Of a stretch of DNA of 36,890 nucleotides, positions 1 to 36,890 are shown in pieces (the first letter of the stretch is position 1; every line of letters starts with the position of its first letter). The position numbers were made by a program, and so were the translations under genes. The notes beneath the pieces were generated by a model. That model was given only the letters and a program-made list of their open reading frames with translations. It was not told the DNA's origin and searched no databases. The stretch comes from a virus, in the IMG/VR virus record IMGVR_UViG_3300000265_000008, positions 1 through 36,890 of that record; one strand, given 5' to 3'.

Positions 1-3000
1 AATCGTACCCAGCACGAGGATATGATTTATTGATTGGAGCAGATTCTCCTTCAGGTTGACAAGAGAATGTTAATGAAGCATCGGCAACTTTAATATAATC
101 ACCTTCAGTGAAGTTATGATTAGCAATTGTTAAAGTTACGAGACCAACTAAAGCATCATAATTGGCATCAGTTACTGTATGATCAGAAGAACCAACATTT
201 GTGATAGATATAGAACTACCAGAGAAAGAATCTATACCGGGGCGTGGTAGACTTCCTCCATCAAATACTAGTGAGTTGTCTGTTATAATAATTCCACGAC
301 CAACACCCAATCCATGCTGACCAATATCGAGAACTAAATCTCCTGATCCAGAATCATAACTGCCAGATGTTGGTTGGAAATCTACATTCTCGGCAGACTT
401 GCCTGCATTAATTGTAATTGTAGTATCAGTAACTGCTGAGATGGGAATAGATCTACCAGCAAATGGATCAATACCAGGACGAGGATAAGTCTTAATAGAC
501 TGATTTCCATCCATGCCGCAAGTAAACGACAAGGAGTTGTCATCAAGTACAATACCTGCACCAATGTATAGACTATGCGTTCCGATAGTTAACGTTACTT
601 CTCCAGAAGCAGGATCATATGTAGCATCTGTAGGAGTAAACTGTACGTCTGCTGCTGATGCCCCCACACTTACACGAAGTGTATTAGTATCTACTACTGT
701 TACAGGTAGATCACTATCAAATGCTGTTTGACCAGCAGATGGCAAATAATGTTCAGTCTTGTTGCTATCCATAGCACAAGTGAACGTAAATGACTGAGGA
801 GCAATTCTCATGGAGTTGCCAGATCCAGTCAATCCATGACCAGTTACAGTAACATCAAAGTTACCTGTAGCAGGATCATATACAGCATTAGAAGGAGTAA
901 ATAGTTCCTCTAGAACAGCACCAACGTCAGGAAGAATATTCCAATCCTCAAATCTAGATGCAGAGAAAGGACTATCTAAATCAATTTCTTCAGGAACAAC
1001 AAAAGTTCCATTCGCTAATGCAGAAGCAAAGGTGTGTGATACACCAGCAGCAGTCCCAGCATCACCAACATTTACAGTAATAAGAGTATTAGCACCGGAA
1101 GTAGATACCGCAGTAACTAAAGTGCTCTTGCCGTAATTGCGATCTGTTGGTGTTGGACTTGCATGAGTTCCAGCACCACTACCAGGATCGCATGTGAATA
1201 TGAGAGCACCTTCTTTAAATGCAACTCTATCTCTATTTGCTACAGGAACAAATGTTAGACCCGATGTTGCTACAGTAAGAACTACATCTCCATTTGTTGA
1301 ATCGTATGTAGCGTTAGATGGCGTAGCCTCGAAGTAATTTCCATTTGTCCAGTTACGCATCGCTTGGCGAGCGTACTTACGTGCTTGTCTGAAAGCATAG
1401 ATAGTTGCTCCTAATTGTGCCTCAGGAACTCCTGTAAGTGCTTGTCCAGTGTAATAGTTTTCAGCAGCATTAACAATGCCTCCATTTCCACCTAAAGCAA
1501 GATCTCTAATCAAACCAGATAGAACTAGTTCAATATCTCTCTTGCACTTATATGCTCTATCTGTAGATAGTTTTAGAGCAGGATAGAAAGCAATTGCGTC
1601 TCTATATGATTGATCAGCGATTAGCGTTTTGTTTCTAGAAATTAAATAAGCAGCATCTAGATATGTTCCATTAGTATTATTAGCAAGAATATCATTAAAC
1701 AGATAAACTAGAGTATTGATAGATGTTTCTACATCAGCACAAACTGGAGTACCAGCAGTTGTATTAATTACACTTTGATCTTTATATCTGCTTACGGAAG
1801 AATATTTTGGTAGATATTCTGAATTATCAGAAGTTCCATCTCCTGTAATCCAATTCCTCATTGCAAGAATAGTCAACTGTCTAGCATATTCAAATGCTCT
1901 TACAGTTTGAATAATTTCATTATCTACATATCTAATCCTAGATCCAGCAATATAATACTTTGCTGCTTCAATAACATGAGCATTAGATCCATACTCAAGA
2001 TCCATTAGAATGGCATTTACAAAGTGTCCTACATCTCTATAGCACTTGGAATCTCCGCCAGGAATATTGAATCCAGGATAAATCTTTTGACCCTGAGAAC
2101 ATGAAATTACAATATCTTCAATTTTAACAACTTTGCCATCTTTTAGTCCAGGGATTCCTGCAGTGGCAACGGTTCCAATACCTGTAGTATTACTGTATAC
2201 AAATCCAGTTACAGAATATTCAGTTCCTCCAAATGTTACTGTTCCGCCAGAAACATAGGTGTGAACAAAATCATTAGGATTGGTTCTTACTTGGAAAGTA
2301 TTTAGAGAAGTATTAACATTTTCTACAGCAAAATGTTTTTTAGCAAACTGATCATTTAGTTTTAAAACAACTTCATCTTTGATAAACTCAATATTATTTC
2401 TAATTAAATTACAAGCATCTTGATATCTTCTAGATACATATGATGCTCTAGAAAATTTATTTGGAGAGTTGAGCAAAGATAATGTCATGTAAGACATTGC
2501 AGACCTTACTTCAACAATTCCCGTTGGTTGATAATTATCTGTACTGATAGCTGTAGTTTTTTTAGGAATAATAAATCTTCTGGATCTACCATCAGCATCT
2601 CTCAGGATTTTATAGATTCTCTGCTTACCATTAAGGAAAGAAAGATCTGGTCCAGAAGATGGCAACCCATTTATTTCAATTTCTTGACCTTCTTTGAAAT
2701 CATGTACGTTTGTTCTTCCTACCAGAGCATTTGTATAGAAAACAATGCCACCTAAATCTTCAGCATTTCCTTCTACCTCAGATCCAAAACCACCTTGAGA
2801 AACTTCAGGAGTTCCTTGCTTAGAGAAATCAATTCTTGTAATAGGTAAAGCTGAAGTGTAATCAGTTCCAGTCTCTACGACTTCACCTTCAGAACGAATA
2901 GATTTGATATCGATAGAAACAAACTCATAAGCGTCTCTCAGGAACGTAAGATCTGCAGTTCCATTACTTACTGTGCCGGAAGTATGAGTCGGAATCCCGG

Positions 3001-4633
3001 ATCCAGTGGTGCCACTAGTAGCAACAGCATATACGTTACCAACTGCCCATAGAAGTTGACCTGCTGTTACAGAAGATTCTTCAACAAACTTGATTGTACC
3101 ATCACCACCAAATTGGAAAGTTTCGCCTGTACTAAAAGTACTATTTGTAACATCAATAGAAGATTCACCATTTACATATGCATTCGGTCCAGTTGTTTCA
3201 CTAAACGATAAATCAAAAAGTCTACCCTCTGCACCAGTGTTAACACCTCTAATAGGAATCCCATTAACTAAGTTAGCAAGACCAGTGTTTGTTTGAAACT
3301 GTACATTAATTCTTGGTGGACCAAAGATCTGGTGACCAATAGGTAGTGTCCTACCAAAATCTCCGCCAGATTCTTTGTCAAAATAGATTCTCTGTTTATC
3401 ATCAAACACCATGGCAAAATCCCATGTTGCTATTGGATCGCCATTAGAATCAATCTGATCGCGGAATGTAATACCGGTTAGATAGTTTTTATCTCCAAAC
3501 TTAAATACGTGCTTGTTGGGGTTCTGTGGTCTAACAAGAACTAAACGTAAGTTATCTCCAACAATAGAACAATCAGGTGGAATAGAAACTGGATTGTTTT
3601 CTACATAGTCTCCTCCAGAAATAATGACAGTTTCTTTTATACCTTGAGTAGACCAAGCAATTTGACATGCTCTCTTGATTGTTCTGACTGGGTTGACAGC
3701 AGAACGACCATCATTTAGATCATTACCAATTTGCTGCGAAACATAGATACGACCACCAACGTCATTTGTTGCTAGATTCAGAACATACTCTGTAGTAGCA
3801 ATCTTGTCAGATCTATCTCCCAGTTTTGGAGTAATAGATCTTGGGAAAATGCCAGCATCTCCAGTTTCTGCGAAGTATGGTTGATTGCTGTCATTTACTC
3901 TAAAACCAATATGCTTTAATTGAGCATCACCGTTTTCTTCAATTCCATCAATATGAATTGGAGGAGTATTGCCAGTTAGACCTGCCGTAGTTACTTGATA
4001 TACATTAGTCTCATGATACCTGTAATCACCTACCTGAATAATAGTATTTTGTGCCCAAGGAATTCCTGTATTATTCTGGAAAGTTTTTAAATTAGGAGAT
4101 CTAAAATTAGTGTCTGCAGTTACAAAGTTATCAATATCCAGGTTTAGGATACGAGCTGTATCTGAAATAATCGAAGTAGATGTTCTTATGGCACCATTAA
4201 CATCAAGTTCAAATAAAACTTCATCTAGAAAAGATTCGGCAGAAACACCTGTTCCACCTCCTCCACTAAACGTTACGATAGGAGCAGTTTCATAACCATC
4301 ACCAGGATTATCTACAACAATTGCGGTTACAGAACCATTAATAATAACAGCGGATGATTGGGCTCGGATAAAAGGTGGTCTAGTAGGTTCACTAAGTTCT
4401 ACCGTTGGCGGTAGGGTATATCCACTTCCTCCTGAAAGAAGATTAATTTTTTCGACTCTTCTCCCAGTTCTGTTAATACCTACTCTAGGTAATGCTGTCT
4501 CAGATAATTGAGCTCTAAAAATCTCTTTTTCTTGAGCACCAGAACCAGTTCTAATCGTAAATTCGGATGATCCGTAAACAGATGGATTTACGCCAGAGAT
4601 TCTTTCGCTATCCGAGTTAAACTTAAAGCTCAT
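1..4633 (-). CDS. large tail-fibre/baseplate structural protein, 3' end cut by window
   Basis: The frame is open from an ATG at 4633 to the left edge (1544 codons), so the C-terminus is missing. The N-terminus reads MSFKFNSDSERISGV. Two Gly-rich beta units (LSGGSGYTLPP and NPGDGYETAP) lie at about residues 65-125. Around residues 299-390 a segment with GNDLNDGRSA, RTIKRAC, VIISGGDYVENNP and IPPDCSIVGDN looks like the start of a right-handed beta-helix, as in pectate-lyase-like phage fibres. Two related helical segments beginning C-Y-R-D and C-K-R-D and ending in A-M-R-N-W lie at about residues 863-932 and 1029-1096. Beta repeats follow. It sits last in the late structural run, behind its own promoter-like site. 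A virion fibre or peripheral baseplate protein is the best reading; the exact T4 counterpart is unclear. Confidence 0.85.
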   Translation of the reverse strand, partial: MSFKFNSDSERISGVNPSVYGSSEFTIRTGSGAQEKEIFRAQLSETALPRVGINRTGRRVEKINLLSGGSGYTLPPTVELSEPTRPPFIRAQSSAVIINGSVTAIVVDNPGDGYETAPIVTFSGGGGTGVSAESFLDEVLFELDVNGAIRTSTSIISDTARILNLDIDNFVTADTNFRSPNLKTFQNNTGIPWAQNTIIQVGDYRYHETNVYQVTTAGLTGNTPPIHIDGIEENGDAQLKHIGFRVNDSNQPYFAETGDAGIFPRSITPKLGDRSDKIATTEYVLNLATNDVGGRIYVSQQIGNDLNDGRSAVNPVRTIKRACQIAWSTQGIKETVIISGGDYVENNPVSIPPDCSIVGDNLRLVLVRPQNPNKHVFKFGDKNYLTGITFRDQIDSNGDPIATWDFAMVFDDKQRIYFDKESGGDFGRTLPIGHQIFGPPRINVQFQTNTGLANLVNGIPIRGVNTGAEGRLFDLSFSETTGPNAYVNGESSIDVTNSTFSTGETFQFGGDGTIKFVEESSVTAGQLLWAVGNVYAVATSGTTGSGIPTHTSGTVSNGTADLTFLRDAYEFVSIDIKSIRSEGEVVETGTDYTSALPITRIDFSKQGTPEVSQGGFGSEVEGNAEDLGGIVFYTNALVGRTNVHDFKEGQEIEINGLPSSGPDLSFLNGKQRIYKILRDADGRSRRFIIPKKTTAISTDNYQPTGIVEVRSAMSYMTLSLLNSPNKFSRASYVSRRYQDACNLIRNNIEFIKDEVVLKLNDQFAKKHFAVENVNTSLNTFQVRTNPNDFVHTYVSGGTVTFGGTEYSVTGFVYSNTTGIGTVATAGIPGLKDGKVVKIEDIVISCSQGQKIYPGFNIPGGDSKCYRDVGHFVNAILMDLEYGSNAHVIEAAKYYIAGSRIRYVDNEIIQTVRAFEYARQLTILAMRNWITGDGTSDNSEYLPKYSSVSRYKDQSVINTTAGTPVCADVETSINTLVYLFNDILANNTNGTYLDAAYLISRNKTLIADQSYRDAIAFYPALKLSTDRAYKCKRDIELVLSGLIRDLALGGNGGIVNAAENYYTGQALTGVPEAQLGATIYAFRQARKYARQAMRNWTNGNYFEATPSNATYDSTNGDVVLTVATSGLTFVPVANRDRVAFKEGALIFTCDPGSGAGTHASPTPTDRNYGKSTLVTAVSTSGANTLITVNVGDAGTAAGVSHTFASALANGTFVVPEEIDLDSPFSASRFEDWNILPDVGAVLEELFTPSNAVYDPATGNFDVTVTGHGLTGSGNSMRIAPQSFTFTCAMDSNKTEHYLPSAGQTAFDSDLPVTVVDTNTLRVSVGASAADVQFTPTDATYDPASGEVTLTIGTHSLYIGAGIVLDDNSLSFTCGMDGNQSIKTYPRPGIDPFAGRSIPISAVTDTTITINAGKSAENVDFQPTSGSYDSGSGDLVLDIGQHGLGVGRGIIITDNSLVFDGGSLPRPGIDSFSGSSISITNVGSSDHTVTDANYDALVGLVTLTIANHNFTEGDYIKVADASLTFSCQPEGESAPINKSYPRAGYD
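134..1335 (-). repeat. tandem beta repeats inside the partial fibre-like gene
   Basis: At the protein level a unit recurs at least five times, starting near 1335, 903, 642, 380 and 182. Each has the pattern A-x-Y-D-x-x-x-G-x-[VL]-x-[VL]-x-[VI], for example NAVYDPATG, DATYDPASGEVTL, GSYDSGSGDLVL and ANYDALVGLVTL. Most copies are followed by H-[GSN]-L or H-N-F, a segment D-N-S-L-x-F and a Y-P-R-x-G-x-D motif. The two middle intervals are about 260 nt. The array continues out of the window. Such Ig-like or beta-sandwich arrays commonly lengthen phage fibres. Confidence 0.7.
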
Positions 4634-4666
4634 GTTACCGCTCTAAACCGCTTTTTTTCCTACCTA

Positions 4667-4674
4667 TATTTAGC
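4667..4674 (-). promoter_or_regulatory. late-promoter-like element GCTAAATA
   Basis: The minus strand reads GCTAAATA followed by TAGG, ending 34 nt upstream of the ATG at 4633 and just past the stop of the preceding gene. It differs by one base from the T4/cyanophage late -10 element (T/N)ATAAATA, and the identical octamer precedes the gp25 gene. Between it and the start is a purine-rich stretch with AGGTAGGAAA. Called on position and similarity; not an exact consensus match. Confidence 0.45.
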
Positions 4675-4675
4675 A

Positions 4676-5194
4676 TTAAGACCAAGTAATAGATACAACT
4701 TCTGTAGAAGCAACCCATTTAACTGTTTCGGTAGTTCCTGTTCTCGAAGTAGTATAACTATATCTGTTTGCAGATCCACTATCATATCCATTGATTGACC
4801 ATTCTTGTCCATTTGGGATGGTATCTCTAATAATAGTATCTAATTCGCCAATTTCTTGTACATTTCCAGCTCCACCAACAGTTACTGCAGATTCAATTTT
4901 AACAACATAAAATCCTCCCCCATTAGAATTAGATGCTACCACAGTTCCTGTGATAAAATTAATGGTATTATTGGGTAGAAAAATCTGTTCCGATGTACCA
5001 CCGAGCGGACCAAGTGATAAAACTCCCGTGTTTGTACCACTCAAAATATATTTTGTGGTGGTGGCATTAGAAAAATTATAGTTCTTAATTTCTAATGTGT
5101 TTACATTAGTAAAATTTTTGAAATTATCTACAATCTCCGACTTACCTACAGAAAATCCTCCTGTAGAATCAAAATTTCTTAAGTTGGTTGCCAT
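4676..5194 (-). CDS. 172-residue virion structural protein
   Basis: The start at 5194 is supported by a strong ribosome binding site (AGGAG, about 11 nt upstream) and by tight packing 5 nt after the stop of the 1263-residue gene. The protein begins MATNLRNFDSTGGFSVGKS and is rich in Asn, Thr, Ser and Gly with alternating beta-type segments. It has no signal peptide, membrane segment or catalytic motif that I can see. The middle (FYVVKIESAVTVGGAG) resembles a small beta-sandwich, and the end reads VVSITWS. Position between two fibre or baseplate genes and shared late transcription suggest a virion protein, perhaps a fibre attachment or decoration piece. I do not recognise a named family. Confidence 0.8.
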   Translation of the reverse strand: MATNLRNFDSTGGFSVGKSEIVDNFKNFTNVNTLEIKNYNFSNATTTKYILSGTNTGVLSLGPLGGTSEQIFLPNNTINFITGTVVASNSNGGGFYVVKIESAVTVGGAGNVQEIGELDTIIRDTIPNGQEWSINGYDSGSANRYSYTTSRTGTTETVKWVASTEVVSITWS

Positions 5195-5199
5195 TTAAA

Positions 5200-8100
5200 T
5201 TAACTCCTGTAAGTCGTAGATACTGCTTTAATATTTACCAATTCAGTATTTAGTACATCATCAGTCAATTCTATAGTAGCAATTAAATCTCCACTAGGAT
5301 TAAATGTAAAAGTTGTACTGATAATTTCTACACCAGTGGAAATATTTCCATATTCTGTATGAAAAATGTCAAGATTTTTATGAGTAATTAAATACTCATA
5401 TACTTCTCTATCAAGAGAAGATTGATTGAAGACTGAAATAATTAATTTTGATGAAGACCTCAATGTCGGATCTAAAACAAAAGTTGTTCCTGAATTGTTA
5501 GATCCTTTAGTTAACGTAAACTCACTAGAAGTTACCATGTAATCTCTTTGGTTAAACATGGTCATGTCTTTATCAATTAAAGTCATGTAAGAACTTGTAG
5601 ATGTTGCAAATCCAGTATTGATCTTAATATCACCATCCGTCGTTAGTCTTAGTAAAGGTGTTGTTACCAATCCAGTAGCATGACCAAGATCCAAATTATC
5701 TCTAGATGTAAATATAAAACTGTCTAAAGGATTATCACTATTATTTCGGATATTCATAGAACTAACAAAATCTACTTCTTGACAATCAATACTTAGTGTA
5801 TCTAATGTGGAAGCATCAATAGTGTTAATATTAATAAGATTAACACTAGATTGATTGACATTTAAAGAATTGACTCCTTCGTTATAGAAGAATAAAATAT
5901 TTTCATCGGCACCAGCAGTAGTTTCTGGAATAATATATGTATTGCCATCAACATCTCTAACACCACCTAGAGATGACCATGTAGTAGAACTAGCAACATA
6001 TCCTTCATACTGTGTAGTTTCAGTATTAAATCTAATAGATCCTGAAGATGGAGTTCCTCTCTGTGATGTAGTGCCAGCAGGAATAGCAAAAGAAGATGTA
6101 GAAACAAGTTTTACTTTTTGTCCAGAGTTTGGTTGTATAAGTAAATCACTTGTGTCAGTAGAAATTTTATTGGAATCAATTCTAATTTCATTACCAACAG
6201 ATAACTGTGATCCTGGAGCAATTTTTACTTCATCAATTTCGCTAAATGTTATATCATCGACAGCAATGGCAAACCATGTGAACTCTGCTGTTCCCGATGT
6301 AGCTACTCCCGAAGTATGAACAGGTTCAGATCCAGATGTACCAGAAGTTCCATCTGATGTTACTTGATACAGATTTTTTTGATATCTAACATAATCATTT
6401 AAATTGTAAAAAGTATTTGTAGTAAAATTTACATATGGCGGTAGACCCGTCTTGGAAGAAGAAATATTCTTAACAGAAATAAAGTCTAACTTTTGAGGAG
6501 TTAGTTGTAGAGTATTGTTGCCATCATTATAAAAGTACAGAGTGTTATCATTAGCGCCTGTGGATGCTTCTGCTTCAATGTAAGTATTACCATCAATATC
6601 TCTAACACCACCTAGAGATGACCAGGCAGATGAAGCAGCACTGTATCCTTCATATTGTCCATTATCTGTATTAAATCTAATAGAACCATTTGCTGCTAAA
6701 GATGTTGGTCTTTGAGCAGAAGTACCTGATGGAATCTGGAGAGAAGTATTAGAATCTACTTTAACAATTTGTGAGATTGAAGGTGATAAAATAATATCAT
6801 TATTAATTGTAGATGCGATATTATTATTTTGAATAGTTAATTTATCTGAAGAATTAAAAGAACCATTAGTTTTCAGTTCTCCAGAAGTTGTGATATCTCC
6901 TGTAGATGCTACTACTTGGATTGTGGATCCAATATCAAAGTTCCCATTTACTTGAGTTTTATTTTCAGATGTAATGGTAAGATTAGATGATGATATTGAA
7001 GATGTATTAATATTATTTGCATCTAACAATAATGTCGTGATCTTGGTGCTGGCATTAATAGTAGGAATAGTTGCATTAGTTCCTACAAAAGAAGTTGCAC
7101 TAACTTCTCCAGTATCAATATCTAAAGTAACAGAATCAGAACTTCCGACACTATCTAATGTAATAACTAAACCAGAACCAAATGTTTTAGGATTATCTGG
7201 ATTTTGAGTAAAGAAATTATAATTAGGAGTAGAACCTCCATAACCATCTATATTCTGACTGTAATAATATAAGTTTGGTGTGTTGTCTGTAACATCAACT
7301 TCTATATAATCAGCACCTCTAAATACTCCTTCCGTATATTCAACACCGCCAAATCTTAGATTTGCTGTTCCATTTCCTGTTGGCAAGTCTGATAAAGTTA
7401 AGGTGGTAGAGTTATCAACAGATTCAACTACAGATCCCGCTTCAAGAACACCAGTTCCACTTTCAATTGAGACTGTCATCCCAACAGTGATTCCTGTGGT
7501 ACTAGATACAGTTAAAACTCTAGATCCGGTACTAAGTATTACAGCTACTTGATCTACATTTCCGAATATGCCGCCAGGTGTTTGCGAGAATGAGAATAAA
7601 TCTGCCTCAAATCCCGAGTAATTAAATCTATATCTACTACCAGAATAAATTGTAAGATCTCTGGCATACTTGACATCATCTGTTTCTACAGTGCCATAAT
7701 CACCAATTAAAAATTGATTTGAACTATCTACTGTAGAAATTTCAAATGTAGATCCAAGTGCTGCTCCCACAGCACCAATTCTTCCTCCAACTGCTTGATT
7801 GTCATCTTCTACTACAATAGAATCAATAATTCCGCCAGTTGAATAAACTTCTAAAACTAGAACGTTTGAATAAGTTGATACAGTTCCTACATTAATTTCT
7901 ACTCCAGAGATTCCTCCGATAGATCCAGCAGGAATACTAATAATTTCATTATCTACAAATAAATATCCGCTTGAGGAAACACTATCAATTTGAAGTTCTC
8001 CTGTAGTGTCTGTAGAAAGATCAAGTACAAGACCCGTACCAGATGATCCAGTTAAAGAAATTCCTGTAAAAACTTGACTGGCGGATCCAGTATAAATGTT

Positions 8101-8991
8101 GTTTAAAAATGGAGAAATAACTTCTCCTCCTACATTTACTACATTAGTACCTTCAGTAAATTCATTAACAGCAACTGCAGATACAAAATCAATTTTTATA
8201 ACATTTGATGTTGTTATTGTATAAAGAAACGGAGATGATAGATCAGAAGAGTTTACTGAAAGGGTATCATTTTCTACATATCCAAGACCACCAGATGAAA
8301 AGTCTACATTAGATACAGTATTGGTAGAACCAACTGTATAAGTAAAGGGAGTCGTTGGTGTTCCCAAAGATGCTGGTAAAGATAATACATCTCCAGTAAC
8401 ATATGATGTTCCATCATCAAAAATAGAAATATCAAAAGATGTTACAGAACCATCAGAACCAATAGTAATATCAGCAATTGCACCACTACCATTTCCTCCT
8501 GTTAATATAGTGTCTGGATAATCACCTTCTGTGTATCCAAGACCACTATTGGTAGTAGATCCAACATAAGGTATTACAGTGATGTTACCAATTGCTCCAG
8601 AACCAGAACCACCAACAAAACTAATTCCACTATAAACACCAGCATCATATCCAGATCCTCTAGATGATAAGACTATACCAGAAGTTATAGCAATCTGTTT
8701 TCTTACTACAGCATTTTTAAAAAAGACTCCTTCGGTCGGCCTAATATCAAATATTTTCTTAGAATTACTAACAAAACCTAATTCATTTTGAGAAACTTTA
8801 AATATTCCTAAAGTGGCATCAGTAGTAAATGCTAGAGATGGTTGTGTTCTAGATCCATCTCCTAATTTTAACAGACCAGTTGAAAGATCACTTCCACCCT
8901 GAGAAATGCCAAAAAGGTTTGTACCAATTTGGTTAATTTTTTTCCTTTGAATTTCAAAGGTGTCTGATTTAGCGACGTTAATTGCTGGCAT
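5200..8991 (-). CDS. 1263-residue virion/tail-fibre-like structural protein
   Basis: The protein starts MPAINVAKSDTFEIQRKK and next contains the GGSDLSTGLLKLGDG segment typical, from memory, of large cyanomyovirus structural proteins. Residues about 100-270 hold Gly-rich GSGY/GLGY beta units (SSRGSGYDAG, NSGLGYTEGDYP, SGGLGYVEND). The middle is a long Ser/Thr/Asn-rich beta region. Two copies of an 80-residue module (IRFNT..., EGY, W-S-S-L-G-G-V-R-D, F-Y-N-[DE]-G) occupy about residues 750-825 and 965-1040. The IRFNT/EGY motif is common in phage tail-fibre proteins. The start overlaps the preceding small gene by 14 nt, and a late promoter sits within that small gene. It probably contributes to baseplate-attached fibres; the receptor is unknown. 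Confidence 0.85.
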   Translation of the reverse strand: MPAINVAKSDTFEIQRKKINQIGTNLFGISQGGSDLSTGLLKLGDGSRTQPSLAFTTDATLGIFKVSQNELGFVSNSKKIFDIRPTEGVFFKNAVVRKQIAITSGIVLSSRGSGYDAGVYSGISFVGGSGSGAIGNITVIPYVGSTTNSGLGYTEGDYPDTILTGGNGSGAIADITIGSDGSVTSFDISIFDDGTSYVTGDVLSLPASLGTPTTPFTYTVGSTNTVSNVDFSSGGLGYVENDTLSVNSSDLSSPFLYTITTSNVIKIDFVSAVAVNEFTEGTNVVNVGGEVISPFLNNIYTGSASQVFTGISLTGSSGTGLVLDLSTDTTGELQIDSVSSSGYLFVDNEIISIPAGSIGGISGVEINVGTVSTYSNVLVLEVYSTGGIIDSIVVEDDNQAVGGRIGAVGAALGSTFEISTVDSSNQFLIGDYGTVETDDVKYARDLTIYSGSRYRFNYSGFEADLFSFSQTPGGIFGNVDQVAVILSTGSRVLTVSSTTGITVGMTVSIESGTGVLEAGSVVESVDNSTTLTLSDLPTGNGTANLRFGGVEYTEGVFRGADYIEVDVTDNTPNLYYYSQNIDGYGGSTPNYNFFTQNPDNPKTFGSGLVITLDSVGSSDSVTLDIDTGEVSATSFVGTNATIPTINASTKITTLLLDANNINTSSISSSNLTITSENKTQVNGNFDIGSTIQVVASTGDITTSGELKTNGSFNSSDKLTIQNNNIASTINNDIILSPSISQIVKVDSNTSLQIPSGTSAQRPTSLAANGSIRFNTDNGQYEGYSAASSAWSSLGGVRDIDGNTYIEAEASTGANDNTLYFYNDGNNTLQLTPQKLDFISVKNISSSKTGLPPYVNFTTNTFYNLNDYVRYQKNLYQVTSDGTSGTSGSEPVHTSGVATSGTAEFTWFAIAVDDITFSEIDEVKIAPGSQLSVGNEIRIDSNKISTDTSDLLIQPNSGQKVKLVSTSSFAIPAGTTSQRGTPSSGSIRFNTETTQYEGYVASSTTWSSLGGVRDVDGNTYIIPETTAGADENILFFYNEGVNSLNVNQSSVNLININTIDASTLDTLSIDCQEVDFVSSMNIRNNSDNPLDSFIFTSRDNLDLGHATGLVTTPLLRLTTDGDIKINTGFATSTSSYMTLIDKDMTMFNQRDYMVTSSEFTLTKGSNNSGTTFVLDPTLRSSSKLIISVFNQSSLDREVYEYLITHKNLDIFHTEYGNISTGVEIISTTFTFNPSGDLIATIELTDDVLNTELVNIKAVSTTYRS
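5860..6750 (-). repeat. intragenic duplication of an IRFNT/EGY fibre module
   Basis: Two diverged copies lie at about 6750-6510 and 6095-5860, roughly 650 nt apart. Shared residues include I-P-[SA]-G-T-[ST]-[AS]-Q-R, G-S-I-R-F-N-T, Q-Y-E-G-Y, W-S-S-L-G-G-V-R-D-[IV]-D-G-N-T-Y-I, G-A-[ND]-[DE]-N and F-Y-N-[DE]-G. The DNA retains a shared stretch (ctaacaccacctagagatga). This indicates an old in-frame duplication in a fibre-type protein. Confidence 0.75.
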
Positions 8992-9172
8992 TTCTTACGA
9001 TCTCTGCTAAAAGTTGCTTGATGTCAGATAGTTCTTCCTTCAATGTATTTATGTCACTCTTCATTGACAATATAGTTTGTGATGCAGATTTTTTGGGAGG
9101 CAACTGTTTATTAACAATTGCCCCTGTCTGTGGATCTCTATAAAGTTTATCGTGACCTTTTACTTTTATCAT
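8978..9172 (-). CDS. small coiled-coil protein of the structural operon (64 aa)
   Basis: The protein begins MIKVKGHDKLYRDPQTGAIV and then has a heptad-like C-terminal helix (residues about 35-62, ILSMKSDINTLKEEL..IKQLLAEI) typical of a coiled coil. Its ATG overlaps the stop of the 2757-residue gene by 4 nt (ATGA), and its 3' end overlaps the next gene by 14 nt, so it is very likely translated by coupling. Similar short proteins (charged N-terminus with LYRD..TGAI, then a coiled coil) are frequent in cyanomyovirus structural clusters. A role in trimer formation or fibre attachment is inference only. Confidence 0.8.
   Translation of the reverse strand: MIKVKGHDKLYRDPQTGAIVNKQLPPKKSASQTILSMKSDINTLKEELSDIKQLLAEIVRNASN
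9046..9053 (-). promoter_or_regulatory. late promoter CATAAATA upstream of the 1263-residue gene
   Basis: The minus strand reads CATAAATA, matching the cyanophage late -10 consensus NATAAATA. It lies inside the small coiled-coil gene, 54 nt upstream of the ATG at 8991, so the fibre-like gene can be transcribed independently of the giant gene before it. An A+T-rich coding sequence could produce the motif by chance. Confidence 0.5.
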
Positions 9173-12100
9173 ATAGAAGCAACAACTCTAATATCTTGGA
9201 TCTTAGGAACGTAAGATGGTTCGTCAGTTTTCATCGAAATCTTAACTCCGAATGAAGTAAACTCATCTAAGTTATCTATGGTGTATCTAAACTCTTGATA
9301 TGCCGCCTGCTCTTCTTTTTGAGAAGAAATTGTATTTTGTGGTGTAGCAAGTTTAGGTGTATCCTCGAATCCTGTTCCATTAAAGAATTGCCATTCAATG
9401 TCTTCAAATTTCTTCTGGATAGAAGTTGTCTTAGTTTTATATGCAAGTTGAATATTCTCACTATCAGTTACATTTGCAGTGATGATAACATCAATTGCAG
9501 TTGCACCTTGAGCAAGAGTGATCTCCTTAGTTATATACTTGGCAACAGAGGAAGTATCTTTTGCACTATCTTCAGGAACAAAATCTATACCATCCGAGAA
9601 TGACATTGTTTTGATTTCATAATATCTTTCATTTCCTGCATCTAAATTTGACCAAGAAACGAGATCACCAACTCTAAAGATGTCAGCAGATTGATCAGCA
9701 ACTTGCTGAGTCCTAATAAAAGAACCAGTTTTACTAGAACTGGAATAGTCAGAATTGATTGGTTGCTTATCATTCTCTAGAGTTAGAGTCTGAGAAGGAA
9801 TATCCCAAACACGGACGGTTCCATTGATTAGGTTATCATAAGTTTCGGTAGGATCAGAAGGATTAATACCAGTAACTAGTTGATTAAAAGAGAAACTTGG
9901 ATTTTGCTTGATTGCTCCAGAAGCACTTACAATAACTGTGTTGTCTTCTAATGCCCCATTTTCTTGTGATTGTAATGAGAAAAAGATTTGCTCATTTGCT
10001 TTAAAAACATTGTTATTTTTAACTTTAATAAAGATAGTATTGTCGGAGCTTCTATATCTTACAACTTCACCACGAGAACCAGATGCGCTGATATTTTGTG
10101 CATCGTTGCCAATACCTTCAACAGTTTGACCAATGCTAATTATAATTGGATTGCTGTTTACGTCTAGGTTGCCACTTATAGTTAATCTGTATACAGGATA
10201 GAACTCAATGACTTGGAATCTCTTACCATATCTGTTCTCTTTACCAGCACCGTTTTCAATTCTATTAGAGGATAATTTGATAGAAGATGTCTTAAGATCA
10301 ATAATAGGAGACAGATATGTCTTAGTAGAAGAAAGTGTCAATCTATAAACAATACTGTTACCAAGGTTATTGAGTAGAGTGTTGATGTCTGATGCAACAA
10401 CCTTCTGGTTGATAAAGAACTGTTCTTCGTTGAGGAAAGTTTTTTCAAAATTAGAAACAGAGTAAGAATTATAGTTCTCAGTGTTGGAATCGACAGGAAC
10501 TACATTAGTTGTCTTGATTGCAGTATCAATGTTTGTAGAAGGCGACTGAATATATGAGAATTGTGCCAAAACTCTCTCATACTTCTTATTAGAAGTAATC
10601 AATCCACTAGCACCGCCACCAAATACTGTGTCTGCTGCTCTGCCAATTCCTGATACACAGAATGAATCGATACCACAGTTGGATACCCTAAACAAATTAG
10701 TATTCAGTGATCCTTGTGTATATCCAGCAGTAGTCTCTAGATTCTTGAAGAATACATACGACTTACCATCTTCAAAACCATGATTCTTATGGTTGACCTT
10801 GATAACATTATTGTTGTTCTTAAACAACTCAGACGTTGCATTGGCATTTGCAAATGCATATGTCTCTAGAGGATTGTCAACCATCTTTTCATAACCAAGT
10901 GACTTGTTAGTGACATCGATGGTAGCAGTAGAAAAAATATCAAACTCAGCACGGTAAAGAGTGAACTTGATGTCTTCAAATAGATCCTCTACCCAAGAAC
11001 CAGTATTCTGTGACTTGTAAACAGAACCAAGTGATGGGTTAGTAGTGACTGTAGTATTAGTTGCGATTTCAGTCTCGCCAAGTTTAGATGCCCAGATGCT
11101 GTAATCCTGAGAATCGGTCTCAACAATCAAAGCATACTCTGTATTATTTTGTAGATATACAGGATAGTCAAAGTAAAACTTGGTTGGAGTTATAGATGGA
11201 ACAACGCCAGTAGTATCTGTAGCAACACCCATTCTTACAGCAGGTTCTGTAATCTCGATCTCTGCTTCGATAACTGCTCCGCCGTTACCAATTCCTGTTC
11301 CTCTAATAACAATCGAAGGTGGTTCTGTGTATCCTCTACCAGCAAGAGTGATAGTAGAAGCATAAATCAGACCACCAGACACTACAACCGTTCCCGTGGC
11401 GTTGCTACCGCCAGGTAGACTTGGAGACTCAACAGTAATAGTAGCAGTATCATAGTTATCACCAGCGTTGATAACTTTTAGTGCAGAGACAACACCAGAG
11501 TCTTTAGCAATTCTTGCAGTAATATTAGTATTGTTTGCGTTATTAAATGTAATAATAGAAGAAATCTTTAGACGCTCATCAGGAACGAATGAAACACCAT
11601 TATTATTTTCAAGAACAACAGTGTAAACCTGCTCATTGGTTAGGACAATCTCATTGTCTTCCGAGATAGCGAGTTCATTGTTATTCTTATCGAGAATATT
11701 CAATACAGGACCAGATGCATTGCTAGACTCTCCAGAAATTATTTCATCCTTGAGAATAGTAACAGTGTCAGAAACATATACTTTTAGGTAAGTATAAGGT
11801 TCAACAACAACTTCAGTTCCAGGAACAATATTTTTTCCTGGTTTTTCAGAATTGACATCTGTCAGATATATACGAAGAGGAATCGTATCGCTTTTGGTGT
11901 TTACAAATAAATCTACTCCAGTAGTAAATACACCACCTTCATAATTTTCAACTTTGAAGGTTTGGGCAAGTGGATTTGGTTTCTGCTCTTGTTCTGTATT
12001 ACTAGAAACCAACTGGGTTCCTTCGTTAGACTTAAAGTAAGCAGGTTTTGTGGATACGATAGAAGCAGGGTTTTCTGGTAGCAGACCAGTTGCATAGAAC

Positions 12101-15100
12101 TTAGTTTCCGCAAAGGTTTCTACAGTTGCCTTATCTGTATTGATACTACTAGATGTGAATCTAATAGTCTTCTCGCCAGTGGTGATCTTAACTTCTTCAG
12201 AATTTGCATCATAGGATACTGTTTTTACATCACCTGTCCACTGAGTTGCTTGACGTGGTGCCTTACCAGCAGGAATTAGAATGATACCACTTGCGTTGCC
12301 ATTTACATCAGTGATGATAGGAGCATTGAACGTAGATAGAGAGTTGCTAGGTATTCCAGTAAATCTGATATCAGGAACAACCCAACGGTTGATCTTCTTA
12401 CCTTCTAGGAATACAAATACTTCAGTCTTAGGTTTTAGTCTACGAATGTTGAACTTGACAGGAATACTACGAGCAAAGTATTGCAAGGAGTTGACAATAG
12501 ACTTGCCGTTACTAGTCTTCACAGAAACACCTTTTGGAGTCTCATTATTTTCTGGACTTATATTAGAAGAACTTGCAACAGACGCAGAAGTTACTTCTTC
12601 GGCAACAATCTCATCGTTAGTCTTGGATAGACCGTTGATATTGTAGAAAGATCTCTCAGTTCCATTCCATGTTACTAGGAATGAGTTATAAAGACTACTG
12701 AATGCAGATGAGAGGTCATCCTTAGAAAGGAAAGGAACAAATAAATTGGTGTTGTTATCTGTTACGAGAGGAACCGTGTTTTTATCATACCAGGAGTCAA
12801 CGTTAGGATCAACAAATAGATCACCAACATACTGCAGAACAACAAATGGGTTTGGGTTAATAGTTTTAGTAGCAAAGTTATTACCCAGTAGTCTCTGGTT
12901 TGTGAATGGCAGAGAAAGAACACCGTTGTTGTTAACATAACCAGCAACTCTTCTCTGGTCTTCTCTAGTGTTGACTTCTTTGACTAGGAGACTATCTTCA
13001 CTGACTTGTGGCCTCAGAACAGATTGTTGGGAGTCAATAGCGCAAGAATAGTCAGTAGACTTGACATCTCCTTTATGAGTTTCAAAGTTATCAACATAGA
13101 AACCAGTCTTGAATCTATCCAGACCAATCTCATCCTGAACTTGCATATTCAATGCTTGCTGCTCAAGAATGCTTAGAGATGTATAATACTCAAGACGATC
13201 AACACGTTGATTAAGTTTACCGATGTCCTTCATCGTATAGCGTTTGTTCTCTAAAGGAACAATTCTTACATCTCTATAACTATCGGTGTATGCCGGAACA
13301 TACAGATAGAATAAAGGAATAGAATCACTAAGAGTTTCAGGTCTGGATGGGTTCAAAGAAGAGTTTCCCTTCTTGACAATAAAACTACCTTGAGTATTGA
13401 GGAACACTCCATCAATTCTATCAAGATACTGATCCTTGTTATACTTGACAGTCCAAGGTAAGTTTAGATCATCCGATGGTGTGCTTGATGGAATACCAGA
13501 GGTTGCGGTGAATGACAAATACTCATTCTGCGCTAGGAAGGATCTATCCTGATAACCAGGAAGGATGTTTGTGTTGTCAACCTTAGGTCGGAAGTCAATG
13601 ACATCCTTCAAGGAGACTAGACCGCTGACTGAGGAGTTGAAGGATGGAATCTCAGTTTCAGTAACACCTGCTTCATGTAGATAAGAGTCAATAGTACAGA
13701 AGTCACCTTGTGAGTGCTCGAAGTAATCGAAAGAAATAATCAACTGTCCTGTAGGAGCAGATAATCCTGGTTTCAAAACTAGTCTTGCAGTATCATAGAA
13801 GGTATCTCTTTGACCATTGTCGAAGGTATACTTATCAGTTACATCTGTTCCAGATACTAGGTTACCACCTGCATCAACAGTAGGAGGTGCAGAGACAGAA
13901 CCTTCATATACATACTTCAGTTTGTATACGTCAGAATATGAGACAATCTGGATAGTCTCGCCACCATTCTCTTGTCCTCTAAATGGAACGACATTTGTTC
14001 CACCAGATTGAACAATAATTTGCTTGTTCTCAATAGAAGTCTTAAGTCTTGGTTTTGCTTTAGATACTTGCAGTGTAGCAGTCAACTTTAATGTTGGGAA
14101 ATTGATAGCAGGAACATCAAATATAGGATCTCCTGATTCTGGATTAGAAACTCTATTCTCTAATGCTTCTCTAATTTGATCAATGTTACCAAAATAGTTT
14201 TCTGGGAAGTTTATGGTAACACTACCAGCAGTCAAATTGCTATCAGACTGTTCAATAGTTACAAATGAAGGATCGATGTATATAACATCACCCTGTTTCA
14301 GTGTTCCTGTAAATGGAAGCAGAGTAGGAGGATCATTGCTAGGATCTGCTCCTAATTCAGAATCGTGAATTGCAACACCAGGATCCAGAACAGTGATCAA
14401 AAAGTTTTCTTGAGTAAACTCAGCAAATCTCTGTGTTCCGAATGGAAGTTGTGCAGCAAATGTTAGGTTACCGCTGCCAGAAGATGCAGTAGTGATGAAG
14501 TCTCTTCTGAAGTAGTAAGTAATTTTGGAATCTTCAGATGAATCAATCAGTGACTTGATCTGTTTATCTCCTGTTGGGAAGACTAGGGTTCCTACTGGAT
14601 TCTCAATAAGAGGTCTCTGGTTTACAACAGATGCATTAACAACATCTGCTTGTAGAACGCGATCCAAGTAGATTCTTGATCTCTTAACACCATCAGGTCT
14701 AGTTGCATACTGAACAACATACTTAAATACGTCACCATTGACATCGGAGAACTGAACAATATCACCTTGAACAAGATTTTTCGATGCATCACCGTTAAAA
14801 CCATTACACTCGATATACTTGTATCCTCTGGTTCCAGAGAATGTGAAATCAGTAATAGAAGTAGTTGTAGTATAACCAGTTCTTTCTAATTCGACATCAG
14901 CAGAGAACTTGTTCTTACTACCAGAACCAAAAGCAGAATATAGAGACTTGACGTTCTTAGGCGAGTAAGTATATACTGTATTCCTAAACAGAACAGGAAT
15001 AATGTTTGCTTGATTTATTGGAAGTGGAGTTACTCCACCAACTTCTACTGCAGGTGGTTGCGAAAAGAGTTGAGTAACTACTGTTCTATCTTTGACATAT

Positions 15101-17442
15101 ACTCTAGAGATAGCACCAGACCCCTGAATTACCATCTCAATGGCACTTCTAGGATACTCTACACCATCTAGAGTGATAACAGGGTTTCCTACGTTGTAGG
15201 AGTCTCCGCGCTTGACACAGATGAAGTGAGAAACGGTATTCTCTACAGCAATCTTAAGTGTTCCACCATCTTCTCCTAGGATAGTCTCTCCAGGTGAAAA
15301 TACACCAGACACCATAGTGACAAATAATTTATTGATAGATGAGTAGGTTGCAGACGTGCCACCTTCAATAACAGCAACTGCTCCACTAATAGCACCATAG
15401 ATATACTTACCAGGAGTGAACTCAGTTCCTGTAATAGTTTCTTCTATAAGAAGACGAGTGAAGAACTCAGGAGCAAAAAACGAGAAGTCAAAGATGGAGT
15501 TATACTTTTCAACACCACCCGTCATTTTTCCTTTAGATATAATCTTATCAGTATCTTTATTGAAACCAGGACTTACTTCCTTAAGTGCGACGTTCTTTGG
15601 TTTTGTCAGTCCTACAATAGGAGTGATAGATTCGTTGTAATCTCTAATTACAAACAGAGGAGAGTTTCTTGTTTGAACCTCAACTTCAGTTTTATAGAGT
15701 TCGCGAACAAGATTGATAGAATCTGTTAGATCGTAATCAAGTAAGAATACATCCAGTTCACCACGATTACCTTTAACAGTCAGTTCGATATATGTCCCTG
15801 ACCCGGATCCATCAATTTCAGGTCTTCTTACTTTAGAGAAAGAAAGAACATCAACGTATGAATACGTATTAGTGTTACCAGAGTCAGAACGAGTCTTGAT
15901 GAACCATAGTTTAGAAATAGTGGACTCTAGAAGAGTATCAGTAAAACTATCCGAATTAAAAGCAGGGTCCTCAATAGAACAGTAGATAGTCTTAATACCA
16001 TCAGTTACTTCATATCCTTGTCCACGGCGATTGATAGTCTGCTTGACATCAGAATCTGCTTCAGTGTTATTCAGACCTACGCTACCATCATTGTATACGG
16101 AGTTTAAGAATACAGTTGGATATGCATTTAGTTCTGCACCTTCTGAGTTGAGAGGTGTAGTGCCATACACATTGGTGATGAAGAATGAAGTCAGACCAGA
16201 TGTTTTTAGAGTTTGATTATCTCTCTTAAGAGAATCTCTTGCCTTATCAATTTCAATATACTTGGTCTCTTTGTTCTTAACCTCGTAACCTTTGATATAT
16301 GCTTTACCACTACCAATGGTTCCTACTAACTTTGCTTCGGCAACGTTGGGGTTTAGACCATTGACAAGATTGTTGTCATCCTTAGCATAGAAACCAAGAT
16401 TATCATTTTGCTGGTAGTATTCTCTAACTTGCAGAGGGAATGGTTCTACAACGTAATCGCCAGACTCATCAAAAGTCTTTCTAGCGAGTGCTGCTTCAAC
16501 CAAAGAGAAATCATTTGCTTTGAGTTGCTTCTGAATGACACCACTCTTAACGAGTAGCAATTGAATGAAGTTCCTATCAGTTAAAGCAAAGTAGTCATAC
16601 TTAACGAGTTGAAGATCAATCTTAAGACGATGTGCTCCAGGTGCAGAGAAGTTAGAGAAACCTCTTGCATTGTCATATAGAGATGAATCTTGCTCTGGTG
16701 TTACCAGACTTTCAGAAATTTTAAAACCAACTTTAGCAGAAGGTTTGTCGTAGTATTTGTTAACAACGAGCAACTGCTCGGAGTTTCTCACAAAGTATCC
16801 ATTAACAAAATAAATGCCCTCTTCTACCTTGACAGCAGAAGAGTAACCCATTGCAGGACTGTCTAAGAAAGACTCTATACCTGTATCAGAATCGGTTACA
16901 GTAATCGATGTCGGCAGAGAGACTCCATCAGTTCCAACGACTAATAGAGGAGAGTTGACACCCCCGATAATCTCCAATGTTTCGCCTTGACGAAATCTTT
17001 CTTCGTCACCAGATGCACCACTATCTAGATAGTTAACGTAGATAGTGTCAGATTCTGTATCAGAACCATATTCTGTCGCTACAACAGTAGCAATAACACT
17101 AGAAGAAATACCTTGAACTTTTAAACCGACAAGGGTCTTAATATCATACTTCTGGTAAGTAATATTGCCATCATCACCAGAAACTGCTACTTCAGATACT
17201 GATGACAACTTAACAAAATTGAGTCTTGTGTTGAGACCCACTTCTCCAGGCACAACAAGATCGCCTTGCTTGAAGACGTTTCTACCAAAGTTTTCTAATT
17301 GAGTCTGCAGAACAGACTGGAGAGTAGTTAACTCTCTAGTTTGAACTGCATACCCTGGTCTGAATAGAACCTTATAGAAATTTTTCTTTGGGTCAAAGTC
17401 TTCAAAGTAAGGCGATGCGTTTAAGTTAGTATTCTGGGGCAT
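9169..17442 (-). CDS. 2757-residue DUF4815-type baseplate/tail structural protein
   Basis: The N-terminus (MPQNTNLNASPYFEDFDP, then YKVLFRPGYAVQTRELTTLQ) is the hallmark of the phage DUF4815 family, found next to gp8 in cyanomyoviruses. Further landmarks are YTMKDIGKLNQRVDRLEYYTSLS at about residues 1405-1430, a helical coiled-coil-like segment; LKPKTEVFVFLEG at about 1667, a common tail-protein beta-domain motif; NPLAQTF at about 1827; and two Gly-rich units (VINAGDNYDTA and LAGRGYTEPPS) at about 1985-2050. No enzyme motif is seen. The gene follows gp8 and is preceded by a hairpin with an embedded promoter-like octamer. By position it takes the place of T4 gp9/gp10, but homology to those is not shown. 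The 8.3 kb frame is uninterrupted. Confidence 0.9.
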   Translation of the reverse strand: MPQNTNLNASPYFEDFDPKKNFYKVLFRPGYAVQTRELTTLQSVLQTQLENFGRNVFKQGDLVVPGEVGLNTRLNFVKLSSVSEVAVSGDDGNITYQKYDIKTLVGLKVQGISSSVIATVVATEYGSDTESDTIYVNYLDSGASGDEERFRQGETLEIIGGVNSPLLVVGTDGVSLPTSITVTDSDTGIESFLDSPAMGYSSAVKVEEGIYFVNGYFVRNSEQLLVVNKYYDKPSAKVGFKISESLVTPEQDSSLYDNARGFSNFSAPGAHRLKIDLQLVKYDYFALTDRNFIQLLLVKSGVIQKQLKANDFSLVEAALARKTFDESGDYVVEPFPLQVREYYQQNDNLGFYAKDDNNLVNGLNPNVAEAKLVGTIGSGKAYIKGYEVKNKETKYIEIDKARDSLKRDNQTLKTSGLTSFFITNVYGTTPLNSEGAELNAYPTVFLNSVYNDGSVGLNNTEADSDVKQTINRRGQGYEVTDGIKTIYCSIEDPAFNSDSFTDTLLESTISKLWFIKTRSDSGNTNTYSYVDVLSFSKVRRPEIDGSGSGTYIELTVKGNRGELDVFLLDYDLTDSINLVRELYKTEVEVQTRNSPLFVIRDYNESITPIVGLTKPKNVALKEVSPGFNKDTDKIISKGKMTGGVEKYNSIFDFSFFAPEFFTRLLIEETITGTEFTPGKYIYGAISGAVAVIEGGTSATYSSINKLFVTMVSGVFSPGETILGEDGGTLKIAVENTVSHFICVKRGDSYNVGNPVITLDGVEYPRSAIEMVIQGSGAISRVYVKDRTVVTQLFSQPPAVEVGGVTPLPINQANIIPVLFRNTVYTYSPKNVKSLYSAFGSGSKNKFSADVELERTGYTTTTSITDFTFSGTRGYKYIECNGFNGDASKNLVQGDIVQFSDVNGDVFKYVVQYATRPDGVKRSRIYLDRVLQADVVNASVVNQRPLIENPVGTLVFPTGDKQIKSLIDSSEDSKITYYFRRDFITTASSGSGNLTFAAQLPFGTQRFAEFTQENFLITVLDPGVAIHDSELGADPSNDPPTLLPFTGTLKQGDVIYIDPSFVTIEQSDSNLTAGSVTINFPENYFGNIDQIREALENRVSNPESGDPIFDVPAINFPTLKLTATLQVSKAKPRLKTSIENKQIIVQSGGTNVVPFRGQENGGETIQIVSYSDVYKLKYVYEGSVSAPPTVDAGGNLVSGTDVTDKYTFDNGQRDTFYDTARLVLKPGLSAPTGQLIISFDYFEHSQGDFCTIDSYLHEAGVTETEIPSFNSSVSGLVSLKDVIDFRPKVDNTNILPGYQDRSFLAQNEYLSFTATSGIPSSTPSDDLNLPWTVKYNKDQYLDRIDGVFLNTQGSFIVKKGNSSLNPSRPETLSDSIPLFYLYVPAYTDSYRDVRIVPLENKRYTMKDIGKLNQRVDRLEYYTSLSILEQQALNMQVQDEIGLDRFKTGFYVDNFETHKGDVKSTDYSCAIDSQQSVLRPQVSEDSLLVKEVNTREDQRRVAGYVNNNGVLSLPFTNQRLLGNNFATKTINPNPFVVLQYVGDLFVDPNVDSWYDKNTVPLVTDNNTNLFVPFLSKDDLSSAFSSLYNSFLVTWNGTERSFYNINGLSKTNDEIVAEEVTSASVASSSNISPENNETPKGVSVKTSNGKSIVNSLQYFARSIPVKFNIRRLKPKTEVFVFLEGKKINRWVVPDIRFTGIPSNSLSTFNAPIITDVNGNASGIILIPAGKAPRQATQWTGDVKTVSYDANSEEVKITTGEKTIRFTSSSINTDKATVETFAETKFYATGLLPENPASIVSTKPAYFKSNEGTQLVSSNTEQEQKPNPLAQTFKVENYEGGVFTTGVDLFVNTKSDTIPLRIYLTDVNSEKPGKNIVPGTEVVVEPYTYLKVYVSDTVTILKDEIISGESSNASGPVLNILDKNNNELAISEDNEIVLTNEQVYTVVLENNNGVSFVPDERLKISSIITFNNANNTNITARIAKDSGVVSALKVINAGDNYDTATITVESPSLPGGSNATGTVVVSGGLIYASTITLAGRGYTEPPSIVIRGTGIGNGGAVIEAEIEITEPAVRMGVATDTTGVVPSITPTKFYFDYPVYLQNNTEYALIVETDSQDYSIWASKLGETEIATNTTVTTNPSLGSVYKSQNTGSWVEDLFEDIKFTLYRAEFDIFSTATIDVTNKSLGYEKMVDNPLETYAFANANATSELFKNNNNVIKVNHKNHGFEDGKSYVFFKNLETTAGYTQGSLNTNLFRVSNCGIDSFCVSGIGRAADTVFGGGASGLITSNKKYERVLAQFSYIQSPSTNIDTAIKTTNVVPVDSNTENYNSYSVSNFEKTFLNEEQFFINQKVVASDINTLLNNLGNSIVYRLTLSSTKTYLSPIIDLKTSSIKLSSNRIENGAGKENRYGKRFQVIEFYPVYRLTISGNLDVNSNPIIISIGQTVEGIGNDAQNISASGSRGEVVRYRSSDNTIFIKVKNNNVFKANEQIFFSLQSQENGALEDNTVIVSASGAIKQNPSFSFNQLVTGINPSDPTETYDNLINGTVRVWDIPSQTLTLENDKQPINSDYSSSSKTGSFIRTQQVADQSADIFRVGDLVSWSNLDAGNERYYEIKTMSFSDGIDFVPEDSAKDTSSVAKYITKEITLAQGATAIDVIITANVTDSENIQLAYKTKTTSIQKKFEDIEWQFFNGTGFEDTPKLATPQNTISSQKEEQAAYQEFRYTIDNLDEFTSFGVKISMKTDEPSYVPKIQDIRVVASI

Positions 17443-17465
17443 TGTGTATTACTAACGTTCTGATT

Positions 17466-17493
17466 TTCCTAACCTTATTTAGGAGGTTAGGAA
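17466..17493 (-). other. perfect 9-bp intergenic hairpin holding a promoter-like octamer
   Basis: TTCCTAACC (17466-17474) pairs exactly with GGTTAGGAA (17485-17493) around a 10-nt loop. On the minus strand no T-run follows, so it does not look like a classic terminator. It fills the 55-nt gap between the gp8-type stop (17498) and the next start (17442), and its loop contains most of CCTAAATA. Confidence 0.6.
17476..17483 (-). promoter_or_regulatory. late-promoter-like element CCTAAATA
   Basis: The minus strand reads CCTAAATA, one base off NATAAATA, ending 33 nt upstream of the 2757-residue gene start. Its spacing matches the other late-promoter candidates in this window. It lies in the loop and one stem edge of the hairpin at 17466-17493. 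Confidence 0.4.
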
Positions 17494-17497
17494 TGGA

Positions 17498-19405
17498 TCA
17501 GAACTCAATTACCAACTTAATGTCTTCGATTTGGTCAGCAGCACGCGTGATCAGTCTTCTGTTCTCAACATAGATGATATCGCCAGAATTAGGTTCAATC
17601 TCAGGAACACCAAAACCATTAGTGAAAGACACACCAAGAATTGTGGATCCAGTGGTCGTAGCGTCAGCTGAACCAGCAGAAAGTGATGCAGCACCAGTGA
17701 TAGGACTACCTGCCTCGAAAGATCTTAGAACACCATTATCGGCATGAATGTCAGGTGACTGAATATACTTAAGAACACCTTCAGTAGTTGAACCAGAATC
17801 TAGAGTCCAGGAAACAACAGTACCGCGTGCGGTGCCGCCACCTGCAAGTGTTTGAGTGATTACTTCGTCTTGAACATAATCAGTTCCGCCAGTACCAGAA
17901 ATCTTAACAGCATAAAGACCATTGAGAGTATCTAGTGTTGCGAAATCAGTTGTACCCCAGTTGTATGGATCCTTGATAATACCGATACGACGGAAGTCAT
18001 TGTCAACAGGGAAATCACCAGAACCTTCAGCATAGGTCAGACGGATGTTCGTCATGACGCGTTTAGCGTTGAGTTCTAGTTCAAAGTCACTACCATGACC
18101 ACCTTGAGGAGAAAGGATAGGTTCGATCGCGCCAGTTCCAGTAACACCAGTACGTGGATTAGTCAAAGTTTGTTCGGCAAACAAACCGTACTTCAGACCA
18201 CCAACAGTTGCGCCGTCGTCAAGTGCAATAGTACCATAAGTGTAACCTGATCCAACAGTTACCATTCTTACGGAATTAATTGTTCCGCCACTAACTACGA
18301 TTTCAGCAACTGCTTCAGTTCCCGAAACTTGTCCATCACCCAAAACAGGTGCAAAGTGAATTCCATTAGGAAGACTGGATCCAAGATCTTCAATTAGAGA
18401 GATATAGATAGCACCATCAACAGCAAGTGCTTCAGTTGCAGCACGAGTTGTTTCTGCAGTTGAGTTGAAGGGAGTTACGCCAAGGTTGATTGGCATAAAG
18501 TTGGTTGAGAGGAATCTCAGAACATCATCGGTTGGGATGGTGTACATATACTTCCAGACATAACCAGAAGAAGCAGAATCAGCAACAGTGGTGTCAGAAC
18601 CTTCAGTGAAAATTCCAGTTCCCGCAGAGTAAGTTCCTTGACCTGCAGAAGGAGTAGTTTTTGGTTCGTAAACTGGGTTAGGATCAACTTGACCTGGGAA
18701 CTTACCGTTATAGAGACACTTAAATACTTCGTAGTTACCATTAACAGCGTAGAACTTAGCATCACCAATACTAGCAGCACCAGTTGTCGATTGCTTACCT
18801 ACTTGACCAGTTGTGGTCGCAGCATAGTCAGGCATCCACATGTCAAAACGTGGTTCCGTTGCAAGAAGGTTCCAGTCATAACGCGTAACAACATTTCGCG
18901 CAAACTGATCCGTAATACGCTTAGCAGCAATAATTTCATCGTAGACATCAAACTTCTCGTTTTGATTATCTAGAGGAGTTGGGGGGGTATCTTCTGTTGC
19001 GTAACGATAAACTCCAGCACGAGCTTCAGCGCCAGTATCTGCTGTGCCGTTCCAACCTTCTAAGTTTGCACCTGGCAGAGGAGCGGAGTTGGTAGAAGGG
19101 GATACACTGGTTAGGATAAGAGAGTTGTCATATACTTCTTCAATCTGCGCCTTAAATGGAGAGTTTGCGAAAGTATATGTTCCATTATCGTCAGAAGCAA
19201 CATAAACGGAGTTGCCAGCGACAAAATTGATGGAGTTTGATGAGAAAATCTCAAGGAATGCGTCCCAGCGTTGGGGGCGACCAACGAAGAAATACATTCT
19301 TGTCTTTTCTGCGCTATCCTGAGCGCCGCCTGCTGGTTCGCTAAGCGACTCTAAAAATTGTTTCGCGTTAAAAATACGAAACTTATCTGAGATGATTGCA
19401 GCCAT
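17498..19405 (-). CDS. 8: baseplate wedge protein, gp8 type
   Basis: This 635-residue protein begins MAAIISDKFRIFNAKQFLE and contains RMYFFVGRPQRWD at about residues 36-48, which I recognise as the conserved N-terminus of cyanophage gp8-like wedge proteins. SGYVWKYMYTIPTDD at about residues 282-296 is another motif kept in T4-like gp8. It is about twice the length of T4 gp8 (334 aa), as is usual in cyanophages; the extra C-terminal part contains a GSGYTYG beta unit and Gly-rich strands. In T4, gp8 joins gp10, gp7, gp6, gp53 and gp25 to form the baseplate wedge. The gene has its own consensus late promoter and an AGAGAAA ribosome site upstream of the start. Confidence 0.88.
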   Translation of the reverse strand: MAAIISDKFRIFNAKQFLESLSEPAGGAQDSAEKTRMYFFVGRPQRWDAFLEIFSSNSINFVAGNSVYVASDDNGTYTFANSPFKAQIEEVYDNSLILTSVSPSTNSAPLPGANLEGWNGTADTGAEARAGVYRYATEDTPPTPLDNQNEKFDVYDEIIAAKRITDQFARNVVTRYDWNLLATEPRFDMWMPDYAATTTGQVGKQSTTGAASIGDAKFYAVNGNYEVFKCLYNGKFPGQVDPNPVYEPKTTPSAGQGTYSAGTGIFTEGSDTTVADSASSGYVWKYMYTIPTDDVLRFLSTNFMPINLGVTPFNSTAETTRAATEALAVDGAIYISLIEDLGSSLPNGIHFAPVLGDGQVSGTEAVAEIVVSGGTINSVRMVTVGSGYTYGTIALDDGATVGGLKYGLFAEQTLTNPRTGVTGTGAIEPILSPQGGHGSDFELELNAKRVMTNIRLTYAEGSGDFPVDNDFRRIGIIKDPYNWGTTDFATLDTLNGLYAVKISGTGGTDYVQDEVITQTLAGGGTARGTVVSWTLDSGSTTEGVLKYIQSPDIHADNGVLRSFEAGSPITGAASLSAGSADATTTGSTILGVSFTNGFGVPEIEPNSGDIIYVENRRLITRAADQIEDIKLVIEF

Positions 19406-19440
19406 TATTGTTTTTCTCTGGAACGTTTTAATATCTGATT

Positions 19441-19448
19441 TATTTATA
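19441..19448 (-). promoter_or_regulatory. consensus late promoter TATAAATA for the gp8-type gene
   Basis: The minus strand reads TATAAATAAATC, an exact match to the T4 late promoter core TATAAATA, in an A+T-rich intergenic gap. It ends 35 nt upstream of the gp8-type ATG (19405). In T4-like phages such sites are read by host RNA polymerase with gp55 (late sigma) and gp33. This is the best promoter in the window. Confidence 0.8.
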
Positions 19449-19464
19449 TTGATTTATTTTCAGA

Positions 19465-19995
19465 TCACTCTGGACCAGAAAATTGCACTAATTCATCATT
19501 GTTATTTAGTGTGATTGGTCCAGTTACTACGTAACCTGTAAAAGTAGTTGCGGTTTTTGCCGTATACTTAATTAGAATCCTCGATGAGGTAAACAACCAA
19601 CCACTATCATCAAAATTAGATGTATTGTCTACATTTATTGTAGTAAGAGAAGATGAAAGATTAGAGAGTGATTGAAGACCATCAGCAAAAGTTACTCCTG
19701 CAATTACTCCAGATGGTCCTATATTGAACCTATTGCCATTAAGAGTAATTGATGATAGAGCACGTTCTTCAAAGTCTCTAATTGCAAGACTTGGAAATGA
19801 TCTAGACACATCATCAATAATGATATCTCCTTCAAATTTGTACTTCTCAAAATCTTTTATTCTAGATCCAGCAACTCCAGATGTAAAAGGTTCAAAACCT
19901 TCAGGGACTCTCTTCTTAAAATTTTCTACTATGATAGTAGTTGAATCTCTTTTGACAATCTCATTATATGGTGATTCTAATATTATTTCTGGCAT
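19465..19995 (-). CDS. 176-residue structural protein between the gp7-position and gp8-type genes
   Basis: The ATG overlaps the stop of the 3253-residue gene by one base (TAATG), which indicates translational coupling. The protein starts MPEIILESPYNEIVKRD. The first half is charged and probably mixed alpha/beta. The second half has T-T-I-N-V-D-N-T-S-N-F-D-D-S-G followed by I-L-I-K-Y-T, a unit also found in the giant neighbour upstream. No enzymatic motif or membrane segment is seen. Position within the wedge gene run makes a virion role likely; I do not recognise a T4 counterpart. Confidence 0.8.
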   Translation of the reverse strand: MPEIILESPYNEIVKRDSTTIIVENFKKRVPEGFEPFTSGVAGSRIKDFEKYKFEGDIIIDDVSRSFPSLAIRDFEERALSSITLNGNRFNIGPSGVIAGVTFADGLQSLSNLSSSLTTINVDNTSNFDDSGWLFTSSRILIKYTAKTATTFTGYVVTGPITLNNNDELVQFSGPE

Positions 19996-22900
19996 TAGTT
20001 TCTAGTCTTAATAGATGTTTGTAGGACAACAAGTTCTTCAACAAAATCAATAACACCAGTCTGACGTTGAATTAATACATCAGCTGGTTTTAATCTTCCA
20101 TTAACAACTGCTAAGTCAGCAGCAACATTATATGTAGTAGAAGAGATTCCACCAATACTCAAATTAATATTAGTTTCAACGTTACCTGAAACTGTAAAAA
20201 TTGCACTGGTTCTCTTAAATCCTTCAAACTTGGTAATTTCTGTAGCAATTTGAAGTCCCGAGACAATATTAACTGAAATACCAACTTCAAGTTCCGTAGA
20301 AACAGAAAGGGTATTTAAAGAATCCGATTCAATTTCAATATTAGATTTAACTTCAACGCACTTGGCATCAGTAATCGTAACACCAGATTCACTCTCGATC
20401 GAAACAGCACCAGCAGGTATAACAACCGACTGAATGCCCGAGACAATATCAATTAAAATATCAACTTCAAGTTCTGTAGAAACAGAAAGGGTATTTAAAG
20501 AATCCGATTCAATTTCAATATTAGATTTAACTTCAACGCACTTGGCATCAGTAATCGTAACACCAGATTCACTTTGAATTGAAGTAGTACCAACCGGTAT
20601 AACAACAACTGACTGTATTCCAGGGACAACATCAGTTGGAATACCAATTTCAAATTCCTTTAAAATAGAACTCTGTACAGAGAGAGTATTTAAAGAATCT
20701 GACTCAATTTCAATATTAGATTTAACTTCAACGCACTTGGCATCAGTCATCATGACGCCAAATTCACTTTGAATTGAAGTAGTACCAACCGATATAACAA
20801 AAACTGTATTTGGTATAGTTCTCAGGTACTGACCTGCAGGATGTGCTTGTGCTTCTGTGCCCTCATCACCTCTGGTAACATTATAGAATCTATCTTCAAG
20901 TTTGCTCTCGTAAGATACAATCTCTCTTCCGATCTGTAGTATACCGCTATCTGGGAAGAGAGATGTATTTGTAACATATACTATGGTTGCTGTAGGAGAC
21001 AATGGAGCATCCAAGAATGCACCAATAATATTATAAGATTCATCTTTAATATAAGAAATTGGTGCATTAATTTTCTTGATTAAAGTAGAAACAATCTCAT
21101 CAGTAATCGATTCTGCTTCTTGAGATGTTGTAACAGATTGAACAGAGTTGATTGTACAAGTAATAACCTGTTCAGTGACAACAACTGATAATTGTGCAAT
21201 TGGATCCACTGGGTCCATAATAATCCAGTTTTCAACTGTTTCAGGTGCAAGATCATCTCCACAATTAACTAAATCTGGCCAGATATTCTCTGTTATGTCA
21301 GTATTGACAATTTTTGCAGATCCTGCAATGCCAAGTGAAAGAATAGAGAAGATACTGCTTACAGCACCCTCCCCACTAATAGTAACTTCTGTTTGAACAA
21401 TAGAAAAAGCACCGCCAGGAGCAATATCAGTTTCAATTTTAAGAACTGATAGAGAATTAATAATTCTATTATCATTTCTTTTAACAATATATCCTCTAGT
21501 GACAACTGCTTTTGGTGGTTTAGTATAACCATATCCAGATTCAGTTAAAACAACATCTAAAATTTGACCATCTTTAGTAAGAACTTCAGCACGCGCACCA
21601 CCGCCGTTTCCATCAACAGGGACAAACTTAATCTGGGGAGGAACAAAGTATTGATATGCAGTTGGTTGTAAAAGAATACCAGTATTAAAGAATAACTGAA
21701 GATCTCTTTTGTTCCATGATAAATCACTAAATCCTAGAGTGCTTACTCCGCCAGCAGGATTAATCTGAGTAGTAATGCTTAACCCTTCACCTCTTACAAT
21801 ATCATTGTAGTTGGTAACGTCAACTTTAGAAAAGTGCTCGTACTTAGCAGTTTGTCCTTTGCCAAAGTTTCTAAGGTTTGCAGTAGGTGGAATGTAGTTA
21901 ATTTTTCTATACTCATTCTCTCCATCTACAAGAACTTCATCTCCAGGTTGAATATCAAGGAGTTGCTTATACTTAGAATAATATGCATCATTACCAAGTT
22001 CGGAACCTTGTAACCAACCAGGAACATCACGAACAAGAATACGACGGCCTTCATCATCTACAGAATAAGCAAGATCAACAGAGTATTCTTTATTATCTAC
22101 ATTAAAAGATATAGAATTAGAGAAATCACTTTCAATAGAAATATAAAGACTAGAAACTCTGCTATCATCACTAGTGTTTTGTGTTGGATCATATGATATA
22201 TTCTCAAAGTCAAAGTTTTGTGCATTCAAAACCGTCATCGTGATTTTGTTTGCAACAATACCTAACTTGGAGTTTCCTGTAGTAGTTCCATCTTGCAATT
22301 CATCGAATCTAATCTTAGAAACTTTACCAATCAGTTTCCTAGTACCATTACTATCGATAGTAAATAAGTTTTTAGGTTTCAATGGGTTAATCGCACTGAT
22401 TTTACCCTGCCATTCTAGATACTCTGCATCGCCAGCAGAAGAAGTAATCTTCCTCTCAATAGAAATAGTAATTTCATTTGTTAGAGCACAACGGTCAAAA
22501 TCATAGAAAGATAGAGTCTTAGGAACATCTCTACCATATAAAGAAATTAGTCTAACTCTATTCTGAATTGATGAACCAGACTCAGGAGTATACTTCTTGA
22601 GTGGTGATAATAATGTTAGGTTAGGACCATTAATAATGTAACTATTGGTATTCTGCAGAACACCATCAACAAATACTAAAATAAATCTATCATCAGTAAT
22701 GTTCTTAACTCTTCCATCAACCTCACCAAATACAAGGTATGGACCAACTCCTCTAAAAGGAATTAGGTTATTGTCAATTCTAAATCTATCATAACTACCA
22801 ATTCCATAACCATAGAAACTTTCTTTTTGATCTAGTTGAACAGGAACAGGATCAATATCGTCAGCGAAGTTTCTAGGTGGTTCTGCAAATACAATGGCAT

Positions 22901-25900
22901 CTGGTTGTGTGCTAGTTCTTTTTAAAATGTAATATGCATTGCCTAGTGGTGCCTCTACAGATTCTTTTGCTTCTTGTAGAATTCCATTGATAAAGATCAA
23001 GAAGTTCTCACCAGGATCTGCTTTAACAGGGGTGCCATCTTCCCAATACAAATCAAACTGATCAGCAACACCATCAAACTGAGAAGAAATGTCCTTAAGT
23101 TTTCTTAGATATCTTGAGTTGTAAGTATCTTCTTTAAACTTAAATGATCTACAGATAAATGATGTAGGATCAGTTTTATAAATGTCATCTAGGTTCTCGC
23201 CAGTTTGTGGGAACAGAGCACCCAGAGGCGCTTCACTGAATGTAATCTGGGAACCAGAAACTCTAAATGACTTGCCAGGTTCCTGAGCAATACCATTCAA
23301 TGTGATGAATAGTTCTTGATTATTATATGGTGAGTATGGAAGATTGTTTGCTTTGTCTAATAGTGCAAATGTCTTTCTACCTAGAATATTGCCATTACCA
23401 ATGACACCTTCTGCAACATCATATGCAGGAGAGTCAATTTCGGTAACTTCAACAGTAATGTAAGATACTGCATTCTCATAGAAAGTGATCTGATCGCCAA
23501 CTTCAAAACCATATGCAATCTGAGAGAAATCAGACTCAGTAGATTCAACTACCCCACCAAACTCATAATCAGTAAGATCTTCTGGACTAAGATCAAACTC
23601 ACCAAACGAAAATTGGAAACCAATTCGCATTCTTGTAATCTTAGTTAGATCGAAGATACCTGATCCATCAGTTACATATTCATCATTAGAAATAATATTA
23701 TAATTATCAGTAGAACGCCATGCTTGAGCAGGAGAACTTGAGTCAATAAAAGGAGCAAAAGCGGGTTGATTATTGCTATTGCTAAGCATTTTAAATTTAA
23801 TCCAGTGAGCATAAGAACCCTCTGGAATGCTTAATGTATTATTGTAACTAACCCTTGCAATACCATCCCCCGGCAGAGAAATTGCCCTAATAGAACCCAC
23901 ATAATCTTCCTTGGTGGCATAACGCCCAGTGAAAGATTGTGCGAGAATTAGTTCTCTGGAGATAATGCCTTCAGTATCATACTCATCAATAGAGATAGAT
24001 CCTACACCTCTACGAAGAAGTGATGTAGCAACACTAATAAAAGAGTTCTGGACAACAGTGCTCTTTCTCTCTACAGTTACTGTCTTAGGAGCAAGTTCAA
24101 TATAACTGATAGATGTAGTAGGAGTCTGACCAGTTGGCATTGATGCTTCCTGTTCAGAATCAATCAGAACTTCGCCAAACAGTTGAAAACCTGCAGGGTG
24201 TGTAGTCTGCTTAATCAGGTCTCTCCATACATCAATAGCAGTTCTAGACTGGATGACATATGAGAAGTCTTGGTAATAGAAAGAATCAGTTAGTTTTTGA
24301 TATCTACTTCCAATCTTGCCTTTATCTGACGCATACCTACCAAGATTATCATAGTAAGTTCTGATGTCAGAATCAAACTCAGTAAACAAAACATCAGATA
24401 CTTCAACATTTCTGTTTGGATCTAATACAGAAGAAAGACGTAGATTAGTATCTACAACACCATTTACTTTGTCGAGTCTGAGAATATTTGATCCTACTCT
24501 CCACCCTTTATCAGCAATATAACCACTGAAAATTAGTGAAGAACCAAAACGCTGCTCTACACGCTCTCCCTTGAAGAACTTAACATCTCCTTTGTAGATA
24601 ATAGCATAGTTTGATCTATAAGTAGACTTAATAGTTTCATCATTATGAAAAGATCCACCGTTACTAACAACACTAATGTCTTGAGGCAAACCAATAGTTT
24701 CAGATTCAAAGAATGCATCAACAGCACCTTCATACACAGATATGGTAGGAGCAAAAGTATAACCACTTCCACCTGATAATACATCAATTCTGGTAATTCT
24801 ACCAACATCACTTGTTACACTAAAAGTAGCACCAACACCATCTCCATTAGTAACAACTGCCTTGGGATTTATGTAGTTTTTACCACCATTATTAATTTGA
24901 ACACCTTTGATTGACTGGGTAATAGAATCCCAAGATATGTTGAGGAGTGGTTCGTTATTATCCGTTACAATACAACCCTCAACAATAGGAGATCTCTTAT
25001 ATCCTTCTCCAAGGTTATTAATTGTAGTCTTAGTGATCTTACCTTCAGCAAAAGGTGAAGATGTAGTATATGTAATAGCGCCAGTTCCTTGATAATCAGG
25101 AACATCAGGCAACTGATATACAAACTTAGTTGGTGTCGTGAACTTAACTGTCTTAGGTCCAGTCAAAGGATCATCAATGACTTTCAACGAAGCATTGTTG
25201 GTATTGACATCACTGGATGCCTTAATAAAGTAGTAGTATGTGTCAAAGTTAACTGGGAATCTCTGTTGATCGAAACCAGCAATATTAGGACCAAATCCTA
25301 GTGTTATAGCAACATACGAACCAGAGTTTCCTGGTTGAATACCACTCACTTCTTTCTCTTCGGTAAAAATATTTCCTGTTCTGCTAGCAGAAAAATCTAG
25401 AAAAACTCCTAGCATAGAGAAATGACTAGTATCAAACAAATAACGATAGTATTTTTGAATACGGATATCAGTATTTTTGCCATATGTTTCAAAGTTAATA
25501 TCTTTAGAGAACTCTAGGTTGTTCTCCCCAGAAGTAGATGCAGCAATGTTTATAGATTTTCTAGGAAAACTATCATCCTGAAAGATACTGCTATTAGTAA
25601 CTTCTCTAGGAGAAGGAGCACCATAATTGTATGCTAGGGTTACTTTTTGAGTAGTTGCATTATAGTCAATAATATATGGATCATTAGTACCTTCACCTAG
25701 AGGTCTTGAGTTCTCTTGGAATCTATAAATGCCATTATAGAGTCTTACAGTAGTATTATCAAAGTGATTAGTAACAACAGTGTCAAACTGACCTCTTTCA
25801 ACAACAGCAGTTCTTGAATTACTATCAATAGATGTAACTTTTAAAATCTCACTGTTAATTTGTAAATAATCGTTCTCAGACAGTTTCTGTACAGTTCTTA

Positions 25901-28900
25901 ACTGTAATACAGTATTAGTTAGAGAAAAACCAACATGATCAACTTCTAACGCCAACCTTTGAGTTGATATAGACTGATCTAGTCTATTGAGTGATGCATC
26001 TGCAACTGATAAAATGTCACCCTTAATGTAGTTCTGACCCTTAGATGTAATAGTAACTACACTAATACTGCCATATCCAGTGCTATTAAAATCACTAACA
26101 ACAATAGTTGCCCGTGCATTATCTGGATCTTCAGTAGATCCAATATCAGGTCTTACCTTACTTTGATCAAAGAAAATTAGTTCAACATCTTCGTATGTTC
26201 CCGCCTGATAGTCTATACCACTATTAAGAAGTTCTGATTTACCAACACCACTATCAGTCATCACTGTAGTGTAGGAAGGTTCTCGTAGTGTAATCTCTTG
26301 ATAAAATCTCTTTCTCACATAATATGTTGTTGTTGTATCAACCTCACTAGGAATAAGATCCATATGTACATCACTACCAACACCTACATTATGCGGTGTA
26401 GATGTAGATACTAGAGCATAATTATTATCAGCAGCAAATGCTTCGATATTCTTGCTTAGTTTATTGTAAGTTACAACTTCTAGACCTACAGTATCTCCAA
26501 GAACTGTACTCTGGAGGAAATAGTTTTTAACGGCAGTTTCTGGAACAACAAACTCTCCTTCAGTCACTTCAACTCTAAGCGAGTTTTGATTTGACACAGA
26601 CTCAAGGATTCTACCTCTAGCAAGAATATCATCATCACCATCTGTTAAGAGTAATGTTGCTTCTGCACTAAACGTTCCGTTGCCGGTCAAGATAATACCG
26701 ACAATATTGCTAGAAGAGTTTAGATTTTTATTAGACTGGAATATTCCCGATACATTTTCAAGAACAAACTCGTTTCTATTAGAAATGTCTCCAATGACTA
26801 TACCAGTATAATCACTGTCTTCCTGAGTAATAACATCACCTTCAAATAGATAGCAAGGAGCAATAGTTTCAATATAAGAAACTGCTAATGTATTGCTAGG
26901 ATCTAGATCATTTGACTTAAGTGATGTAATTGTTTTGCCAGTAACCTCTGCAACGATTGCCGCCGCACCAGATCCTTCGGTTCCATTATTATTGACAATA
27001 AATCTGTTACCAACTTTAAATGAATCCGGAGAATCATCTACTTTCAATGAAGAGATACTACCGGTAGTAGTTTTATTAATTTTTAAAACAGTATTACCAC
27101 CATTAGTGGGCATTCCCGGAGTTTTTAATCTCTTGGCATATTTGGGTAGATCATCTTGAGACAAATCTGCATTATAGTTAGAATCGACAGGTAGTGAGTA
27201 ATAATTTGATCCTAAGATATATGGGAATGCTGGATTTCCATTAATATCAATAGTAATAAAATATGCATAGATACCTTCTGGATAATCTGGTGTTACACAG
27301 AATCTTCCATTATTTTCATCTAATTCTAATTTACCAGTCTGTACACTAGGTCTCCACTCATAGTCTTCAATAAATGTTCCAAGTGGAAACTCGGATGGGT
27401 TTGGACCACCTAGTCTGTTATCCTTCAAATAGTATGATGATGACAGTCTATTCACTGCACTGCCAGCATCTAGAGGGTTCTCATATCCATAAGGACCATA
27501 AATGGGATTGCCATCATAAGCAAATCCTAAAATTGGAGAGTGTGTACTTCCATCGTCATTTAGATCAAATCTAAGAGAAGCAGGATTTGCAACAATACCA
27601 TAACCAAATCCTTTGACCGGATTATAGTTTTGGAATGTATAACCATTAGAAGAATCTAATTCAGACTGCAGTTTGTTGTAACGATCTTTGGTATATGTAA
27701 CAATATCAGATGTTGATTCTGCTCCATCACCAACAGGTAAAATATCGACAATTACATTTCCTTTAGAGTAGAACTTGCCTTCGTCTACTTGCTCAAAGTC
27801 AACAATTTTGCCATTTTCCAAGACAGCATTGTATTCCGCAAAACGACCTCTACCAAGACGGTCAATAATTCTTACTGTAGGAGGTGTAGTATAGTATTCA
27901 CCTGAATCAATTACTTGAATACTTGTAATTCTACCAAAAGTAACAGTAGCAGATGCTTTTGCACTTCTACCAGAAGTAATAGTTACAGTTGGTGGTTCGG
28001 AATAAACACTTTGATCAAGAAGTTCAATACGGTCAACAACCTCACCTGCTAAGAACGATCTTGCTCTTCCTGGAATATTATTAACCAAAACATTAGGAGA
28101 ATCTTGATATCCACTACCTTTCTGTAAAATACTAAACTTGGTGATAGGACCAAACTTGATTTGATCAAAATCTCTATAACTAAAAGCAAGAGTTCCATCA
28201 ACAAAAATACCAACATCTCTCTGTGTTGTTGGATAAGATTCAGTAATAACCTGAGGATTCTTACGAATCAATCTCATAGTTTTTTGATCTTGCAGTGTCT
28301 GTTGAGTATCTGCAAGAAGAATAGATCTAGTTGGGAAAGAAGATGAACATATGTAGTAATAGTTGCTATCTTCATATACAGCAGCAACATCGCCAGGTAA
28401 ATCTCCAATCTGAGACTGAATAGTAAGGTTTTCTGCTTCAGCGTTCTCTTGACTTAAAATCCATCGAATATTATTCTGTGGAGTAACGATAATAGGATCT
28501 CTGGTCTCAAAACCTGCACCAGATACCTGAATACGATCTCCTTCCTCAGCATAGGGAGCAGGAGATTCGGTGCTTAAGTTATAAAGGACACCAAGAACTA
28601 AAAGTTTGACATTTCCGGAAGTAACTGTAGAAAAACTATAAATTGATTCTCCAGAAGTGTAGATAATATTGGTTTCTCTACTGCTGATTAGAAACTGGGT
28701 AACAGACTTATCACTATACTCAAACTCCTCGCCACGGATAATAAATCTGCCATTAGGAGCAAATCCTTCTGTAGAAAATACATTAATACGATCACCAGCA
28801 GCAAGATTATTATCAAAGTCTGATGTCAAAACCGTTTTAGATGCGATCTTAAATGTACTGTTGACAGAAGAAGTATCAAGAGCAATTTCATATAGTTGCT

Positions 28901-29756
28901 CTCCATCGATAACACCAGCACTAAAAACGTTGTCTACAATAGCAGATGCATAACCTGCTTTAAGATCAAATGGATCTACATTTTGAATAATCTCTTCACC
29001 AATAAGATCCTTTGCGTTACCCTCTAGAACCTTTACTTTTAATGAGTACGAGGTGATCCAGTCAGATGTAGACGCTTTAACAGTAAAGTCTTTTGGTTTT
29101 AAAACCGTTGGAGTATCATTACCTACTAGAGTGTTAAAAATAAACTTAATTGACCTATCAGTGCCTTTTGCACGATAGAAATTAGAAATATTTTTGATTA
29201 AGGTTCTTTTATCTACCTTTTCGTTCAGATATTTCTCTGGAAAAGATGCAAGGTAGTCAGACTCGAAGTTTTTGACAATAGCATACAAGAACAGGTTGCT
29301 AATGTTCTGAACACCAACACCTGAGTTATGACCTACAGCAAGCGTTGTTACAAAGTTGCTTTTCTCGTATAGGTCACCTAGTTTTGTATTACCACTGACA
29401 CCACGCGTGACATCACTGAGAATGTTGTCATTTCTCTCTTTATAAAACAAGATCTCATCATCGATCTTGATGTAACCGTTTTCTGCCGGGAAAGCAGATC
29501 CATCAATTAATTCAATAGTAGTATCACTCGCAGATACTGCTACAGCTAGTTCTGTGCCTTGCGCCAGAAGACTTTTTTCATAAAAATCGATATCACGATA
29601 TTTCGTGATATTTTGAATCACATCGAGAGGTTGACCTCTAAGTTCTAACTGCTCGTAATATTTTTCTACAACTTTAGAAAAATTTTCGTAGTCAGAAGAA
29701 ATGAACTCAGGTAGTTGACTCTCAATTAGAGTAGATATTCTCCTAGTCTCTGCCAT
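19995..29756 (-). CDS. giant 3253-residue structural protein in the gp7 position, with YHYH domain
   Basis: It begins MAETRRISTLIESQLPEF and the first 200 residues (FISSDYENFSKVVEKYYEQLE..., SNFYRAKGTDRSIKFIFN) form a helical N-terminal domain typical of cyanophage baseplate giants. A YHYH-type domain lies at about residues 699-852: HSPILGFAYDGNPIYGPYG, the YYLKD step, then E-G-I-Y-A-Y-F. At least six Gly-rich beta units (KGSGYQDSPN, SGEYYTTPPT, GEGYKRSP, GGKNYINP, GGSGYTFAP, SGYGYTKPP) are scattered along it. Repeated 'FP..G.I.I..E...Y' units occur near residues 80 and 2900. Three tandem repeats sit at about 2985-3180. It lies between gp6 and gp8 as T4 gp7 does, but is three times the length of T4 gp7 (1032 aa), so gp7 is a positional guess. 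The frame is intact. Confidence 0.9.
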   Translation of the reverse strand: MAETRRISTLIESQLPEFISSDYENFSKVVEKYYEQLELRGQPLDVIQNITKYRDIDFYEKSLLAQGTELAVAVSASDTTIELIDGSAFPAENGYIKIDDEILFYKERNDNILSDVTRGVSGNTKLGDLYEKSNFVTTLAVGHNSGVGVQNISNLFLYAIVKNFESDYLASFPEKYLNEKVDKRTLIKNISNFYRAKGTDRSIKFIFNTLVGNDTPTVLKPKDFTVKASTSDWITSYSLKVKVLEGNAKDLIGEEIIQNVDPFDLKAGYASAIVDNVFSAGVIDGEQLYEIALDTSSVNSTFKIASKTVLTSDFDNNLAAGDRINVFSTEGFAPNGRFIIRGEEFEYSDKSVTQFLISSRETNIIYTSGESIYSFSTVTSGNVKLLVLGVLYNLSTESPAPYAEEGDRIQVSGAGFETRDPIIVTPQNNIRWILSQENAEAENLTIQSQIGDLPGDVAAVYEDSNYYYICSSSFPTRSILLADTQQTLQDQKTMRLIRKNPQVITESYPTTQRDVGIFVDGTLAFSYRDFDQIKFGPITKFSILQKGSGYQDSPNVLVNNIPGRARSFLAGEVVDRIELLDQSVYSEPPTVTITSGRSAKASATVTFGRITSIQVIDSGEYYTTPPTVRIIDRLGRGRFAEYNAVLENGKIVDFEQVDEGKFYSKGNVIVDILPVGDGAESTSDIVTYTKDRYNKLQSELDSSNGYTFQNYNPVKGFGYGIVANPASLRFDLNDDGSTHSPILGFAYDGNPIYGPYGYENPLDAGSAVNRLSSSYYLKDNRLGGPNPSEFPLGTFIEDYEWRPSVQTGKLELDENNGRFCVTPDYPEGIYAYFITIDINGNPAFPYILGSNYYSLPVDSNYNADLSQDDLPKYAKRLKTPGMPTNGGNTVLKINKTTTGSISSLKVDDSPDSFKVGNRFIVNNNGTEGSGAAAIVAEVTGKTITSLKSNDLDPSNTLAVSYIETIAPCYLFEGDVITQEDSDYTGIVIGDISNRNEFVLENVSGIFQSNKNLNSSSNIVGIILTGNGTFSAEATLLLTDGDDDILARGRILESVSNQNSLRVEVTEGEFVVPETAVKNYFLQSTVLGDTVGLEVVTYNKLSKNIEAFAADNNYALVSTSTPHNVGVGSDVHMDLIPSEVDTTTTYYVRKRFYQEITLREPSYTTVMTDSGVGKSELLNSGIDYQAGTYEDVELIFFDQSKVRPDIGSTEDPDNARATIVVSDFNSTGYGSISVVTITSKGQNYIKGDILSVADASLNRLDQSISTQRLALEVDHVGFSLTNTVLQLRTVQKLSENDYLQINSEILKVTSIDSNSRTAVVERGQFDTVVTNHFDNTTVRLYNGIYRFQENSRPLGEGTNDPYIIDYNATTQKVTLAYNYGAPSPREVTNSSIFQDDSFPRKSINIAASTSGENNLEFSKDINFETYGKNTDIRIQKYYRYLFDTSHFSMLGVFLDFSASRTGNIFTEEKEVSGIQPGNSGSYVAITLGFGPNIAGFDQQRFPVNFDTYYYFIKASSDVNTNNASLKVIDDPLTGPKTVKFTTPTKFVYQLPDVPDYQGTGAITYTTSSPFAEGKITKTTINNLGEGYKRSPIVEGCIVTDNNEPLLNISWDSITQSIKGVQINNGGKNYINPKAVVTNGDGVGATFSVTSDVGRITRIDVLSGGSGYTFAPTISVYEGAVDAFFESETIGLPQDISVVSNGGSFHNDETIKSTYRSNYAIIYKGDVKFFKGERVEQRFGSSLIFSGYIADKGWRVGSNILRLDKVNGVVDTNLRLSSVLDPNRNVEVSDVLFTEFDSDIRTYYDNLGRYASDKGKIGSRYQKLTDSFYYQDFSYVIQSRTAIDVWRDLIKQTTHPAGFQLFGEVLIDSEQEASMPTGQTPTTSISYIELAPKTVTVERKSTVVQNSFISVATSLLRRGVGSISIDEYDTEGIISRELILAQSFTGRYATKEDYVGSIRAISLPGDGIARVSYNNTLSIPEGSYAHWIKFKMLSNSNNQPAFAPFIDSSSPAQAWRSTDNYNIISNDEYVTDGSGIFDLTKITRMRIGFQFSFGEFDLSPEDLTDYEFGGVVESTESDFSQIAYGFEVGDQITFYENAVSYITVEVTEIDSPAYDVAEGVIGNGNILGRKTFALLDKANNLPYSPYNNQELFITLNGIAQEPGKSFRVSGSQITFSEAPLGALFPQTGENLDDIYKTDPTSFICRSFKFKEDTYNSRYLRKLKDISSQFDGVADQFDLYWEDGTPVKADPGENFLIFINGILQEAKESVEAPLGNAYYILKRTSTQPDAIVFAEPPRNFADDIDPVPVQLDQKESFYGYGIGSYDRFRIDNNLIPFRGVGPYLVFGEVDGRVKNITDDRFILVFVDGVLQNTNSYIINGPNLTLLSPLKKYTPESGSSIQNRVRLISLYGRDVPKTLSFYDFDRCALTNEITISIERKITSSAGDAEYLEWQGKISAINPLKPKNLFTIDSNGTRKLIGKVSKIRFDELQDGTTTGNSKLGIVANKITMTVLNAQNFDFENISYDPTQNTSDDSRVSSLYISIESDFSNSISFNVDNKEYSVDLAYSVDDEGRRILVRDVPGWLQGSELGNDAYYSKYKQLLDIQPGDEVLVDGENEYRKINYIPPTANLRNFGKGQTAKYEHFSKVDVTNYNDIVRGEGLSITTQINPAGGVSTLGFSDLSWNKRDLQLFFNTGILLQPTAYQYFVPPQIKFVPVDGNGGGARAEVLTKDGQILDVVLTESGYGYTKPPKAVVTRGYIVKRNDNRIINSLSVLKIETDIAPGGAFSIVQTEVTISGEGAVSSIFSILSLGIAGSAKIVNTDITENIWPDLVNCGDDLAPETVENWIIMDPVDPIAQLSVVVTEQVITCTINSVQSVTTSQEAESITDEIVSTLIKKINAPISYIKDESYNIIGAFLDAPLSPTATIVYVTNTSLFPDSGILQIGREIVSYESKLEDRFYNVTRGDEGTEAQAHPAGQYLRTIPNTVFVISVGTTSIQSEFGVMMTDAKCVEVKSNIEIESDSLNTLSVQSSILKEFEIGIPTDVVPGIQSVVVIPVGTTSIQSESGVTITDAKCVEVKSNIEIESDSLNTLSVSTELEVDILIDIVSGIQSVVIPAGAVSIESESGVTITDAKCVEVKSNIEIESDSLNTLSVSTELEVGISVNIVSGLQIATEITKFEGFKRTSAIFTVSGNVETNINLSIGGISSTTYNVAADLAVVNGRLKPADVLIQRQTGVIDFVEELVVLQTSIKTRN
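20228..20800 (-). repeat. three tandem repeats (180 and 195 bp) at the 3' end of the giant gene
   Basis: An in-frame unit with T-D-A-K-C-V-E-V-K-S-N-I-E-I-E-S-D-S-L-N occurs three times. The anchor ttagatttaacttcaacgca starts at 20341, 20521 and 20716, giving steps of 180 nt and 195 nt (60 and 65 residues). The two copies nearest the 3' end agree in all but about one base over roughly 110 nt, so the duplication is recent or kept alike by recombination. The third copy has a 5-residue insertion and more substitutions. Confidence 0.92.
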
Positions 29757-29762
29757 TTAAAC

Positions 29763-31571
29763 TTACTCTGTGTAAATCGTGAGTGAACTCTTTGGAATAT
29801 CAACATCGAGATAGACTTCTCTTGAAGCACTAATATCATTACTTAATGGGATAGTTCTAACTTCAATTCTATTATCAAAGAAACTGCCTTTGATAATAGT
29901 CAAATCATATAATTTGATCTCCCCATTCTTATAGTCAACCGTTCCAACAGAATCGTTTAAAACGATTTTCTCACCTGAGATAGAGTCTATTCTATATAGG
30001 ACGATTTTGCCAGCACGATCTTCGAGATACACCGTATAAAGAGGATATTCACTAACGATAAATCCTGTTGATTGCACAATTATGTCCTCATCACAGGTAT
30101 CATCAAAAGCATTTTGATAGCAGAGTTCATAAAAGAACTTACTATTAATCTGAGGATAAAAATCTTTTCTCATCTTGACTGTAGTAAGATTACTATTAAT
30201 ACTACGATCAGCATCATCAATTACACTAACAAACTTAGAGAATCTAAATTTACCGTTGAACTTCTCTGTACTAGAAGAAGTAATGTATTGCTCAAGTCCT
30301 CCAATAACTTTAGATTTAATTTCATCTTTACTTTGATTAGTCTTAATTTTGGAGTAATAAATTCTGGAAGTTAATTCAACATACAAAATGGAAGCATCAA
30401 TAACTACAGGAGTAATAGATGCTACAATATAAGGTTTTAATTTATCTACGATTTCTTTTTTAGTCGCAGAACTTAAACGTCTTGCAGTAGAAGGTTTGAC
30501 AGCAATTTTAACTTTGCCGTATTCAGGAGGATTATCTTCTTCACCACCAAAAGTAATGATATCAGCAATAGCAGGATAGATATCTCTCACAATTGCTGCA
30601 TAATCTTCAGCAGTGACTGCTCTGTTTTGAGTTCCATAGAACTTAGGAGCATTGAACTTGATCTTTGCAACAGATTCAATATCTGTGCCCCCTACTGCGA
30701 CCTCTACGAGGTCTGTTGCTGAAGTATAGTCAATACTAAAGTTGTAGTTAGAATTGCCTTGTGAGTCCTCCAGGATGCCGTTAAAGGTAAATGCTCTTGC
30801 ACCATTAGAATCAGGACCATTTGTTGACAGATAAGTAATCTCTACTAAATTGCCAGACTCAAGTTGTCTACCCAAGACACCATCACCAAAGAAGACTTCA
30901 TACTGCTCATCTTCAATTTCTTCAACATAAAAGACATTGGAATTACCGTCAATATCTAAAATGCTTTCTGCACGAGCATAAACTTCTCCAACTGTGCTCT
31001 GGATTGATGGGAAAATACGGACTCTAAGAGACGAAAGGTCTGCGTTTGGGTTTCTGATCGCAAAACGGTTTGAACGTGCTGCATTGACCGTATATCTGTC
31101 AGTTATGAAGGATCCTTCATAAACATCAATACCATCAAATGTTGCAATGTTATTAATTACAGGAACTTTGATATCATCTACTACCACAAAGTTATAAATG
31201 GTATTATCAAAAGATGAGTTGAAACCTGATCCTTTTTTCAGAATAATTTCTTTAGGTGCAGTATTTGAGAATACCGCACGAAAGTTTAAATTTGCTTTTG
31301 GTGATGTTGCTGACTTGGGAGTGTAACCCAACTGCTTTGCCAGTGCCACCACATTGTCCCTGAGCGTTGCCGAATCTAGGAACGTCTCATTCACCACCAT
31401 ATTGGTGTTAAATGCTGTGTAATACGTATTATACGCTAATACGTCGAGAAGATTAGACCATACTGAACCTTCAAAATCAAAATCAGTAAACTCTCCTTGA
31501 GATCTCAAGTATTCTTTGAGTGCAGTCTTGATATCTGCAAAGTCTAGGTTTGATAGCTGAACGTATGGCAT
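29763..31571 (-). CDS. 6: baseplate wedge protein gp6
   Basis: This 602-residue protein (T4 gp6 has 660) starts MPYVQLSNLDFADIKTALKEYL. Conserved features of the gp6/baseplate J family are visible: F-E-G-S-V-W-S-N-L-L-D-V-L-A-Y-N-T at about residues 35-51, the F-L-D-S-A-T-L-R-D-N-V-V-A-L-A helix at about 64-78, V-F-F-G-D-G-V-L-G at about 226-234, and R-A-V-T-A-E-D-Y-A-A-I-V at about 316-327. In T4, gp6 dimers form the inner ring that ties the six wedges together and binds gp25 and gp53. The ATG overlaps the gp25 stop by one base, and the next gene starts 6 nt after its stop. Confidence 0.93.
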   Translation of the reverse strand: MPYVQLSNLDFADIKTALKEYLRSQGEFTDFDFEGSVWSNLLDVLAYNTYYTAFNTNMVVNETFLDSATLRDNVVALAKQLGYTPKSATSPKANLNFRAVFSNTAPKEIILKKGSGFNSSFDNTIYNFVVVDDIKVPVINNIATFDGIDVYEGSFITDRYTVNAARSNRFAIRNPNADLSSLRVRIFPSIQSTVGEVYARAESILDIDGNSNVFYVEEIEDEQYEVFFGDGVLGRQLESGNLVEITYLSTNGPDSNGARAFTFNGILEDSQGNSNYNFSIDYTSATDLVEVAVGGTDIESVAKIKFNAPKFYGTQNRAVTAEDYAAIVRDIYPAIADIITFGGEEDNPPEYGKVKIAVKPSTARRLSSATKKEIVDKLKPYIVASITPVVIDASILYVELTSRIYYSKIKTNQSKDEIKSKVIGGLEQYITSSSTEKFNGKFRFSKFVSVIDDADRSINSNLTTVKMRKDFYPQINSKFFYELCYQNAFDDTCDEDIIVQSTGFIVSEYPLYTVYLEDRAGKIVLYRIDSISGEKIVLNDSVGTVDYKNGEIKLYDLTIIKGSFFDNRIEVRTIPLSNDISASREVYLDVDIPKSSLTIYTE

Positions 31572-31963
31572 TATCGAGTTCTCTCTAGGAAGAATTCTAT
31601 GGCAACAGGAAAGTCTTCTCTACCAATAATTTCAAATTCTAAGGCAACATCGAATCCGTTATCCTCAAAATTAGCATCAACATCTAAACTAGTGATCGCA
31701 ATTCTGGGTTCAAACTCGTTTAAAGTTTCGCGAATATCATCACCAACATCACCAGCAGATGCTGCATCTAAGTTCTCAAATAATAACTTACGAAGATTAG
31801 AACCCAAATTTGGTTTAAACGGTCTCTCGCCTTTTGATGTGAGTAGCAAATTGACAACTGCTTGTTTAATTGCAGCATCATCCTTCTTGACAATTAAGTC
31901 ACCTGTTACTGGATGAGGTTTGAATGTAATATTCAAATCCTTGAAGGTTTGAAACTTTGCCAC
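31571..31963 (-). CDS. 25: baseplate wedge protein gp25
   Basis: At 130 residues this matches T4 gp25 (132). The GPW/gp25 domain covers most of the chain: G-E-R-P-F-K-P-N-L-G-S-N-L-R at residues 45-58 and the E-P-R motif at residues 85-87 are the family signatures, also shared with TssE of type VI secretion. gp25 links the baseplate wedge to the sheath start and binds gp6. The gene heads the gp25-gp6 pair, with a promoter-like GCTAAATA 24 nt upstream. The start MAKFQTFKDLNITF is the only sensible one. Confidence 0.95.
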   Translation of the reverse strand: MAKFQTFKDLNITFKPHPVTGDLIVKKDDAAIKQAVVNLLLTSKGERPFKPNLGSNLRKLLFENLDAASAGDVGDDIRETLNEFEPRIAITSLDVDANFEDNGFDVALEFEIIGREDFPVAIEFFLERTR

Positions 31964-31987
31964 ACGAATAGTAGACTTTATCTTATC

Positions 31988-31995
31988 TATTTAGC
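31988..31995 (-). promoter_or_regulatory. late-promoter-like element GCTAAATA upstream of gp25
   Basis: The minus strand has GCTAAATAGATAAG between the stop of the 41-residue gene and the gp25 ATG. The octamer equals that upstream of the fibre-like gene at 4667-4674 and is one base from the consensus late -10. The intergenic location makes it a fair candidate. Confidence 0.5.
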
Positions 31996-32009
31996 ACCCT
32001 ATCAACTAT

Positions 32010-32135
32010 CTAGTCTTTTACTTCCTTCTTCTCCTTTTGGTATTTCTTTAACCAATAATCACTTGCTGGTTGTGTGATGAGTGTCATACCAGATTTGATA
32101 AATGATTTGCTTTTATCTGTTGGACTATTTGCCAT
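32010..32135 (-). CDS. 41-residue small protein upstream of gp25
   Basis: The minus strand reads an ATG at 32135 preceded by a strong ribosome site (TAGGAG, about 9 nt upstream) and runs 41 codons to TAG. The product starts MANSPTDKSKSFIKSGM, has a middle TLITQPASDYWLKKY and ends in a Lys/Glu-rich tail. It is basic and has no membrane segment. It overlaps the end of the preceding gene by 11 nt, a normal phage arrangement. The function is unknown; the strong ribosome site and dense packing are the reasons for calling it. Confidence 0.72.
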   Translation of the reverse strand: MANSPTDKSKSFIKSGMTLITQPASDYWLKKYQKEKKEVKD

Positions 32136-32562
32136 GAACTATTCTCCTATACAGTGTTGGTGACCAATGTTTATAATAATCGGTCTTATGCAATTGTTCC
32201 CTTGCCTTTTTTAATTTAGCAAGTTTTTGAACCAGTAGTAAGTTTCCTCTACCAAAATTACTCTGCACTCCATTTATAAACGTTGCGTCATCCATATGAT
32301 CATCAAGAACAATATACTTGTCTTGACTCATATTAAGTTCCGCAACCCGTTGCAACATCATGCATTCAGAAATGTCATCTTCTAAAATATACACTATAAC
32401 GTCTACATGTGGTAATGAATTCAGAGTCACCCTCCGCAAATTACACTCTTCTATATGTACAGACGCAGAAAAAGCATAGGGACAAATGGAATATCCACCG
32501 AGTTCCCTATGCTCCTTAGAAATATACTTAATCCATTCCTTAACTTTACTTACCTTGTCCAC
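32125..32562 (-). CDS. 145-residue conserved-looking protein with an ICPYA motif, GTG start proposed
   Basis: The frame is open upstream to 32790, but the upstream part overlaps the 48-residue gene and the end of the PAAR-like gene out of frame. I therefore place the start at GTG 32562 (VDKVSKVKEWIKYISKEH); ATG 32601 is the alternative. Key features are L-G-G-Y-S-I-C-P-Y-A-F at about residues 21-31, V-D-V-I-V-Y-I-L-E-D-D at about 55-65, G-R-G-N-L-L-L-V-Q-K-L at about 104-114, and an end rich in Lys, His and Tyr. The Cys-Pro-Tyr-Ala motif hints at a metal or thiol site, but no function is assigned. It overlaps both neighbours slightly, consistent with coupled translation. Confidence 0.65.
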   Translation of the reverse strand: MDKVSKVKEWIKYISKEHRELGGYSICPYAFSASVHIEECNLRRVTLNSLPHVDVIVYILEDDISECMMLQRVAELNMSQDKYIVLDDHMDDATFINGVQSNFGRGNLLLVQKLAKLKKAREQLHKTDYYKHWSPTLYRRIVHGK

Positions 32563-32692
32563 GATACATTTTCTTTTTACTATTTCTACTAGTAGCAGCA
32601 TACTTCGTGTGCTTCCCACAACCCTGTCGGGTTTTCTTCGGAGTAGCTTCGATAAATGTTCCGTTGCCTGAGAGTGAAGGACGCTTTGCCAT
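32546..32692 (-). CDS. 48-residue basic cyanophage microprotein
   Basis: The ATG at 32692 opens a 48-codon gene ending TAA at 32546. The product starts MAKRPSLSGNGTFIEATPKK and ends with K-K-K-M-Y-R-G-Q-G-K. I recall near-identical N-termini in other T4-like cyanophages, where the protein is a conserved hypothetical. It is strongly basic, so nucleic acid or capsid-surface binding is conceivable but unproven. It is followed by an overlapping gene (17 nt overlap). Its reality is the main reason to reject the long start of that next gene. Confidence 0.8.
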   Translation of the reverse strand: MAKRPSLSGNGTFIEATPKKTRQGCGKHTKYAATSRNSKKKMYRGQGK

Positions 32693-32728
32693 GAATCATA
32701 TTTGAACGACTCATATATTATACCATAC

Positions 32729-33118
32729 TTATGGTGCTGCTGCACCTGCTGCACCCGCACCAGTCTGAAATTGAACACTCGATGGGGCAAACGGTGCAGT
32801 CAGTGGTCTGGGTGTGCCAGCAATAAATGCCTCGTCTCCCTGTAATGCTGGTTTTAACTTGTTAAAATATATCGACTGATTGATCAATATCTTGATGATT
32901 CGTGTGCCTGCAGTGGGATCAATACATGGAACAATCGGAGTCGTTGGAACACCAGGGACAGGAGTGAGTACAGTACCCTCTACATAATACTTCGCAGGTT
33001 GTTTGTCTATAAAAATCCCAGAAGTTAATGGAACCCCTCCTAATGGTGCTGCAGCAAACGTGCATGTCGCATTCGTGCTGATCGTATCAACCGTTCCTGG
33101 AATAACTAGTGCTGGCAT
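32729..33118 (-). CDS. possible PAAR-like tail-spike tip protein (129 aa)
   Basis: The protein starts MPALVIPGTVDTISTNATC. It has two motifs resembling the PAAR beta-hairpin consensus (V-x-V-N-G-K-P-x-A-x-x-G-D): I-F-I-D-K-Q-P-A-K-Y-Y-V-E-G at about residues 35-48, and S-I-Y-F-N-K-L-K-P-A-L-Q-G-D at about 82-95. Cys and Pro-rich loops and an Ala/Gly-rich tail (GAGAAGAAAP) follow. In T4 the PAAR protein gp5.4 caps the central spike below gp5. Location just upstream of baseplate genes fits. The match is weak by eye, and the canonical paired His/Cys metal ligands are not clear, so treat it as tentative. Confidence 0.55.
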   Translation of the reverse strand: MPALVIPGTVDTISTNATCTFAAAPLGGVPLTSGIFIDKQPAKYYVEGTVLTPVPGVPTTPIVPCIDPTAGTRIIKILINQSIYFNKLKPALQGDEAFIAGTPRPLTAPFAPSSVQFQTGAGAAGAAAP

Positions 33119-33330
33119 AACTTATGCATAAGATGAACCTTAGAATCCTGTGCAGTCATCTCTACAACTGCACGAACTTCCTGCAACTGTATATAGGTGT
33201 CATTTAAAAAACTTACTAAATTTTCATGATTCTTACTGCCAGGACGACAATACATTAATGCTGCAGGTTCTTCACATTCCTTCAGTCTCTTCTCCAAGGA
33301 ATTCAATCTGACTGTCAGTTCTTGCTCCAT
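33106..33330 (-). CDS. 74-residue hypothetical protein, predicted coiled coil
   Basis: It starts MEQELTVRLNSLEKRLKECEE, a clear heptad-like helix, and the middle holds C-R-P-G-S-K-N-H-E-N-L-V-S-F-L-N followed by another helix. No known family is recognised. It overlaps the upstream gene by 59 nt and the downstream PAAR-like gene by 13 nt. AAGGA lies about 11 nt before the ATG, which supports the long start despite the overlap. Co-transcription with baseplate genes allows, but does not prove, a virion or assembly role. Confidence 0.68.
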   Translation of the reverse strand: MEQELTVRLNSLEKRLKECEEPAALMYCRPGSKNHENLVSFLNDTYIQLQEVRAVVEMTAQDSKVHLMHKLCQH

Positions 33331-33526
33331 CTTTAAAACTTTCCTTATAATTTACACCGTATGCCCCGAAGGCACTCGAAATATCTACTACAGGCGCAGT
33401 ATCTGCCGCATTGAAGTAGTCTGTCGCAGCATCTTCGATCGCATCGGCAAATTCATTGAACTCATCGAACTTCTGCTCCTTTAAAGTTCCGTCCTTGGTC
33501 TTGTAAGTGATTTTGTGGTTTTCCAT
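33272..33526 (-). CDS. 84-residue acidic hypothetical protein
   Basis: It starts MENHKITYKTKDGTLKEQKF, suggesting a beta-hairpin, followed by F-D-E-F-N-E-F-A-D-A-I-E-D-A-A-T-D-Y, an acidic helix, and an end with V-N-Y-K-E-S-F-K-D-G. It is highly acidic and soluble, with no membrane segment. It begins one base after the stop of the 38-residue gene, so the two are probably co-translated. Similar short acidic proteins occur in cyanophage baseplate operons; the function is unknown. Confidence 0.72.
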   Translation of the reverse strand: MENHKITYKTKDGTLKEQKFDEFNEFADAIEDAATDYFNAADTAPVVDISSAFGAYGVNYKESFKDGARTDSQIEFLGEETEGM

Positions 33527-33527
33527 A

Positions 33528-33644
33528 TTAGTTACTATCGTCGAAAATTGAAATTACTGCAGTCCACACTGAGTGGAAAAGAACATACAGAAAAAATTTA
33601 CTGTCCTGATCCTTTTTCTTATGTTTCGATGGTGCTTGTGCCAT
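33528..33644 (-). CDS. 38-residue microprotein with one hydrophobic segment
   Basis: The ATG at 33644 has GAGG 6 nt upstream and runs 38 codons to TAA. The N-terminus is basic (MAQAPSKHKKKDQD). Residues 17-34 (F-F-L-Y-V-L-F-H-S-V-W-T-A-V-I-S-I-F) form a plausible single membrane segment or an amphipathic helix, followed by an acidic DDSN end. The positive-inside pattern suggests the N-terminus in the cytoplasm if it inserts in the membrane. It sits immediately before the acidic 84-residue gene. The function is unknown. Confidence 0.68.
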   Translation of the reverse strand: MAQAPSKHKKKDQDSKFFLYVLFHSVWTAVISIFDDSN

Positions 33645-33777
33645 GATTAACCTCATGATATCTCATTATATATCCTCGTAGCCATTTTAATATATGTCCC
33701 CTAAGTATACTCTCAGTTTCTTTGAGACATAACATAATATAACTAATTTCTTCCTTGAATGTTATCGAGGTTTTCAT
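33619..33777 (-). CDS. possible 52-residue first gene of the late baseplate operon
   Basis: The same frame is open back to an ATG at 33846, but that start lies upstream of the GATAAATA late promoter, so I prefer ATG 33777 (MKTSITFKEEISYIML). The product is an amphipathic helical protein (K-E-E-I-S-Y-I-M-L-C-L-K-E, then I-L-K-W-L-R-G-Y-I-M-R-Y-H). There is no good ribosome site and no recognised family. Its 3' end overlaps the 38-residue gene by 26 nt. It may be real or may be untranslated leader. Confidence 0.42.
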   Translation of the reverse strand: MKTSITFKEEISYIMLCLKETESILRGHILKWLRGYIMRYHEVNHGTSTIET

Positions 33778-33823
33778 TGCAAAATTTTCTGGGGAGATTT
33801 TTTTATATTGGAGGGACCCGAAG

Positions 33824-33831
33824 TATTTATC
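33824..33831 (-). promoter_or_regulatory. late promoter GATAAATA at the head of the baseplate operon
   Basis: The minus strand reads GATAAATACTT, matching the cyanophage late consensus NATAAATA and the C-T that follows it in T4. It lies 67 nt downstream of a terminator and upstream of the first small genes of the baseplate run, exactly where an operon promoter is expected. Confidence 0.65.
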
Positions 33832-33897
33832 TCGCTTGGGTAACACTTTGTAGGTTAGAGTACGACTAGGAGTCCCGCTCGGCGTTTGGGGGTATAC

Positions 33898-33924
33898 AAA
33901 AAAGGGGGCATATTACTGCCCCCT
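33898..33924 (-). terminator. rho-independent terminator
   Basis: On the minus strand an 8-bp G+C-rich stem (GGGGGCA paired with TGCCCCC plus one A-T pair) with a 6-nt loop is followed by six T residues (33903-33898). It begins 5 nt after the stop of the gene at 33929-34129. It separates the small-gene region on the right from the late baseplate operon on the left. Confidence 0.88.
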
Positions 33925-33928
33925 GTGT

Positions 33929-34129
33929 TTAACTTAGTGCTGTGAGTGATCTTCTCAATTGTCGCTTAATCTGTGCAATGGCATAGTTATCACTTGGTGT
34001 CTTTGAGCATGTCTGAACTAAACCTAGATCAGGGTGTTTGTATTTCAAATGCTTAGAATCGTCGATGCAGATGAGACCTTCGGCAAACATGATTGAATCA
34101 ACTGTCTTGCGATACTTCCTGATGTTCAT
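33929..34129 (-). CDS. 66-residue protein, distantly HicA-like
   Basis: The protein starts MNIRKYRKTVDSIMFAEGL and contains S-K-H-L-K-Y-K-H at about residues 25-32, followed by S-K-T-P-S-D-N-Y-A-I and I-K-R-Q-L-R-R. This order (short helix, K/H-rich strand, strand, SPSD turn, basic helix) recalls small dsRBD-fold HicA-type proteins seen in phages. No HicB partner is visible next to it, so a toxin-antitoxin role is not supported. It is the last gene before the terminator at 33898-33924. Confidence 0.65.
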   Translation of the reverse strand: MNIRKYRKTVDSIMFAEGLICIDDSKHLKYKHPDLGLVQTCSKTPSDNYAIAQIKRQLRRSLTALS

Positions 34130-34162
34130 GTGATGTAGTGTGATGGGGTTAGTGTAGAGAAA

Positions 34163-34369
34163 TCAGACGAGGGCGTACTTGTTAACCCATACGCCTGCGC
34201 TCTGCTTCAGATTCAGGATGAGGCGCAGCATGTCACGGCGTCTCACCTTGTGGTTGCTGTAGTGAGGTGACTGCCAGAAGACCATGCATTGACGGGTCAT
34301 CGGGTAGAGTCTGATCTCTTGGGTTGCACTGCTCTGAGGCGTGGCGATGATGATGACTGGGTTGGGCAT
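34163..34369 (-). CDS. 68-residue hypothetical protein
   Basis: The protein starts MPNPVIIIATPQSSATQEI and has R-L-Y-P-M-T-R-Q-C-M-V-F-W, then K-V-R-R-R-D-M-L-R-L-I-L and G-V-W-V-N-K-Y-A-L-V. It is basic. Codons here are markedly richer in G+C than in the structural genes. An A/C-rich leader (ACACAACCAACAGCAC) precedes the ATG, as for its neighbours, with no Shine-Dalgarno. The function is unknown. Confidence 0.6.
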   Translation of the reverse strand: MPNPVIIIATPQSSATQEIRLYPMTRQCMVFWQSPHYSNHKVRRRDMLRLILNLKQSAGVWVNKYALV

Positions 34370-34393
34370 GTGCTGTTGGTTGTGTTCTTTGAT

Positions 34394-34404
34394 AGTCTAC
34401 AGGG
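34394..34404 (-). repeat. intergenic CCCTGTAGACT element, copy A
   Basis: The minus strand has GCCCTGTAGACT here. It is the most diverged of four copies because GACC is shortened to GC. It lies between the hairpin after the 73-residue gene and the A/C-rich leader of the next gene. Confidence 0.6.
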
Positions 34405-34429
34405 CAGGGGGTGCTATGCTGCCCCCCTG
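34405..34429 (-). other. G+C-rich hairpin after the 73-residue gene
   Basis: CAGGGGG (34405-34411) pairs with CCCCCTG (34423-34429) around 11 nt. An alternative GGGCAG/CTGCCC pairing is also possible. No T-run follows on the minus strand, so intrinsic termination would be weak. It may protect the 3' end or act in processing. Confidence 0.5.
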
Positions 34430-34439
34430 TAACACTAGT

Positions 34440-34661
34440 TCACAGTTCGGCAAGCATGGCATCCATCTCATCGGTGTCTACGTCATCGGACAACCAGGAG
34501 ATGCCATCGCCTGTGATGTACTCACCGAACTCATCGATGTAACGCTTCGCCCATGCTCTGTACCCTAGATTCTGGTTTGCTTTGGCATGGCGGTAGATCA
34601 TCTCATCGTTGCCGATCCAGAGAGCGACGTTCCATGTTGCGTGGTTTGCCCATCCGTTCAT
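34440..34661 (-). CDS. 73-residue DUF7249-like protein
   Basis: The protein starts MNGWANHATWNVALWIGNDE, the signature of a small family (N-H-A-T-W-N-V-A-L-W-I-x-N-D) that recurs in cyanophages, other phages and plasmids. The middle has Y-R-A-W-A-K-R-Y-I-D-E-F-G and the end V-D-T-D-E-M-D-A-M-L-A-E-L, also typical. No catalytic role is known to me. It is acidic and soluble, and in higher-G+C DNA than the structural genes. Confidence 0.82.
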   Translation of the reverse strand: MNGWANHATWNVALWIGNDEMIYRHAKANQNLGYRAWAKRYIDEFGEYITGDGISWLSDDVDTDEMDAMLAEL

Positions 34662-34705
34662 GCTGTGTCCTGTGTTGTGTTCTCTTGTATTGTAGTCGGT
34701 AGAGG

Positions 34706-34729
34706 GGCGTTGCCTAGGCGAGCAATGCC
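34706..34729 (-). other. hairpin with the stop codon of the next gene in its loop
   Basis: GGCGTTGC (34706-34713) pairs with GCAATGCC (34722-34729), eight positions including one G-T wobble, around an 8-nt loop. The loop contains the TAG stop (34714-34716) of the 75-residue gene. A terminating ribosome would cover this hairpin. Confidence 0.5.
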
Positions 34730-34941
34730 AGCTCCTGGGTTGTCACACTGGAGATGTCCTCTCCTTCATAGACACGAACCCATGGGATGGGTTGCCCTGA
34801 GGTGAGACGCCAGATCATTTGATCACCCTCGCGTTCCTGCTGTCTAATGGCGGCAATGCGGTAGGCACCTGCGATCGTGGGGGTATAGTCTGCCCCGAAC
34901 TCATCAAAGGTGACGAAGGAGGTTGGTTGAACTGCGAACAT
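34714..34941 (-). CDS. 75-residue hypothetical protein
   Basis: I place the start at ATG 34941 (MFAVQPTSFVTFDEFGADYTP). The longer frame to 35010 would translate through the repeated intergenic element. The product has A-G-A-Y-R-I-A-A-I-R-Q-Q-E-R-E-G-D, M-I-W-R-L-T-S-G-Q-P-I-P-W and V-R-V-Y-E-G-E-D-I-S, a compact beta-rich protein. It has no known family. The preceding leader is A/C-rich and lacks a Shine-Dalgarno. It ends in Leu-Ala within the hairpin at 34706-34729. Confidence 0.68.
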   Translation of the reverse strand: MFAVQPTSFVTFDEFGADYTPTIAGAYRIAAIRQQEREGDQMIWRLTSGQPIPWVRVYEGEDISSVTTQELALLA

Positions 34942-34970
34942 GATTTTGTTGGTTGTTTGTTGTTTTAATT

Positions 34971-34985
34971 CTACAGGGTCAGGGA
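34971..34985 (-). repeat. intergenic CCCTGACCCTGTAG element, copy B
   Basis: The minus strand reads TCCCTGACCCTGTAG followed by AATTAAAAC. It directly follows the hairpin at 34985-35003 and precedes a G-poor leader to the ATG at 34941. It is identical over 15 nt to copy C. Confidence 0.75.
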
Positions 34986-35003
34986 GGCAACCCCTAGTTG
35001 CCT
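34985..35003 (-). other. 7-bp hairpin after the 65-residue gene
   Basis: AGGCAAC (34985-34991) pairs perfectly with GTTGCCT (34997-35003), with loop CCCTA. It starts 7 nt past the stop at 35011 and abuts repeat copy B. There is no T-run. Confidence 0.6.
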
Positions 35004-35010
35004 GTGTCAC

Positions 35011-35208
35011 TCATCCGATTGTCCCACCCATCATCATGCTGTATTGTGAGATCTCCTTTACCTCCATGAGCACGTAATCAAACTCACTCTCAAGTTCTGC
35101 CTTGTAGGCATCTGCCGTTGATTGGCAATCAAAGAGGCGAAGGGATCTGATTGCCTCTCCCTCGTAATCAATGCCACCGATGACGACGATGCATTTGGGG
35201 TTGTTCAT
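35011..35208 (-). CDS. 65-residue hypothetical protein (IGGIDYEGE motif)
   Basis: Two in-frame ATGs lie 15 nt apart (35223 and 35208). I choose the second, MNNPKCIVVIGGIDYEGE, because the first falls in a leader shared word for word with the neighbouring gene and its GAGAAACG could serve as a ribosome site. The protein has V-V-I-G-G-I-D-Y-E-G-E at about residues 8-18, then S-L-R-L-F-D-C, A-D-A-Y-K-A-E-L-E-S and D-Y-V-L-M-E-V. This is a small alpha/beta protein of a kind found in several cyanophages. The function is unknown. Confidence 0.7.
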   Translation of the reverse strand: MNNPKCIVVIGGIDYEGEAIRSLRLFDCQSTADAYKAELESEFDYVLMEVKEISQYSMMMGGTIG

Positions 35209-35223
35209 GGTTTCGTTTCTCAT
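35202..35223 (-). repeat. 22-nt leader repeat, copy 1
   Basis: The minus strand has CATGAGAAACGAAACCATGA at the start of the 65-residue gene, and the same sequence precedes the gene at 35277-35468. It contains both candidate ATGs and an internal GAGAAACG. It suggests that one gene start was copied to the other or that the leader is functional. Confidence 0.8.
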
Positions 35224-35227
35224 GCTG

Positions 35228-35251
35228 TTAGTCTACAGGGTCAGGGAGGCA
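35228..35251 (-). repeat. intergenic CCCTGACCCTGTAGACT element, copy C
   Basis: The minus strand reads CCTCCCTGACCCTGTAGACT followed by AACAGC. It is identical over its core to copies B and D. It sits between a small hairpin (AGGGC/GCCCT at 35251-35263) after the 63-residue gene and the duplicated leader of the next gene. Confidence 0.78.
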
Positions 35252-35276
35252 GGGCATTGCCCTATGTGTCAGTGTC

Positions 35277-35468
35277 TCAGTCGTCCATCCCCATTGCTGC
35301 TTTCAGTGTGTTGTATGCATTCAGATAATAGTCTGCATCTGTATCCTTGCCATCGATGCGGCACTGACTAGCAATGGTAAGCAAGGCGGTTCGGATCGTG
35401 CTCCACTTTGCTTCAGTCAGGGTCACAGTGCAAAGGTCAAGTGGGAGGACGTTGGTTCGGACGTTCAT
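35277..35468 (-). CDS. 63-residue hypothetical protein
   Basis: As for its neighbour, two in-frame ATGs exist (35483 and 35468). The second gives MNVRTNVLPLDLCTVTLTE. The body has T-E-A-K-W-S-T-I-R-T-A-L-L-T-I-A-S-Q, then R-I-D-G-K-D-T-D-A-D-Y-Y-L-N-A-Y-N-T-L, a helical hairpin of a type common in small cyanophage proteins. There is no catalytic motif. It is in high-G+C sequence. Confidence 0.7.
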   Translation of the reverse strand: MNVRTNVLPLDLCTVTLTEAKWSTIRTALLTIASQCRIDGKDTDADYYLNAYNTLKAAMGMDD

Positions 35469-35483
35469 GGTTTCGTTTCTCAT
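35462..35483 (-). repeat. 22-nt leader repeat, copy 2
   Basis: This is the same CATGAGAAACGAAACCATGA as at 35202-35223, here at the start of the 63-residue gene. The coding sequences after it are unrelated, so the leader is shared but the genes are not. Confidence 0.8.
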
Positions 35484-35497
35484 GTGATTAGTGCAAA

Positions 35498-35611
35498 TCA
35501 GGAGCGTTGATCCTGAATAATTTCAACGGCAGCACGGGCACCGTCTAGTACATACTGACCATAGGCAGTGCCGACGATCAATGAGAGGGTACAGGCGAGA
35601 AAGGTTCTCAT
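35498..35611 (-). CDS. 37-residue microprotein with an N-terminal hydrophobic helix
   Basis: The ATG at 35611 opens 37 codons ending TGA. The protein is MRTFLACTLSLIVGTAYGQ followed by YVLDGARAAVEIIQDQRS. The N-terminus resembles a signal peptide or signal anchor: Arg2, a hydrophobic core, and A-C and A-Y-G near possible cleavage positions. After cleavage only about 20 residues would remain, so an anchored membrane peptide is more likely. It lies in the high-G+C small-gene cluster; no family is recognised. Confidence 0.6.
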   Translation of the reverse strand: MRTFLACTLSLIVGTAYGQYVLDGARAAVEIIQDQRS

Positions 35612-35648
35612 TAGTGACGATCCTAGATGTTGAGTGTTTTGAGTTGGT

Positions 35649-35744
35649 TCAGTCTCTATCTCTGTTTGCTTTGATTAACTCAGCATAGACTTTACCGACT
35701 AGTGCTGCACCGATCATACCGACTGCGAATGAGATTGGATCCAT
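35649..35744 (-). CDS. 31-residue hydrophobic microprotein
   Basis: The ATG at 35744 opens 31 codons ending TGA. The product MDPISFAVGMIGAALVGKVY continues AELIKANRDRD. Residues 4-20 form a small-residue-rich (Gly, Ala) hydrophobic helix with a charged C-terminus, as in tiny membrane peptides. It follows the A/C-rich leader pattern of its neighbours. With so few codons, chance cannot be excluded, but the amphipathic pattern and tight placement favour a real gene. Confidence 0.52.
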   Translation of the reverse strand: MDPISFAVGMIGAALVGKVYAELIKANRDRD

Positions 35745-35767
35745 GATTGTTCGTTTGTTTCTTTGAA

Positions 35768-35785
35768 TAGTCTACAGGGTCAGGG
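35768..35785 (-). repeat. intergenic CCCTGACCCTGTAGACTA element, copy D
   Basis: The minus strand reads CCCTGACCCTGTAGACTA immediately after the TGA of the gene ending at 35787, without an intervening hairpin. It is followed by TTCAAAGAAACAAACG, the same style of G-poor leader as after copy A. Confidence 0.78.
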
Positions 35786-35786
35786 G

Positions 35787-35972
35787 TCAGTGTCTGTCGC
35801 TGATGTTCCAGTTGCTGGACTGGTTGGGTTGGATGCGACCGGCACGGACTGCCTGCCTATACTCGTGTTCTGCCTGCTGTTGGCGTTGGATCTTCTCCAT
35901 GACGGTCAGCATCAGTGGCGAAGGGGTGCCAGTGGTGATGAATTGTCCGTTGCGTTGTGCTTTGTTTTCCAT
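35787..35972 (-). CDS. 61-residue hypothetical protein
   Basis: I choose ATG 35972 (MENKAQRNGQFITTGTPSP). The longer start at 36038 would lie inside a 7-bp hairpin (36014-36038). The product has a long basic-acidic helix (V-M-E-K-I-Q-R-Q-Q-Q-A-E-H-E-Y-R-Q-A-V-R-A-G-R) and the end N-W-N-I-S-D-R-H. The helix could be a coiled coil or could bind nucleic acid. No family is recognised. Confidence 0.6.
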   Translation of the reverse strand: MENKAQRNGQFITTGTPSPLMLTVMEKIQRQQQAEHEYRQAVRAGRIQPNQSSNWNISDRH

Positions 35973-36013
35973 ACTGTTAGTATGGCAGAGATGGGAGCAG
36001 AAATCAAGCGGTA

Positions 36014-36038
36014 GTGGACACTTTGACCAACTGTCCAC
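36014..36038. other. 7-bp intergenic hairpin
   Basis: GTGGACA (36014-36020) pairs perfectly with TGTCCAC (36032-36038) around 11 nt. It lies upstream of the 61-residue gene. No T-run follows on either strand. Confidence 0.5.
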
Positions 36039-36052
36039 AGGCGGCTGACCTG

Positions 36053-36071
36053 GGTATCATTTAGTGATACC
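36053..36071. other. 7-bp hairpin after the 50-residue gene
   Basis: GGTATCA (36053-36059) pairs perfectly with TGATACC (36065-36071) with loop TTTAG. It lies 10 nt past the stop of the 50-residue gene on the minus strand, with no T-run after it. Confidence 0.55.
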
Positions 36072-36081
36072 ACGGTTAGTG

Positions 36082-36234
36082 TTACTCAGGACGAAGTTTT
36101 ACTGTAATGATCTCAAAGTTTGGATGTAATTCTTTGCACCTTGCATATGCTTCAGCAGCAGTTTCTCTCATGTAAGAAAGCACATCGTGCATCTCTTTCT
36201 TAGTATCGTAACCGTAGCAATTCCAGATAGGCAT
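36082..36234 (-). CDS. 50-residue hypothetical protein
   Basis: The ATG at 36234 opens 50 codons to TAA. The product starts MPIWNCYGYDTKKEMHDVL, has a helix Y-M-R-E-T-A-A-E-A-Y-A-R-C-K-E-L and ends E-I-I-T-V-K-L-R-P-E, a plausible small alpha/beta fold. It begins 5 nt after the stop of the 75-residue gene. G+C content drops here compared with the genes to its left. No family is recognised. Confidence 0.68.
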   Translation of the reverse strand: MPIWNCYGYDTKKEMHDVLSYMRETAAEAYARCKELHPNFEIITVKLRPE

Positions 36235-36239
36235 GTGAT

Positions 36240-36467
36240 TTAGTCTCCCAATTCGATAACAGTATGCCCGAGGTAATCTTCAACCCAGACAGTGGAATTG
36301 GACTCACTATACATCGAATAAGCAACATCGATAGCATGATCCTGAGAAGCACAATTCTCAGTTTCGTTGAGTGCTGGACAATGAACAGTGTAAAGCAAAA
36401 TTGAACTCGTTTCTTTGACCCTTCTACAATACACGATTTTGAGGTCTGTGCCGTGACCTTGTGTCAC
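36240..36467 (-). CDS. 75-residue hypothetical protein
   Basis: It begins MTQGHGTDLKIVYCRRVKE, with the rest S-S-I-L-L-Y-T-V-H-C-P, E-N-C-A-S-Q-D-H-A-I-D-V-A-Y-S-M-Y and S-T-V-W-V-E-D-Y-L-G-H. Three Cys and several His residues are present, but not in a standard zinc-binding spacing. It is tightly followed by the 50-residue gene. The function is unknown. Confidence 0.68.
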   Translation of the reverse strand: MTQGHGTDLKIVYCRRVKETSSILLYTVHCPALNETENCASQDHAIDVAYSMYSESNSTVWVEDYLGHTVIELGD

Positions 36468-36493
36468 TTTACCAATTGGGAGGCAGCCGACCA

Positions 36494-36505
36494 GTTAGTG
36501 TTACT
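36494..36505. repeat. GTTAGTGTTACT intergenic repeat
   Basis: The dodecamer GTTAGTGTTACT is repeated exactly at 36075-36086, and a looser form (GGTTAGTGAGTGTTA) occurs at 36806-36820. Each lies at the 3' end of a minus-strand gene. In the 36075 copy it overlaps the stop codon. Confidence 0.55.
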
Positions 36506-36506
36506 T

Positions 36507-36521
36507 AGTGATGAAATCACT
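36507..36521. other. 6-bp hairpin after the 87-residue gene
   Basis: AGTGAT (36507-36512) pairs with ATCACT (36516-36521) with a GAA loop. It lies 3 nt past the stop of the gene at 36525, next to a GTTAGTGTTACT repeat. Confidence 0.5.
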
Positions 36522-36524
36522 TCA

Positions 36525-36788
36525 CTATATGTTACGCTCCAACCATGCTAGTTCTGTTTCAATAGCATCAACAATCGTTGTGTGAATGTTATCGTAGTCT
36601 TGCAGATTGCATAAGACGCTATCACATAACGATTGGGGTTGTTGTACTTCATCACCCTCATCATCATACTTCACAACATCTTCGCTAGTGTAAATCCATC
36701 CTGCTGCTGGTGCATCTTCGCCCTGTGCTTCAATAAGATTTTCTACCCTTGCTTTGAGTGCTTTGAGTGAATAGAATTGTGATGACAT
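36525..36788 (-). CDS. 87-residue acidic hypothetical protein
   Basis: It starts MSSQFYSLKALKARVENLI, followed by E-A-Q-G-E-D-A-P-A-A-G-W-I-Y-T-S-E-D-V-V, then an acidic stretch Y-D-D-E-G-D-E-V and a helical end V-D-A-I-E-T-E-L-A-W-L-E. This pattern (S-L-K-x-L, Q-G-E-D-A-P, I-[FY]-T-x-E-D-V) is one I recall from conserved small cyanophage proteins. The function is unknown. Confidence 0.78.
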   Translation of the reverse strand: MSSQFYSLKALKARVENLIEAQGEDAPAAGWIYTSEDVVKYDDEGDEVQQPQSLCDSVLCNLQDYDNIHTTIVDAIETELAWLERNI

Positions 36789-36821
36789 GATGTTAGATAG
36801 TGAGGGGTTAGTGAGTGTTAA

Positions 36822-36890
36822 TCAGGCAAACTCAACGAATGTGAAACCATTCACGAAATCATGGGTGACTTTGTTATCCATGATGAACCA
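36822..36890 (-). CDS. C-terminal end of a gene cut by the window
   Basis: The frame is open from the right edge to TGA at 36822 and encodes WFIMDNKVTHDFVNGFTFVEFA. Most likely the gene starts outside the window. An internal ATG at 36881 would give only 19 residues. It is too short to identify. Confidence 0.5.
   Translation of the reverse strand, partial: WFIMDNKVTHDFVNGFTFVEFA

Follow-up and report, generated by a model that had tools for sequence, protein, structure and literature searches.

A repeated, probable sigma70-type promoter core with a putative upstream activator site before single small genes of T4-like cyanophages

In T4-type phages, PeSLs (Arbiol 2010 and Comeau 2014, as summarized in PMC4503421) are described as units of a stem-loop and an early-type promoter that are repeated in the hyperplastic region, and in that summary gene indels between related phages break at the units; PeSLs were considered unlikely to explain the S-PM2 ORFanage, in which few are present (PMC4503421). 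Halovirus HF2, as far as the account in PMC8707807 goes, has short intergenic repeats that carry reporter-tested promoters. In Cluster K mycobacteriophages, a 13-bp asymmetric repeat termed SAS lies just upstream of the starts of many unrelated gene families, mostly in one orientation, and about half of the copies have an upstream imperfect inverted repeat, ESAS (PMC3203893). Cyanobacterial promoters have been divided into type 1, with a -35 and a -10 box, and type 2, in which a -10 box is joined by an activator motif that compensates for the missing -35 (PMC2758279). How cyanomyoviruses regulate early and middle transcription in the absence of MotA, AsiA, Alt and Mod has been called unclear (PMC2984593).

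Here, we analyzed a stretch of viral DNA of 36,890 nucleotides (IMG/VR record IMGVR_UViG_3300000265_000008; hereafter the window), which is a fragment of a T4-like cyanophage whose nearest annotated relatives are Kyanoviridae Synechococcus phages, e.g. Syn1 and S-RIM44. A 17-mer recurs in its small-gene cluster, and we consider it probable, at roughly 0.77, that this element is a sigma70-type promoter core placed before single genes in a hypervariable island upstream of gp25/gp6 of T4-like cyanophages. The reading draws on observed positions, spacings, mutual exclusion of two upstream classes, synteny and altered neighbors at the element. The cluster and its element copies are as follows.

34163..35972, minus strand: cluster of eight small ORFs (31-75 aa) with PHROGs of unknown function; junctions carry the 17-mer elements
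35769..35785, minus strand: element copy 1, CCCTGACCCTGTAGACT, exact match
35774-35769, minus strand: -10 box TAGACT of copy 1; predicted +1 A at 35762, downstream ORF ATG at 35744
35230..35246, minus strand: element copy 2, CCCTGACCCTGTAGACT, exact match
35235-35230, minus strand: -10 box of copy 2; predicted +1 is the A of the ATG at 35223
34968..34984, minus strand: element copy 3, CCCTGACCCTGTAGAAT, with TAGAAT, 1 mismatch
34973-34968, minus strand: -10 box of copy 3; predicted +1 A at 34961, downstream ORF 34941-34714
34394..34410, minus strand: element copy 4, CCCCTGCCCTGTAGACT, left half altered, 3 mismatches, CCCTGTAGACT kept
34399-34394, minus strand: -10 box of copy 4; predicted +1 G at 34387, downstream ORF 34369-34163

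As the first-pass annotation had noted, the repeat occurs four times on the transcribed strand; all four copies are on the minus strand, against 0.04 expected in shuffled sequence, and they lie 2.4-3.8 kb upstream of gp25. At the copy at 35769, a TGA stop directly adjoins the element. One cluster ORF, 34661-34440, was assigned to DUF7249. The G+C content of the cluster (34001-36000) is about 0.50 and that of the remaining window about 0.37, which suggests a different origin or codon pressure. A start block, ATGAGAAACGAAACCATGAAC, is common to two different genes (35468-35483 and 35208-35223, minus strand); at the former the -10 core is gone and TTGCACT replaces TAGACT, so that it resembles a decayed copy. 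CATACT at 35979-35984 (minus strand) is followed six nucleotides on by an ATG at 35972 and is a possible degenerate, leaderless fifth promoter.

Scanning IMG/VR for the 17-mer yielded at least 120 matches, and copy counts in relatives are those among the matches listed; because the copies come from exact-match searches, the invariance of the core is in part built in, which does not apply to the spacing results, and the mutual relatedness of the loci makes p-values indicative only. The element is present in cyanophage contigs and Kyanoviridae isolates, with 1-7 listed copies per contig (69-211 kb) that occupy one strand in each and are mostly clustered. Since psbA-family genes were found in eight of nine contigs of at least 90 kb, we regard the element-bearing contigs as cyanophages. 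At all 97 listed loci with gp25/gp6, every element copy shares the strand of that gene, mostly 1.9-6.3 kb upstream of it (12-13 kb at two loci), and both strand and place are constant although gp25 identity to the window drops to 32%. The first-pass annotation would have counted absence from junctions of related phages against its proposal; the element proved widespread. A host origin was rejected, as 257 Gb of bacterial and archaeal genomes held one match, no more than the few that chance would give. A literature text search with pieces of the 17-mer returned no cyanophage paper among the matches listed.

The geometry around the hexamer is that of a sigma70-type promoter. Across 129 clusters of listed matches, 99% have A or G (A 76%, G 23%) seven nucleotides past TAGAMT, and 99% have C or A just before this predicted +1; a purine thus stands where a start about 7 nt past the -10 box would be expected. 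In 171 diverged copies, found from homologous gene starts with the element not required, mismatches number 9 at T-12, 10 at A-11, 17 at A-9, 4 at T-7 and 67 at G-10, and TACAAT, TATACT and TATAAT replace TAGAMT at the same place, as the positional constraints of a TAtAaT hexamer demand. An extended -10 (TGn) was rejected, the TG lying one base too close. TAGAMT would therefore serve as the -10 box, with transcription predicted to start at the A or G seven bases downstream, and the resulting mRNA would be either leaderless or provided with an A/C-rich leader of 15-26 nt. Among 172 listed cases, the first ATG is located exactly 6 nt past the hexamer, at the predicted +1, in 33; the remainder have it at 21-32 nt, and none at 7-20. 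Several gene families with the ATG at +1 have no other nearby ATG and would therefore be leaderless, and additional ATGs soon after the +1 ATG are mostly in frame. For Prochlorococcus, the occurrence of leaderless mRNAs has been judged likely (PMC5607370). The leaders 3' of the window elements are A/C-rich without a Shine-Dalgarno sequence, as initially annotated, with the refinement that the gene after the copy at 35230 may be leaderless: its ATG stands 6 nt past TAGACT, and a second, in-frame ATG follows at 35208.

Upstream of the core, the copies fall into subclasses. TTGAC is found at a spacer of 17 or 18 bp in 26 of 126 nonredundant listed copies and at none of the tested spacers of 12-16 or 19-23 bp; overall, about a quarter of the listed copies have a -35, only at 17/18 bp, and the window copies have none. 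Promoters with this TTGAC -35, often in a hairpin loop, would be read by unassisted host RNA polymerase. In the -35 class, e.g. at the L010 and L018 junctions, stem-loop and -35 are often fused, with TTGAC in the loop of a strong hairpin, as in GGGGCACC-TTGA-CGGGTGCCCC. No trade-off was seen between the TTGAC -35 and a CCCTGA half (5.17 versus 5.00 of 6).

A further conserved motif, absent from the first-pass annotation, lies upstream: the palindrome GTGACA-N10-TGKCAC at a fixed distance. Its instances in the window, together with one remote from the 17-mer, are listed below.

35004..35025, minus strand: operator-like dyad GGGACA-N10-TGACAC at copy 3; 10/12, right half 36 bp upstream of the -10
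35266..35271, minus strand: right half-site TGACAC at copy 2; 36 bp upstream of the -10, at the dyad peak
34429..34434, minus strand: half-site-like TGTTAC at copy 4; 35 bp upstream of the -10, weak match
35805..35810, minus strand: half-site-like TGGAAC at copy 1; 36 bp upstream of the -10, weak match
34725..34746, minus strand: dyad GTGACA-N10-TGGCAT, 1 mismatch, in the C-terminal coding region of ORF 34941-34714
34694-34689, minus strand: -10 box TACAAT, 52 bp downstream of the start of the dyad left half; precedes ORF 34661-34440

At all four copies in the window, the hexamers (TGACAC, TGACAC, TGTTAC and TGGAAC) start exactly 35-36 bp upstream of TAGAMT. Only the copy at 34968 has a good full dyad; the others match at 7-8 of 12 positions, the left half is not conserved at copy 2, and TGGAAC of copy 1 falls within the upstream coding sequence (NWNISDRH*). 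Among the listed copies, the dyad with a gap of 10 matches at 10 or more of 12 positions in 36 of 134 (shuffles gave 0.35), and the distance from the start of its right half to the -10 downstream is 35-38 bp. At a looser 9/12, it occurs in 67 of 100 listed copies without a -35 and in 0 of 34 with one; split by locus, 28 listed loci are dyad-only, 16 are -35-only and three are mixed, and the p-value of this exclusion overstates independence because the exclusion largely follows phage lineage. By the thresholds used, 33 of the 134 listed copies have neither.

Searching IMG/VR with the dyad alone gave 84 nonredundant sites among the matches listed, of which 59 are followed by TANNNT at 35-38 bp, against 7.7 expected, and only one of the 84 has the 17-mer core; the dyad promoter would therefore be wider than the 17-mer. 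The dyad at 34725-34746 with its TACAAT is, on sequence grounds, a promoter of the same class lacking the 17-mer. At the dyad-only loci L176-L292, a further TANNNT peak stands 42 bp from the half-site (15 listed sites), often as TACATT followed by CGT; these boxes are possibly a third promoter variant.

Base pairing between the dyad halves equals independence at every position, i.e. no covariation was found, which speaks against an RNA hairpin here and favors a DNA-binding-like site over an RNA stem. Copies without a -35 mostly have this operator-like site, centered near -54, in its place, and a putative phage or host activator would recruit the polymerase there. With a -10, no -35 and an activator-like motif at a fixed distance, these copies look like type 2 cyanobacterial promoters. 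One cyanophage-encoded transcription factor is known, of the MarR type (PMC9692554); no link between it and the dyad site was found.

The spacer raises a competing account, in which a phage-modified polymerase or another sigma factor reads the class without a -35 by recognizing CCCTGACCCTG together with TAGAMT, while a repressor binds the dyad. Conservation of CCCTGACC with the TAGAMT -10 does exceed what sigma70 requires: the conserved CCCTGACCCTG (-23 to -13) is unneeded by a sigma70 promoter and is not accounted for by sigma70 recognition. Moreover, cyanomyoviruses lack MotA/AsiA and have gp55/gp33 (PMC2984593). However, the same spacer block is also present in promoters with a TTGAC -35, and the dyad takes the place of the -35 and is never found together with it, which is how an activator site would behave. 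Promoters of gp55 are TATAAATA-like, a further point against this account, which we regard as unlikely. Under the sigma70-type reading, the strict CCCTGACCCTG block could stem from homogenization by exchange or from a further protein contact. Tentatively, and with somewhat less than even odds, we go further and propose that T4-like cyanophages have a dedicated, previously undescribed activator-dependent promoter (dyad near -54, no -35, C-rich spacer, TAGAMT, frequent leaderless starts) that forms a regulon over interchangeable single-gene cassettes, belongs to an early/middle control unlike that of T4 and uses its core as the exchange seam.

Hairpins accompany some of the junctions, and the cluster ends in a terminator.

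35251..35263, minus strand: hairpin AGGGC-AAT-GCCCT at copy 2, between half-site and element; -7.8 kcal/mol
34985..35003, minus strand: hairpin AGGCAAC...GTTGCCT at copy 3, between dyad and element; -10.3 kcal/mol
34405..34429, minus strand: hairpin CAGGGGGGC...CACCCCCTG at copy 4, overlapping the element start; -16.9 kcal/mol
33903-33924, minus strand: canonical intrinsic terminator AGGGGGC...GCCCCCT plus TTTTTT, 3' of the last small gene

Differing hairpins at a shared distance from the stop codon had been annotated before three of the copies; they are real and lie 7-13 nt past the stop, and the copy at 35769 has none. The 45 nt upstream of the listed copies show more structure than control windows do (mean z -0.86 versus -0.17, p 8e-6), but hairpins are not universal, z falling below -1.5 in 27% of listed copies versus 12% of control windows. 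None of the window hairpins is followed by a U-tract, unlike the terminator at 33924-33903, and we therefore do not call them terminators; the terminator stem is nevertheless similar to those of the junction hairpins. A pattern of stop codons in hairpin loops was discarded as barely above shuffles (36 versus a mean of 27.5 and a maximum of 35). The excess structure is what would be expected if hairpin and 17-mer together formed an mRNA processing site or the 3'-end site of the upstream gene, the former having been among the roles first suggested. This is very improbable: strong structure is confined to the minority of copies given above and missing at 35769, there is no U-tract, the dyad halves do not covary, no Rfam family matched above gathering, and promoter geometry fits the signals better. 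The role as a -10-like promoter, proposed alongside, is by contrast strongly supported by the -10 positions, the +1 purine, the spacing rules and the dyad, as far as sequence can speak for activity.

The element also marks where gene content changes. Among the matches listed, it precedes many different ORFs, and 110 adjacencies arise around it from 40 protein families downstream and 56 upstream, so that the expectation that it would flank different small genes was borne out with at least 40 downstream families. When the window, Syn1, two S-RIM44 isolates and ACG-2014h are compared, the element is where homologous blocks meet, and stretches of 269, 539 or about 800 bp between its copies are present in some and missing from others. 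Across the listed loci, 30 of 86 distinct clean indels are at the element core, against 8.5 expected if all gene boundaries were equally likely, and leaders of different genes are 60% identical within a contig versus 42% between contigs. These patterns support homologous exchange at short repeats, for which no dedicated recombinase would be needed, since cyanomyoviruses possess T4-type recombination genes (PMC2984593). With the same core at many junctions in the same orientation, recombination would move whole genes, each keeping a promoter, and exchange between copies would keep the core homogeneous. Nucleotide four-gamete quads (n=7) were set aside as not clean, since leader-length gaps made homologous genes seem different. 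For the difference between S-RIM44 W2 and Sn, a plain fusion of two W2 copies was rejected, as the flanking gene differs in its leader too.

The earlier suggestion of a recombination joint thus holds as an additional property, with neighbors changing at the element in related phages and isolates. Whether the joint came first is a separate matter: the 17-mer might be kept mainly as homology for single-gene exchange, with its likeness to a -10 box secondary, and the changing neighbors, a core more uniform than a promoter needs and the homogenized leaders within contigs all suit that idea. Pure homology, however, gives no reason for the Pribnow-type positions, the purine 7 nt downstream, the 17-18 bp spacing of the -35 or the constant distance to the dyad, and 56 of the 86 clean indels lie away from the exact core; we judge this ordering improbable, slightly more so than the modified-polymerase account. 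On the promoter-core reading, for which we infer promoter activity, the activator and the recombination route from sequence, gain and loss of single small genes in abundant marine phages, with expression kept, would have a simple account. Syn1 and S-RIM44 carry this conserved, predicted promoter class with its own operator-like site and offer, for testing, start sites predicted to the nucleotide together with a putative binding sequence.

Set against the described systems, the element resembles PeSLs, as these are portrayed in the summary cited above, in having a promoter sequence within a repeated unit and indel breakpoints at the units (30/86 versus 8.5 expected). It differs from that portrayal in that its stem-loops are without U-tracts and are missing from many copies, so that the effective terminator of PeSLs is not seen, and in that many copies lack a -35 and have a fixed upstream dyad; although it works like a PeSL, we do not file it as one because the terminator feature is missing. 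It shares with HF2 short intergenic repeats in a virus genome, the cyanophage promoter being predicted from sequence; HF2 is an archaeal virus with an archaeal promoter type, and the account in PMC8707807, as far as it goes, describes no gene-swap joint or dyad. Like SAS/ESAS, it precedes unrelated gene families, mostly in one orientation and often with an upstream inverted repeat; SAS, however, is tied to the translation start and unrelated in sequence, whereas the cyanophage element follows -10, +1 and spacing rules. Its -35 and dyad subclasses match the type 1/type 2 split of cyanobacterial promoters, although the dyad differs from the NtcA site GTA-N8-TAC and that scheme includes no mobile, repeated promoter core (PMC2758279). 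Collectively, our comparison suggests that the element is a cyanophage variant of a shuffling promoter joint, combined with a putative activator site.
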